DNA of 64,000 nt from Pseudocercospora fijiensis CIRAD86 (Eukaryota > Ascomycota > Dothideomycetes > Mycosphaerellales > Mycosphaerellaceae), in NCBI RefSeq assembly GCF_000340215.1, contig NW_006921532.1:1147397-1211396 (forward strand), read 5' to 3'. The notes under the pieces are model-generated. The model had not been told where the DNA came from. It saw nothing but the letters and a program-made list of their open reading frames with translations, and did not search any database. Below are positions 1 through 64,000 of this stretch, one piece after another (position 1 is the stretch's first letter; each line of letters opens with the position of its first letter). The translations under genes and the position numbers were made by a program.

Positions 1-3000
1 CGTCTTCTTCTTGCTCGGCTCGGCGAAGTCGCTCTCGTCGTCTGCTGATGTAGCAGTCTGTTCCGGAGCCTTAGCTTTGCGTCTCTTCTGGCCTTGGGCT
101 GCTGCACTTCGCGCTGTCGGCGCATCGGCATCACCCTCAGCGACCGGCTTGTCCGCCTCATCGTCGTCCGCCTCGGGCACTGTTCCACTCTTCTTCACCT
201 TCGCTCTCTGCGCCATCTTTCCCAGCGCATTTCCCATCCTCTTGCTTGCTTGATTTCTCTTCCTAGGTGCGAACGCTTCACCTTTCTCATTCCTTCCGGC
301 GGCCCCGATACCTACGCCGCCATCGAAGAAAGCGGTGATGTTGGATTGTGTCCCCTCGTCCAATCTTCGATTCATGTCCTTGATGACTGGCACGAGAACC
401 TCATCTGTTCGCTCCTGCGTCCACCCGATTGTTGCCATCAAGAATGATCGTAGAGCGTCGAGGTCTGGAACGCCGAACTGGAAGGCTTCAGGATTAGAAT
501 CAACCTCTGGTTTCAAATAAGCCATCGCAACACGGGCGTCCGGAAACGAAGGGGGCAAGAAAAGCTTTTTTGCATTCTTTCGGAATTTTCGTCGAAAGGG
601 ATGTTCCTGATCCGCAGATTTCGGTATGACTGCCGTTTGGACGCCGGTCCACCACTGCTTGAAGGCTTCAAGGTCGGGAAACTCGGAAATAATCTCCAAA
701 GCAGTGACGGCTCCGACGCCATGAAGCCCTTCAGTATAGTCCGAGCCCAAAAGTTGTGCAATCGATATCAGCTTCTCTCTGGTGAGATCAAATTCCTTCT
801 CCAGGTCTGAAGTGAGATAGCATTCGACGAATTTTGCTTGGTTGAACATGTTCTTGTAAACTCTCGTTCCACCGAAGAGAAAGCAGTCAGAGTCATCGGT
901 CACGATTCCATCAACAAGTCCCAGATGCACAAGCTCGGCGCATTGGGCTTCAGCTTCCATCGGTGCGGTGATGTATGGAAGGCCAAAGAGCCGTAGAAGA
1001 GCTTGACATTCCTGAATCATGGTTTGAGTGACCTCGTCTGCGTCACGACGGTCTTTCTTCTGTTGATTGCGCAGCTGCTTGAGCTCTTTCTCGTAGTCGG
1101 CAATATTTTGAGCCTGAGACTTGTTATTAAGAGTGCTAGCGAAGCGGGCATGCTCTTCCGCTTCGATGGTCAGATTACGCAGCATTTCTGCTTCTTCCGG
1201 ATCGGAGAAGTCATCAAAGTCTTCGTCCTCGGGAATCGTCTCTTGAGCCACCAGGCCCGAAGTGTGATGAGATGGCACATCATCTTCTTCGTCCGCGTCG
1301 CCAAGATCATCTACATTAGATGTCTCAGGGATGCTGACGTCTTCGAACTCTGGTTCTGCCGATGGTGAACGAGCTTGAGCCTCGATACCTTTTGGCCGAT
1401 TACTTTCAGTCTGTTCGGCAGCAAGATTACTAGACGGTGCAGGTCTGAGACTCTCATGTTCCTCGCGATCGCTGTCGCTCCACTCGATCATCTCTTCGTC
1501 TGACTCTTCGCGCTCGGTGGGTGGCGCTTTTTGGGGTTGTTTGGTGCTTGCTGGGTTTGGTGCTGGCCGTTTCCCAAGATCCGCAGACTCTCGAGGGTTT
1601 GAAGCGCTTGATGCGGTCTGCTCCAATTGAGGAGGGTCGGCTCGCACCTCGTCAGCCATGTTCCCCATGTTGACATCTTGTTTGTCATTCGAAACAGCAT
1701 CCTTGTCCAATGGGTCAAGATCGATAATTTCGCCTTGCTTCGGGACATTCATCTCGTCCTCCTCATCAGCATCAAGATCAATGACTTCCCCGGTATCACC
1801 CCTTCTTATCGTTGGTGCATCTCGCTCCTCGAACATGAATTGCTTGTTGAATTCTCTTGCCCGTTGTCGATCTTCAAGCTCAAGATCCCGCTGAGCTTTC
1901 ATATCCTTCTCTACATCACCCGAAAACCAAGGAGGAAGAGGTCCAGCAGCTTTCTTTTCCTTGTGGGCCAAAGCCGGATTTTCAAATCCACCAGCCGCCT
2001 CTTCTTTCCGTTCCTGCATTTTCTTCTTTCCGAGCAGCGAAGTTCCAAGGTCTAGCTTCTCAAATGGCAGTGGTCCACTAAAGCCAGCTTTCTTGGCAAT
2101 GTCGCTGGCAGTCGCTTCTTTTGCAGGTGGCGGAGCTGGTTTCTGAGGGCGAGACGGACTAGTCTTGCGCTTATTCTTGCGGCTTTCGGCGAGTGCAGCT
2201 TGGAAGTCCATGCTGTCGTCTTCGTCGCTGCTGTCCGACTTCTGTGTAGGTACGCCGAACGAGGTGACTTCTCTACTCTCGGGAGCGGTGTTGTAGGCAC
2301 GTTTGTTAATAATGCTTGCAATGTCTCTGCCACTGCCTTTGGGAATTGGTCTAGCCTCAGCAGCGGCAGTCTGCTTGAACACTTCTAGCATATCATCGTC
2401 TTCCGACTCTTGATCAGCTTCATTGGTCTGAACGCGGTCATCATCACCATTCTTCTCAAGTGACATGGCAATGGCTCTCTGCAGCTCTTCGTCTTCAGAA
2501 CCCTGCTGTTCGTCCTCTCCGAAGAGCTTGGCATCGACCTCCTCCCATGCATCGGCTTCCTCAGCTTCTTCCTCACTGCTACTTTGTACAAACAGCTCGT
2601 TCCGTGGTTGCGCAGGTTTGCGTCTGGGTCTGCGCCGCCCACCGCCTCTCCTCGATTGATAGACTGCTCGACGCTGCTTTGAAAGTTCATCCATCATTTG
2701 CTGATGCCGTGGCTTCGGCTTCGGTAAGCGATTCAGTCCTTCAATAGGAACATCTTCGAACTCGTCATCTTCTTCCCAATCATCATCCTCAGTCTTGATT
2801 CGTGGTGCAGGCCGATCGAGATCGATGGGCTTTTCCTCCTTGCCCTCGTCACTGATCACACCAAGAGCCCATCCGCCCTCAACGCCGTCATTTTTGACAA
2901 GGACGTACTCTCTGCTTTTCTCGCCAGCTATTCTACCACCTCCAAACTCGATGCCATCATAGTTCTCGAGATTCATGAGTCGCTGAGTCAGCTCATTGCG

Positions 3001-3831
3001 CTCGGCAACACGCTCAATCTGGAACCTAGAGAAAGCCATGCGATCTGGGAACATGGTGTCCAACTGCTCCTTTGAGTAGCCCATACGCAGACGGCTGCGC
3101 AGCCTGGCAGCATTCAATATGTTGTAACGGTCCGACGCAGGAAGAGACATGAAGAACGGACTATCATAGTCTATCTTGGAGAAGTCGTATACGTTGATAT
3201 CTTCGCCTGTATCAAACTGTCTGGCGTAGGCTTGCAGTTCCTCGAGAGACATGACACGAGGATCATTTGGGCCGCCCATTTCGCTCACTGACACGTCCAA
3301 GTCTGGCAGATGGTATGCATCCTTCTTGCGGAATTTACGGTTCTGCTGGCGTTCTTGCTGGGTCATCTGCAACTCGTCGACGTAGACCAAGCCCTCGTCT
3401 GGCACGACCTCTTCCTCCTGCTGCGCTGTGCCTTGTCCGCGCTCTTGCTCCGCCTTTCGCCGCGCCTCTTCTGCTTCAGCGGCATGCTGCATCTGCTTGG
3501 CCAGGATCTTGGCTGCCGTCTGGGCGGCATCTTCACGCCTGCCTTCTCGTCGCGCTTTGCGAGCTCGTATCGTTTGTCTCTTGAGCGCTGGCGCGCCGCC
3601 ATCGAACACGAAGACTGGCTTGATACCGAAGAAGAGCAATTTGCAGATGCGCCGAAAGAATCCAACGACATGACTGTTACGTAGCGCATTTCCTTCTTTA
3701 TCGCGCACGGCTTTGAGGAATTGGTAGATCCAGATACTGGCATCCACGGCCAGTCGTTTCCGATTCAGCGTCTCGATCTTGATGGGCCGCGCACAGGGCT
3801 GCAGGATCTGCCACAGGCCTGTGACACCCAT
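1..3831 (-). CDS. rad2: DNA repair endonuclease Rad2/XPG (C-terminus beyond window)
   Basis: Structure-specific 5'-flap/bubble endonuclease that makes the 3' incision in nucleotide excision repair in the nucleus. A single open frame of 1277 codons starts at ATG 3831 (MGVTGLWQILQPCARPIKIE, the invariant XPG N-terminus) and runs off the left edge without a stop. The XPG-N domain is residues 1-95 (VDASIWIYQFLKAVRD; FVFDGGAP). A long acidic spacer follows, containing two ubiquitin-interacting-type motifs (EDEELQRAIAMSLE near 2480; DSMDFQAALAESRK near 2190). The XPG-I domain starts near residue 938, with metal ligands in MEAEAQCA and TDDSD, followed by a helix-hairpin-helix (LLGSDYTEGLHGVGAV). A PCNA-binding PIP box (QSNITAFF, residues 1162-1169, 324-348) and basic NLS-like stretches are near the left edge. 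No intron is needed. The identity is certain; only the last residues are missing. Confidence 0.97.
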   Translation of the reverse strand, partial: MGVTGLWQILQPCARPIKIETLNRKRLAVDASIWIYQFLKAVRDKEGNALRNSHVVGFFRRICKLLFFGIKPVFVFDGGAPALKRQTIRARKARREGRREDAAQTAAKILAKQMQHAAEAEEARRKAEQERGQGTAQQEEEVVPDEGLVYVDELQMTQQERQQNRKFRKKDAYHLPDLDVSVSEMGGPNDPRVMSLEELQAYARQFDTGEDINVYDFSKIDYDSPFFMSLPASDRYNILNAARLRSRLRMGYSKEQLDTMFPDRMAFSRFQIERVAERNELTQRLMNLENYDGIEFGGGRIAGEKSREYVLVKNDGVEGGWALGVISDEGKEEKPIDLDRPAPRIKTEDDDWEEDDEFEDVPIEGLNRLPKPKPRHQQMMDELSKQRRAVYQSRRGGGRRRPRRKPAQPRNELFVQSSSEEEAEEADAWEEVDAKLFGEDEQQGSEDEELQRAIAMSLEKNGDDDRVQTNEADQESEDDDMLEVFKQTAAAEARPIPKGSGRDIASIINKRAYNTAPESREVTSFGVPTQKSDSSDEDDSMDFQAALAESRKNKRKTSPSRPQKPAPPPAKEATASDIAKKAGFSGPLPFEKLDLGTSLLGKKKMQERKEEAAGGFENPALAHKEKKAAGPLPPWFSGDVEKDMKAQRDLELEDRQRAREFNKQFMFEERDAPTIRRGDTGEVIDLDADEEDEMNVPKQGEIIDLDPLDKDAVSNDKQDVNMGNMADEVRADPPQLEQTASSASNPRESADLGKRPAPNPASTKQPQKAPPTEREESDEEMIEWSDSDREEHESLRPAPSSNLAAEQTESNRPKGIEAQARSPSAEPEFEDVSIPETSNVDDLGDADEEDDVPSHHTSGLVAQETIPEDEDFDDFSDPEEAEMLRNLTIEAEEHARFASTLNNKSQAQNIADYEKELKQLRNQQKKDRRDADEVTQTMIQECQALLRLFGLPYITAPMEAEAQCAELVHLGLVDGIVTDDSDCFLFGGTRVYKNMFNQAKFVECYLTSDLEKEFDLTREKLISIAQLLGSDYTEGLHGVGAVTALEIISEFPDLEAFKQWWTGVQTAVIPKSADQEHPFRRKFRKNAKKLFLPPSFPDARVAMAYLKPEVDSNPEAFQFGVPDLDALRSFLMATIGWTQERTDEVLVPVIKDMNRRLDEGTQSNITAFFDGGVGIGAAGRNEKGEAFAPRKRNQASKRMGNALGKMAQRAKVKKSGTVPEADDDEADKPVAEGDADAPTARSAAAQGQKRRKAKAPEQTATSADDESDFAEPSKKKT

Positions 3832-4216
3832 TGTAGAAGTTAGCGAGCAATATCATTGCCGCTGTGTATTAGTTGAGACGGGTTGAGGTTGAAGAGTACT
3901 GTGGATTGCAGGCCGTCTAGGCTTCCAGACGCTTAGATGAGGTCATCAACGCGAAAGCCTCAGGCGAGCATGTGACTTGGGGCGTGGATCTAACATTCAG
4001 GATAATACTGCAGACAAAAGCCGGAACTGAAAATCACATTTAACGACTAGCTACAATCTGAATTGGCATGTGCTCAAGGTGCTGCAAGTCAGTAGCTAAC
4101 CAACGTCACTTGTGTGCGCTTGGTGACGTGCCTTTGCTTCGGATTGGTAATGGAATGTCCTTGCCTGCTCCTGCTCCTGCGACGTGTTCTTCCTTCAGGC
4201 CAGCGTCATCAGCATC
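3832..4216. other. Intergenic spacer rad2 / BBP
   Basis: 385 bp between the rad2 start codon and the BBP stop codon. It should hold the rad2 promoter and the BBP 3' end. I see no ORF, RNA gene or repeat here. Confidence 0.6.
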
Positions 4217-6070
4217 CTATGCTGGAGGTGGTGGAGGTGGAATGTCGCTGGGTGGTGGCGGAGGAACGTCAGCTGGGGGCGGAGGTGGTGGCGCATCGTA
4301 GCCGCCATGCTGCTGTTGCTGCCATGGTGCTGGTTGCTGTTGCCACGGCGCCTGTTGCTGCTGAGGCTGCTGCCAAGGAGCTCCACCTCCACCACCTCCA
4401 CCACCTCTAGCCCATGGTGCCGGTCCACCAGCAGGACCAGTTGGCGGGCCTCCATTATAGCCTCCGCCGTAGCCATCGTCGCGGCTCTGTCGCGGCCAAG
4501 GAGCTGGGCCACCGCCTGGCTCTGCACGTTGCTGCCACGGAGCAGGAGCGCCGGTTGGTCCGCGTTGCCATGGGGCCGCCGGTCGTGCGCCACCGTTGGC
4601 GTCTGCTTCGGGGTTTCCACCGTCCCAGCCGATCTGTCTAGATGCATTTGAGGTGTCGCCTCCGCCTCCGCCGATCTCGTTCATGAGCTTCTCGTAGTCG
4701 TTGTCGAGGGCGTTTTCTGGACCGCGACGAGGTGGCATGTTACGCCAATCGCTACCTCTCTGGCGATCCGGACAGTCGCGAGCCATATGACCAGCATTGC
4801 CACAGACACGACAAATAATGTTGGCAGTGTAATTGCGCTGCTGTGGGCAGTCGTACTTGCGGTGTCCAATTTCTCCGCAGTTTTGGCAGGCCTGGTTTTC
4901 GTCGTCACGAAGGGTACCGTTGAGGGCAGCTAGCTCACGAAGCTGGTTGCGCTTGAGCTCGTTTTGTCCTTCAGGAATGGAGGCAGCCTGTTCTGTGTTA
5001 GCGTTGCAGACCAAGACCAAGCGTGGGATCATGATTGCACTTACCGTCTCAATGACATTGTGAATAAGCTCCTTGGCCTTGTTGACCTTCTCCTCGGTGT
5101 CTGCCATAATCAAACAATGAAGATCCTCATCCTGATTGCTAGCGTGAGCAGCGTCAGATTTGCCCTTTCCTTCCTTCACCGATCCTTTTCCACGAATAGC
5201 GATCTTGGCACCAGACTGTGTTTCCATCTTCTTGAGCGTGTTACCACGAGGACCAATAAGTAAACCGACTGTTAGTAGAAGAAGCTAAGTGTTAGTCATT
5301 GTTTCTTTGGACAGTGCAGTGAGTTAGTGCAAAGGGGTTAGTACGACTTTTGATCGTCGCGAACATAGTGTGCAGAATGAATGCAGAGCAAAAGAGTGGG
5401 TTAGCGGGTTAAAAAGCATACTGAAGTTAATCTCCGGATAATCGTTGACCGGCACGTAGACCTTCTCCTGGGTCTTGGTAGGTCTCCTGTAGTCAGAGGG
5501 CGGGTGGTAGCTGGGAATGATTTTCATCGCCTTCTCGATCAATTTGTGTCGCTCATCTTCCAATCTTTTGCGGTAGCGGTACTCGCGAGTGTTCACACGT
5601 CGACCGAAGTTATCGTACTGTGGAGGAGGAGAGGGAGATCTAGAGCAGGAGTTAGTATCTCAATGGTCAATGATCAAGGGACCTATGGTGACTCTGGGGA
5701 GGACTCACCTGTCGCCATCAGCAGGGACAACATCGTTGATCCTGAGCTTCTGGCTAATCTCCTCGATTCGCAAGTGGGTAACGTAGGCATCCAGCTGTTC
5801 AGCGGTCATAGGCGCAGTGATAGCGGTCGGCAGATTCATCAGACCAGCGGCCTTGTTATCAGCTGCGTCGCCCCATCGATTGCGCTTGCGGCGCTTCTTA
5901 GTGCCATCTGGGTTCAGTTCTGGTTCTTTGCGCTCTGGGCTACGGCCACGCTTCATGTCGCGCGGCGGTTCATTAGTGGCAGGACCATCGTCATCGCCAC
6001 CGAATCGTCGCCGTGGACCAAGCGGAATGGTGTTCGCACCAGTCTGACCAAGATTCTGTCTCCACGACAT
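4217..6070 (-). CDS. msl5: Branchpoint-binding protein (BBP/SF1/Msl5), 4 exons
   Basis: Splicing factor that recognises the intron branch site with a KH-QUA2 domain during early spliceosome assembly in the nucleus. Exons (minus strand): 6070-5709, 5639-5422, 5268-5045, 4987-4217; 524 aa. Introns: 5708-5640 (GTGAGT...CTAG), 5421-5269 (GTATGC...CTAACAG), 5044-4988 (GTAAGT...CTAAC...CAG). Order of features: an N-terminal basic-Trp U2AF-ligand-like motif ([11 protein letters not shown]), a helix-hairpin region ([19 protein letters not shown]), the KH domain ([20 protein letters not shown]), two CCHC zinc knuckles ([28 protein letters not shown]) and a Gly/Pro/Gln-rich tail ending in PPPPPPA. The last intron is 57 nt and stop-free in frame, so failing to splice it would insert 19 residues between the KH region and the knuckles. 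The family identity is certain. Confidence 0.95.
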
Positions 6071-6675
6071 CGTCGCTCCTCGTGGATCGGGTGGGTGTTG
6101 AGAAGGAGCAGGAGAAGACTGCGACGCGCGAGAAGTGGAATTGCTCGGTCAAATCGGCCCGAGAAGCTTTGACAATTTGACACGTGACTGAATTCCATCC
6201 CCTGACCTGACCAAACCAAACCCAACCAACTCTGACTACGACATACCGGACTACATATGATCGCTTGACACATATCTTAGCGCCTGGCGGACCGAGCGAC
6301 AGACCTAGAGCTCCGCGTTCAGAACGGACACGTTATGGTTGACTTCTACAAAGGAGTTCCAGCACAAATTCAATCTTAGCAGTTGCAGGCTCAGGAGAAG
6401 CAAAAACTCAGGGAAACGGCGCCGGCGGACAGGAGAGGACAGGACACCTGAGTATCAGGTTCAGGGAGTTTGGGAACCTTTGTGTGAGATTCTCGGTGTA
6501 CCTGTTCTTGAAAGGGAATTCCTGAGGATCAATCAATGATGCGTATCAATTTCTCGCTGCGCATCGGGTACTGCAATCTGGTGGATGACTTCCAGGAAAA
6601 TGACACCAGTACCAATCACCACAGCTGTATCATATCATAGCATAGCACCGTGATCAAGAAGGCATATGATAATCC
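6071..6675. other. Intergenic spacer upstream of BBP
   Basis: 605 bp containing the BBP promoter and the 3' flank of the GNAT gene. It includes a short run of CCAAAC/CCAACC repeats near 6205-6230. No convincing gene or RNA. Confidence 0.5.
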
Positions 6676-7185
6676 TCAAACCCCAACCCTCATCAAAACC
6701 TTCTTCCCCTCCTCCCTCCAAGCAACAGCCTCCCACCCCATCTTCTTCAAAACCCCATACATCCTCCCAAACCTCTCGGGATAAGTACAAACCGTAACCT
6801 CCCTCTCTCCGAGCTCATCGCGAACAAAGTCAAACATCCTCCGCATAAGCAAAGCAAAGATGCCCTTTCCCCGACTCTCAGGTTCCACAGCCGCGATCCA
6901 GATATGAGGCAAAGAATATCCGATTTCGGGCGCTGTGCGCGGGTGTAGGAATAGGAGGCCTACAGGGGTTTGAGGGGAGTTACTATGCGTGGCGTAGAGG
7001 AGGATGGAGCCCGGCTGTTGGAGGTAAGACCGCCAGGTTTCTAGGTTGTGGGAGGGGCGATGCGAGTCGGTTGGTGAGGAGAAGACTTTTTGGGATAGGG
7101 TGAAGAGGGGGATGAGGGTTTCGTCTGTTAGGTTTTTGGATGTGATTGTGTTGATGGTGATGTTTGGAGGGGGTTGGGTTGGCAT
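6676..7185 (-). CDS. GNAT-family N-acetyltransferase
   Basis: A 169-aa, single-exon protein using ATG 7185. Residues 8-167 form one GNAT fold; the acetyl-CoA-binding motif A is around residues 96-114 (IAAVEPESRGKGIFALLMRR), matching R-x-x-G but with Phe at the last usually small position. It is followed by a FAE-like strand-helix (CTYPERFGRMYGVLKKMGWE). The substrate cannot be read from sequence; small-molecule or protein N-acetylation are both possible. An in-frame upstream ATG at 7344 would add 53 residues with no domain, so I prefer the shorter start. The gene sits tail-to-head behind BBP on the same strand with its own promoter gap. Confidence 0.82.
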   Translation of the reverse strand: MPTQPPPNITINTITSKNLTDETLIPLFTLSQKVFSSPTDSHRPSHNLETWRSYLQQPGSILLYATHSNSPQTPVGLLFLHPRTAPEIGYSLPHIWIAAVEPESRGKGIFALLMRRMFDFVRDELGEREVTVCTYPERFGRMYGVLKKMGWEAVAWREEGKKVLMRVGV

Positions 7186-7843
7186 TTTCAAGGTTCTTGT
7201 CTTGTGGTTGTAAGGTACTGTATCAAGAAGCAGTGAGAAATGCCCGCGCGCTAAAGCTGCATGAACTTGCAGATCATTTCGACACAGTCGATTCGCTGAT
7301 CGGTGCGTTTCTTGGAAAAGAATTGAGCCGTGACTTGCAGACATCGTTACATTTTCGATACTATGCTAGAGTCCTTACTCTTCACTGCACTCGTCTGCTT
7401 TCCAGCTCTCGCCACGTTTTGATTTCGCCGTCCAGCCCCACAAATACTTTAATCAGTCATGCAAAGCCTTTTCAGGCTCGGTTCACAGTTAGGAGTGAGA
7501 AGATGCAAGCGACTGATAAGTCTCTTGGTGCCTTGAACCTGCGACTTTTCCACTGACGATATATGTGTTTACGACAGTGGACAGAGATGAGCTGATTTGC
7601 AGATGCCAGAGCCTCTTTCATAAATTAATCTTCATGCTATAGGTACCTGGCGCATGGCTCATTGGGACGATTGATGAACGCTTGCTTGGGCGAAGTCGAA
7701 GTGCTCGCCTGCGATCGCCTGAAAAGCAATCTTAGCCCGCATGTACTGCGCCAGTTCAAGGAGATCTACGAAAAGAGGCTTCCTTCGCACATGCAGATGG
7801 CTTTAGACTGTCGTCGACTTGCGTACTGTAATCATGCTGAATC
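7186..7843. other. Intergenic spacer
   Basis: 658 bp between the GNAT start and the stop of the WG-repeat protein gene. Short open frames on both strands lack recognisable domains or fungal splice logic. I see no RNA gene. Confidence 0.5.
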
Positions 7844-10800
7844 TCACCAGCCGGCCGCCGCCCATTCCGCGTTCTCGTCCTTTCCGCCAGTACCCTTCAG
7901 AGCAGGATCTGCAGGGTCGAAGTGCTCCACTGTCTTGTTGCTCTTTTTGTCGCAGTCAGCATTTCCACCTGGGTCTGCATGCCAACCAGTCCCATTCTGA
8001 GAGGCTTTCTTGCTAGCTCCAGCGTCGTTGTTTGGCCAGCTAGCCGCTTTGGAGCCTTTCTTGCTATTTCCACCAGCATTATTACCCCAAGCATCATTAT
8101 TATTGACTTCGCCTTGGCCGACCTGCTGCCATCCATCATTGCCACCACCCGTTTGACTCACAGAATCAGATGGCTTCACCTCTTCAACAGCGCCAGCGCC
8201 CCATGGCTGCTGAGCCGCTGATTTGGCTCCCCAAGCATTCGAAGCTTGTGCTGTCTTAGCTCCACCATTATTTGCTGGCTTGTTCGAGGCGACTTTAGAT
8301 GGTGCTTTGCTGATACTCTGTCTCTTCATTAATTCCGCAACCAATTCATCTTTTGGAAGCCTCATCAAACGCTCCTGCTCTGTCTCTTGCACGGCCCGCG
8401 TGATATGGCTTGTATCGATCTTCCGGTTGAGAATCTTCTCCAGAGCGCCTTTGCTACGATATTTGAATGTGAAGATTGCGTAGGGCTGATTCATCGTATC
8501 GAGGTACTCCGGTCTGTCGATCTTGTGGGCGTAACTCGCGCCTTTGCCAGACTGAACGTATTGGCTCGCGGCGTCCGCCACACTCTTCGAGGCTGCTGGC
8601 GGTGGTGGAGCTGGGTAGACGTATGCATCGCGCGGTTGAACTTTGGGCTTTGAGGTTGGTGGGCCGCCGTTCCAGTTGGACCAGTAATCCTTGATGACTG
8701 GTCGAAGAGCGCTTGCACTTGACGTGGCAGTGGTTCTTGAGTGGGTGGGCTTAGCACCATCATTACCCCAGGCAGTAGGAGCGCTCTTCGCGGGCTTGTC
8801 GGCCTTCGCATCACCCCAGTCTCCTCCGCCCTCAGCTTGATTGTTGGGCTGAGCATTACCCCATGCATCTCCACCGTTGCCCTCGTCTTTGGACGGCTTA
8901 TGGTCCCATGAATCTTCACCGTTGCCTCCATCTTGAGCCTGATTCCCGAAGCCGTTGTCGTCTCCACCGTCTTGTTCGCCGGAGTTCTCGTTATTCCCAC
9001 CTTCCTGTTCTCTCGCACCGCCGTTGTCATCTCCGACATTTTTTCCTTGTCCTTCGTCCGCATTGTTCCCATTTTGCGGTTCGTCAGCACTTTGGCCCCA
9101 AGCTGCTTGATCGTCTTTGCCGCTCTCATCTTGCTTCTTATCATTTGCCTGATTTCCCCAATCGTCTTCTCCCTGCGGCTGATCGTTGCCTTGGTCTGCA
9201 CCCCAAGAATCCTTTCCTTCTTGAGAATCATCTTTCTTCTGAGGGCTCTTGTCTTTGCCAGAACCCCAGCTATCGTCATTCTGACCCCACTCATCTGCTT
9301 GTGGCATCGGAAAACTGCCTGGCACCGGCTCTCCCCACCTACGTCCATTTGAGCCCTGAGGAGTTGTGTGCTTGTTCGTGCCATCCATATCATTGTCATC
9401 GTTTTGGTTCGGTGTTCCCCATGCATCAGCCGGCACACCCCAAGGCCGATCGGACGCACGTCGCGGAGATTGTGCCCACTCGTTCGCCTGGCCTGAATTT
9501 GAGCGGGACTGAAGCTGTCCGCGCCATCCAGGGTCAGATCTGTACTGTGGCGCTGGACCGGCATTCCCGCCGAGATGCCCATTTGGAGTGTGCTCTTGGG
9601 AATGTTGTAGCTGTTTTCGTTTCCATAGTGGCAGATCAGGTCCTCCGCCGATCATACCTTGTCCAACTTGCTGCCAATCGCCGCGTTCTCGTGGTGGAGC
9701 ATTGTAGAAAGCTGTAGGTGGACGTCGGTGATCCTTCTGAGCTGCTGGTCTATGGTTTTGGATTGGGGTGTCAAATGGCGGGTTCGGCAAATTTATCTGT
9801 AATTCCGGTAGCAAGCGTCTGTTTAGGAGAAAGTTTCGAACTCGCTCATATGATTGCCGATCCATCTGCATCATGCAGGTATTGACTGCTTTGTAAAGGG
9901 CCTCGATCTCCTGGTTGAATCTCTCTACGTCTTGCGCTTTTCTTTCCAAGGCTCTAAGGATGATAGGGTAGATGTCAGGATCACCACGACGGGTGTAGGC
10001 CTCTTCTTCCATACTAGCGTGCTTCTTGGCCTCGGCCATTCCTTGCTCAAGTAGGCTCTCGATTTCCTTGCACGACTCTTCGATGAAATCAAAGTCGTTG
10101 CGTGCTTGTTGTGGCTGCACTGGCGACAGGCGTCGATGAGCGTCTCGTCGATGCTGGACGACACCCGCGCGCTCATAGCTCTCTGGGGTGTCGTATGAGT
10201 CGTAAACTCTCCGGGAGTCGTTGTATGCTCGGTCACGTTGATAGATGCCAGTCTTGGTTTCCCACTCGTAATCAGGTCGGACAGGACGCCTTCCAAAGTA
10301 GTCTGGTTCATCGCGTCGATCAAGACCCGGCTCATCGTACGCGCCATCTAATCCTCCCTGAATGTCGTGGTCCCATTCGTCGCCAGCACCGTCGAAGATG
10401 CCAAACATGTCACCCATCATGCCGCCTCCTGCGTCAGAAGGTGCCTTGGATGGCGCTTTGGATGGCGCTTTGGATGGTGCTTTTGCAGATGGTGCTTTTG
10501 CCACTGAAGCTGGCTTCGACTGCAGTGGCTCAGGAGGTGGCAGAGTCTGGTGTTGACGGCCCCTACAACGGAGGATGACAACTTCAATGGTGCCGACATT
10601 GTGCGCGAAGTGCTTGTTGACGTCTGGTGCGCTATCGGCGTTGCCTTTTTCATCAAGTCAGCACTAGGCGGTTTGTCACATGGATGCGCCGCAACTTGCC
10701 TGTTTTGAGCTGCGCGAATGTCCACTCGCGTGCCACGAACAGTCCATTGGAAGTCTTCTCTTCTCTCTGGCGCAAGTTGAAATCCACTTCATATTCGCGT

Positions 10801-11060
10801 GGGTCCATGCCGGGCGCTGGAAGCTGCAGGCGCTGGCGATTGCGATTGCATTGATACTGCCCATCCATAAAGACGTACGCTGCTAGGCCTGGCGCGATGT
10901 AGCCATTTGAGATGACGCGAACATGGAAAGGAATGTCTGAGTCGGGTACTGCGACGAATGCCTCGACGCCTCCATCGGTGTAGCGGTGGGCATATTCTTT
11001 CAGCTTCGTACTGTTCGGACCGATCTCTAATGAGCAACCGATTTGCTTGAGGGTCGGCAT
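7844..11060 (-). CDS. Large DUF7918-like protein with WG/GW-rich disordered middle
   Basis: 1053 aa in two exons: 11060-10700 and 10644-7844. The intron 10699-10645 is GC-AG (CAG|GCAAGT, branch GTGCTGAC, AAAAAG acceptor); this join gives a continuous conserved frame (REWTFAQLKT / GNADSAPDVNKHFAHNVGTI). Residues 1-150 form a globular beta-rich domain (MPTLKQIGCSLEIGPNSTKL; FVFM-type strands; GTIEVVILRC) of a fungal family I recall as DUF7918. Then come KAPS repeats (SKAPSKAPSKAPSKAPS), a coiled-coil-like helix near residues 310-400, and a long acidic Gly/Asn/Asp region with about 15 WG and several GW dipeptides spaced 10-30 residues apart. A conserved-looking C-terminal strand-helix (YAIFTFKYRSKGALEKIL) follows, ending in AAAGW. 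No catalytic residues or signal peptide. WG/GW arrays resemble Argonaute hooks; whether this protein binds Argonaute is inference only. Confidence 0.85.
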
Positions 11061-11891
11061 GACGTGCCGCAGGTTGGCAGCAGTGGCCGCGGGAAGATGA
11101 TGTAGTGGTCAATCGGGCAGTGTGCTTTGAGATGTGGAAGCTTCGGCAGCAGCCGTTTTCACATGGAAAAAGCAGCGTTCGCCTTCACTTACAATACATG
11201 CTCTTGACGGACACGTGGGTCCAACGCTTTTCTCCGATCGGGCAGCCATCAGTGCCAGCGAGCGGCCAGCGACTCATGGCCAGACTCGCTCTACATGCAC
11301 CGAGGAGCATACAAGGACTGATTCCAAGCGAATGTACGTGATATTATTAATAGTCCTTGGTGCTGCACTGAACATGCTGTGGGTGAGTGAGAATGAAGAG
11401 AGGCGCTTGCACCAGACTCAGCTCACATGATCTCAGACGCGCCCTGCCGCCGGCGATTCGAGGTACACGTATCTTAACAGTACACTGTGTTCTCAACATG
11501 ACTGCCATCATGACAATTGATGTGCTCCTGCAGGCGGCATTGCAGCCAGCCAGCCGTGGCCTCATCACATGCGATTGGTGGAGAAGAAAGGCTCTGCAGA
11601 CACGGTGAGCGAAGGCGCACGCGACACAGTACAGCGACACGTCGTGCTGCTTCCACGTCGTCGCACCACACATCTTCATTCCATTTGCTTGCGCGTAAGC
11701 GATCGTTTGTTTCCCTAGCTGCCTGCGTACAATTGCTCTCCGCCAGCCTCCTAACGCCCACATCTCCCCTCACCTGTACTCCGTAGAACCATTGGCGACT
11801 TTCCTGTCTCCCAAGCCTTGAAACGGCGATTCAAGCGACCGCGCGACCACGACCGATTGCACGACTGAAACAGATCGTCCAACGAGAGACG
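11061..11891. promoter_or_regulatory. Divergent promoter region
   Basis: 831 bp between two divergently transcribed genes, the WG-rich protein (minus) and AMP deaminase (plus). It must contain both promoters and the AMP deaminase 5' leader. No individual element can be assigned with confidence; several short ORFs on both strands look like chance. Confidence 0.5.
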
Positions 11892-14800
11892 ATGATGCAG
11901 AGAAGCCCCATGCCGCCGTCCTTCGCGCCCCACCATATATCGCGAGGTGAAGACTCGGACGACAGCGAATATGGAGACGCTGCAGGGTCTTCGGAAGACG
12001 CAGACGGTAGTGACGATTCCCCTCAGCACCATGCTCACGAATCGTCAAGCTTGATGCGGAGAGCTTCGAAGGACCTGAAAGGCTCTGAGGAAGCCGCCGC
12101 AGAGCCTGAGACGACAGCAGAAGAGTCCGAGCCAGAGGGCATGCTCCCGAGAGACAAGCAGCGCCGAACACCTCATTACAGCTACAAGCTGGAAAAGCAA
12201 ATGTCGCATGTGGAAGCCAAGCAATTCTTTCGGCAGGCACGACAAAACACGCTCGATGAACAGGGTCTGTCGCAAAGTCCGATCATGGGCACCAGTCCCG
12301 TCCTGCGCGCGAGCACCTGGTCAGCACAGTTTGCTGCTGATCCGAACTCTTTCTCACGCACGGGCAGCATCAAAAGCAAGCACGGCGCAGCTGGACACAA
12401 AGAGCCTGGCTACAAGTCCGCCCTCCCTGTTGGTTTGAGCGATCCCCGCAAGCATCCAGATGCCTCTACGGTACAGTCACCGAGTATAGGCCGATTCGAG
12501 GGCCTCAACGGTGTGCACTCTCATGCCGTACATGCTGAGGAAGACCCATTGCTGGCAGCTGATCGAGAGGCAAGGGCTCACAGCCACCATCCTGCTCTGC
12601 CGCACGAGTCTAAGCCGTTGTTAGAGCAAGAGGGCATTCATGGTGCTGGTGCAGGAATTGGCCAGGACGCCCAAAACGAGTCGAGCGTCACCACCGAGCT
12701 CAATGCTATTTATGCAAATATTCAGAAGGTGCTAGACTTGAGGCATAAATACATTCGCCTTTCGCTGCAAGGGCCTCATGATAATCCGCGTGACGAACCT
12801 GGGTGGCACATATATCCACCCCCGCCAGAGCCAGTATGGCATGACAACAAGGAGCGAAGAGACCACAGCACTGAACAAGATGGCGAGGCTGATCCTAAGA
12901 CGCCAACCACTGCCACCAGCAAGAAACCACAACGCAAAATGGGCCAAGACATCGGGGAGGATTTCGACTTTGAAGAGTGTCTTCCGCTGCCCGAAGCATC
13001 CGAAATGACCTTCAAGCTCGACTCCAAAGGCGTGTATCAGGTGTACGAGACCTCGCCATCCGCAGAGCTTGGCGAACCGATTGTGCATATCCCAGACATT
13101 AGAGAGTACTTCATGGATCTTGACGAGATCCTGCGAATCAGCTCAGATGGCCCAAGCAAGTCCTTTGCGTATCGCCGCCTCCAATACCTCGAGGGCAAAT
13201 TTAATTTGTATGTCCTGTTGAACGAGTATCAGGAGGTCGCGGATACCAAAGCAGTGCCTCATCGTGACTTTTACAATGTTCGTAAAGTCGACACCCACGT
13301 CCATCACTCTGCCTGCATGAATCAAAAGCACTTACTTCGATTCATCAAAAGCAAAATGAAGAAGTGTCCGGACGAAGTTGTGATTCATCGAGACGGCAAA
13401 TACTTGACTCTTCGAGAAGTTTTTGAGAGTTTGAATCTCACCGCTTACGACCTCAGCATCGACACCCTCGACATGCACGCGCATACAGACTCCTTCCATC
13501 GCTTTGACAAATTCAATCTCAAGTACAATCCTGTGGGCGAGAGTAGGCTGCGAACAATCTTCTTGAAGACCGACAACCATATCCAAGGACGATACTTGGC
13601 AGACATAACCAAAGAAGTCATCTCGGATCTCGAGAGCAGCAAGTATCAGATGGTAGAGTGGCGCATCAGCATCTATGGTCGCAGTATGGACGAATGGGAC
13701 AAGCTTGCAGCGTGGGTGGTCGACAACAAACTCTACTCACCCAATGTCAGGTGGCTGATTCAAGTGCCGCGTCTATATGATGTCTACAAAGCTTCGAAGA
13801 CCATGGAGAGGTTCGAGGAAGTGCTCAAGAATCTTTTCCAGCCGCTCTTCGAAGCGACTCAAGATCCAAGCAGTCATCCGAAACTGCATGTCTTCCTGCA
13901 TCGCGTCATTGGCTTTGACTCTGTCGACGATGAAAGCAAGACTGAGCGCCGCATCTATCGCAAATTTCCTCTTCCAAAAGACTGGGACACGAAGCAGAAT
14001 CCTCCTTACACGTACTGGATCTATTACCTGTTCGCCAACATTGCTTCGCTCAATGTCTGGCGGAAACAACGCGGCTTCAATACATTCGTCTTGCGACCCC
14101 ACTGTGGTGAAGCGGGCGACACGGATCATCTGGCTGCAGCGGTGTTATGCTGCCACAGCATTAGCCATGGCCTACTATTGCGCAAGGTTCCTCTCCTCCA
14201 ATACATATTCTATCTTGAACAGATAGGTGTTGCCATGAGTCCACTGAGCAATAATGCCCTATTCTTGGCCTACGAACGCAACCCATTCTTGCAATACTTC
14301 CGCCGAGGTCTGAACGTGAGCTTGTCGACAGACGACCCGCTTCAATTCGCATTCACAAAGGAGCCTTTAATCGAAGAATACGCTGTCGCAGCACAAATCT
14401 ACAAACTCTCGGCGGTGGATATGTGCGAGCTTGCCAAGCACTCAGTCACGCAGTCAGGCTTCGAGCATACCATGAAGCAAAGATGGCTCGGCAACAATTA
14501 CTATCTCCCTGGCGTTGCTGGAAACGACATGGCCAAGGTCAACGTGCCAAACATCCGAGAGGCGTTTCGACACGAGACTTGGCTTCAAGAGCTCGCAATG
14601 ATCGACCGTTACACCAATGCTCCACCTGGCGGTCGACTGAGCACAACGGCATTGGCGCCCGGACGACATTCTACTAACACTTCGGCCGTCCCTCCAAGCC
14701 CAACCGCAAGCGTCAAGACCCATCCTTCCGCCACCAACCCAATGCACGCTGTTGACTCGTCAAATTTCAAGCCTGGCAGTTCTCAATACACCACTCCAAA

Positions 14801-15245
14801 TAGCGTGGCTACACCACACGCATATCAGCCCAATGCCCAAGCCGCTCGCCTACAACAATCATGGTCCAACCTCGATCTCTATCCATCACGAGACTCACCA
14901 CAGCCACATCAATCGCAAGGCGCTCAGTTCCCCTTCTTCCCAGCAGGTGCCGAGTTGCCTCCACCTATGCCATCTGGCAACCAATCCGCTTTTGGAAGTA
15001 CTTTCATCCATGGCTCCGAGCCAAGAATGTTCCCGGGCGTGGTCAGCAGACGTAGGAGGTCTTCTGTCGCACGATCGATGAATCATGGTGATAATGAGGA
15101 AGTCGGTGGTTTGGAACGCAGTACGAGTTCCTTGAGCCAGAGCGTGACGAAAAGCCAAGGAGAAGACGGATTGATGATGAGAAGAAACACAATTGAAGAA
15201 GCTTCGGCTGAAACTTCGCCAGAACGTCGAGATGATGAGAAATAG
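11892..15245 (+). CDS. amd1: AMP deaminase
   Basis: Converts AMP to IMP and ammonia (EC 3.5.4.6), controlling the cytosolic adenylate pool. A single-exon 1117-aa ORF. Residues 1-370 are a Ser/Glu-rich regulatory N-terminus, then the deaminase barrel. Zinc ligands are in DTHVHHSACMN (H469, H471), the catalytic Glu segment is RPHCGEAGDTDH (around 737-745), and STDDPLQF carries the metal Asp D814. The family signature LAKHSVTQSGFEHTMKQRWLG is present. After about residue 900 comes a low-complexity Ser/Pro tail of 200 residues, longer than in yeast Amd1. Of two adjacent ATGs (11892, 11895) the first is used here. Its 3' end converges on the esterase gene with only 86 bp between the stops. Confidence 0.97.
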   Translation: MMQRSPMPPSFAPHHISRGEDSDDSEYGDAAGSSEDADGSDDSPQHHAHESSSLMRRASKDLKGSEEAAAEPETTAEESEPEGMLPRDKQRRTPHYSYKLEKQMSHVEAKQFFRQARQNTLDEQGLSQSPIMGTSPVLRASTWSAQFAADPNSFSRTGSIKSKHGAAGHKEPGYKSALPVGLSDPRKHPDASTVQSPSIGRFEGLNGVHSHAVHAEEDPLLAADREARAHSHHPALPHESKPLLEQEGIHGAGAGIGQDAQNESSVTTELNAIYANIQKVLDLRHKYIRLSLQGPHDNPRDEPGWHIYPPPPEPVWHDNKERRDHSTEQDGEADPKTPTTATSKKPQRKMGQDIGEDFDFEECLPLPEASEMTFKLDSKGVYQVYETSPSAELGEPIVHIPDIREYFMDLDEILRISSDGPSKSFAYRRLQYLEGKFNLYVLLNEYQEVADTKAVPHRDFYNVRKVDTHVHHSACMNQKHLLRFIKSKMKKCPDEVVIHRDGKYLTLREVFESLNLTAYDLSIDTLDMHAHTDSFHRFDKFNLKYNPVGESRLRTIFLKTDNHIQGRYLADITKEVISDLESSKYQMVEWRISIYGRSMDEWDKLAAWVVDNKLYSPNVRWLIQVPRLYDVYKASKTMERFEEVLKNLFQPLFEATQDPSSHPKLHVFLHRVIGFDSVDDESKTERRIYRKFPLPKDWDTKQNPPYTYWIYYLFANIASLNVWRKQRGFNTFVLRPHCGEAGDTDHLAAAVLCCHSISHGLLLRKVPLLQYIFYLEQIGVAMSPLSNNALFLAYERNPFLQYFRRGLNVSLSTDDPLQFAFTKEPLIEEYAVAAQIYKLSAVDMCELAKHSVTQSGFEHTMKQRWLGNNYYLPGVAGNDMAKVNVPNIREAFRHETWLQELAMIDRYTNAPPGGRLSTTALAPGRHSTNTSAVPPSPTASVKTHPSATNPMHAVDSSNFKPGSSQYTTPNSVATPHAYQPNAQAARLQQSWSNLDLYPSRDSPQPHQSQGAQFPFFPAGAELPPPMPSGNQSAFGSTFIHGSEPRMFPGVVSRRRRSSVARSMNHGDNEEVGGLERSTSSLSQSVTKSQGEDGLMMRRNTIEEASAETSPERRDDEK

Positions 15246-15310
15246 TAGTTTATCCCATATCAAATCACGAGAAAATCCAGCAACCTATTGAAAAAAGTGC
15301 TAATTCCTTA

Positions 15311-15344
15311 TTCACTCATTCAATCATTCATTCATTCATTCATA
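15311..15344. repeat. ATTC tetranucleotide microsatellite
   Basis: An imperfect (ATTC)n tract of about 34 bp, in the spacer and across the last codons of the esterase gene, where it reads as part of the C-terminal FMNE and 3' flank. A likely length-polymorphic site. Confidence 0.8.
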
Positions 15345-17091
15345 AACTTCCCCAACGCCTCACTCAAAACATCCATCCCAAACCTCTCCGCCAAAACCCT
15401 TATCGTCCCCCTCCTCCCATTCCCGGGCCCCTCATCCTTCACAACCTCCCACTTCCCTTCCGGCCCCAAAACAAACGCAACCTTCTCCCCCGTCCTCCAA
15501 GCCTTCCACGGGTGCTGACCACCATCACAAACAAATTTCAAAACCCTCCCGGCAAACTCCTCCGCCTGCCTCCGTTGCGGAAAATCCAAAACCTCAGAAA
15601 AATTCTGCAACAACCAAGTCAAATCTTGAACGTGGATTGCTTGGCCCGAGAATTTCCCCGGCCAGGGATTCGGTTCGTTGAATCTGTAGATGTAAGTGGG
15701 CATGACTTGGGAGAGGTTTGCGGCGAGGGACATTGTGGGGGCGTAGAATTGGATGTCGTTGCAGAGGAGTAAGACGCGGTGGAAAGCTTGTTCGTCATTA
15801 TTCATGTCTGAAGATGAAGATGATGATGATGATGGGGAGAGATTGTAAGCTTCAAGGACTGCGGAGGCGGATTCAGCGCTTCCGAGGGATTTGGTGAAGG
15901 AGGTGTAGATGTTTTGGGCGATGTCTTTTTTTCGGTGGGCGAGGCGCAGGAATTGGATGTTGCCGTCGAATTGGCAGTCGCCGATGAGGGCGGCTTGACA
16001 CCATTTTCTGCCTGGGATGTCGAGGTATGCGGTTCCGATGTTTTCGAAGGTGGGGGATGTGAGGCGACAGTCGATGATGTCGGAGTCGTGGACTGGGATG
16101 GTGGGAATGCCGGATGTGAGCATCTTGGAGCATAAGTCGATGCCGTCCATGGTTAGGAGGGTGTGGATTCGTTGTTCTGGGGTTGAGGTTTCGAGGCCGA
16201 GGACCTGGATTGCTTTTTGGTAGTTTGATTCTGCGGCTTCTAAGGGGATTGGGGGGATAAGGAGGATGGTGCCGGACATTAGCATTAGACGTTTGAATAA
16301 GGGTTCTGGGGAGAGGAGGTGGTAGTTTGCTGAGACTGCGCCTGCGCTTTCCCCCATTAAAGTAACGTTGTCGGGGTCGCCGCCAAAACCGGAGATGTAT
16401 CTTCGGATCCAGTGCAGCGCTGTTCGTTGGTCTCTTAGAGCATTGTTCGTTTCGTATCCAGCGTTTCGAAGCTCTTTGGACGTGAGAAAGCCTGGCGCGT
16501 TGAGACGGTAGCTGCATAGACTGTGAGTATGAGCCTGGAGATTATTGTCTTGACTCAGCTCACTTGATCGATACGGCGATGATGGGAGAACCAATCCCAA
16601 CCGACAACTTCACAAACTTGCTCATGTCATATTGAGGAAATGAAGCAGAACCAGTACTGAAGCCACCTCCATGAATGAAACAGAAGACGGGGAGTTTTGC
16701 ATTGGAGTTCACATCTTGATTGGCAGATACCGGCACGGTCAAGTTGAGATGCAAGCAGTCGAGGTCGTGAGTGTACTGTGTACTGCGATCGTATTCGAGG
16801 GTATGCTGCAGCAACACCTGCTGTTCGAAGTCGGGGCCTGGTGCATGGCAGAGAGCTTGAGGACTGCCCTGGGGTCAACACTGGCCTCGTTGGCACGATC
16901 ATGAGGGATTCAAACCCAGGTCTTGTAGCATCTACCAGCGCAGTCTGATCATACTTGACAAGCTCTGCCGGCGCAAAGCGGTTCCTGAGAGTGGCAAATT
17001 GTATGCCTTGAAACTGCGCGACACCGAGTTTGGTCTTGCCCTTGATCCTCCCCATATCTGGGTGTGCGAGTTCGACAACAATGGTATCCAT
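15332..17091 (-). CDS. Type-B carboxylesterase/lipase, intracellular
   Basis: Alpha/beta-hydrolase cleaving carboxylic esters. Exons: 17091-16916, 16863-16564, 16511-15332; 551 aa. Introns: 16915-16864 (GTTTGA...GGGCAG) and 16563-16512 (GTGAGC...ATGCAG), chosen because they join RPGPQAL and VSINYRLNAPGF in frame. The oxyanion-hole motif is FIHGGGF (121-127), the nucleophile elbow LMGESAGA (Ser214), the likely acid Asp341 (GDCQFDGN, where the family usually has Glu) and the His in SGQAIHVQDL (His452). There is no signal peptide, unlike secreted cholinesterase-type relatives. A poly-Ser run (8 Ser) lies near residue 385. The substrate is unknown. Confidence 0.9.
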
Positions 17092-17799
17092 TTTCACGGA
17101 TATTTGAATGCTCGAGCGTATAATGGTCAGCCGAACATTGAGATCTTACGTCAACAGTCCTGAGGTCAAAGTAGAACCATCGGACCGTGGCAGGTCTTGA
17201 GGCTGCTATGGTCCCGCTTACCGATATAGTTACCTCCGGTACCGACTGCGGGGATGAGATTTGAGACAACTGCCTGAGCCGGGTAGGGCGGGATACGAAG
17301 GCGAAGGGGCCCCCAAAGGTGTCGTTCGAAAGGCTTTTGATGCCAGCACAGGCGATATGGGACCCGGAATACAGACTTCCCGGTTGGCCTTGTTCGCGAT
17401 TGCGCAGCTGCCTGGAGATCTCTCGGACCGTCACGTGCTGCAAATCCGGAGCTCTTCCATGCGCGTCGCATTGAGAATGTATTTGCCGTCCACGGCAGTG
17501 GCCGCCCCGAAGCGTGCCATGTATGTAGAACATCGCGCGGCAAGCTGGACGACGGAGAATTTGTTGTTACAGGGTATATACAAGATTCTTTGCTTGGCGA
17601 AGGTGCACTTCCCGGCCTTCGTCAGTCTTGGGGCAGCTGGTTTTGTAGAGCATTGAATGCAAGTCCTCTAATAGCATTGATGGTCCGATTGACTCGATGC
17701 GGCAACCTCTATCCGCAGCGCCGACAATTTTGCTCTCTGGTATAGCTCTTCTGGAGAACTAGGTCTCGCTCATGCCCTGCGTATCTCGTTCCTCCACAC
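17092..17799. other. Intergenic region without confident gene
   Basis: 708 bp between the esterase start and the ATP synthase subunit e stop. Several minus-strand ORFs of 100-190 aa overlap here in different frames, which is typical of GC-rich spacer. None shows a domain, and no spliced combination gave a coherent protein. Confidence 0.5.
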
Positions 17800-18276
17800 C
17801 TACGGGCTCTCCTTTGCGACCTGTGTCAGGTATGCTTCGAGATCGAATTTTGGGTCGTCAGGGTTCGTTATCACTGCAGGCAATGCGTCAACGCTGTCCC
17901 ATATATCGTACAGCATCTGTTGCCAGAAGGCAGTGTCCAATGCTACAATGCTTCCATTCCAGCCACTTACCACCGCTGCCAGTGCTGGGCCGGCTCTTCT
18001 CTGCAAATTTAGCCTTCGCCTCTGATATGAGCTTGGCTTTTCGGTCGTATTCATGCTGATATGCGGCCCGCTTGTCTCTCGAGCTGATGACTTGCTGATG
18101 TGAAAAGCCGTAGAAGACGCCAAAGACCAGCGCTCCCCATCGGAGGACCTAAGAATCATTTGTATTAGACCATATTCTGACATCGGCATCTCTTTGACGG
18201 CTTATCGAGGCTCAATGGCTTGGAATGGATGTTTTGGTGGCAGGGAGAGGCTCACGTTCACGCCGGTGGAAGACAT
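17800..18276 (-). CDS. atp21: Mitochondrial ATP synthase subunit e
   Basis: Small inner-membrane subunit that dimerises F1Fo-ATP synthase and shapes cristae. Three exons: 18276-18256 (7 codons, MSSTGVN), 18148-17971, 17873-17800; 90 aa. Introns: 18255-18149 (GTGAGC...TTAG) and 17970-17874 (GTAAGT...CTGCAG). The N-terminal membrane helix carries the dimerisation GxxxG (VLRWGALVFGVFYGF, G17/G21), followed by a charged helix (SSRDKRAAYQHEYDRKAKL) and a conserved end (DPKFDLEAYL). The first exon is only 21 nt, so automated callers may miss it. It shares a 297-bp divergent promoter with the dynein gene. Confidence 0.93.
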
Positions 18277-18573
18277 GTTCGGTGCGGACTCGTTGCGGAG
18301 ATGTCGACGGCGAGTATGACGGTCAGCACCAGACACTCGTGATTCGCTTCTCGAGCGGAGGATGCGCGGTGCAGGGAAGGAAGGATATATGGGCGGTGGT
18401 TGCGCTTCTTTTCTCAACAAGCTCCGAAGCATAGAAGAGAACAGCTCGGAGTGTCGGCAAACTTTCCGATCTCCACCGCCTGCCGATTCAAGTATTGACG
18501 CGCTCTCTCAGTTCCACGCGTGGAATGCGAATGATGGAACACGATCTTGTATAGAGCATTCTGCTATATCACC
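18277..18573. promoter_or_regulatory. Divergent promoter, subunit e / dynein IC
   Basis: 297 bp between the two start codons of divergently transcribed genes. No TATA or known operator is evident. Confidence 0.5.
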
Positions 18574-20664
18574 ATGTCGTCGTTCCAGCAGCGCAAAGAG
18601 GAGATCTTGGCCAAGAAGGCTAAGCTCGCCGAGCTCAAGCGACAACGAGAACTGCGATCCAAGGAGTTCAGCAGCAACAGGCAGAGTCTCGATGCATCAG
18701 AGGTACGCCATGTGTAGCATTTGGTATGCGACTGCCATTCTGACTAACTAACAACACAGCTAGTAGCGCCTTCACCTCAGCGTAGTGGTGTCAAGCGAGA
18801 GGATATCGACTCTCTCATCTCCTCCCTGGTCGACCGGCCTTCGTCCGCGACTCCCAGCACACCGACTGGCAAGAAGCGGATAAGCAGTTCAGAGCAGGAG
18901 TCTGAGGATGGCGCATCATCTTCAAATCGATTCCACGAGAGTTCTGGTGAGCCACAGACACTGTCTTTCGCCGGCCTGACGACTGTCTTTGAGATTCCCG
19001 TCGAGTCGAAACCGGAAATCATTACATACAGTAAAGGCGTGCAGACGTCAGATAGCGGCACACAGCCCGAACAAAATGCTGCAGAGTCAGCTGAAGCTGA
19101 TACCGCCTCCCGAAGTCCGTCGCGAAGACGCAGGAAACTCAGTCAGCGTGAGCAGCAGTTGGAAGAAGAGGAGATCCGTCAACGCTTACGCCAGGAAATC
19201 GAGGACGAGTTGAGGTCGCTGCAGCTGCATGGAAAAGTCGAAGCTGAGAAGGAACGCTTTCCCGTACGAGCCCTGGCACCCGACGAGCTCAACGCCGTGA
19301 CGAGCAGCAACGACTTCCTCGATTTCGTGGAGCGAAGCAGCAAAGTGATCGAAAGGGCACTAGACGAGGAGTATGATGTATTGGCCGACTATGCTTTGCA
19401 GGCTCGAGAAGTGGAAGACGACGACGACGAGTATACTGGGCGAAGAGGGAGGAGGGTGAAAGAAGTGGCACAATTCGACCTGAACGACACCATGGGCAAG
19501 AAGCGCGCAATCAGCGATATCGATTTCAGCCCAAAGTTTCCCGAACTCTTCTGCACCGCCTGCACGAAATCACAATCATCACCTCACACACCGCCTGGCT
19601 TACTCAATGTCTGGAACTTGCACCTCAAAGGCCGGCCAGAGTACAGCTTGCACGCCACCTCGGACCTGCTATCCTGCCAATTCCACCCGTATCACCCATC
19701 CTTAATTCTTGGTGGCACGTATTCAGGGCAGCTTTGTCTCTGGGATACACGAGCACGAAACCAACGCACAGGCGAGCCTGTGCAAAAAACCCCACTTACT
19801 GGCGGTCGAACCGGTCACGCACACCCAGTCTACAGTCTCGCAGTAGTAGGCACACAAAACGCCAGCTCCGTTGTGTCCGTCAGCACGGACGGCGTGGTAT
19901 GCGCCTGGTCAACAGACATCCTCACCCAACCTCAAGAATACCTCGAACTCCACGCTCCAAACCCATCCCTCTACAAAACCGACGACGTAGCACCAACCTG
20001 CATCTCCTTCCCAGCCTCAGATCCAACCTACTTCCTAGCAGGCACAGAACAAGGCTCAATCTTCCCCGTCCATCGCTACGACCGCGCAGGCGCAAAATCC
20101 GGCGTCGACGTCCGAACCAGCTACCGCGGTCACGAAGCCCCAGTCACAGGCATAGATTTCCACCCAGCACGCGGAAAAATCGATCTCGGCGACCTCTTCG
20201 TCTCCTGCGGTCTGGACTGGAGCGTAAAAATCTGGCGCGCCCGCCCACCGTCCACAACATCCAGCACAATTTCCGGCAACGCAGAAGTCATCAAACCTTT
20301 GCTGGAAATCCAACGAGAAGATTCCGTTTACGATGCGAAATGGTCGCCTACGAAACCCGGAGTTTTTGCGTGTGTGGATGGGAGTGGGAAACTTGATATT
20401 TATGATATCAATGCTAGTTCGGAAGTGCCGGTTGGTGGCGCGAGACCTAGTAATCAGGAGAAGGATGTTTATGCTCTTAAGAGTTTGAATAAGTTAGCTT
20501 GGGAGAAAAATCAGGGGAGACATGTGGCTGTGGGTGGGCTGGATGGTGTTACTACGGTTTTTGAGGTTGGGAGTGAACTTGGGGGTGCGGATACGAAGCA
20601 GGATACTTGGGTTGGCGTCAAGAAGTGGGTTGCTAGGCAGAGTAGGACTAGGCTTGAGGTTTGA
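18574..20664 (+). CDS. Cytoplasmic dynein intermediate chain
   Basis: Scaffold of the dynein motor that links heavy chains, light chains and dynactin for retrograde transport on microtubules. Exons 18574-18702 and 18760-20664; 677 aa. The intron 18703-18759 is GTACGC...CTAACTAAC...CAG. The N-terminal coiled coil (RKEEILAKKAKLAELKRQRE) is the p150/NudE-binding segment, and KGVQTSD matches the LC8 light-chain recognition motif. A second basic-acidic helix (RREQ-rich, 170-200) precedes a C-terminal WD40 propeller from about residue 310 (LLNVWNL, QLCLWDT, GVVCAWS, SVKIWRA, GKLDIYD). Length and order fit the family. Confidence 0.95.
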
Positions 20665-21286
20665 GGAGGAAAAAGAAGCTTGTTGAGGGAGATTGAGAGT
20701 GAGTAAGATACCCAATGGTTTTCCATTGTCTGTGCTATTCTGCTCATATTTCTCCCTTTGCGCAATCTCTCCGCCACAGACGTTCAATGTATTGATCCAG
20801 TCAGTCCAGTCCAGTCCAGAGTCCAATCCTTCAGGATGTTGCATTAAGTCCTGGTCCATGTCCCGTCCCAGATAAGTCTCCAAAATGATCCTAGAGCCGC
20901 GAAGCCCGCGTCCGGGCTAGACATCTGCTATGAGTGTTTCAGAAACACTCGACGCTGTGAGACGACAAGCAACTGTCTTCAACGCGCGAACAGGCTGGTT
21001 CTGCTCACAGCTACGGTAGGTAGATCGGGCTCCTCTTGAGTTGAGCGAGGGATCTCGGATCGTTTTTTCGATTCGATATGGTGGTGGTTGTGGCGTTCGG
21101 CTGACTGGGACAACTGCGTTCCATAGATAGACAGCAGGCTTACCCGTAGGAGTGGGCAGTAGGTTTGATATCGGGTTCAATCTAGGAAAAAATGAGTATC
21201 GTCAGCATTCGAGGTTTCATGTAAAAACTTTTTCTCCCACGTCGAGCTTGAAGTTCGCACGCAAATAATGTTTCTGCGGTCCTCCA
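20665..21286. other. Convergent intergenic region
   Basis: 622 bp between two converging genes. It contains a perfect short palindrome (20932-20950) and a GC-rich stretch near 20900-20915. No convincing coding sequence. Confidence 0.5.
20932..20950. repeat. Perfect 9-bp inverted repeat with 1-nt centre
   Basis: GAGTGTTTC-A-GAAACACTC. A hairpin with a one-base loop is sterically unfavourable, so a dimeric protein-binding site or chance is as likely as a terminator. It lies between the 3' ends of the dynein and threonine aldolase genes. Confidence 0.6.
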
Positions 21287-22734
21287 TCACTTTCCGGGTT
21301 GGTAGTAGTAGGCTTCGAATCTTACAGCAGACTTCATCGACTCTGGAGAGAATTCGACGACACCGTGGAGTTCCTTGCCTTTGAAAATGGCTTGGAACAA
21401 ATTGTCCAATCTCTCGATGGCTTCCTCGCCGATTTGGTAGTGAACGACAAGTCGGCCGCCCAAAAGTCGAAGGCCTGCTTTTTGGCCTAGCTCGATGAAC
21501 TTGTCGACAGAAAGACCAGCTGCTTCCACATCCAGCCATACCATGTTGGTCTCGACTGGATGCGAAGTGGTTCCGCCGTAACTTTTCCAGAGAGCTGCGA
21601 TCTGTCGTGCTCTCTCGTGGCATCCTTGGAGTTTACCTCCGAGGAAAGTGTCCTCGACAGCCACTCGCGCGGCGGCAGTGATCACTCCAGCCTGTCGTAT
21701 GCCTCCACCGATGGACTTTCGAATCCAACGAGCTCTTTCCCTGAAGCCTTTTGTGCCGACGATCATGCTCCCGATAGGTGCTCCCAGACCTTTGGAAAAG
21801 CATAAGCTGAGACTGTCAAAGCAAGCACAATATTCTTTCAGACTGCCAGCTCCGGCAGCGACTGCTTCCCAGAGCCGTGCACCATCGCAGTGCATTATGA
21901 TATCATGTGAATGAGCCCAATCGCTGATCCTTCTGATCTCATCGAGAGGGTATATCACGCCTCCCAAAGTATTCTCCAAACTGATGAGCTTTGTCGGACA
22001 GCCGTGGATATCGTCTCTTAGATCGACGGCTTTTTGAACGTCTTCCAAGGTCAGGTATTTTCCATTGCTTGGGATCACTCCCTTGCACATGGCTCCACAA
22101 AGCGAAGCTACTCCTCCCGCTTCATATTCGACGATATGTGCTCGGTGGTCGGCAACGACGGAGTGAGGTGGGCCTTGAAGATGTGTTCGAATCGCGACTT
22201 GATTGCCCATGGTACCAGAGAGGACGAATAGAGCGGCTTCTTTGCCCGTGATGGAGACGATCAGCTTCTCGAGATCATTCGTGGTGGGGTCTTCTTGAAA
22301 GACATCGTCGGCGAGGGTGGTGGCAGCGACAGCCTCTAGCATGCGGCCATTGGGTTTTGTGATCGTATCGCCTGTGATCGTTCAGAATTCGAAAGCATGT
22401 GAATGAGAAGATGATGGTCCATACTTCGAAAATCGAACGCAGTCATGCCTGGTGAGGCCCAGTGATTAATCTTGCCATTCGTGCCGTTGACACCATTCGT
22501 GCCATTTTGCTTCTGCTCAGTGCCATACGCCATGTTGAGGGAAGAAGAAAAGTATCGCACTGTTTGGTAAGTAGCAGAAGAGTTGAAGCGAATTTTATGA
22601 GATGATACGATGCCGCCCCGTACGCCGCCCGGCCAAGATCTCGGTGATGATTGAGATGCGAGCAGCGGCAGCGTCAGGACACGCGGGCTACTTAGCCTTC
22701 GCAGCACCGGCGAACAGATTGACCGTGACAGCAT
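21287..22734 (-). CDS. gly1: Low-specificity L-threonine aldolase (PLP enzyme)
   Basis: Cleaves L-threonine/allo-threonine to glycine and acetaldehyde. Exons 22734-22425 and 22371-21287; intron 22424-22372 (GTATGG...CACAG) joins AFDFR / SDTITKPNGRM. 464 aa from this start. PLP-binding features are HCDGARLWEA and the Schiff-base lysine in LCFSKGLGAPIGS. The core enzyme begins at the in-frame ATG 22533 (MAYGTEQKQ, 397 aa). The 67 residues upstream (MLSRSICSPVLRRLSSPRVL...) are rich in Arg/Ser with no acidic residues, like a mitochondrial presequence. Both starts are plausible and could give dual localisation. The enzyme identity is certain; the start is not. Confidence 0.9.
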
Positions 22735-22962
22735 AGCTTCAGTGTAGTATCCATTGGCATACCAAAAGATCCCGGCCCGGTCAACTGAGAGTTGGAATGG
22801 AAGCCATAGAATCAGAGTGGGTCGCGTGAAGTAAACCGCAGGTGGCCGAGAAATGCGCCAAGCTAGGCTCAAAATGGTAGCCACGACCACATTGTCAACC
22901 AGTCCTACGAGGAGTAATGTGAAGTCTCTCGTATATCTCTGACATCTATTATGCCTATGCCC

Positions 22963-24786
22963 CTACTTTGCCCGCCCGAGAATTGCCTTGAGAACTTTCC
23001 CAAGTGCTGCACTAGCATCGTCCCTCATGCTCACGCTACGCCAGGCGATCGTCCTGTCAGGCCTCACTAACAAGCACCCATCCTCTTCGACCTCTCTCCG
23101 TCGACCCCAATCACCATACACATCTTCCCAATCTTGAGTCCAACCAATCGAGTACGCATTGATCTTGACCCCAAGATATCTCACCGCATCGTGAGCCGCC
23201 TTCTTCCAAGCATCACCTCCAATGCCAGTGAGGACACAAAATGCTCCATGACCAGCGAGGTCAATAGTGCTGATCCGTTCTCGAGGCGCACGCGTGTTCA
23301 ACCATGCGTGTGGTAGTCTTGAGCCAGGATACGTTGATATCTGATGTTCCAGCACAGCATCTGTCGGGGCAGGTCGGGGAGGTTCTTTTTCGTCGTCGAA
23401 GTATACAGCATTCGACTCATATCTCTGGTTCATTTCAATCCCGATGCCCCCGAACTCATGCGTGGTATACGCTATTGCGTCGTTGAATCTTTTTCGTCGA
23501 GCTCGACCTTCAGGCGTGGCAGCTTTCAATTCATTGTGCTGTTTCTTCCGCTCCTCCACGTCTGGGGACAGGGCACCTAGAGCATCCCAGACTGGTCCAT
23601 GATCACGGAGACCTTGATTCGCTCTTTTAATCACGCCGGCTCCGATGGGCTGCCGTTCCAGAGTGAAGGTGTCAAGGAGGCTTGGGTCTGCAAGTCCACG
23701 CTCGACATACGCCAGCTTCCAGGCCAGATTCCAAGCGTCTTGAATGCAAGTATTGCTTCCAAGACCGTTGAAAGGCGGATGTCGATGAACAGAATCTCCT
23801 AGGCAAAATATGTTGCCATCGCTATATTTCTCGGCAACGATTTCGTTGATGTACCACTTGGAAGCGTCTAAGATCTTGATGGGAATGGAATCATCTCCAA
23901 TCATCTGTCGCACTCGCTTTTCGTATTCCTCATGGCTTGGTCTTATGCTGAAATCCGTAAAGCCCGGCTCGGGCAGCATGATGAACATCCACTCATGCCA
24001 AACCTTCACCATCCGCAGAACACACGACCATCCCCAAGGTGGATGCTCAATGTCTGGAGTCGTGATGTAGTGGAGGTTGCCAATGCGATTTGTCATGAGC
24101 TTCGATAGATCTGCTTCGACCAAGATGTTCAGAGCAAGACCTTGTCCCGGAGACTTGATCAGCGGCAAATCAAGCTGCCTCATCACCTGGCTTCGAGCTC
24201 CATCGCAGCCGAACAGATATTTGGACTTGATATCGTATGTCTTTCCCGTAAGATTGTCCTTGACGGTGGATACAATAGGACCTGTGGGGCCTTCTCGATT
24301 GTAACTGATAAAAGGAGTGTCAAACCGCACAGTCCAGCCATGATTGATGACATATTTGGTAAGTATCGGTTCCAGTAGAGTTTGAGGCAAGTCAACATGT
24401 CTACAAGGACTAGCAGCCTCATAGTCTCCTTTACGATCAGGCTGGTTTCCCCACGAATAGATCCGAGCGAATTCCTCGCCAGCCATGTCGTGACACCATC
24501 GAGTATGTGCCATGCAGCCTCCAGGAGTAGCATTTTTCTTTGCTTCTTCCTCCAATCCAATATCTCGAAGACATTCTAATGCCGCAGGATTCGTGATGTG
24601 TGCTCGGGGTTCCTTCGCAGTTCCAGGAGCAGCTGCGACAATTATACCTTTCAATCCGTAGGAAGCCAGGAAGCAGCCTAATGAGGCTCCTGCAGGTCCA
24701 GCACCCACGATGAGAAAAGTCGTCTCGACGGCTGCATCACCTTGCGGAGGCTCGCCGTTGGTCAATGGTTCTGTTGATGCTGCCAT
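22963..24786 (-). CDS. FAD-dependent aromatic monooxygenase, phenol-hydroxylase/TfdB type
   Basis: Single-exon 607-aa class A flavoprotein that would hydroxylate a phenolic substrate using NAD(P)H and O2. The Rossmann FAD motif is LIVGAGPAGASLG (26-38), the NAD(P)H/FAD DG motif GCDGARS (193-199) and the ribityl GD motif CLGDSVHRHPPFNGLGSN (328-345). The C-terminal thioredoxin-like domain ends with GCLLVRPDRTIAWRS, as in chlorophenol hydroxylases. No signal peptide or membrane anchor. Start at ATG 24786. The adjacent SDR gene on the same strand suggests, but does not prove, a shared catabolic or secondary-metabolism role. Confidence 0.92.
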   Translation of the reverse strand: MAASTEPLTNGEPPQGDAAVETTFLIVGAGPAGASLGCFLASYGLKGIIVAAAPGTAKEPRAHITNPAALECLRDIGLEEEAKKNATPGGCMAHTRWCHDMAGEEFARIYSWGNQPDRKGDYEAASPCRHVDLPQTLLEPILTKYVINHGWTVRFDTPFISYNREGPTGPIVSTVKDNLTGKTYDIKSKYLFGCDGARSQVMRQLDLPLIKSPGQGLALNILVEADLSKLMTNRIGNLHYITTPDIEHPPWGWSCVLRMVKVWHEWMFIMLPEPGFTDFSIRPSHEEYEKRVRQMIGDDSIPIKILDASKWYINEIVAEKYSDGNIFCLGDSVHRHPPFNGLGSNTCIQDAWNLAWKLAYVERGLADPSLLDTFTLERQPIGAGVIKRANQGLRDHGPVWDALGALSPDVEERKKQHNELKAATPEGRARRKRFNDAIAYTTHEFGGIGIEMNQRYESNAVYFDDEKEPPRPAPTDAVLEHQISTYPGSRLPHAWLNTRAPRERISTIDLAGHGAFCVLTGIGGDAWKKAAHDAVRYLGVKINAYSIGWTQDWEDVYGDWGRRREVEEDGCLLVRPDRTIAWRSVSMRDDASAALGKVLKAILGRAK

Positions 24787-25182
24787 TTGGGAGGTGCCAA
24801 GGAAGCTGCTGTCCTATTTGTCCAGCAGGCACCGGGTCTACATGTATCTTACTGTTCTCGATCTCGATGTTCCTAGCAAATTATCTCTATGCTTCCATCA
24901 TGGTGCGATTAGGCATGCTTAGTTTTTGCCAATGGGTCCGCGGACTCCGGAAATATGAAGGTTAAATGCTTGGAGGGCCCCGCACTTAAGGAGCTTTTCG
25001 CTATTTTAGCTGATGCCGCTAATACGTCTGGAGTAAGGACGCGATACTTTCGCGTTGATGCACGATCAAGTCCTTCTAATGGAAGGATAGGACATAATCG
25101 ATGTTCTCATAAAGGCCATGTCTGCTCGTATGCTATCAACTTCGGCAAGGGATAGCATGCTCAATACGACCTTTTCCCGCAT
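24787..25182. other. Intergenic spacer, monooxygenase promoter
   Basis: 396 bp with normal, non-RIP composition. No gene or repeat is seen. Confidence 0.5.
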
Positions 25183-26259
25183 CTAGTAGAAAGCTGGAGG
25201 CTCGTGGCCTGTCTTCTCCTTGATCACTCGACTAGTCAGCTCCATGAGTTGTTCTCCCAGCTCTTCGTTCCTCGCAAGTTCGCTGCCTGCCTCGATTGCC
25301 GCGGGCGGACATATGTACTCGCCGCTGTTCTCAGTTTTGGTCACTGCGTAAAGCGTCGACAGAGCACCATCGAATTGATCCTTTTTAAATTGCTCCAACA
25401 CCAACGACATTCCGTAGCCTGCAAGCGGATACGGTTCATGGATATCGTCTTTGCTCATCTTCGTCGACACAATGCCAGGATGCGTGGCATTGGCTAGAAT
25501 TCGTGGGTTGTCCCTGGTCAGATGTCGGGCTAGATATTTGCTATAGAGAACGTTGGCTAGCTTTGCACGGCCATACTGTGCCAACGGTCCATAATCCTTG
25601 TTGAGTTCATTCAGATCCGCGAATGAGGTCTCCTTGGGGGCAGATTCATGAGCATTAGATGCCTGATTCGATATTCGTACAATGTGGCCATCACTTGCCG
25701 TCTTCTTGAGCAGTGGTAAGAGATGTGACGTGAGAAGAACATGACCGAAATGGTTCAGCGCCATGTGTCTGTCCACTCCGTAACTTGTATGCTCAGCAGT
25801 CATGATACCTCTGCCTGCGTTGTTCACCAATATATCGATCCGATCTGTGGAATTCTTGATCTGGTCCGCTATGCTAGGAATCTTGTCCCAGGCAGCGAGG
25901 TCGCACTGTATCCACGAAGTCTTGTCCGCCTTGTCATCTCCAAGCTCTTTGCGGACGGCATCTCGCGCTTTGCCAACAACTTCCTTGGATGTGGAAAGGA
26001 TGAATACGCGATTGATGTTCTTCGAAAGTAGGGTGTAAGAGACTCCATATCCAATTCCTGTGGAGAATGTCAATTCATGGGCGTCAGATACATGCTGATG
26101 TGACTGACCCTCGCTACCGCCGGTGATGACTGCTACCTTCCCACTTTGGTCTGGAATATCATCGCTACTGAACTTCGTATGAGAAGGTGCAATCTTGTGG
26201 GCCACACCTCCCAAGTTTTCGGAAAGGGTCGAAGCGGCGGCATTGATCGCTGAGCTCAT
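25183..26259 (-). CDS. Short-chain dehydrogenase/reductase (classical SDR)
   Basis: NAD(P)-dependent oxidoreductase of the retinol-dehydrogenase/WWOX-like SDR group. Exons 26259-26109 and 26057-25183; 341 aa. The intron 26108-26058 (GTCAGT...CCACAG) splits the cofactor motif and restores TGGSEGIG (46-53). Other motifs: LVNNAGRG (128-134), Ser180/Ser184 in ISNQAS, and the catalytic YGRAK (Tyr212, Lys216). The 51-nt intron contains no in-frame stop, so unspliced mRNA would encode an inactive protein with 17 residues inserted in the Gly-rich loop. Start at ATG 26259 (MSSAINAAAS). It is the last intact gene before the RIP block, whose edge lies about 380 bp upstream. Confidence 0.92.
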   Translation of the reverse strand: MSSAINAAASTLSENLGGVAHKIAPSHTKFSSDDIPDQSGKVAVITGGSEGQSHQHVSDAHELTFSTGIGYGVSYTLLSKNINRVFILSTSKEVVGKARDAVRKELGDDKADKTSWIQCDLAAWDKIPSIADQIKNSTDRIDILVNNAGRGIMTAEHTSYGVDRHMALNHFGHVLLTSHLLPLLKKTASDGHIVRISNQASNAHESAPKETSFADLNELNKDYGPLAQYGRAKLANVLYSKYLARHLTRDNPRILANATHPGIVSTKMSKDDIHEPYPLAGYGMSLVLEQFKKDQFDGALSTLYAVTKTENSGEYICPPAAIEAGSELARNEELGEQLMELTSRVIKEKTGHEPPAFY

Positions 26260-26640
26260 GGGTGCGAATGTTTTGAGGTTTCCGAAAGTGTTGATGCTGC
26301 TGTTGTGAGTGTAGACCGAGTGCAGAACCCACGCATCACAAATAATCGAGACATCTGTATGTATATGCACCTACGGTGCACAATTCCATTAGTCTGTCGT
26401 TACACATTGTGACGCGCTCTGGTCATTCACGCGTCATGAATAGAGTCGTGATGTCAGTATGAATGTTGAGGGATCGCTCCATTCCAAGCAACCAAATCGC
26501 GCGTGCTCATTGAGAGGAGAGGGTCATGTTTGTGTACGATCTGATGAACGAGAGGTTGTGAAGCCATGCTGTGTATTGTAAGGCAAAAGAGTTGGAAGCC
26601 ATAAGTGCTCGGCGAATGTTCACCCGAATTGGCACTAAAT
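26260..26640. other. SDR promoter and compartment border
   Basis: 381 bp of ordinary composition. Around 26640-26660 the sequence switches abruptly to TA-rich, CA/TG-poor DNA. Confidence 0.6.
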
Positions 26641-26998
26641 TCTTGGCGTTTAGCATATTACAAAAATCACATAATATAACAGCTACGAGTCTACGATGTT
26701 TTATTTTCTACAAGCCTATAAACAATTAAAAGCTAAATCTTAAAGCTCTACTATACTTAGGACTATAAAAATATAAAAAAGAATCGTCTTTATTAGACTA
26801 TATTCGCTAGGAATCGAACTATTTTACGATTAGTATAAAATGTACTATAGATTGTTATATTAGCAATCTAGGAATTACGATATAGCCGCTCGTAGGTATA
26901 ATATAAATATTAGAAAGTTAGGTATCTAGGTATATCCGGGCTTTTAATTTCTACTAACTAGACTCTAGAGGGCGCTTAGAAAGTCGTATATATTATAT
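26641..26998. other. Unclassified RIP-affected flank
   Basis: 358 bp of AT-rich sequence outside the leftmost LTR. Presumably an older repeat into which Gypsy-1 copy A inserted. No coding relic recognised. Confidence 0.45.
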
Positions 26999-27195
26999 TG
27001 TAAGAAGGGTTATGTTAGCAGGTAGATAGGGTAGTAGTAGGTATAAGTAGTATTCGATAAAGAACTAGGAGGAGAAGGAGGAAGGTAGGCTAGTTAGCCT
27101 AACGCTAAGCGCTAAGCCCTGCCTAAGGTACTAAGACCCTAGCTTTACTCGGCCTAATTATATGCTAGTTACGTGTAGCCCCTTTAGCCCTAATA
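26999..27195 (-). repeat. Gypsy-1 copy A 3' LTR
   Basis: About 197 bp, starting TGTAAGAAGGG and ending CCCTAATA. It aligns over its length with the LTRs at 39186 and 52851. Confidence 0.85.
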
Positions 27196-27357
27196 TACGC
27201 TTCCCTTCTAAAGGCCGCGCCCTCGTAGCCGATCTATATTCTAATTTTAACCTCTATTACTACTAACTTAGCAAGTCTAATAAGCTACTTAGCCGCGCTA
27301 AATTAAACACTTAACTATCTAATTATGTAACTATATTAAACTTCACCTTCTAATATA

Positions 27358-27681
27358 ATATCTAACTCTAACTGCGCTATCCTTATATATAATAAAGTAA
27401 TATATAACTACGAGAATTAAGGACTATCGACTAATTATAATACGAGCGCGTCTTCCCTACTATAATAGGTAGACGTACGAGGTATTGTAGCCCTGCCTCC
27501 GCTCTAAGTAATATCGTACCGAGTTCTTTACGTCTACTCTTAAAAGACCTAGAAATGTCTGCTCCGAGAGTTTGTCCGTTCCGAGGATTGTTCTTATTAT
27601 TATAAGGACTATTATTTACTATCGTAGTTTCACTAGCCCTAATTAGTTAGGTTTAGCAGCCTTTAAGTGTTAACTAATTAT
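27358..27681 (+). pseudogene. Plus-strand ORF relic antisense to Gypsy-1 (copy A, split by hAT)
   Basis: Begins with ATA where copy B has ATG (39535). Encodes xSNSNCAILIYNKVIYNY and a following region that stays alignable to copy B at protein level. Stops are TAA/TAG from CAR codons. The hAT transposon interrupts it. Family unknown. Confidence 0.35.
27674..27681. repeat. hAT target-site duplication, left (CTAATTAT)
   Basis: An 8-bp direct repeat, identical to 37199-37206, immediately outside the terminal inverted repeats. An 8-bp duplication is diagnostic of hAT insertion. Confidence 0.9.
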
Positions 27682-27711
27682 TAGACCCCGTAGTAGTTCG
27701 GTTTCCGAACC
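27682..27711 (+). repeat. hAT left terminal inverted repeat
   Basis: TAGACCCCGTAGTAGTTCGG and onward. It matches the reverse complement of the right end apart from transitions; about 20 bp is clear. Confidence 0.85.
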
Positions 27712-27820
27712 ACCAAACGTATATAGTTTGGTTTCTTAGCGGCGAACTAGCTCCCTAGTTCCGGTTTGGTTTTTTCGAACTATATAGATTCCTAGTTTGA
27801 ACTAGAGACTGTATTGGTTT

Positions 27821-28110
27821 TACTATAAGGACACTCTTATTCGACTGCCGGCTACGATTGCCGGCTATAATAGTAACTCTGTTACATTTACTACGCTCTT
27901 TTGCCGTTGCTAGGGCGTAGTTGCCGTTGCTAGGGCGTAGTTTTGCTATAAGGACACTCTTATTCGACTGCCGGCTACGATTGCCGGCTATAATAGTTAC
28001 TAGGTTGTATTTACTACGCTTTATTACCGTTGCTAGGGCGTGGTTGCCGTTGCTAGGGCGTAGTTGCCGTTGCTAGGGCGTAGTTACTGTTACCGGGGCG
28101 TAGTTGCCGT
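27821..28110 (+). repeat. hAT 5' tandem repeats
   Basis: Two copies of a block of about 120 bp. Each begins CTATAAGGACACTCTTATTC, contains a GCCGGC pair, and is followed by 2-5 head-to-tail copies of a 20-bp unit (TTGCCGTTGCTAGGGCGTAG). It lies just upstream of the first cargo gene and is a plausible promoter or transposase-binding region. Confidence 0.8.
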
Positions 28111-28251
28111 AGTTGCGAAAGCTTACCTATATAACGTTACGTAGGCGGCAACAATTAGGGCTTCGCGATATTCTTACACTTTCAACTTCTTCCTCTATAC
28201 CTATACCGATAATAACTACTATACGCTACGCCCCCGCCCCTTTCCCTTATA

Positions 28252-29640
28252 ATAGTAAGAGAGAAGCGCGCCGCGCGCTAAATAGAAGATAGAACTAAAG
28301 ACCGCGAGTTTGTTTTGCCTAAGCGTCTAACTAAAAAGCGTAAGACTAAAGAGGAGTACTCTACGAAGAAGAATTCCGTACGAGACCGCGAGAGAAAGGA
28401 TAAGATAGATAAGGATAAAAGAGCTAAGGATAAGAGAAGAAAGGCGCGGAATAAGGCATTCTATCGATAGCTAGCGCCTATAGAAAAAAGTGAAGGTTGG
28501 AATAAGAAGACAACCTAAGAGAAGGCTAAGAGGAGGAAAGAATTGCGGCCAGTTTTCGAGCGTAAAGTTCTAGTAGCGTAAGTTAATCTAGCTAGCGGCC
28601 GTAGCTAGTAGCTATAGCCGGCAGCCGTAGCCGGCAGCTATAGCCGGCATATTTTTCTTTAACACGTTAACTAATAGTATTCAGACCTATAGTCGCTACC
28701 TCTATCGATACGACCGATAGTAACGGAGATGTTTAGATAGCCGAGAACAACAATGCTAGAGTTTAGGATGCCGCGACAGAGCTTAATGCTACGAATAAAG
28801 GAACTGAAAAAAGCGAGGAGATACTATACGTCGATCTAGTAATAGGTACAGTCTTAGGGCCTAACGCTATAGACGATAAGCGCTAGGAGTAGATCGAGTA
28901 TAGTTAAAGAGACGAGATACTAGTAAAGGGCTAAGGCATAAGTCCTATTAATCTAGAAAATTATAGTTAAAGCTACTACGAAAAGCTAGCAAGGATTAGA
29001 ATCGAGACTAGTCGTCTTTATATCCTCGATATAGAGTAGAAGTTTCTTTATTAGTATTAGAGCGAAGCCTTTGCGTCTATAAAGGCAAAGTGGCTTGCGA
29101 TTAATGCGATCGGGGCTAGGTATCTAAGGACGGCAGAAGTGTTACTATAGGAGGAAGGGGTATAGGTAATTATTCTATACTCGGCATATATAGCCGGCGT
29201 TCGTAGCCGGCAGATACTAACAGTTAAACAGAAAGCGTTTCTCGAAGGTAGAGTGCTACTGCTATATAAAATCTTTACTAAGGTAGAGAGGGCTTGTATC
29301 CGGAATCTAAGCTGCTAGTAGGATAGGTTAGCGTTAGAATTCTCTAAATCTCTATATAAGCCTCCGAAGGATTACCCGTTTTAGCGATACGGCTTTATCT
29401 CGACTACTCCGCAGGTACCTAAAGAAGCTCGAGCGCTCTTTAAGGTCTTTACTAAGAAGCGGAAGGAGTTCGAGGATTAGGATTGGTTAATAGAGCTATT
29501 AGTTAGTCTTAGGTTTCGTAGTTAGACTCGGCCTAAGCATTTGCTTATCGAGTGTCTTATACCGAAAGAGGATGGATTAAGACTAAAAACGAGCTTAGAT
29601 TCGTTAGGTATAGTAGCTCGGTTCCGTTAGTAGGAGAGAG
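28252..29640 (+). pseudogene. Unrecognised cargo gene 1 of the hAT element
   Basis: Three exons inferred: 28252-28577, 28685-29165, 29232 to about 29640. Introns: 28578-28684 (GTAAGT...TTCAG) and 29166-29231 (GTAATT...ACTAAC...ACAG), both with GCCGGC arrays and both restoring frame. The product is about 400 residues: a highly basic N-terminus (KKRKTKEEYSTKKNS; KDKRRK) suggesting a nuclear or nucleic-acid-binding protein, an acidic-helical middle (SEEILYVDLVIGTVLGPN), and a C-terminal part with KAFLEGRVLLLYKIFTKVER and YGFISTTPQVPKEARALFKV. The start ATG appears as ATA. I do not recognise the family. In-frame stops are all TAG/TAA. Confidence 0.6.
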
Positions 29641-29775
29641 CCGCCGTATAGAAGGCAAAATTCAGGTAGTTAGGGTAGCTAGGAAAGAAATTCTAGTGGT
29701 TAGGCTAGCTAGGGTAGCTAGGAAAAAAAATCTGGTAGTTAGGTAGCTAGGAAATAAAAAAAAAAGGTAGCTAGC
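29640..29775 (+). repeat. Short direct repeats, GGTAGCTAGGAAA type
   Basis: Imperfect tandem units of TAGTTAGGGTAGCTAGGAAA with A-runs, between cargo gene 1 and the transposase gene. Probably the gene 1 3' end and spacer. Confidence 0.6.
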
Positions 29776-29895
29776 TATTTACTGCCTAGCTATTCCTAAC
29801 GATACGATACTATAAAAGAAAGGGTGTTTCCCTACAGCTACTAGTATATATCTACTACTCCTAAGTCCTTACCTTACCGTACGAAACCTTAAAAC

Positions 29896-32800
29896 ATGCC
29901 GACCGACATTATATATACACTAGGCGCTACACTAGGAAGGGTAACAACGAGACGATAGTCGAAACAGTCTAGTATACGAGCGAGATTGCGACAACGTCGA
30001 GAGGAGGTCGTATACTTACCTTCGAGCCTATCGAGTCCTAGACTACGATTAGGGCTAGATTTATCCTCTCCGAATCCTAGTAGTAGGAATTCATTATAGG
30101 GTACTACTACCTAGTCCTTACCTTTACGGAGTCTAAGTAGAAGGTTGTTCGGAGACATAAGAATATCGAGTATTAACCCGGAAATCTTCGAAAAGGCTAG
30201 CTAGGCGTATCTTTAGAAACCCGAGTATATAGAGCAGTTCAATTAATAGGTCTATAAGATATAGTTCCCTTTATACTTACGTTCGAAGGAGTATAAACTC
30301 CGGAAGTACTCGATGCGATAGGGGAGTAAGGAGCGAACGGACACATTCTAGAAGTTCTTTATAGAGGGGGTATTGCACCGTTATACGACTTCTCGACTTA
30401 AAGGTTAACTAGTAATTGTCTGCAACTTCTGCGGTTTAATCTTGAAACACCCGAAACTAGGGGATAGGAACTTATCGCCTACGAACTATCTCTATTCTAA
30501 ACGGTATCGGGAATCTTAAGGAGAGAGGAGAGTTAATATAGATATAGCGTTCTAGAAAGAGGTATGTCTTCTAAAATGCCGGCTATAGCTGCCGGCTATA
30601 GCTGCCGGCTATAGATTCCGGCTACCTAAATTAACCGTAGAGATCTAGCTAATTATTATAGGCTACGCTTAAGGAAGCTCTAGGATTAAAGGCTACCGAT
30701 TTCTCCCCCGAAGACTTTAAGCAACTAGCAAACGAAATACTAGCTACAAACGGTCTTCCGGAAGACTTCTACGAAAGGGAGTCTATATAGAAGATATACC
30801 TATGTCTTACAAACTACCCTCCCCTATTTCTCGGCGCGACAACCTAGCGTATTATATTCGAAAAGAACAAAGAGGCTGCGTTAGACGATATTCGGGAGAT
30901 CCTCCGTAATACTCGCCGAGTAGCTATTACTATCGATAGCTAGTTAAGCCGGACTATAAGAGCCTCCTTCCTCTCGATTATACTATACTTTATTAATTCG
31001 GATTAGAAACTCTAGGAACTCATAATCGGATTCCCTAAAATTCTAGGTTCCTATACTAGTAAGGATATAGCGAAGCTTGTCTATACGGTAATAGACAGGG
31101 TTAGCGTAATAACGAAACTAATCTCGATTACTACGGACAACGCTAGTAATAATCGAACATTATATAAGGCGTTGTATATACAATTTACTCGCATATATCT
31201 TTAAAATCACTAATTGTATCGATAGGGTCGAGTACGTAGAGGAGATTATAAGGTCTATAATCTAGCTTAATCTTCCGAATATTAAGCTCGCTACGATTCC
31301 GGATACGCACGACAATACGCACGATGATAACGATAAAGAGGAGCCTATTAATAGCCCTAGCCCTATTAAATCGGAGCCGACGTCGTTGCTAGTTATATCC
31401 CTATAGAAGTTTCCCTACCTCGCTTATATAGTTCAAATCGCGATCCGAGCCCTCTTTAAGACGCTTAAAATTGTACTATTAAACGACGACTAATAGAAGA
31501 TCCTAGATAAGGATAAAGCAAAGTCGAAAGTCGAGAAACTTATTATAGCAATGAGACGGGATAAGGCAGAGAGCCTCGCTCTCGTTTTATATAAGGTATA
31601 ACTTTTGTCCGTAGCCGGCACCTATAGCCGGCAACCTAGTATAGTTCTAACTCTTTTTCTCTAGCTTCGTCGTCTAGCAATATATACGAACTCGAGCTTA
31701 TAGAGATATAACCGATTCGAGGCTATTTAAAAGAACCTAATCGAGCGCCCTAAAACCGATGCCTAGAATATCGTATAGAATAAGCGATAGCAAAAGCGGC
31801 CTCCTTAGCGCCTACTCCGTTTTACCTAAGACGTTAAGACCCGGTTCGATTCGACTTTCTATATAGTTACGAAGGGATATACTTTACGTACCGCTCTCGA
31901 GATCTATTAGAGTTCCGAGGGTATTAAGTAGCTCGGCCTTACCGCCGCCGAATAGCGCTAAGCAGAGTATCTCGTCGATATTAGTAAGCATTACGCGAAG
32001 GTTACTGCTACGATTAGAAGAACCCGAGGACCGACGATCTACCTTGTCTTTACGTACTATAACTAGCTCTTTAACGAGCTCGAGGAAACCGTAGCTAAGC
32101 TAGCTAGGAAGAGCGTTCCCTAGAAAGTAGCTATAACGAAAGCTATAGACACCTCCTATACTAAGTTGTATAAATATTACAGTACTACCTTTAACTCGTT
32201 CGGGGATATCTATAGCATTACGTACTTACTTAACCCGGTAGAAAAGGATATATACTAGCAGAGGCCGGAATAGAAGGCGGACGAGGTATAGCCGAAGTAT
32301 TACTAGACTATTCTAGAAAAGATGTTCTACGAGCGTCGGAAAGAAACTAGTCTAAATACAGCTCCTATAAAGAAAAAGAAGGTTTAGAAGGCTCCGATAT
32401 TATACCTGTTTCGTAGGTAGGAAGTAGAGGCAGAAGAGGAAGCAACTACTAAAGTAAATAAAGAAGAGTTCGATCTCTATCGGCGCGCGAGTAAGTACAA
32501 ACCCGTAGGCTCGGAAAGAGGGCTAATAATCTCTAGATCTTACCGGTCTTCTAGACGAATTCGGAGACGATATTCTCGCTATATAGTAGCGGTTAGAGCC
32601 TAAGTTTCTAACGATAGCGTCGGTCGCTCGGGACGTCCTCGCTATCCCGAGCGTAGGTATAGGCTATAAGAGGTCTTTTAGTATCGCTCGTTACTAGGGC
32701 CGCTTTAATCGAATATACTCGCCTACTACCTTCGAATCTATTATAGTATTCCGATACTATCTCCTCTACTAGAATCGCTAAGGTAGGTTACTAAAGATTA

Positions 32801-33008
32801 TACTAAAGGAGTTGATCGAGGAATTAGAAAACCTTAAGATCGAAGAAACCTAGGAGCGCGAAGAGAATGCGAAATTTAGTCTAAGCGAAACCCTAATTAG
32901 CGATAACGAAGAGGAGGAGGGCGGAGGTAGAAGGCGATACCGGGTCGAGAAGCGGAAACGTATATAGGCTTAGAGTAGCTTTAAGGAGACGAAGCGTTTA
33001 CGTATAAG
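29896..33008 (+). pseudogene. hAT transposase (BED finger + hATC), RIP-inactivated
   Basis: Starts at ATG 29896. An unbroken frame (apart from TAG/TAA) runs 525 nt to a BED-type zinc finger (IVCNFCGLILKHPK...YSKRYRE, 30415-30510). Intron 30562-30640 (GTATGT...CCGTAG, phase 0) and intron 31596-31664 (GTATAA...TTCTAAC...CTCTAG, phase 0, joining ALVLYK / LRRLA) both contain GCCGGC arrays. The RNase H-like core includes TIDS near 30945 and ITTDNASNN near 31130. The C-terminal dimerisation domain is near 32560-32760 (IASVARDVLAIPSVGIG, then SFSIARY). A small frameshift is needed near 31190. This is the mobilising enzyme of the element, now dead. Confidence 0.9.
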
Positions 33009-33180
33009 GTAATATAGCCGGCGTATATAGCCGGCATATATCCGAAATGTGTTTCGAATTCCTAGGACCTAAATAGACTAGTTGCTATAGCAACCGACCC
33101 CGCTTACCTGCGGACTATTTCTAATTCTCTATTCGCTCTTCCTCTCCTTCTTCCCTTTCCCTATATTCTTAAAGACAAAT

Positions 33181-34560
33181 ATGCCTTAAGGATTCGGCTC
33201 TTCGGGCCTTCCTAAGCCGGCTGCCTCCCCTTCCTTAAGCTACTATCCTTTATTCGAATCTGACGATAACCTAATAAGGCGGTTTAATAGAAGACTATTT
33301 GTTCTAGAAGGCAAGAAGCATTAATGTCTCCTTACGATTATATGCTTATTAATTTCTAGGTCCTACCGATATACCCTCGTCGCCTAAACGCGTAGATAAA
33401 TATCTTTAGAGGCTAAAGGGCAAGGGTAAAGCAAGCTAAGTATAGGGAGACCGTAGCGAGAACGAGATATCGGAAGAGCAAGGCTCTCCGTAGTATATAC
33501 GAAGGAAGGGGGTTCCTCGGAAAATAGTACCGAAAAATAAGAAGGCTGTAGGTAGATAGGAGAAGGCTAAAAAGAGTAGGCGGACAAAGACTGTCGCGAA
33601 GAAAAGTTATCTTTCTATTAAAAGAAAGGGAATAAGGCAGGACTCGACGATAAAGAAGCGGCGCTTTAAACTAGGTACTATTGCCCTTCGCTAGATCCGG
33701 CTTTTCTAAAATAAAAGAGGGACCGAGCTTTTAATCCCTAAGACTCCCTTCTAGCGACTCGTCCGAGAAATTACATTAGATTTTCGGTCTAGTATGCGAT
33801 TTACGGCTAAGGCGATTAGTGCTCTTTAGGAAGCTACGGAGGCATTTCTCGTAACCGAGCTTGAGCTTTTAAACCTCCTTGCTATCTATACGAAGCGGGT
33901 TACTCTTTAAAATAAAGATATACAGCTTCTAGCTAAAATTCGGCGTCGGTTTATAGCGGATTAGTTGGAAATTGTATTTAGTCGTTAGATTAACCTAGGA
34001 GGAGGCCCATTTTCGTATCGTTTTGCCGGCTATAGGTGCCGGCTATATTTCTGATTTTATCTCCGCGCCGTCCCTAAATCTAAGGTACGAAGTAGAAACC
34101 TAACGCTCTATATTTACCCGGCTATTATAGAGACGAGCTACATTCAGATTAGTTTCTTCGTATATCGCGACCTAGCGGGTAGTAAGCGAAAGGGCGATAG
34201 AACGTTTATAATACGTCTCTATTTAGACCTAAAACACAAAGGTCCTAAGGAGCCCTAGTATCCTAACTATAAGGAGATTCTTTAGCATTAGCACTTTGAT
34301 CCTCTATACTACGAGGCAGATAGCAAGCCTACGAGAGAGAAACTTTAACGAGAAATTCTCTATAATACGTAGCGCTATTGCATAGCTATAGATACGCACT
34401 AAGTCCGGTAACTCGAAGAAGAATTAAGACAGCGTATTAGCGACCGAGGAGGAGATCGATAGTATACTAGTAGAGTCGAGGTCTTATAAGCGAAGTATAA
34501 GATAATATAGGCTCTTAGTCGTATAGAGTAACGTACTATATAAATAACTAGGCGTGCTAC
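33181..34560 (+). pseudogene. Histone H3-like gene A with N- and C-terminal extensions
   Basis: ATG 33181; exon 1 to 33310; intron 33311-33359 (GCAAGA...TTCTAG); exon 2 to 34014; intron 34015-34095 (GTATCG...GTAG, two GCCGGC); exon 3 from 34096. These phases give one continuous frame. After a basic tail (RKIVPKNKKAVG; KKRRFKLGTIALR) the histone fold occupies 33653-33952: IRLF-x-NKRGTELLIP, KTPF-x-RLVREITLDF, MRFTAKAISAL-x-EATEAFL, LLAIYTKRVTL-x-NKDIQL (x = TAA/TAG). Three of the five stops lie at H3's conserved Gln55, Gln68 and Gln93. Two extra residues sit before the alphaN-alpha1 region. The frame then continues about 150 residues (FFVYRDLAGSKRKGDRTFII; YPNYKEILQHQHFDPLYYEA with TAG read as Q), unlike any histone. 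Fungi normally have H3 and CenH3 only; this is neither. The exact end is unknown. Confidence 0.82.
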
Positions 34561-35243
34561 TCTTATTTACTTACGACCTATATCCTAGGATGCTCTTCTC
34601 GTACTTTTTATACTCTTTTCTAATACCTCACCTATAAGCGCTCCGCGACAACCGAGTGAATATAAGCTGTAGGGTTTCCGCTCGGTACCTTAGCCTCCGA
34701 GATAGGGCGGAGTTGAATTTAGAGCGATAGTCGGCACCCGTAGCCGGTATATAGAGACGGTAGTAGGCCTTTTTCTGCTAAATAACTAGCTTGTTTAGTA
34801 TAGCCTACCTGATATTTCTTATATTTACTAGCAATAGGCCTAGGTTACTTATAAGATTACTATAGCTAGTAAAGGCATTACTAAAGAATATCTATACTAT
34901 AGTAGGATACTATTATCACGCCGGCTATTTATTAAAAGGAGGCTTTCGCCTATTACTATGCCGGCTATATATACCGGCTATATTTCAAAGTCTGCCGTAC
35001 CTGCCTTTTTTAGCCGTGCCTGCCTTCTTTCCTTACTCTAACGTTACTATAATGTAGGCTTGCGCGAAGCTTACTCTATTACCTAGCGATACCGCGATAC
35101 TACCTCTCTCGCTATATTCAACCTTCGCATCGATACCTATACCTCTACGCTCTATATCTACTACCTCCGTAACACCCTCGCTCCGCGCGCGCCTTCGTAT
35201 ACCTTCGTAACGCACTTTTTTCCTTAATTCGACGACTTTTATA
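34561..35243. other. Spacer between the two H3-like genes
   Basis: About 680 bp, TA-rich, with three GCCGGC-type clusters (34730-34748, 34920-34925, 34960-34978). Presumed promoter of H3-like gene B; part of it could be the 3' end of gene A. No clear coding relic. Confidence 0.45.
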
Positions 35244-35901
35244 ATAGCGAATCCACTTAACTAAGTTACGACGCCTCGCAAGAAGGGACCTACTACTTCT
35301 ACGGGTCGCAATAAGATCGGAAATAAAGGAACGAGTATAGTACATTAACGCAAGATAGCTGCTACTGCCGCCGCTAGCTCCGGTGCTAGAAAGGGCGTCG
35401 CGAGCAAGGCTCCGCGCAAGACAACGGCGGGCAAGGCTCTATATAAGACGACAATTAGCGCTTCTACTACTAGTAGCAATCGTGCGAAGCGTCGATAGCG
35501 CCTAGGAAGTAAGTCCTATTTATAGCCGGTAGCGTAGCCGGCAGCGTAGCCGGCATTCTTACTGTCTTTTTACTAATCCTTCTTTAGCCGTAGCCCTCCG
35601 TAAGATTCGGCAGTATTAGAAGAGTTCTAAGCTCCTAATCCGCAAAACTCCTTTCTAACGACTTGTTCGCGAAATTGCCTAGGATTATAGAATAGACCTT
35701 CGCTTCTAAGCCTCCGCGATAGGCGCCCTTTAAGAGGCTATAGAAGCCTACCTAGTTCGTATCTTCGAATGTATGTTTCTCTTCTACCTCTTTTCGGACT
35801 ATACTAATACTATTTTAGCGGTCAACCTTATAGCTATCTACGCGAAGCGTATAACGATTATAGATAAGGATTTTAAAGCACTCGATTAGATCCTAAAAGG
35901 C
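35244..35901 (+). pseudogene. Histone H3-like gene B
   Basis: The start codon appears as ATA at 35244 (ATG to ATA). Exons 35244-35508, 35588-35770 and 35819 to about 35901 or beyond. Introns: 35509-35587 (GTAAGTCC...TACTAAT...TTTAG, with a GCCGGC array) and 35771-35818 (GTATGT...TACTAAT...TTTTAG). Both junctions fall in frame at conserved H3 positions (RLGT|VALRKIRQY; IFE|SVNLIAIYAKRVTI). The tail contains SKAPRKTTAGKA, echoing the H3 tail. The five in-frame stops in the core fall exactly on the five glutamines of canonical H3 (Gln55, 68, 76, 85, 93): Y-x-KS, PF-x-RL, IA-x-DY, RF-x-AS, AL-x-EA. It ends near DKDFKALD-x-ILKG, with the loop-1 length of H3 rather than CENP-A. It is divergent from gene A, so not a recent duplicate. 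Confidence 0.9.
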
Positions 35902-36233
35902 TAGAATGTCTATATTCGAGATAGTGCTAGATAGGATAGATATACTAGTAGGAAGGATGTTCGTAGTGTCGTCTATAAGCTTTTCTATATACGAAATGAG
36001 CCGCTATTATACGGCGCTATATACCGCGCTCTAAATACTCTCTAAGCATATATATATAGTACAGTATGCTTTATTAGCCGTACGGAATAGAAGTCTCCCA
36101 AAATCCCGTTAGTACTAAGGAGTAAAAAGGCCGGCTACGCTGCCGGCTACGCTGCCGGCTACGCTGCTAGCTACGCTACTAGGTTTTTTAAAGAACTAAA
36201 AGAAGATAGACATTCCGGTTGATTTGTATTAGT

Positions 36234-36768
36234 TTAGATTTTTATAAAAAGAAAATAGGGAAAAATAAGGAAGGTTGAAGAGCCTAATAGTTATAGTTAT
36301 AGGTACTATCCCTGTTTTCTAGAGCATATTATACACCTGCCTTCGCAACTCTACCTAATACTCCCTCTAAATATCCTTATACTCTACCTACTAGAAATTC
36401 AACTAGGTACCTAGACCTACAGCTGCCTCTATATCTTTCACTATCTTCTATAGGTTGAAGGCCTCTTCTATAGCAGCCTCTACCTCCTTATACAATACGA
36501 AGTTACTACCTACCCTACCCTTTATATCTCCTAAATAACTAAGAGTTCTAAGGAACGAACTAGCATTCGGCCTTAGTATAGCGAGTGACTAGTGGAACGT
36601 TCTATAGAGCTGCCTTATAGCTCTTTTATATACTATACCGATACCGAGGGAGGAGCTATCCTAGTACTTAATGTTGTCGAATAGTTCGGTAGGAAAGTGT
36701 ATAAACTTCTTAAGGAGGAGGACTTCTAGGGAAATCGATAAGTTCTGCCTAGATCTAGATAAAGACAT
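36234..36768 (-). pseudogene. Small opposing cargo gene of the hAT element
   Basis: A minus-strand frame of about 178 codons from ATG 36768 to TAA 36234, with only a few TAG/TAA at probable Gln codons. N-terminus MSLSRSRQNLSISLEVLLLK, then FPTELFDNIK, LRTLSYLGDIKGRVGSNFVL and a helical end (YKEVEAAIEEAFNL). Mostly alpha-helical by eye; no family recognised. It is the only gene read against the others in this transposon. Confidence 0.5.
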
Positions 36769-37168
36769 TCTACTAAGCAGTTAGGGAATTGAACCGTAAA
36801 CGAAAGGATGAAATTTATACCTAAGGAGTATAGTTTCCGAACTGAACTATAATGCCTTGTATATGTATATATGCTTTTGATTGGTTAGTGCCCTTAGCTA
36901 ATTGTCTATAGATTTGAGGTTATATAAGTACCTTTATATAACTACGTAGCCTAAGTAGGATTCGAAAATTCTATAAGTACTAAGGACTGAAAATGCCGGC
37001 TACGCTGCCGGCCACACTGCTAAGTCTTACAAAGGGCTTACTTGAAGCTACGTATATATTCGTACACTTCTTAAAAACCGATAAATTATATAGTTCGAAC
37101 TAGCTACTTATATAGTTGCTTAGCAAACCAACCTAAACTAAACTAGAGTTTCGGCTTAGCAAACTAAA

Positions 37169-37198
37169 CTAAACTAACCCGAACCACTGCGGGGTCTA
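37169..37198 (-). repeat. hAT right terminal inverted repeat
   Basis: Ends CCGAACCACTGCGGGGTCTA, the reverse complement of the left end with RIP-type changes at two or three sites. Confidence 0.85.
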
Positions 37199-37206
37199 CT
37201 AATTAT
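37199..37206. repeat. hAT target-site duplication, right (CTAATTAT)
   Basis: An exact 8-bp copy of 27674-27681. After it the Gypsy-1 copy A sequence resumes (alignable with 39830 onward in copy B). Confidence 0.9.
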
Positions 37207-37989
37207 ATCTTTTCAAAAAACTTAGTTCTTTTAGTTTCTATAGATAAAGGCTATTATAAGTATAATAGTTAAGGTTCGCCTTACTTAAAGGGTCGGAAAG
37301 ATCGAGGAGTAACCTATTGTCTACAAGATCGACCCTAGCTAGCTTAGCTCTATAGTTTTTGCCCTTAGTTAGTTAGCCTATTAAGCTACTTAATCTTTTA
37401 AACCTTAATATTTTAACTTAGCCTTAAAGTTTTGATTAAACCTTTAATAGGTTTAATCTTTTAACTTAGTTAGTATAGTGCTTTAGGCTCGTAGTATAGG
37501 TAAGGTTAATAATAGTAGCGAGTAGGTAATATTAATAACGGCGGCGCTAGTCGTCTTAGTACTAACTTTACCTTGCTTCTAATTTCCTTCTTTAACTAAT
37601 AATAATATTAGCAATACCGTTACCGATATAGTCGCGTCGTCTTCCTTCGATTAGTAACATACTCCGCAATACCGTTACTAATATAGCCGCGCCGGCCGCG
37701 CCGTCCTCGCCGATTGCCTAGGCCTCGATAGAATAAGGGAATAAGAGGGGGACCTAAATACTAGGAGAAGGGCCTTATAGGGCGCGTTAGTAGAGAGGTG
37801 ATTTTCTAAAAGAGTATCGAATAGTTAACGCGTTATAGCGCGCTTGTTAATACTCGGTACGCGTTTACTATAGTAGTATAGTCTTATTGTCCTAGTTTGC
37901 CGGCCTCTAATTAGTTAGCTAATAACACCCCGGGGGTGCTATTAATCCTAGGCCTTAATAGTAACATTATAGGCCCTTAGCCTTCTTTT

Positions 37990-39180
37990 TGTTCTTTATA
38001 CTAGTCTAATACTTATCTAATAACTTAGTTATATCTTTAAAAGAGGCTTTAGCTTCCTACGAGTCCTATTTAGGTAAATAGCCTTGCTATCTTAATAGGT
38101 ACTCCTTCTTGCCTTTCCTAGTCCGGTACTATAGGATACGTTCTATAGACTACAGCTCTTTACTATCCGCTAGTATGTCTTCGTATTTAGTAGAGGCTTC
38201 CTCCCCCTCGCGTAGGTAATATAGCTTAAGGAGGGATATATAGAAGGGATTATAGATAGTATAATAAGGAGGAAGCTATAACTAATAGGCCTATACGGAG
38301 GAGCCCTTAACTTCTCGAATACGGAATAGACTAATATATCTTAGTGCGAGCTTAGGCCTTGTTTTGCCGTTAGGTAATAGGTACTTACGGATGCGGAGGT
38401 TCTTAGTGCTTAGTATAACTATATCGCCTTGCTTAAAGGTTATCGGTGTGTAGTGTTTGTTATAATAGGCCTTCTAATAGGTCTAGGCCTTTGCTAGTTT
38501 GTTAGCTATCTTAGCGTAAATCTCTCGTATCTTTTGAACCCTCTTAATAGCTGCTAGTGTCTTAGGTGTTAGTACTTAACGCGCTTCCCTTTCCTTGCGC
38601 TCGGCCTCGAGCGATAGGGGGTCTTATAGCATAGTAGCGTTCTAGCCTATTATAGCTATATATAGCGAGACCTTAATTAATAAGTAGACACTGTTATTGT
38701 ATACGAATTTAGCTAGTTATAGGAGGTTAACCTAGTTATTAGGGTTCTTATTAATATAGCTGCGTAGGTACTACTATAGGGTAGCATTTTGCCTCTCGGT
38801 CTAGCTATCTATTTTTAGATAGAACGCTATAGATAGGCGATACTTAAGTCTTAGCTATAGGCATATCTTACTCTAATAGTAAGATATAAATGTCGAGCCT
38901 CGGTCGGAAACTATCCCTTTAGGGGTTCCCTAATAGCTATAGAAGATGTTGTTCTATAGTGCTTTAGCTATATTAATAGTAGTCTAATCCTTCCGAGTAG
39001 GAATATAGCGAGTACCCTTAGTAAATCGGTCTATAACGACTAGTATAGCGTTAAAGACGTCTCTACTTCCTTTTCGTTTAGTAGGGGGAAGACCTATAAT
39101 AAAATCTATTATAAGCTCTGCAAATAGCTTGTTAGGGATTAGTAATAAGGACAACTCGCTAAAAGGCTAATGCTTCGGTA
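37990..39180 (-). pseudogene. Gypsy-1 copy A pol 3' part: chromodomain and integrase relic
   Basis: The reverse strand gives a chromodomain-like end (ERIL-x-YRTRKGKKEYL, then QGYLPK) at 38000-38170, preceded upstream by integrase C-terminal sequence. It is cut by copy B at 39186. Confidence 0.75.
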
Positions 39181-39185
39181 CCTTA

Positions 39186-39373
39186 TGTTAGAAGGGTATA
39201 TTAGCAGGTAGATAGGGTAGTAGTAGGTACAAGTAGTATTCGATAGAGAACTAGGAGGAGAAGGAGGAAGGTAGGCTAGTTAGCCTAACGCTAAGCGCCA
39301 AGCCCTAACTAAGGTACTAAGACCCTAGCTTTACTCGAGCTAGTTACATGCTAATTACGTATAGCCTCTAATA
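39186..39373 (-). repeat. Gypsy-1 copy B 3' LTR
   Basis: 188 bp, TGTTAGAAGGG...CTCTAATA; 2 nt shorter than its partner at 52851. The TG...TA ends are probably TG...CA before RIP. Confidence 0.88.
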
Positions 39374-39534
39374 CACGCTTCCCTTCTAAAAGCCGCGCCC
39401 TCGTAGCCTTTCTATATTCTAACCTCGACCTCCGTTACTACTAACTTAGCAAGTTTAATAAGCTGCTTAGCCGCGCTGAATTAAACACTTAACTACCTAA
39501 TTATATAACTATATTAAACCTTACTTTCAATACA

Positions 39535-39816
39535 ATGTCTAACTCTAACTACGCTATCCTTACATACAATAAAGTAATATATAACTATAAGAATTAAGGA
39601 CTATCGACTAATTACAATACGAGCGCGTCTTCCCTACTGCAATAGGTAGACGTACGAGGTATTACAGCCCTACCTCCGTTCTAAGTAATGTCGTACCGAG
39701 TTCTTTGTATCTACTCTTAAAAGATCTAGCAATGTCCGCTTCCGAGGGTTATTGTTCTTATTGTTCGTAGTTTCGCTAGCCCTAATTAGCTAGGTTTAGT
39801 AGCCTTTAATTGTTAA
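39535..39816 (+). pseudogene. Plus-strand ORF relic antisense to Gypsy-1 (copy B)
   Basis: 93 codons from ATG 39535 (MSNSNYAILTYNKVIYNYKN) to TAA 39816, with five or six TAA/TAG at probable Gln codons. It lies between pol and the 3' LTR, read opposite to the retrotransposon. The same frame is recognisable in copy A. Function unknown; further exons may exist downstream. Confidence 0.35.
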
Positions 39817-40639
39817 TCTTATCTTATCTTTTTCGAAAAAATACAGCTCGTCTAGTTTCTATAGATAAAGGCTATTATAAGTATAGTAGTAGAGGTTCGC
39901 CTCGCTTAAAGGGTTAGATAGATCGAGGAGTAACCTATTATCCGCAAGATCGACCCCGGCTAGCTTAGCTCTATAGTTTTTGCCCTTAGTTAGTTAATCT
40001 ATTAGTCTACTTAATCTTTTAAGCGGCTTAAAGTTTTGACTTGGCCTTAAAGTTTTAATTAAACCTTTAATATAGCTATTCTCTTAACTTAATTAGTATA
40101 GCGCGCTTCCGGCCTTAGGCCGTAGTATAGGTAAGGTTGTCTTCGCAAGTGCAGCGATAATAGTAAGTAATGTTAATAATAGCGGCGCTAGTTGTCTTAG
40201 CGCTAACTTTACCTTCTTCTAACTTCCTTCTTTAACTAATAACAACTCGGCAACACCGTTACTAATATAGCTGTATCCCTCCTTTCTTAAACAGGAACAC
40301 ACTCCGTAACACTATTACTAATATAGCCGCGCCGGCCGCGCCGTCCTCGCCGATTGCCTAGGCCTCGAGGCCCCGATAGAATAAGGGAATAAGAGGGGGA
40401 CCTATAGGACGCATTAGTAAAGAGGTAGAGTCCTTAAAAGAGTAGGCAATTAGTTAACGCGTCGTAGCACGCTTATTAACACTCGGTGCGCGTTCACTAT
40501 AGTAGTATAGTCTTATTGCCTCTTGTTACTAACAATTGCTTGTAGCTAATTAGTTAGCTAATAGTACCCCGGGGGTAGTATTAATCCTAGGCTTAGTAGT
40601 AACATTATAGGCATTATAAGCTCTTAGCCTTCTTCGTGT

Positions 40640-42075
40640 TCTTTACGCTAGTCTAATACTTATCTAATAACTTAGTTATGTCTTTAAAAGAGGCTTTAGC
40701 TTCCTATAAGTCCTATTTAGGTAAATAGCCCTACTATCTTAATAGGTACTCCTTCTTGCCTTTCCTAGTCCGGTGTTGTAGGATACGTTCTATAGACTAT
40801 AGCTCTTCGCTATTAGCTAAGACTTCTTCTAACTTAGTAGGCGCTTTATCGCCTTCGCGCTAGTAGTATAGTTTAAGGAGGGATATATAGAAGGTGTTAT
40901 AGATAGTATAATAGGGTAGAAGCTATAACTAATAGGCCTATATGCCCTTAGCCTCTCGAATACGGAATAGGCTAATGTATCTTAGTACGAGCTTAGGCCT
41001 TGTTTTGCTATTAGGTAATAGGTACTTGCGGATACGGAGGTTCTTCGTACTAAGCATAACTATATCGCCTTGTTTAAAGGTTATCGGTATATAGCGCTTA
41101 TCGTAGTAGGCCTTTTAATACTCTTAAGCCTTTGTTAGCTTCTTAGCTATCTTAGCGTAGATTTCTCGTATCTTCTAGACACGTTCTATCGCCGCTAGTG
41201 TTTCTAGTACTTAACGCGCTTCCCTTTCCTTACGCTCGGCCTCGAGCGAGGTAAATAGACCTTGTAGTAGGGCAGCGTTTTAGCCTATTATAGCTATGTA
41301 TAGTGAAACTTTAGTAGATAAGTATACGCTATTATTATATACGAATTCTATAGGCTATAGGAGGTTAACCTAATCCTCGGGGTTCTTATTAATATAGCTA
41401 CGTAGGTACTGCTATAGGGTAGCATTCTACCTCTCTGTTTAACCGTTAGTCTATAGATAGAAGGCTATTAATAGCCGATGCTTTAGTCTTAGCTATAAGC
41501 AAATCTCGCTCTAATAGTAAGATATTAGTATCGATCTACGATCGGATACGATCCCCTTAGGGGTTCCCTAATAGGTATAGAAGATGTTAGTCTATAGCGC
41601 CTCTACTATATTAATAGTAGTCTAATCCTTACGCGCCGGGATGTATCGAGCGCCTTTAGTAAATCGATCTACTATAATAAGGATAGTATTATATATATCC
41701 TTGCTGCCCCTACGCTTAGTAGGCAGAAGGCCTATAATAAAGTCTATTATAAGCTTAGTAAATAGCTTCCTAGGAACAGGAAGTAAAGACAACTCGCTAA
41801 ATAGTAAGTGCTTTAGTGCTTTAACTCGCTAGTAAACTATATAGGTCTGTATATACTCCTTTATATACCGCTTACTATTTGGCTAGTAGTATATACGCGA
41901 TAGTAGCTCGTGCGACCTCTCTATACTATAGTAACTAGCGAGCTTACTATTATAGTGCCTCTTTAAAAGCTCTTATCTAATCGATTGTTTAGCGGGGATA
42001 TAGTATCTGCCCTTAAACTTTAAGTAACCTTTATCGTCGATCGACTAATTACTCTTACTAGATCGAGTCGTTTGC
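40640..42075 (-). pseudogene. Gypsy-1 copy B chromodomain and integrase relic
   Basis: Reverse-strand chromodomain at 40640-40810 and integrase catalytic/C-terminal sequence up to 42075, where Gypsy-2 interrupts. Homologous to 37990-39180 and, beyond, to 53046-53300. Confidence 0.75.
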
Positions 42076-42262
42076 TGTTACGGGTAAGCAATGCGTACGC
42101 AGATACTAGATATAAGACTTAATAGGTTCGATAAAGAGCTAAGTCTATCTACGTGAATCCGAATAGTTTTGTGCGGTGCGCTAAGCGCTAAGTAGTAGGT
42201 TAGAGTCGCGTAGGCCGAATGCCTAAGGCTAGCGCTTTCTACCTAGGGCGTAGCCCTTTATA
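42076..42262 (-). repeat. Gypsy-2 3' LTR
   Basis: Begins TGTTACGGGTAAG; matches 48599-48784 with few transitions. Confidence 0.88.
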
Positions 42263-43600
42263 TTACCCCCGTCCTCCTCCCCTTCCTTAGTAGGGATAGA
42301 AAGCCCTCCGTAGTTTCTATCGCTATTACTTTATCCGTTAGATCTACACTTATCTAAGCTTCTCTAGAGTAACGCGCTCGTAGTTTCCTCCTTTGCGATC
42401 GGGGTTTCTACTACTTTCCGGTCGGGGTTGCCGTATCCTAGGCTTTAAGGGCTATAACTTTCTTTGCGACTGCTAAACTGCGCTCTTTTACCTGTTTACC
42501 CCTTCCTAAAACGCGCCTTACTTATACTCGCGCCTTCCGTTACTTTCGCGACCTTTACTTCCGTATCGCTTTCTATAAGTATTAATATTTCCCTCTTCTT
42601 CTTCTTCTTCTTCTTTTTCTATATACACCTCTACTACTACTACTACTACTAACACCGCAAGTCCCTCCCCTTCCTCCTCGGTTCCCTTCGCAAAATTAAC
42701 TTGTCCTAGATAGCTCGTCGAATCTACTATGTTAGTTGCTATAACTCCGGCGAAGACTACGCCGACTAATCTATAAGGTTCCCGTCCGATTCGTCGCAGA
42801 GTCCGCTAACTTTCTTAAGCCCGCTAGCTCGAGGGCTTGCGCTAATTGCGCTCGTAAGAGAATTGCTTACGCCCTACTATAAGTTATCGCGATTCCCGTA
42901 CTAAATCTCTCGCTAACTATTTAGTCCTTAAATAGCCTACATAGCCTACGCTAACTATACCCGCGCGACCCGCGCTAATGTCGCCGAGAAGCACTCCGAG
43001 CTTCTTAAGGTTCTTAAGGTATAGAAAGCCCTTAAGTCTCTCTAGCCGTAGGGGTTATTATCTAGGTAAGATTCCCCGTTTCCCGCGATAAAACCCTCGC
43101 TAACCGTCTATTTTAGCGCTATCGCCTCGGAGGTAATAAACACCGTCGCTAATATCGTAGCTTAATAGAGTTAGACGTAAGTCCTTCGCTGCCCTCCGAC
43201 TTTCTTTCGCTAACCTCTCTTTTTTAGTAGCGTTCTAAATGCCCTCTGTCTCGGCAATAATTATATAGGTCCGCTAGAGGAGTAAAGGTTTCCGTAGGTT
43301 TTCTAGTAGGCTCTAGGTAGTTTCGGATGTATTATTATTATTTTTTTTGTAGTCCTAAGGTAACCTTCTAATTTCGGGCGGAGACCCGATACTTACTTAT
43401 AAATACCTAAATAAAATTCTTCTTAACTCCTAATTATGTTTCTCTTCTCTAGTATTCTAGCAAACCTAAGTCGAATAAGTTAGTAAGAAAATCCAAACTC
43501 TAGAAGTTAATAAAAGTCCTTAGAATCTATAAACCCGTTACTCCGTAGAAAAACTCTAGGTTGCCGCGTTATTTCTTCCGTTTTCCTCTCTTTTCCTAAT
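42263..43600. other. Gypsy-2 region between pol and 3' LTR
   Basis: 1.3 kb containing CTT/CTA microsatellite (42590-42650) and plus-strand coding-like stretches (for example RANVAEKHSELLKVLKV near 42980) that require frameshifts. Possibly a decayed antisense gene, as in Gypsy-3b. Confidence 0.4.
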
Positions 43601-46600
43601 CTCCTAGAGGCCCGTCGTTCTCCTCGATTTGTCTATATTTCGCTTCGAAGTCGTCTAGCGCGGAGGTATCCGCGATATAGTCTAGAGGTTCCTACGTAGG
43701 TTTATAGTACCCGCTCTATTTTACGAGTGCTTCTCGCCCTCGGCCCTACTTCTTTTTTCGGACGTATAGGATCTCTTCGACCTACTACTCTTTATACGTC
43801 TCGATTAAGATAGGGTCCGGCTGTTCGTCGTCGGTTACCTGCCCTAGAAGGGGGTCCCGGCTCGCAAGTCTTAGAAGGTCGGTATAGAATACCGGGTAAA
43901 TGTTACTAGGTATCCCCGAGAGTTATACTAAGATAGGCGACAATACCTCTTCTATCGTATACTTAGCGTACTTCGAGTCGAGGCTCTTCTTTAGTCTACC
44001 GGTCTAGTAATTCCTTAGGTCGAGCTAGACCTTGTCTCCGATATAATATACCGGCGCTAGAGTTCTAGTCTTGTTCGCGCTGTCCTCTTGTTTCTATACG
44101 GCCTCTGCTATCTATACTTAGTACAGATCTAAGATCTGCTTAATCTTGTTTACGAACTCCTCCGCCCGTTTCGCCGCGATTAGCCGTTTGTCGATAGCTA
44201 GGTCCTCCTCTAACGCGACGGGGGAGGTAGATTCGTAACCGTAAGTCGCGAAGAAAGAGCTTATTCCTAACCCCGCTTAGTGTCTCCCGTTGAACGCTAG
44301 TTCTACCGTAGGAAGCTATTAGTTCTAATCGGACTGTATCTAGTTAATATAGTTCCGTAGGTAAGCTTATATGTCTTAGTTTGCGCGCTTAGGACCTCCG
44401 TCGGTTTATAGATAGTAGGCGGAGCTTAACCTCTACTTTATACCGAGTAGTCGACACATCTCTCTCTAGAAAGTACTCGTCTAATTCGTACCTCTATCGC
44501 TAGTAATAGTACGAGGAAGTCCGTAATACCTAACCTAGTATTTTAGGAACAAAACCGCGCATTCCTCTGCTTTTATAGAGGGAGTACTAATAAGGGCGAT
44601 CTATTTGCTAAGACGGTCTTTAATTACCTATAGATACCGGTTCCTATCTAACTCCGGTAGGTTAGTTATAAAGTCTATCGAGATTTCCTAGAAGAAATAG
44701 TCGGGTACTAGTAGGGGTTTTAGGAGGCCGTATTTGTATTCCCTCTATACTTTATTGCGTCTATAATAGTTATAGTTCCGTAGGAATTGCCGCACCTGCT
44801 TCGACTATAGCGGCTAGTAAAAGTCGCGACCTAGTATAGAAGTAGTAGAATCCCGGCCGGGGTAGCCGTAGAGCGGCGAGTCGTAGATCGACTAGATAAT
44901 CTTCGTACGTAGTATATCCTACTATAGTTCCTCGGCCCCTATATCTTTATATTCGGTTTCCGTCGTCGCTAGGGCTCCTAGAACCTAGAGCTTGCCGCGG
45001 TAGCGAAGGAACCCCTTAGGGTCTATTATATAATCCCCGATCTAAATTTTTGCTTTAATTTCCGGTTGCAATATTCTGCCTCCCTTACGGATTTTTCGTA
45101 CTACCGTCTAGTATACCGTATCTTTCTCGATAATGCTCTTCTATATATCGTTTATCTCTAGGTCCTAGAATAGTTTAGCGCTTTCCGGCGAAGGCTACGC
45201 GGGCTCTGTTTCGTTCGCGAGTAGGGATAACGGGCTCGCCTTCGTTATACGCGGGAAGCTACGGATAGTAGCACTAGAAATCTAGACGTTTTCCGGCTAG
45301 TTTAGAGAGAGGTCCGGCTCTAAGAATCTCCGGAACCTCGAAAGCTTGTCGTCTTAGCCTAACGTATCTTATTCCCTCCTCGATAAGGTATCTAGTAGGA
45401 TAGCTTCGATTCCCGGCCGGTAGACTAGGGTAAACTAGTACTTCGCTAGTTCTTCCTACTATCGGATCTATCTTTCGGATAGCTAGCGCTTTACTATAAA
45501 GTATTCTAGGTTCTTATAGTCCGTCTAAATCGTAAAGGGGCTATATGATTTTAGCTCGGAGTTCTAAAACTTAATACTAGATACGACTGCGAGCATTTCC
45601 TTATCGTAGATATCGTAATTAATCTCTACCTTATTTAGTTTCTTCGAAAAGAAGCCTACTAGTCGGCGGATTCCCGCCTTTTCTTAGATAAGGGCGCCCC
45701 TAATCGCGAACCCGCTACAATCCGTCTTAAGGAAGGTAGGGAGGGACGGGTCCTACTAGGTAAGGACCGGGGCGCGGTAGAATTTGTCCTTTAGCGTCTC
45801 GAACGCTTTGTCCTATTCTTCTCCCTAGGCGAACGGGGTTCCCTTACCGGTAAGCGCAGTTAATAGCGCGGAGATCTTAGAATAGTTCGGTACGAATATA
45901 CGGTAGTAGTTCGTAAATCCTAAGAAACGACGAACTTCCTTTTAAGTCTTAGGTGCTACCTATTTTCGTACGGCTTCTATCTTTTTAGGGTCGGCTAACA
46001 CTCCTCCTCCGTCGGCGTAGACGATAAATCCTAGGTACTTAATCTTTTTCTAGGCGAATTCGCTCTTTTTAATATCGAGGTAAAGGCCTCCGTCCTAAAG
46101 CTTCTTAAGTACTACTCTTACCTTACGGAAATAGTCTTCCCTCGACCCGCTCGAGTAGATAACTACGTCGTCTATATACGCCGACGCGAAGTCGTCTAGA
46201 TACTCCTATAGGAGAGTATTAATATACCGTTAAAATGTAGCCGGGGCTCCGGACAAACTAAACGGATATACTAGCTATTCGAACGAGCCTAGCCTCGTCC
46301 GGAAGGCCGTCTTATACTCGTATCCTTTCGCTATTCTAATCTTGTAAAAGGCCGAGACTACGTTAACCTTAGTTAACTACCGGGCCTCCGTTAGGTTCCT
46401 TATAGTGTCCGGGATTAGTAGGAGGGGGTATCTGTCTTGCTTCGTTAGAGCGTTAAGTGCCCTATAGTCGTAGTAGAACCGTAGTCCTCTCCTAGGCTTC
46501 TTAACGAACAGTATAAGCGCCGCCGCTTCGGAGTTCGCCGGTCTTATAAACCCCTTCTTTAGGAGCTCGTCTAGCGACTTCTATAAGACTAAGAGTTCTT

Positions 46601-48560
46601 GTTTCGATATACTATAGAGCGGACCCTAAGGGAGTTAAGGCTAGGATCCGTCTAGTTTCTCCCGGAGTTCTATCGTATAGTCGATGCTAGGGCGATAGGG
46701 CGCTAACTTATCGGCTTCTTTTTAACAAAATAGCGCGGCTATATCGCGAACCTCCGGGGGTAGCTTCTTCTTTAGCTCCTCGATCGTCGGGTATTCCTTC
46801 GTCTTTAGGGCCTTTTTAATGTCCTCGGCAATTGTCGCGGTAAGTAGGCTTCTTGCGGCGTTAATCGTAGCGATATTCCCGTTCGTATCGACCTCGCGGT
46901 AATAGCGCCCTTCTTTAATCTAATACCGAGCCCTCTCGTAGTAGTACCGTCGTTTTTTAGGCGCGGTCTAGACCTTATTATATACCTTCTATAGGTTCCC
47001 TAGGATAAGGGGAAAAGCTAATCCCGGTACGACGTAAGCGTATACCGTTTATTAGAATCCATTGATTTCTATCTAGAAGGCGACGACTCCTATAATTTTC
47101 GCGTCTTATATTGCCGCCGACGCTCCTTTTACTTCTCGGGACTTACGGCTAATATAGCTAAGTCCGAGGCCTTTAGCTAGGCCCGTATTAATTGTAGCGT
47201 AATACTAGTATCCTTCGTCGATAAGAGTAGAAGTTCCGACGTTATTTTCGAGGACTATATCGGTATATATAAGATTCCCGTTTATGTCCTTTTTAACTTC
47301 TTCCTATTTCTTTGCCCGTACTCTATCTACTCCCGACTCCTAACTACGAGTAGGAGTTACTCTTTTCCCGAGTCGGAACTACTTAAGTCCGACTATTCCT
47401 CTATATCCTCTAGAATAGGTTATACGGAGGCGACACTAATCTTAGTAGGCTAAGCCGGCGGGGCGTACGGGTAATCTCGAATGCGGTATCCGCTCGCTCT
47501 ATAGCGGAAGTAGAGTCTTTTCTCTTTACGCTTCTCTCTTTCTATAGAGTCGACCTATTTAGCCCTAGGTTTCCCCGCTATCGATTATTAGGCTCCGCGG
47601 TTCTTTCTACGGGAAGCGTTAGTTTAAGCGGGATTTATAACTACGTCTCTATTAGAGTCGACCTTCGGGTTCGCCGCGGGGGCCGTATAGGGGGGAATAA
47701 CGACCGTAGGACTCGCTACTTCTTTCTTCCTTTCTTGCTAGCGTTTCGTAGCCTGTTTGAACTAATCTATCGACTCGAGGTTCGTTATAATCTACTCGAC
47801 CTCCTCTATATAGAGGCGGTAATCCTTGATCTTTAGTACGGCGGTAGTATAGGTCTTAGCCGCGTTCGAGAAGGTGTTTTTTAAATAACCGATTTTCGTA
47901 TCGTCTATCTAACGGTCTCTGCCTACGCTTAGTAGGAGGCCGTCGAATTCTAGCTAGTAGTCGTACTAAGGTTGTCCCTAGGAGTGCCTTAGGGCTTAGA
48001 GTTGCTCTAGCGCCTTTATAGCTTCGTTGCTATCCGCGAAGACGTCCTCGAGTTGCTAGAAGAAAGCTTCGGGGTCCTTTCCTTTCGTAAGGCTTCCTCT
48101 TTCCTAGAAGTAGCGCATCCTAGCGCGTTCCTTTGCCGGTAGGGTATCGTATACGGTATCCTAGTAGTAATCTTCGGAGAGCTTTAGTTTCAGCCCGGAA
48201 CGAATTCGGTACGAACTTCTTAGTCGTAGTAGGTAGTCCCGGAACGACTCGGCTTTCCTATCCTATAATAGTAGTTTCTACTCGCGGGATACCGTTACGT
48301 TTTAGCCGGAAGCCGAGAGAGTTTCTAGCAGTCCCTTTAGGATCTCGTTCGTAGACTAGTCTCGTACTAAACTAGCTTCGGGAGGCCTAGGCTAGCGAGA
48401 CGCTTCCGCGTATTAGAGCGCAGAACGAGTAGCTTATAGCTAGGCTTCTATCGTCTACTATCTAGTATAGAGACTCTCGAAGGCACGATAAATCTCGTCC
48501 CTAGTTATCTCTAGTACGGCAGAGGCAGCGTTCCCCTAGCTATCTTACTCGGGTTCCTAA
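43600..48560 (-). pseudogene. Gypsy-2 gag-pol relic
   Basis: The reverse strand reads continuously apart from TAG/TAA. The RT active-site box YIDDVVIYSS is at 46152-46178, followed by LKKL and LDIKKSEFA; the chromodomain is near 43640-43760. Enough remains to place it with Ty3/Gypsy chromoviruses. It is inactive. Confidence 0.82.
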
Positions 48561-48598
48561 TAAACCTTAGCGTTTCCTATATTAAAGATCGAACCTAA

Positions 48599-48784
48599 TA
48601 TTACGGGTAAGTAACGCGTACGTAGATGCTAGATATAAGACTTAATAGGTTCGATAAAGAGCTAAGTCTATCTACGTGAATCCGAATAGTTTTGTACGGT
48701 ACGCTAAGCGCTAAGCAGTAGGTTAGAGTCGCGTAGGCCGAATGCCTAAGGCTAGCGCTTTCTACCTAGGGCGTAGCCCTTTAT
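48599..48784 (-). repeat. Gypsy-2 5' LTR
   Basis: Begins TATTACGGG (TG changed to TA) and ends CCCTTTATA. Gypsy-1 copy B sequence resumes at 48785. Confidence 0.88.
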
Positions 48785-51700
48785 ATTCGCCTACTTACAA
48801 GCCTATTAATGCGCTCGATAGCAAAGGCGTCCCTCTACTAAGTACGTAATAGCTTATTTATAAACGATCGACTATCCCTATTTGCAAGGTTATTTAATAG
48901 CACCCTCGCTATCGAACGAGGTACGTATTATATATATCTAATAGTACTAGTAGCCGGAACTACTACAACCTCTTCTATAGTACTATCGCTATATAGGCTA
49001 TTACTATAGATAGCAATGTCTTTAATCGAGTTATTATAGCTCGAGCGATCTACGTCCTTTCTAACGCGTACTAGAAGAACAACAACTCCGCTATAGTATT
49101 TATTGCCGCCGCGGGGTCCGGAAGTCCGCTTATCCTACGCTTGCTTATTAATAATACGGGCTATAGCAATCTTATACTATAGGGTTAGAAACAAAGAATT
49201 AATGTATTAGGTCTCGCTATCGTAATTAGGTCGCCTCGATAGGCTATCGGCAGGGTTACTTACGCCTAGCCGGTATAATATATTAAAATCAAACCTAGCG
49301 AGGTAGACGGCCTATCTAGCCTATCGACCTATAACCCTAGTAACCTTAGTAATACTACGGAGGTTGTTATAGTCTATATAGACCTAAATTGTGTACTAAG
49401 CACTATTAAGATAGTAGCGCTAATGCTTAAAGGCTTCTACGATTGCTAAGAGCTCTTACTCGTAGGTCTCGTATCGACGCTCTATATCGATTATCTTCCG
49501 TAAAAAGAAGGCAATTAGGTGCTAGTAATAGTCCTTATCTGATTGCTGTAATATAATAGCCGATATAGCGAACTATAAAGCGTTAGTCTTAATACGGATC
49601 TGCTTGCTTAGTATAAAATAGTGCAGTAAGGGGACTTTAGTAAATCGCTTCTTTAGACCGTTAAAAGCGGCTTGTGTTTTGTTAGTCTACCTAAATTCTC
49701 TAGAAGGGTTTGCCTTAGTCTTAGTAAGCTCAGTTAATAGCATTACATGCCTCGAATAGCCCTTAATAAAACGGCGGTAGAAATTAGCGAAGCCGAGGAA
49801 CGATTAAAGCTCCTTAATAGACGTAGGGATAGGCTATTTAGTAATTGTTTTAATCCGATTAGGATTAGCCTTAATACCCTCGGTTAATACGAGGAAGCTA
49901 AGGAATAATACCTCTTTAGTAGCAAAGGTGCATTTAAAAGGTTTGCAATATAGTCTATAGGCTCGTAGGCGGTCGAGAACCTTACGTACTATAGCCTAGT
50001 GCTCCGCAATGTTAGGTAAGTGTATATAAACTAGGATGTTATCTAGGTAGACTATATAGAGGTAATCTAATAGGCCTAATAGGGCCCGATTAATATAGGA
50101 CTAGAATGTAGTAGGGGTATTAGCTAGCCTAAATAGTATAACTAAGTACTTAAAATAGCTATAGCGAGTGCGAAAGGCTGTCTTCTATTTATCGCCCTTG
50201 CGAATACAAATGCGGTAATAGGCGTCCTTAATGTCTAATATAGTATAGTAATAGGCACCCGAAAGGCGATCGAGGGTCTTATTAATAAGAGGGAGTAGAC
50301 AGCGGTCTTTAATAGTAACAGCATTAAGCCTACGATAGTCGACATATAGGCGTAGGCTACTATCCTTCTTTAGTACAAATAGGATAGGGGCGCTAGTAGG
50401 GCTATTACTATACCGTATCCGGCTATTAGCTAGGTTTTCCTCTAGATACTTACGCAATATAGTAAGCTCTCGTTTACTAAGGTTATAGAGGGGCCTAAAA
50501 GGAACCTCCTTGCCCTCTATAATATCAATCTTATAATCCGTCTCTTTAAACATAGGTAATGTCGATACTAGGTAGTATTTAAACACATTAATGTAGGTCT
50601 CTCGGATAGGCTCTAGTATACGAGCAAGCTAATTAGGATTATTAGGGGGCATAGGTTCATCGTTATTACTACCGAGCAAATCGGCCGTTAGATTAGCTAA
50701 GGCGGAGGCTAGTGTTAGGTTGCTAATAAACAGGACCCTAATATTATTAGGACACTCGCTAATATCGATGTGTTTAATGTCCTCTCTCCTAGCGATTCTA
50801 AATCGCTATTGTTAACTGCCTAAGTCTATAACTACAGTATAGTGCTTAAGAACAGGGTTGCTAATAATAATAGTAGCTCCCCTATATAGGTTGTCTATAT
50901 CTACTACGTAGGTAGTAAAGTCTAGTAGGCGTTTATTTCCGAGGTCGTCCTTTAGGGCTATAGGAACATAGTAGGCCTTATAGGTTAAGTGCCGAGCGTT
51001 ATTAAACTAAGCAAGGGTTAGTAGGTTAGTCTTCGGCAGTTGTCGAAGGTCTAATTGCTTAGCTAGTCGATAGCTAATAAGGGCACTAACTGAATTTCCT
51101 AGATCTAGTATAACCTTAGTTTAATAGGTAGTGCCCTTCGTATCCTATATAAGGTAGGAGCGTATTATAGCTAGTACAATGTCGATAGTCTTACGCCGTA
51201 TAAGGCTAACAGTTAGTACGGCGCTTATTCTTTTTTCGACTAGTTAAAAGAGCCGACTAGGGTAGTATTAGCGGCTAAAAGGTGTTTCCTATACTTAGCG
51301 GAAGTACGGTTAATTCGGGCCTAGTCCTTAGGTTTATCGCATTAGCCTAGTAGATAGCTAGTACTATTACAATTAAAGCACTTCAATCCGGTTAGTAGAC
51401 TACCGTAGCTATTGTTACTATTATTAGCCGAGCGGTTAGTATTATAGGGATACGAGCCCCTTCTACGGCCCCTATCGCGGCCTCCTCTATATAGCCGCCG
51501 GCTACGGCCTCTTCTACGGTCGTTACTATTCCTATTATTAGCATTGTTGTTATAGTAGGAACCTTAGTTTCCTCCGCGGCTACAGTTGCTACGGTTAGTA
51601 CTAGCTAGTCGGATCCTCGATTCTAGTCGTTATTAGAGCTAGATAGCTCGTTCGGCTATTTCTACTTCGACTATAAATTGAATACGTATTAGGTTAGCTT

Positions 51701-52600
51701 GTTCGAATATACGGCGACGGTCTAATTCGAGGATAAGCTCCTATCGCAATTTAGGGCGTATTTCGGAAATCTAGATAGAGTCGGTCTTAGCTAGCAAATC
51801 GTCCTCGAGGGTCTTTAAATAGGCCTCAAATAAGCGAGCCGATTAATTAGTCTTTTGTTTAGCTCGAAGGTATTAGTCCTAAGCGTGTTGTTGCCTTAGT
51901 ATAGGGTTTCTAAGGGTGTCTAGTATAATAGTCTTGTAGTCTTGCTACTAAATAGCGGTCTAATTAGTAAGGGATTCGAAATAGTTATCCTAGGTGCGCT
52001 TTAGGTCGCTATTAATGTACTATATAGCGTAGACAACTAGTAAATAGTTATCTAGAAGAGCCCTCGGCGCATTTCGTTAGTTAAGCTTACAATCGCATAT
52101 ATAATTATTGTATTGCTTACGACTAGAGCCGTTAAATACGGTATAGTCCTTAAGCTTAGCATCCTTCTTTTAGATAGGGACGGGTAGTAAGGAAGGCCCT
52201 ACTATCGGCTTAGTATTAGTTGTTAGGGCTTCCTATAGACGGCGAATCTCGAGGAGATTATCCTTTAGCTGTTGTTCTTAACGTAGGGCAGTAAGCCTGT
52301 TTTAAGTAGCTTCTTAAAGTCTCCCTACTAGTTAAGGGCTAAAGGCTAGTTAGCTATATCGTCGATTAACAATGTTATTAAGAATGTCGTTAATAGGCAA
52401 CTCTAGGTCGTTACCTAGAATTATAGGTTCTTCGGCAGGCCTAGTAGTAGGCTCTTTAGAAGGTACTTTAGCAGGTACCTTAGTAGGCACTTTAGTAGGT
52501 ACTGTACTACTAGCATTGTCGTTACTAGCGCTACTAGCGGCAGCACGGTTGTTGTTGCTTCGTAATAAGCCGGCTATTATAATAGGGGGTAACACTAATA
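48785..52600 (-). pseudogene. Gypsy-1 copy B gag, protease, RT, RNase H relic
   Basis: The RT stretch 50586-50185 is stop-free for 133 codons (VPFRPLYNLSKRELTILRKY; LYVDYRRLNAVTIKDRCLLP), an unusually well preserved piece. The RT catalytic box reads VYLDNILVY near 50040, with RNase H after it (QRYETYEQELLAIVEAFKHQ near 49440). A Thr/Pro/Val repeat (TKVPTKVPAKVPSKEP) lies in the gag N-terminal part near 52500. Confidence 0.82.
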
Positions 52601-52850
52601 ATATATTGTAGGCCCCTAAGATACGGATATAGCGGAATTAGTAGATATCGGCTTAGTGCGATTGATTTAGTGTAATAGGCCGTATAGAAGGCCTTACTTA
52701 ATAATTAGTACGGTTGTTTCGATAGAATAGTACGTATAGGTCCCGTTCTTCGGGCGCAATATAGTTAGATTAGTCTTATTCGTAGCTATACCGCTAAAAG
52801 CTTGAAATAAGGACTATCTAGCTGCTGCCCTTAAAGGGTAGATCGAATAC

Positions 52851-53040
52851 TGTATTAGAAGGGTATATTAGTAGGTAGATAGGGTAGTAGTAGGTACAAG
52901 TAGTATTCGATAGAGAACTAGGAGGAGAAGGAGGAAGGCAGGCTAGTTAGCCTAACGCTAAGCGCTAAGCCCTACCTAAGGCACTAAGACCCTAGCTTTA
53001 CTCGAGCTAGTTATATACCAATTACGTATAGCCTCTAATA
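52851..53040 (-). repeat. Gypsy-1 copy B 5' LTR
   Basis: 190 bp, TGTATTAGAAGGG...GCCTCTAATA, followed at once by target duplication CCTTA. Confidence 0.88.
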
Positions 53041-53867
53041 CCTTAATACGTTAGTATACGGCATACGTGTCGATATATTCCTTTATATCCCGCTTACTAT
53101 TTAGCTAGTAGTATATACGCGATAGTAGCTCGTACGACCTCTCTATACTATAGTAACTAGCAAGCTTACTATTATAGTATCGCTTAAGAAGCTCTTATCG
53201 GATCGAATGCTCGGTAGGGACATAGAGCCTACTCTTATAGCGCAAATAGCTATTAGTATTAATCGACCAATTTTTACTAGATCTAGTCTTACGGCTACTT
53301 CTAAGCTAATCTATACGAGCAGTAGCAAAAGCGTCCCTTTGCTAAGCATATAATAGCTTATCTATAAACGCTCGTCTATCCCCTTCTACAAGTTCGCTTA
53401 ATAGCACCCTCGCTGTCTTACGTAGTATGCACTATATGTATCTAGTAGCACTAGTAGCCGGATTAACTATAGTAGTGCTATCGCTATCGCTATATATAGC
53501 GATATCGACTAGGGAGTTCTTATAACTTCTTCTATCTATGTCCTTAATACGTACTATTAATATAGTAAGAGCATTAATATACTTTAAGCCGTCGCGGAGT
53601 CCGGTAAGCCGCTTATTCTACGCTTGCTTTACTACGAGGTCTATAGCAATCTTATACTATAGGGTTAGAAACAACGAATTAATAGATTAGGTTTCGCTAT
53701 TGTAATTAGGTCGCCTCGATAGGCTATTAGTAGGGTTGCTTACGCCTAGCCGATATAATATATTAAAATTAAACCTAGCGAGGTAGACGGCCTATCTAGC
53801 CTATCGACCTATAACCCTAGTAACCTTCGTAATTCTACGGAGGTTGTTATAGTCTATATAGACCTAA

Positions 53868-54176
53868 TATAAGAACCTAAGGAAGTGAAGTCTCCTATTA
53901 TGCCTTAGTAAGCCTATATAACAATTATGTAATATTATTACGTATACTGCGGTACTGTCTTGCTAGCGTAAAGCCTGCTTAGCGTATATATAGAAAAGCT
54001 CGGTCGCTCGTACGGATATACTCGGTTACTAGCTCGGTATATATACTATCCGTACGTAGCCTAGTTAATAGTAAACGCTCTGCCCTATTCTAAGAAAGGT
54101 ACGGTTTAGTTCTACTTTCTACTACGGCGATTAGTAGAGGGTATTCTATACGTTGCTATATATCTATTTTCTTATA
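53868..54176 (+). repeat. Gypsy-3a 5' LTR
   Basis: 309 bp, TATAAGAACC...TTCTTATA; same length as the Gypsy-3b LTR at 57176-57484. Terminal 8-bp inverted repeat (TGTAAGAA/TTCTTACA before RIP). Confidence 0.88.
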
Positions 54177-54229
54177 GTTCTAAACTATCTACCTTTCGTA
54201 GCGGCCTATAGAACCCCGAAAGATAAACG

Positions 54230-56206
54230 TAGGCGATCCGAATATATCGGGCGCGGGAAACGTATAGAATAATGCCCTAGGAGCGCCGACGGTATTAGAA
54301 AACGACGTAGCGATATAATAAGACAAAGCCGAATATTAGGCGCGCCGAGAAGCGACCCGCCTACGGCTCGAACGATTTCTAGCTAAGTAAGAAGTGCTTA
54401 GGCTAGAAGTATAGGCTTAAGAAGCTAAGTAAGAGAATGCGCGTCTTCGTACCCTTAGGGACGCCGGCGATACGCTAGCTCCGAGCAGCGGTACTACCGG
54501 CGAGGGTCCTACGAGGACCCTACCTCTAGGCGACGACGAGGACGAGGAAGAATTAGCTAATAAGTCGATTTAGAGGCCTAAATCTTAGAGAGCTAAATCT
54601 ATCTCGTATCGACTACCTCTTTCTAGAAGTACGCTAAGCGTAGCTACTATACCTAGTATAAGCTACGCAGTCGCTAGTCTTACGGCTATTAAGCCTCGCC
54701 TAAAGGAACCTAAGCCTTTTAAAGGTAATACAATTAAGGAGTCGAGGCGATTCCTTCGAGAACTTTCTATTACCTTTGTACTATCTAGAGCTACCTATTA
54801 TATAGACGAAAGCAAGGTGCTTTATAGTATTATATACCTTATAGGCGATACGTAGAAGCGATAGTATAATAAAAACAGCCTTAAGGACCTGCAAAATTAT
54901 ACCTACTAGGACTTTAAAATCTTCTATCGGGACTACGTCGGGGACCCTATAAACCGTATACTAGACGTAACCCTCGAGTATAAGGCGGCCCGTTAGCGTA
55001 AGGGACAGTTAGTCTAAAGCTTTGCCCTTAAGCTCGTAGTACTCGAAGATTAACTTAGCGACTATAGCGAGGAATATAGGATCCGCTATCTCCTCGTTAA
55101 ACTCTAGCTAGCGATTCGTAGCGCGATTATTAAATACTATATAGTGCTAACGACGCGTTATAAACTCGTAGAGCTTGCGACGCGTATCGAGACCCCTAAT
55201 AAGCCGTCTAGTAAACGCAAGGATCGTAACTACGATAAAACTAGAGGTAGTAAAGGTAAGAAGCGTCGATCTAATAGTTAGGCCTATAAGCAGCAGTTAA
55301 ATCGCGACCGTAGCGTAGGCGGAAAGTATACGAAAGGCGATAACTCGTAAGGCGGGTATAATATTAGCAAGGTCGAATGTTATAGCTATCGCTAGAAAGG
55401 CTATTATAAGAACGCGTACCCGAACCGCTATCTCTAGAAAGACGATAACCCTACGGTACGCAAGGTAGCCGCTAACGCTAAAGAAAAGAAGAACGACTCG
55501 AAGGCTAAGGGAAAAGATAAGGTACCTCCTAAGAGCTAGGGATAGGTACGGAATCTTAACTAAGTAGCTTAGTAGTAGTAGTACCTACGGGACGTATATG
55601 CGGAGTAATTGTTACATAAGAAGGGGAAGTATCTATCGAATGCTTATTAGATAATGCTACTAATATTAATATAGTATCTTAAGAATTCGTTCTACGATAC
55701 TAGCCTTAGCGGATTGTTAACGCCGTACTACCTAGTACCGATAGTTTCTAGGGCGACCGAGGATACTACTATAGAGCGTATTATTTACGCTTACGGATCG
55801 CCGACTCTATAGGCTAAGAACGTATTACTACCGGAGTGTTCTACGCTTTCGAGATACCCCTCCCTAATATTATTCTTAGTAGGCCTTAGAGGCGCGATTA
55901 AAAGGTAATCGTCGATAGCTCGACGGATACCTAGACCTATAGGAACGAAGCCGCAGCGCGTACGATACGTATACGGGAACTATAGGAATTCTAGAAGAAT
56001 ATACGTAACGCTCTATATATATATATACGATTAGCGTTCGCTAACTTCGCGATATCGCTAAGGGTTCCTCCTTACTAGAAGAATTTAAATACTTCGAAAA
56101 CGTCTTTACTATAACGCCCGAAGCGCGACGTAAGCTCCCCGAAGACGTAGAGTATACGATCGACCTAATTCCCGGAACGAAGCCGCCTTATAAACCTCTC
56201 TACTAT
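54230..56206 (+). pseudogene. Gypsy-3a gag and protease relic
   Basis: A coiled-coil N-terminus (REATRLRLERFLAK), gag core (IKPRLKEPKPFKGNTIKESR near 54700), basic linker and CCHC knuckle near 55377-55430, in which two Cys and the His read as Tyr (CYSYR-x-KGYYKNAYPNR), an RIP change that abolishes zinc binding. Protease-like sequence follows near 55650. Confidence 0.8.
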
Positions 56207-57175
56207 TAAAGGACGGAAACTAATACTACTACTACTACTTGTAGCAATAGTATAGGCTACCGAGGGTAACATAACCTATAGCAATATAGGTAGCTATGTT
56301 TAGCAAGATAGGATAACGAGACTATCGCTTAGGCTAATAACTAGAGCCCTATAATATAGGCATTATAGAAGTATAACATAAACAATGTGCTATACGAGGT
56401 TGATAATCTGTCTACTCTCTAGAAGGAGGCCTCTTATATAGGCTTAAAACTAGCCTATAGGTATAGGGCCGGTTACTAGCTAATATCCCTCCCTTTCTTC
56501 GTATCTAACTAGATACGCTTTATATTGCGCGCTTAAAACAAATATATATGCATCCTTAGCGCTCTTAGCTAAGGCCATTTTTAGAACTCCGTAATAATAC
56601 CCCCGGGGTAGCATTAATCCTAGATACTATAATTATATAAAAATAACCTCCTAAGCAATACTATATAGACTTACTATTGCTTTAACGCGCCGTAATCCTT
56701 ACTAGCAATAACCTTATCTACTAGTCGGCTCTCGAAATCTCCTCCGTATACGTTAAAGCTATTAGTACCGAAGTACTATCCCTTATAGAGAGCTTGATTA
56801 ACGAGGAGGTTAGTAGCCTTTTCCTTCGTAGCATTCTCCTAATTGTATAGATATTCCTTAAGTCCCTCGTTATTAAGCTAGAGGATCTATTCAACCTCGT
56901 TCTAAATAACGTAACTTAACTAAGGAATCCTACTAACTAGGGCGTCGGAGATACAGCCGAGGCCTTCGACTAAGATAGCCGTAGGGAAAGCGAATAGTAC
57001 GAAGGAGTTAGAGGCTAGGAGGGCGGTTAGATTACGGTACGCTTTAGCAACCTAAGAGACTATTAAGTTCTCGTAACCCTTAACCTTAGTGCCGTTAATA
57101 ACGCGAGAGTAGCCTAGGTTAATTAACATACAGTTACTCTTAGTCTTTAGATTACTATATAGTAGGTATAGTAAC
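56207..57175. other. Unclassified RIP-affected fragment
   Basis: About 970 bp between Gypsy-3a and Gypsy-3b. The left part (56230-56600) begins TGTAGCAATAG and could be a solo LTR, but I found no matching duplication. The right part holds an unrecognised minus-strand ORF. A CCCCCGGGG box at 56599-56623 resembles one downstream of Gypsy-1 pol. Confidence 0.5.
56671..57129 (-). pseudogene. Unrecognised 152-codon ORF relic
   Basis: ATG 57129 to TAA 56671 with about seven TAG at probable Gln codons. Segments: MLINLGYSRVINGTKVKGYE, a hydrophobic stretch (LLASNSFVLFAFPTAILVEG), a helical part, and the end FGTNSFNVYGGDFESRLVDK. No family recognised. It may be the last exon of a longer gene cut by the Gypsy-3b LTR 47 bp upstream. 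Confidence 0.5.
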
Positions 57176-57484
57176 TATAAGAAAATAGGTATATAGCAAC
57201 GTATAGAACACCCTCTACTAATCGCCGTAGTAGAAAGTAGAACTAAACCGTACCTTTCTTAGAACAGGGCAGAGTGTTTACTATTAACTAGGCTACGTAT
57301 AGATAGTATATATACCGAGCCGGTAACCGAGTATATCCGTACGAGCGACCGAGCTTTTCCGCGTATACGCTAAGTAGGCTTTACGCTAGCGAGACAGCAC
57401 CGTAGTATACGTAATAACATTACATAATTGTTATATAGGCTTGCTAAGGCATAATAGGAGACTTTACTTACTTAGGTTCTTATA
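57176..57484 (-). repeat. Gypsy-3b 3' LTR
   Basis: 309 bp from TATAAGAAAATAGG to GGTTCTTATA. Confidence 0.88.
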
Positions 57485-57869
57485 ATTATCTCCTTCCCCC
57501 GGTATAGCTATCCTAGCTATAGGGCAATATAGTAAATTATACTATTTCTTACACTCTACGCTGCACTTACGCGTCTTATACGTACCTGTCGCTAGGCTAT
57601 AGTTGCTAGGCGCGTTATAATTTGCCTCGTAGTTACTTGTTTGTTTGTAGATTTAAAGCGCGGCTACTTCTAGCACTAACTAGAGGTTGCCTAAATTTCT
57701 AAGAACGCGGTAGCTACGCGAGAACGCAAGCTATCCGAAAGCGAAGCGAGTATTTAAAGCATTCGAAGCCCGCTTAAAAACTTCTTCTTTTTCTAAGCGC
57801 TCTAAACACTACCCGCCTACCTAGCGCCTACTAAAAGTCCTAGAGGGCTGCACTCGTTGCTTTAGGCAT

Positions 57870-58560
57870 ATAACGGCTAACGGTATGTTTTCTCGCCCCT
57901 TGCTACGCGTACGCGCTTCGCAACTAACTCGCTTTAGATAACCTGTCTAAGCTCTACGTAGGCGGCAATATAGACCCTGCTACTAAGCGCAACTATAATC
58001 GCTACTATAGTAGCTATTATACCTATACTCCTATTACGGTACGCGCGCTAGTGTCGCTACTAGCCCGTATCCGCGCCGTACGCGCTACGCGCGACCTTTA
58101 CGATCTAGACGGCTATAACTCCGTCGAGGAGTCTAACGAGGCCTTAGAGGCACTCTAGGCTAACCTAGACGCCGTCGTCGTACGTAGGTTTCTTATACGC
58201 TCCGCTTACGCTTCGTATACTAACCTCCTTATTAGTTATCCTATCTACGCTCGACGCCTTCTATATTAATAAGAATAAGGTAACTCTAGGCGGCAAAGCC
58301 CTAGCCCGTAAGGGGGCCGCTAGCGGGTCTCTTACGGATATTAACCTACTCGGTGCCCTCGAGAATATCGGTACTAACTTAGCCGGCTTAGTAGAGATCG
58401 GTCGTTAGGTATAGTTTTTTCCTATAGCCTCGTCTTACCTACGCTTCGTATACTAACTGTACTAGAACCTCGCTTAGCGCGTCGGCGCTAACGCCGTCGC
58501 TGCTATCGATACCGCTATAGGTATCGAAGAGGAGGACGAAGAGGAGGAGTCCGAGGATAA
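57870..58560 (+). pseudogene. Intron-containing gene antisense to Gypsy-3b pol
   Basis: Four exons inferred: 57870-57882 (ATA for ATG), 57938-58183, 58236-58408, and 58466 to about 58560 or further. Introns 57883-57937 (GTATGT...AACTAACTCGCTTTAG), 58184-58235 (GTAGGT...ATACTAAC...ATTAG) and 58409-58465 (GTATAG...ATACTAAC...CTAG) have phases 1, 1 and 0 that join one frame. The product is about 180 residues: LSKLYVGGNIDPATKRNYNR, an Arg-rich helix (RALVSLLARIRAVRATRDLY), LGGKALARKGAASGSLTDIN and an acidic end (EEEDEEEESEDK). No family recognised. It lies between pol and the 3' LTR and is transcribed toward pol. Confidence 0.6.
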
Positions 58561-58699
58561 GTAGAGTAGGCGGCCCGCCGTCGCCGCGCCTATACGGCGC
58601 CTTCTTTATATATACTAGGCTAATAGGCCTTTTTTAGTAGCGAAACGAGCACGTATCTACTATTTTTCTTAAGTTTCATTTTCTTTTGTTTTAATTACT

Positions 58700-61600
58700 A
58701 CCTACGCTTACGCTTCGCTTAAGCTTCGAACTCGTCTAACGCTATAGAATCTTTAATATAAATAGCTAGCTCCTAAGTATTATATTCTTTAGGCTATCCT
58801 CGCTACTTAACAAGGTAGTACGCCTTCCGCTTCTTTATCTTCTTTGCTACGATTGTTTCTACCTGCTACTTATCGCCTTTAGCGACAGGTATACTTACCT
58901 TATACTCCTCGCTATCGCGCCTATACTAAGGCTCGAGGAGGGAAACATAGAAAACATTATAGATCTTCGTACTTAATAGCAGTGCTAGGCGGTACGCCTA
59001 CGCTCTAACTACGTTAATAATATAGAAAGGCCCTATATACTTCGGGCTAAGTTTCTTCTTTAGGACATCTAAGCTAATGTTCTTTATCGATAGCAAGACT
59101 AGGTTACCTATACTATATATTTTAGTAGTATAGTATATATTGTATTGCTTTGCCTAGTATTCTACTGCTTTCTGCTAGCGTTCCGTAAGCGTTTTATATA
59201 CTTGTCGTAGTCGCTCCGTAGCGTCGATAGCTACTAGTACCCTTCCCTTAGTTAGCTCGTCCCGAGCTAGTAGCTTATTTGCGCTCGGTATTAAATTAGG
59301 GTTGAAGCCGTAGAGCATCTTAAAGGGGCTTATACGTAACGTAGGATAAACACTATTGTTATAGGCAAACTCCGCCTAAGGCAACAATTTAGCCTAATTA
59401 TCCTAGTTCTCGGAGTAATAGTATCGTAGGTATTGCTCGAGGGTCTAATTCGCGCGTTCGGTTTACCCGTCGGTCTAAGGGTAGAAGGCTATACTAAGCC
59501 TACGCTTTATATACGCTTCGAAGCAGAAGTCGCTCTAAAACTAGCTAGTAAAAAGCGATCTACGATCGCTAACAATGCCTAATAGTACTCTAAAACGCCT
59601 AATTACCTCCCTTTAAAGGATATCCGCGAGTTCTACTACTATATACTTCTTTGTCGTTAGGATAAAGAGGCTTATCTTCGTATAGCGGTCGACTATTACG
59701 AGGATCGTAGTATATACGTAGGTACCGAGCTTACTCGGCGGGAGATCGGTAATAAAGTCTATCGTTAATTCTTGCTAAGGTCGGGTCGGTATAGGTAGAG
59801 TAGCGAGCTCGCTATATAGGCGATAGCGCTTCGCCTTCGACCGTTAACAAATTCTATAGGTGCGGACGTAGGCCGTAATATCCTCGGCTATCTTTAGCTA
59901 GAAGTACTTTCGGCGTATTAGGTCTATAGTCTTAGCTATACTAAAGTGTCTAGCTAAAGGGTCGTCGTAGTATATACGTATTAGCTACGTACGCAAGGCG
60001 TAGTCCTTAGGGATATATAGCGTATCGCTATAGTAAATAAAGTTACCCCGACGAGAATAGCTAGGCGGGAGGTTAGAACTACTTAACGAGGCTAAGCTAC
60101 CCGACGGTAAGCTTGTCTCGTATAAGCCTCCTCCTCTCGCTTACTCTAGCTATTATAGAGTACGTACGAAACTAAGGATTATATTAGGTGTCTCGTAGTA
60201 GGGCCCGTTATTCCTAACGATAGTAGCCGCTACTCTTACGGGACTACTAATAAAACTCTTGCGTTCCGCTAGCGCTATACTAGCGTCTCGTATCCTAATA
60301 TATATAATAGAGATGCGTTTTATAATCGGCTCGATATCCTCGGGTAGATTTAACTATAGAGCTAGTTTCGACTACAATATAGGGAGAAGGTTGTTTACCG
60401 CCTACGACTCGCTCTCGTAGTCGCTACGTCGTAAAGGCGTATCGGCTAGGTTTCGCTTACTAGCCCGATGTTTAATAGTAAAGTTAAAAGGTATAAGGAA
60501 GGTTGCCTATCTTGCCTACCTTCCGACGAGCTACTTTATCTTTATAAAGCCTTTAAGATTAGCGTAATCGACAACTACGCGGGTCGTATACTAAGCGCTG
60601 TCGAGGTACGGGCGCTAATACTTAAAGGACTCGATAACCGCTAGGAGCTCCTAGTTATAGGTCTTATAATTCGTCTCGGCTAGGACTATTTTTCGTAACT
60701 AGAAGGCAATAGGGTACCAATTCCTATCTTCGCTCTATTATAATATAATTCCTACTAAGGCAAACGTAGAGGCATCGGTCTCGATACGTAGGGGCTTCGT
60801 AGGATTATAGTATCGCAATATCGAGGCCGAGCTAAAGGTAGCCTTTAGCTAGCGGAACGCTTGCTCCTCGCTTTCGCCCTACGGGACCTGCCCTAGCTTC
60901 CGGCTATTTACGGTACCTTTCGATAGGGCGGTTAGCGGTATAACGATTCGGGAGTAATTTAGAATAAACCTCCGATAGAAGTTATAGAATCTAAGGAAGG
61001 ATTAAACCTCCTTTAGCGTTAATAGGCGAGGCTACTCGGTAATAGCGTTTACCCTACGCTAATCTATCGATACGCCTTCGGTACTAACGATAAACCCGAG
61101 GAATTCGACTTCTTTCTTCTAGAAGGAATATTTCTTTCTATTCGTATATAAGGCGAACTTCCGGAGCCGCGTAAGGATAGCGCGTACGTCTCGTACGTAG
61201 TCCTCTCGCGTTTTGCTATAGATAAGAATATCGTTAAGGTAGACGATATAGCAAATATTAATAAGGCTAGCTAACGCCCTATTAATATATCCTTAGAACG
61301 TAGTAGGAGCATTAGTAAGCCTAAAAGGCATTACCTTATACTCGAAGTGCCCGTACCGCGTATAGAACGCAGTCTTCTACTCGTCGCCTCGCTTAATATA
61401 GATACGGTAATATGCATCCTAAAGGTCTAAGGACGTATACTATTCGGCGTCCTTAAGCCTATTAAGCGTTTCGCTAATAAGAGGTAGGGGGTAACGATTT
61501 TTAATAGTAATCTCGTTTAGCCCCCTATAATCGACGTAGAGTCTTAGACTACTATCCTTCTTTAGTATAAACAGGATCGGCGTACCTGCCTCGCTTATAC

Positions 61601-63650
61601 TAAGCTAGATCTAATTATTCTCTAAGGCTAAGCTTAGGTAATTACGAAGGTCGCTAAGCTCTCTCCCTAAAGAATAGTAGAGAGGTTTATATAGCGGCTT
61701 CGTTCTAGGGATTAGGTTAATCGTATGCTCTACGTCTTCGGGGAGCTTACGTCTCGCTTCGGGCATTATTATAAAGACGTCTTCGAAGTCTTTAAATTCT
61801 TCTAGTAAGGAGGAACCTTTAGCGATGTCGCGGAGCTAGCGAACGCTAATCGTATATACGTATAGGGCGTTACGTATATCCTTCTAGAATTCCTATAGTT
61901 CCCGTACGCGTATCGAACGCGCTACGGCTTCGTTCCTATAGGTCTAGGTATCCGTCGAGCTATCGACGATTACCTTTTAATCGCGCCTCTAAGGCCTACT
62001 AAGAATAATATTAGGGAGGGGCATTTCGAAAGCATAGAACACTCCGGTAGTAATGCGTTCTTAGCCTATAGAGTCGGCGATCCGTAAGCGTAGATAATAC
62101 GCTCTATAGTAGTATCCTCGGTCGCCCTAGAAACTATCGGCACTAGGTAGTACAGCATTAACAATCCGCTAAGGCTAGTATCGTAGAACGAATTCTTAAG
62201 ATACTACATTAATATTAGTAGTATTATCTAATAAGCATTCGACGGATACTTCCCCTTCTTATATAACGATTGCTCCGCGTACGCGTCCCGTAGGTACTAC
62301 TACTACTAAGCTACTTAGTTAAGATTCCGTACCTATCCCTAGCTCTTAGGAGGTACCTTGTCTTTTCCCTTAGCCTTCGAGTCGTTCTTCTTCTCTTTAG
62401 CGTTAGCGGCTACCTTATATACCGTAGGGTTATCGTCTTTCTAGAGATAGCAGTTCGGGTACGCGTTCTTATAATAGCCTTTCTAGCGATAGCTATAATA
62501 TTCGACCTTGCTAATATTATACCCGCCTTACGAGTTATCGCCCTTCGTATACTTTCCGCCTACGCTACGGTCGCGATTTAACTACTACTTGTAGGCCTAA
62601 CTATTAGATCGACGCTTCTTGCCTTTACTACCTCCGGTTTTATCGTAGTTACGATCCTTGCGTTTACTAGACGGCTTATTAGGGGTCTCGATACGCGTCG
62701 TAAGCTCTACGAGTTCGTAACGCGTCGTTAGTACTATATAGTATTTAATAATCGCGCTACGAATCGCCGGCTAGAGTTTAACGAGGAGATAGCGGATCCT
62801 ATACTCCTCGCTATAGTCGCTAAGTTAATCTTCGAGTACTACGAGCTTAAGGGTAAAGCTTTAGACTAACTATCCCTTACGCTAACGGGCCGCCTTATAC
62901 TCGAGGGTTATATCTAGTATACGGTTTATAGGGTCCCCGACGTAGTCCCGATAGAAGGTTTTAAAGTCCTAGTAGGTATAATTTTGCAGGTCCTTAAGGC
63001 TGTTTTTATTATACTATTACTCCTACGTATCGCCTATAAGGTATATAATACTATAAAGCACCTTACTTTCGTCCGTATAATAGGTAGCTCCGGATAGTAT
63101 AAAAGTAATAGAAAGTTCTCTAAGGAATCGCCTCGACTCCTTAATCGTATCGCCTTTAAAGGGCTTAGGTTCCTTTAGGCGAGGCTTAATAGCCGCAAGA
63201 CTAGCGACTACGTAGCTTATGCTAGGCATAGTAGCTACGCTTAGCGTACTTCTAGAAAGAGGTAGTCGATACGAGACAGATTTAGCTCTCTAAGATTTAG
63301 GCCTCTAAATCGACTTGTTAGCTAATTCTTCCTCGTCCTCGTCCTCGTCTAGAGATAGGGTCCTCGTAGGATCCTCGCTAGTAGTGCCGCTACTCGGAGC
63401 TAGCGTACCGCCTACGTCCCTAAGGGTACGAAGGCGCGTATTCTCTCGCTTAGCTTCTTAAGCCTATACTTCTAGCCTAAGCACTTCTTGCTTAGCTAGA
63501 AATCGTTCGAGCCGTAGGCGGGTCGCTTCTCGGCGCGCCTAGTAATAAGTATTCGGCTTCGTCTTATTATATCGCCGCGTCGTTCTCTAATACTATCGGC
63601 GCTCCTAGGGCATTATTCTACGCGTTTCCCGCGCCCGGCGCGTTCGGATC
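58700..63650 (-). pseudogene. Gypsy-3b gag-pol relic
   Basis: Reverse strand: gag (IKPRLKEPKPFKGDTIKESR, 63229-63023 open), CCHC region near 62440-62510, protease near 62150-62260, RT with box IVYLNDILIYS near 61215-61245, RNase H 60900-60400, integrase 60100-59000, chromodomain-like end 58900-58720 (NTWELAIYIKDSIALDEF). RIP stops throughout. Confidence 0.82.
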
Positions 63651-63708
63651 GCTTACGTTTATCTTTCGGGGTTCTATAGGCCGCTACGAAGGGTAGACGG
63701 TTTAGAAC

Positions 63709-64000
63709 TATAAGAAAATAGATATATAGCAACGTATAGAACACTCTCTACTAATCGCCGTAGTAGAAAGTAGAACTAAACCGTACCTTTCTTAGAACAG
63801 GGCAGAGTGTTTACTATTAACTAGGCTATATACGGATAGTATATATACCGAGCCGGCAACCGAGTATATCCGTACGAGCGACCGAGCTTTTCCGCGTATA
63901 CGCTAAGTAGGCTTTGCGCTAGCGAGACAGCACCGCAGTGTACGTAATAACATTACATAATTGTTATATAGGCTTGCTAAGGCATAATAGGAGACTTCAC
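63709..64000 (-). repeat. Gypsy-3b 5' LTR (truncated by window)
   Basis: 292 of an expected 309 bp; same family as 53868-54176 and 57176-57484. Confidence 0.88.

What the first reader, a model, noticed from the sequence alone, without database searches (positions are those of the whole stretch)
33181..35901. A hAT DNA transposon carrying two divergent histone H3-like genes
Between the terminal inverted repeats of one hAT insertion lie two separate genes whose translations are unmistakably histone H3 folds (PF-x-RLVREI, AL-x-EA-EA-LV, AIY-KRVT-KD). In gene B the five in-frame stops sit exactly on the five conserved H3 glutamines, so RIP of an intact H3-like gene explains them fully. A and B differ strongly from each other and from host H3, and both have introns joining in phase. 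I know of no described transposon family that encodes its own H3 variants. A working idea is that the element packages or marks its own chromatin, or targets H3 deposition sites, or evades silencing.
Basis: partly seen in the sequence, partly recalled or inferred. Interest (0 to 1): 0.97.

Follow-up and report, generated by a model that had tools for sequence, protein, structure and literature searches.

The report
Transposon carrying two histone H3-like genes
A mutated "jumping gene", repeated many times in the genome of what is likely the banana fungus Pseudocercospora fijiensis, carries two unusual histone H3-like genes; it is likely the element published in 2019 as having captured a host gene, but the sequences here suggest that both genes were likely working parts of the element that would have helped it manage its own chromatin.

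Summary
In detail: window 27682-37198 is a 9,517-bp hAT-type element with matching 8-bp target duplications, and two genes with histone H3 folds (A, B) lie between its ends. The claim that no such transposon is described is wrong: Dhillon et al. 2019 (PMC6710886) describe what is likely this family in Pseudocercospora fijiensis, and Manning et al. 2013 (PMC3538342) a similar case in Pyrenophora. Both call it transduplication (capture of a host gene). My data change the reading. Gene B has two predicted introns, one likely the "16-amino-acid insertion" of the 2019 paper; gene A has one. A and B are separate lineages outside host H3 and CenH3. Both occur in three diverged element subfamilies. 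Subfamily-shared indels keep the frame in exons (8 of 8) but not outside (0 of 7). A's fold changes about as slowly as the transposase pieces tested; B exon 2 shows no such constraint. B keeps an H3-like tail with K9, K14, K18, K23 and K27 in register in two of three subfamilies. So the H3 genes look like maintained genes of the element, not passengers. Their use, variant H3 softening silencing, is inferred. The element is already known; this reading is new relative to the sections I read.

The parts
27682..37198 (+). hAT-type element, 9,517 bp
   Evidence: sharp right boundary: alignments end at 37198 in 21 of 29 other copies and within 11 nt in the other 8; TIR; TSD
27674..27681 (.). left 8-bp target site duplication CTAATTAT
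   Evidence: identical to 37199-37206
37199..37206 (.). right 8-bp target site duplication CTAATTAT
27682..27701 (.). left terminal inverted repeat (20 bp)
   Evidence: 18 of 20 positions match the right end; the 2 differences are transitions
37179..37198 (.). right terminal inverted repeat (20 bp)
30890..31192 (+). part of the hAT transposase (catalytic region), with in-frame stops
   Evidence: tblastn with a hAT ORF of the same genome, 29% identity over 103 aa, E=8.2e-6 in a two-sequence database
32584..32688 (+). C-terminal dimerisation-like part of the hAT transposase
   Evidence: weak: PF05699 E=0.12, below its cut-off; tblastn 34% over 32 aa, E=0.63, in the right order
33181..33310 (+). 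gene A, predicted exon 1
   Evidence: reading frame and phase; ATG at 33181 kept in some copies shown and ATA in others
33311..33359 (+). gene A, predicted intron (GC..AG here, GTAAG..AG in L044)
   Evidence: two 1-nt subfamily indels; flanking exons in phase
33360..33961 (+). gene A, predicted exon 2: basic tail and H3 fold (fold 33674-33946)
   Evidence: Pfam Histone E=9.7e-24; subfamily-shared exon indels all multiples of 3
35271..35508 (+). gene B, predicted exon 1: tail with H3-like stretch; true start codon not settled
   Evidence: tail aligns to H3 tail: 3, 2 and 0 of 5000 shuffles as good for window, L010, L041, but 898 of 5000 for L044
35509..35587 (+). gene B, predicted intron 1 (79 nt here)
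   Evidence: GT in 34 of 35 rows, AG in 35 of 35; one codon from host H3 intron 2
35588..35770 (+). gene B, exon 2: H3 fold, first part
   Evidence: Pfam Histone; no indels in 39 sequences
35771..35818 (+). gene B, predicted intron 2 (48 nt)
   Evidence: AG in 35 of 35 rows; donor GT in 15, AT in 20 of 35 (AT fits RIP of TpG)
35819..35901 (+). gene B, exon 3: H3 fold, second part
   Evidence: transversions at third codon positions 9 of 12, p=0.004
27846..37002 (.). dispersed TGCCGGCTA repeats, mostly 12-13 bp apart in small clusters
   Evidence: 22 matches in the 64-kb window, all 22 inside the element, none starting in predicted A or B exons

Best explanation
This is a RIP-mutated 9.5-kb hAT-type DNA transposon, likely the family published from Pseudocercospora fijiensis, and it carries two divergent histone H3-like genes with predicted introns that were likely working genes of the element and would have acted by putting variant H3 into chromatin together with host H4. 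Shown: the element's ends and target duplications, the two H3 folds, their presence in three subfamilies, frame-keeping subfamily indels and low change in A's fold, and an H3-like tail in B in two of three subfamilies. Predicted from sequence: the introns. Inferred: that the proteins were made. Inferred and untested: that variant H3 from the element (B with K9/K27-type positions but altered S10 and an added N-terminus; A with a long basic tail) dilutes or changes host H3K9/K27 silencing over new copies, so that transposase can be expressed. RIP later put stops into every element copy listed.
For: Both genes lie inside one element: 16 of 20 sampled copies (of 29 in hand) have perfect 8-bp TSDs, as do the window copy and L039 (ends printed). 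A and B are both present in 39 of 39 sequences from subfamily 1 (window, L010-L038, L042, L046), subfamily 2 (L039, L040, L041, L047, L048) and subfamily 3 (L044, L045); L010-L038 had been picked for similarity to the whole stretch, but the nine others (L039-L042, L044-L048) were picked by their A-type histone match alone. Subfamily-shared indels are multiples of three in exons in 8 of 8 and outside exons in 0 of 7 (p=1.6e-4; 7.8e-4 without the two in A's inferred intron; 4.1e-4 with the repeat tract counted). No indel in either fold in 39 sequences. Transversions, which RIP does not make, are rarer in A's fold (10/273) than in flanks (20/122), p=3.8e-5; between window and L039 A's fold (0.037 per site) is like the two hAT transposase pieces (0.028, 0.032). 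B exon 3 has 9 of 12 transversions at third positions, p=0.004. B tail matches the H3 tail in subfamilies 1 and 2. A, B and canonical H3+CenH3 form three separate groups (UFBoot 100, 99, 92 on 8 of 39 A and 8 of 39 B sequences plus 8 others).
Against: No transcript or protein was seen. B exon 2 shows no third-position excess (8, 7, 9), B's and A's tails show none either (6, 14, 6 and 6, 7, 5), and B's introns change less than its exon 2 (2/126 against 24/182, p=2.3e-4), which plain purifying selection does not predict. A's third-position excess alone is not significant (5 of 10, p=0.21). A's tail match to the H3 tail is not significant (298 to 1677 of 5000 shuffles) and B's is not in subfamily 3 (898 of 5000). 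There are only three subfamilies, so few independent events, and exon limits are mine. Residues as well as stops may be RIP products. Dhillon et al. read the same family as a captured, inactivated transcript.
Confidence: 0.55

Rival explanations
1. Published view: a transcript (retrocopy) of the host housekeeping H3 gene was captured by a hAT element as a passenger, amplified, and destroyed by RIP with no function for the element.
For: Dhillon et al. 2019 report exon-exon junctions without introns in the H3-like sequences. Gene A has no intron at the host H3 intron-2 site in the frame read here. Of 150 scored histone matches (772 candidates), 148 have stops; the two stop-free ones are host H3 and, by my reading, host CenH3.
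Against: Predicted introns in B (two) and A (one); frame-keeping indels and slow change of A's fold across subfamilies; A and B group apart from host H3 rather than with it.
Confidence: 0.25
2. A genomic H3 gene with introns was captured once, duplicated inside the element, and the two copies then drifted; the coding signals seen are left over from a short functional phase or from the ancestral H3.
For: B intron 1 is one codon from host H3 intron 2 and in the same phase; B of the window is 65% identical to host H3; B exon 2 shows no codon-position bias.
Against: Frame-keeping indels arose between subfamilies, after capture; A's fold changes about as slowly as the transposase pieces; B exon 3 third-position bias.
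Confidence: 0.15
3. A is derived from the centromeric variant CenH3 and would serve centromere-like or kinetochore targeting.
For: The only fungal one of 2 accepted hits for A (of 37 candidates) is a histone-fold protein of Wilcoxina with CenH3-like features (the CenH3 label is my reading). A weak CENP-T_C match, E=0.0026, under its cut-off.
Against: A lacks the loop-1 insertion present in host CenH3 and in the Wilcoxina protein. Identity to host H3 (50/85) and to host CenH3 (47/85) is about equal, and A lies outside both in the tree.
Confidence: 0.05

Closest known systems
H3-carrying hAT family of Pseudocercospora fijiensis (Dhillon et al. 2019, Mob DNA, PMC6710886)
   Same: Length class (9.5-9.9 kb), 20-bp TIR, 8-bp TSD, one or two H3-like sequences per element, RIP, AT-rich location, 74-Mb genome with host H3 on number 6.
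   Different: The paper reads a 16-aa insertion in the second copy, reports no introns, and concludes that a host H3 transcript was captured. Here 48 nt (likely that insertion) and two further stretches have intron signals, and A and B look like two diverged, maintained genes.
H3L hAT element of Pyrenophora tritici-repentis (Manning et al. 2013, G3, PMC3538342)
   Same: hAT element with TIRs, transposase, another ORF and an H3-like gene that its authors place in neither H3 nor CenH3, with tail insertions.
   Different: 5.6 and 2.3 kb, one H3L per element, 26 copies mostly intact, ESTs reported; Dhillon et al. found no similarity of the hAT consensus sequences. I could not compare sequences.
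Core histone H3 and CenH3 of the same genome (L001, L043)
   Same: H3 fold with RLVREI-, KRVT/KRIT- and KD-type stretches; B of subfamily 1 keeps the ARK....KAPRK..A.KA.(R)K tail pattern.
   Different: A and B lie outside both in the tree; A has a long N-terminal extension and a 2-residue insertion near the start of the fold; neither has the CenH3 loop-1 insertion.

Membership tests
hAT DNA transposons | 8-bp target site duplication | tested here: met
   16 of 20 copies perfect, 1 with 4 mismatches, 3 with one end not found by the pattern; window and L039 also perfect
hAT DNA transposons | short terminal inverted repeats | tested here: met
   18 of 20 positions
hAT DNA transposons | hAT transposase with dimerisation domain | tested here: inconclusive
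   tblastn to a hAT ORF of the same genome E=8.2e-6 and 0.63; PF05699 E=0.12, below cut-off; by eye, none of the 47 PF05699 and 21 PF04937 matches lies in an H3-bearing copy
P. fijiensis H3-carrying hAT (Dhillon et al. 2019) | 9.5-9.9 kb, 20-bp TIR, 8-bp TSD, one or two H3-like sequences | tested here: met
   9,517 bp, two H3-like genes
P. fijiensis H3-carrying hAT (Dhillon et al. 2019) | hAT domain (DUF659) in the element | tested here: inconclusive
   no PF04937 match in window pieces; the paper itself found a hAT domain in 277 of 471 elements only
P. fijiensis H3-carrying hAT (Dhillon et al. 2019) | the paper's inference, not a defining feature: intron-free copy of an H3 transcript | tested here: inconclusive
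   sequence points against it: three predicted introns with splice signals; no RNA tested
histone H3 | H3 histone fold | tested here: met
canonical histone H3 | groups with host H3 | tested here: not met
   A and B fall outside the group of host H3, other H3 and CenH3
CenH3 | loop-1 insertion | tested here: not met
   alignment
P. tritici-repentis H3L element | homologous transposase and H3L | not testable with these tools
   I had no Pyrenophora sequence; Dhillon et al. report no similarity of hAT consensus sequences

The most novel reading that the evidence does not exclude
A lineage of hAT transposons carries its own histone system: two divergent, intron-bearing H3 genes kept under coding constraint beside the transposase, made to build or poison chromatin on the element's own copies and so escape silencing; the described 'housekeeping-gene capture' is in fact an old, selected chromatin function of the transposon.
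Probability: 0.4. Interest if true: 0.85.

Novelty: already known. Interest (0 to 1): 0.5.

Why it matters
Transposons are silenced through marks on histone H3 (general knowledge). An element that carries and maintains its own H3 variants would be a direct counter-move at the level of the histone itself, and would turn a published curiosity (gene capture) into a testable case of conflict over chromatin. The three predicted introns are cheap to check in RNA reads. The correction also bears on the 2019 conclusion that a transcript was captured.

Tried and rejected
Rejected: chance or a one-off insertion into one hAT copy (39 of 40 scored places hold the whole stretch). Rejected: CenH3 origin of A (no loop-1 insertion). 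Not supported: an H3-tail match for A (not significant), although its RTKT.AKKS reads like H3 residues 2-10. Led nowhere: database search with the A alignment (7979 hits, the best 120 listed mostly double H3 proteins of plants and animals), with gene A alone (2 accepted of 37 candidates) and gene B alone (3 of 14); no intact close relative was found, but those candidate lists are short. PF05699 and PF04937 searches of the genome found other hAT copies, not this family. A PDB search with the transposase C-terminus found nothing useful. No structure was predicted. Only 40 of 496 DNA candidates and 150 of 772 histone candidates were scored, so copy numbers here are lower bounds. Left out of the indel count: indels seen in one copy only, which do not keep the frame (A exons 1, 1; B exon 1 2, 2, 15, 16, 30), and repeat-number changes in B intron 1 (counted in the third test). 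I sorted indels into exon and non-exon by exon limits that I inferred; A's intron limits were set with the indels in view, hence the test without them. Indels rest on 13 of the 38 copies.

Full report
What is there. Window 27682-37198 is one element of 9,517 bp. Its ends are TAGACCCC.../...GGGGTCTA, identical at 18 of the first 20 positions, the two differences being transitions. It is flanked by CTAATTAT on both sides. In 29 other copies fetched with right flanks (L010-L038), alignments to the window stop at 37198 in 21 and within 11 nt in the other 8. For 20 of those 29 I fetched the left end: 16 of 20 have a perfect 8-bp duplication, one has 4 mismatches, and in three one end was not found by my pattern. 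A diverged copy, L039, has GAAGTAAA on both sides (ends printed).

Is it hAT? TIR and 8-bp duplications say so. The transposase is badly mutated. An 805-aa stop-free frame of the same genome with a hAT dimerisation domain (C2:4666571) matches 30890-31192 at E=8.2e-6 and a C-terminal stretch at E=0.63, in order, in a two-sequence database. Pfam gives PF05699 at E=0.12 only, and compared by eye the genome-wide PF05699 (47) and PF04937 (21) matches do not fall in the H3-bearing copies.

The two genes. Gene A's frame matches Pfam Histone at E=9.7e-24 and gene B's at 3.3e-18; the listed best PDB matches are H3 chains. A is predicted as 33181-33310 + 33360-33961, B as 35271-35508 + 35588-35770 + 35819-35901; B's start codon is not settled. 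B's two introns have GT in 34 of 35 and 15 of 35 rows (the other 20 read AT, as RIP of TpG would give) and AG in 35 of 35 twice (one row, L009, is the window copy itself). The second is 48 nt. Dhillon et al. describe a 16-aa insertion in the second H3-like copy of an element; 48 nt is 16 codons, so this is likely the same stretch. B's first intron is one codon from the host H3 intron 2, same phase. In A, an intron of 49 nt is predicted, GC..AG in the window and GTAAG..AG in L044.

Host. The genome has 73.94 Mb in 30 contigs, largest 11.88 Mb, with the stop-free H3 on contig 6. The P. fijiensis genome paper (PMC4981457, passages seen) gives about 74 Mb and a largest scaffold of 11.8 Mb; Dhillon et al. 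put the original H3 on scaffold 6. So the host is likely P. fijiensis; this is inferred.

Published knowledge. Of Dhillon et al. 2019 I read abstract, background, results, discussion and methods. They report 784 H3-like copies, 471 H3-bearing elements, 133 of 9.5-9.9 kb and 99 with TIR and TSD, all extra copies inactivated by RIP, and conclude that a transcript of host H3 was captured. Of Manning et al. 2013 I read passages and the first part of the transduplication section: a hAT with an H3-like gene, H3L, in Pyrenophora, placed by the authors in neither H3 nor CenH3, with ESTs. Six library searches listed no other paper whose title or abstract start describes a histone-bearing hAT element; not all hits were listed (20 of 25, 10 of 86) and I opened none of the others except the genome paper. 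I saw no supplements.

Three subfamilies. Beside subfamily 1 (window, L010-L038, L042, L046) there are copies matching the window at about 75-89% by piece (L039, L040, L041, L047, L048) and about 83-88% (L044, L045). All 39 have A and B. L010-L038 were picked for similarity to the whole stretch, so this is built in for them; the nine others were picked by their A-type histone match alone, and all nine have B. The stretch between A and B, about 34.1-34.87 kb, does not align between subfamilies 1 and 2, so A and B were likely kept while the DNA between them was replaced.

Were the genes maintained? RIP makes transitions, so I counted transversions and indels. Indels shared within a subfamily: in A and B exons 8 of 8 are multiples of three (3, 6, 21, 12; 3, 3, 6, 27); outside exons 0 of 7 (1, 1, 1, 1, 1, 17, 13), not counting copy-number change of the 12-13-bp repeat in B intron 1; p=1.6e-4, 7.8e-4 without the two in A's inferred intron, 4.1e-4 with the repeat tract. 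Indels seen in one copy only do not keep the frame (1, 1, 2, 2, 16 beside 15 and 30), as expected after RIP. In 39 sequences there is no indel in either fold. Transversions between subfamilies: A fold 10 of 273 sites, flanks 20 of 122 (p=3.8e-5), tail of A 18 of 222 (p=0.049). Window against L039: A fold 0.037 per site, transposase pieces 0.028 and 0.032. B exon 3: 9 of 12 at third positions (p=0.004); B exon 2: 8, 7, 9, no bias; tails of B and A: 6, 14, 6 and 6, 7, 5, no third-position excess; A fold 4, 1, 5 (p=0.21). Against simple constraint: B's introns (2 of 126) change less than its exon 2 (24 of 182), p=2.3e-4.

Origin. On the fold, with 8 of 39 copies each and 8 reference proteins, A, B and canonical H3 plus CenH3 are three groups (UFBoot 100, 99, 92). 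The tree is unrooted, so A and B may be sisters. Neither has the CenH3 loop-1 insertion. B's tail (copy L010) aligns without gaps to H3 residues 7-27, ARK....KAPRK..A.KA.RK, with K9, K14, K18, K23 and K27 in register and S10 replaced by G; 3, 2 and 0 of 5000 shuffles do as well for window, L010 and L041, but 898 of 5000 for L044, which has a 27-nt deletion there. A's tail is not significantly like H3's.

How it likely works. Step 1, shown: the element carried two H3-fold genes through at least three subfamilies. Step 2, supported: they kept their frames, and A's fold stayed about as slow as the transposase pieces. Step 3, inferred: proteins were made and paired with host H4. Step 4, inferred: B, with K9/K27-type positions but altered neighbours and no free K4 end, and A, with a long basic tail, altered or diluted silencing chromatin over element copies. 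Step 5, shown in part: RIP-type mutation then broke the copies (TpA/ApT 1.82 against 0.51); 148 of 150 scored histone matches have stops, and the two without are host H3 and, by my reading, host CenH3.

Verdict. The element is already known. The reading of A and B as maintained, intron-bearing genes of the element is new relative to the sections that I read, and is testable.

Noticed in passing
window 27846-37002: TGCCGGCTA (either strand) occurs 22 times in the 64-kb window and all 22 lie inside the element, mostly in clusters 12-13 bp apart, among them in B intron 1, never starting in predicted A/B exons. Role unknown; Dhillon et al. [quoted passage not shown]
   Followed up: partly
window 35509-35587 and 35771-35818: Gene B introns are more conserved between subfamilies (2 transversion sites of 126) than B exon 2 (24 of 182), p=2.3e-4. 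Unexplained.
   Followed up: partly
window 34100-34870: This stretch between A and B does not align between subfamilies 1 and 2; six copies (L002, L004, L006, L007, L008, L046) repeat 34355-34716.
   Followed up: no
L040 and L048: Copies of subfamily 2 with extra element-end sequence near one end, suggesting rearranged or nested ends.
   Followed up: no
window about 26000-27000: GC drops from about 0.49-0.59 to about 0.38-0.47, and to the right the DNA has RIP composition: an AT-rich block boundary.
   Followed up: no
window 38984-39166 (-): Short frame that reads like a Ty3/gypsy integrase core (motif recalled, not searched) just right of the element.
   Followed up: no
L069 (C2:4666000-4669600): A separate hAT copy with an 805-aa stop-free frame in the same genome.
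   Followed up: partly
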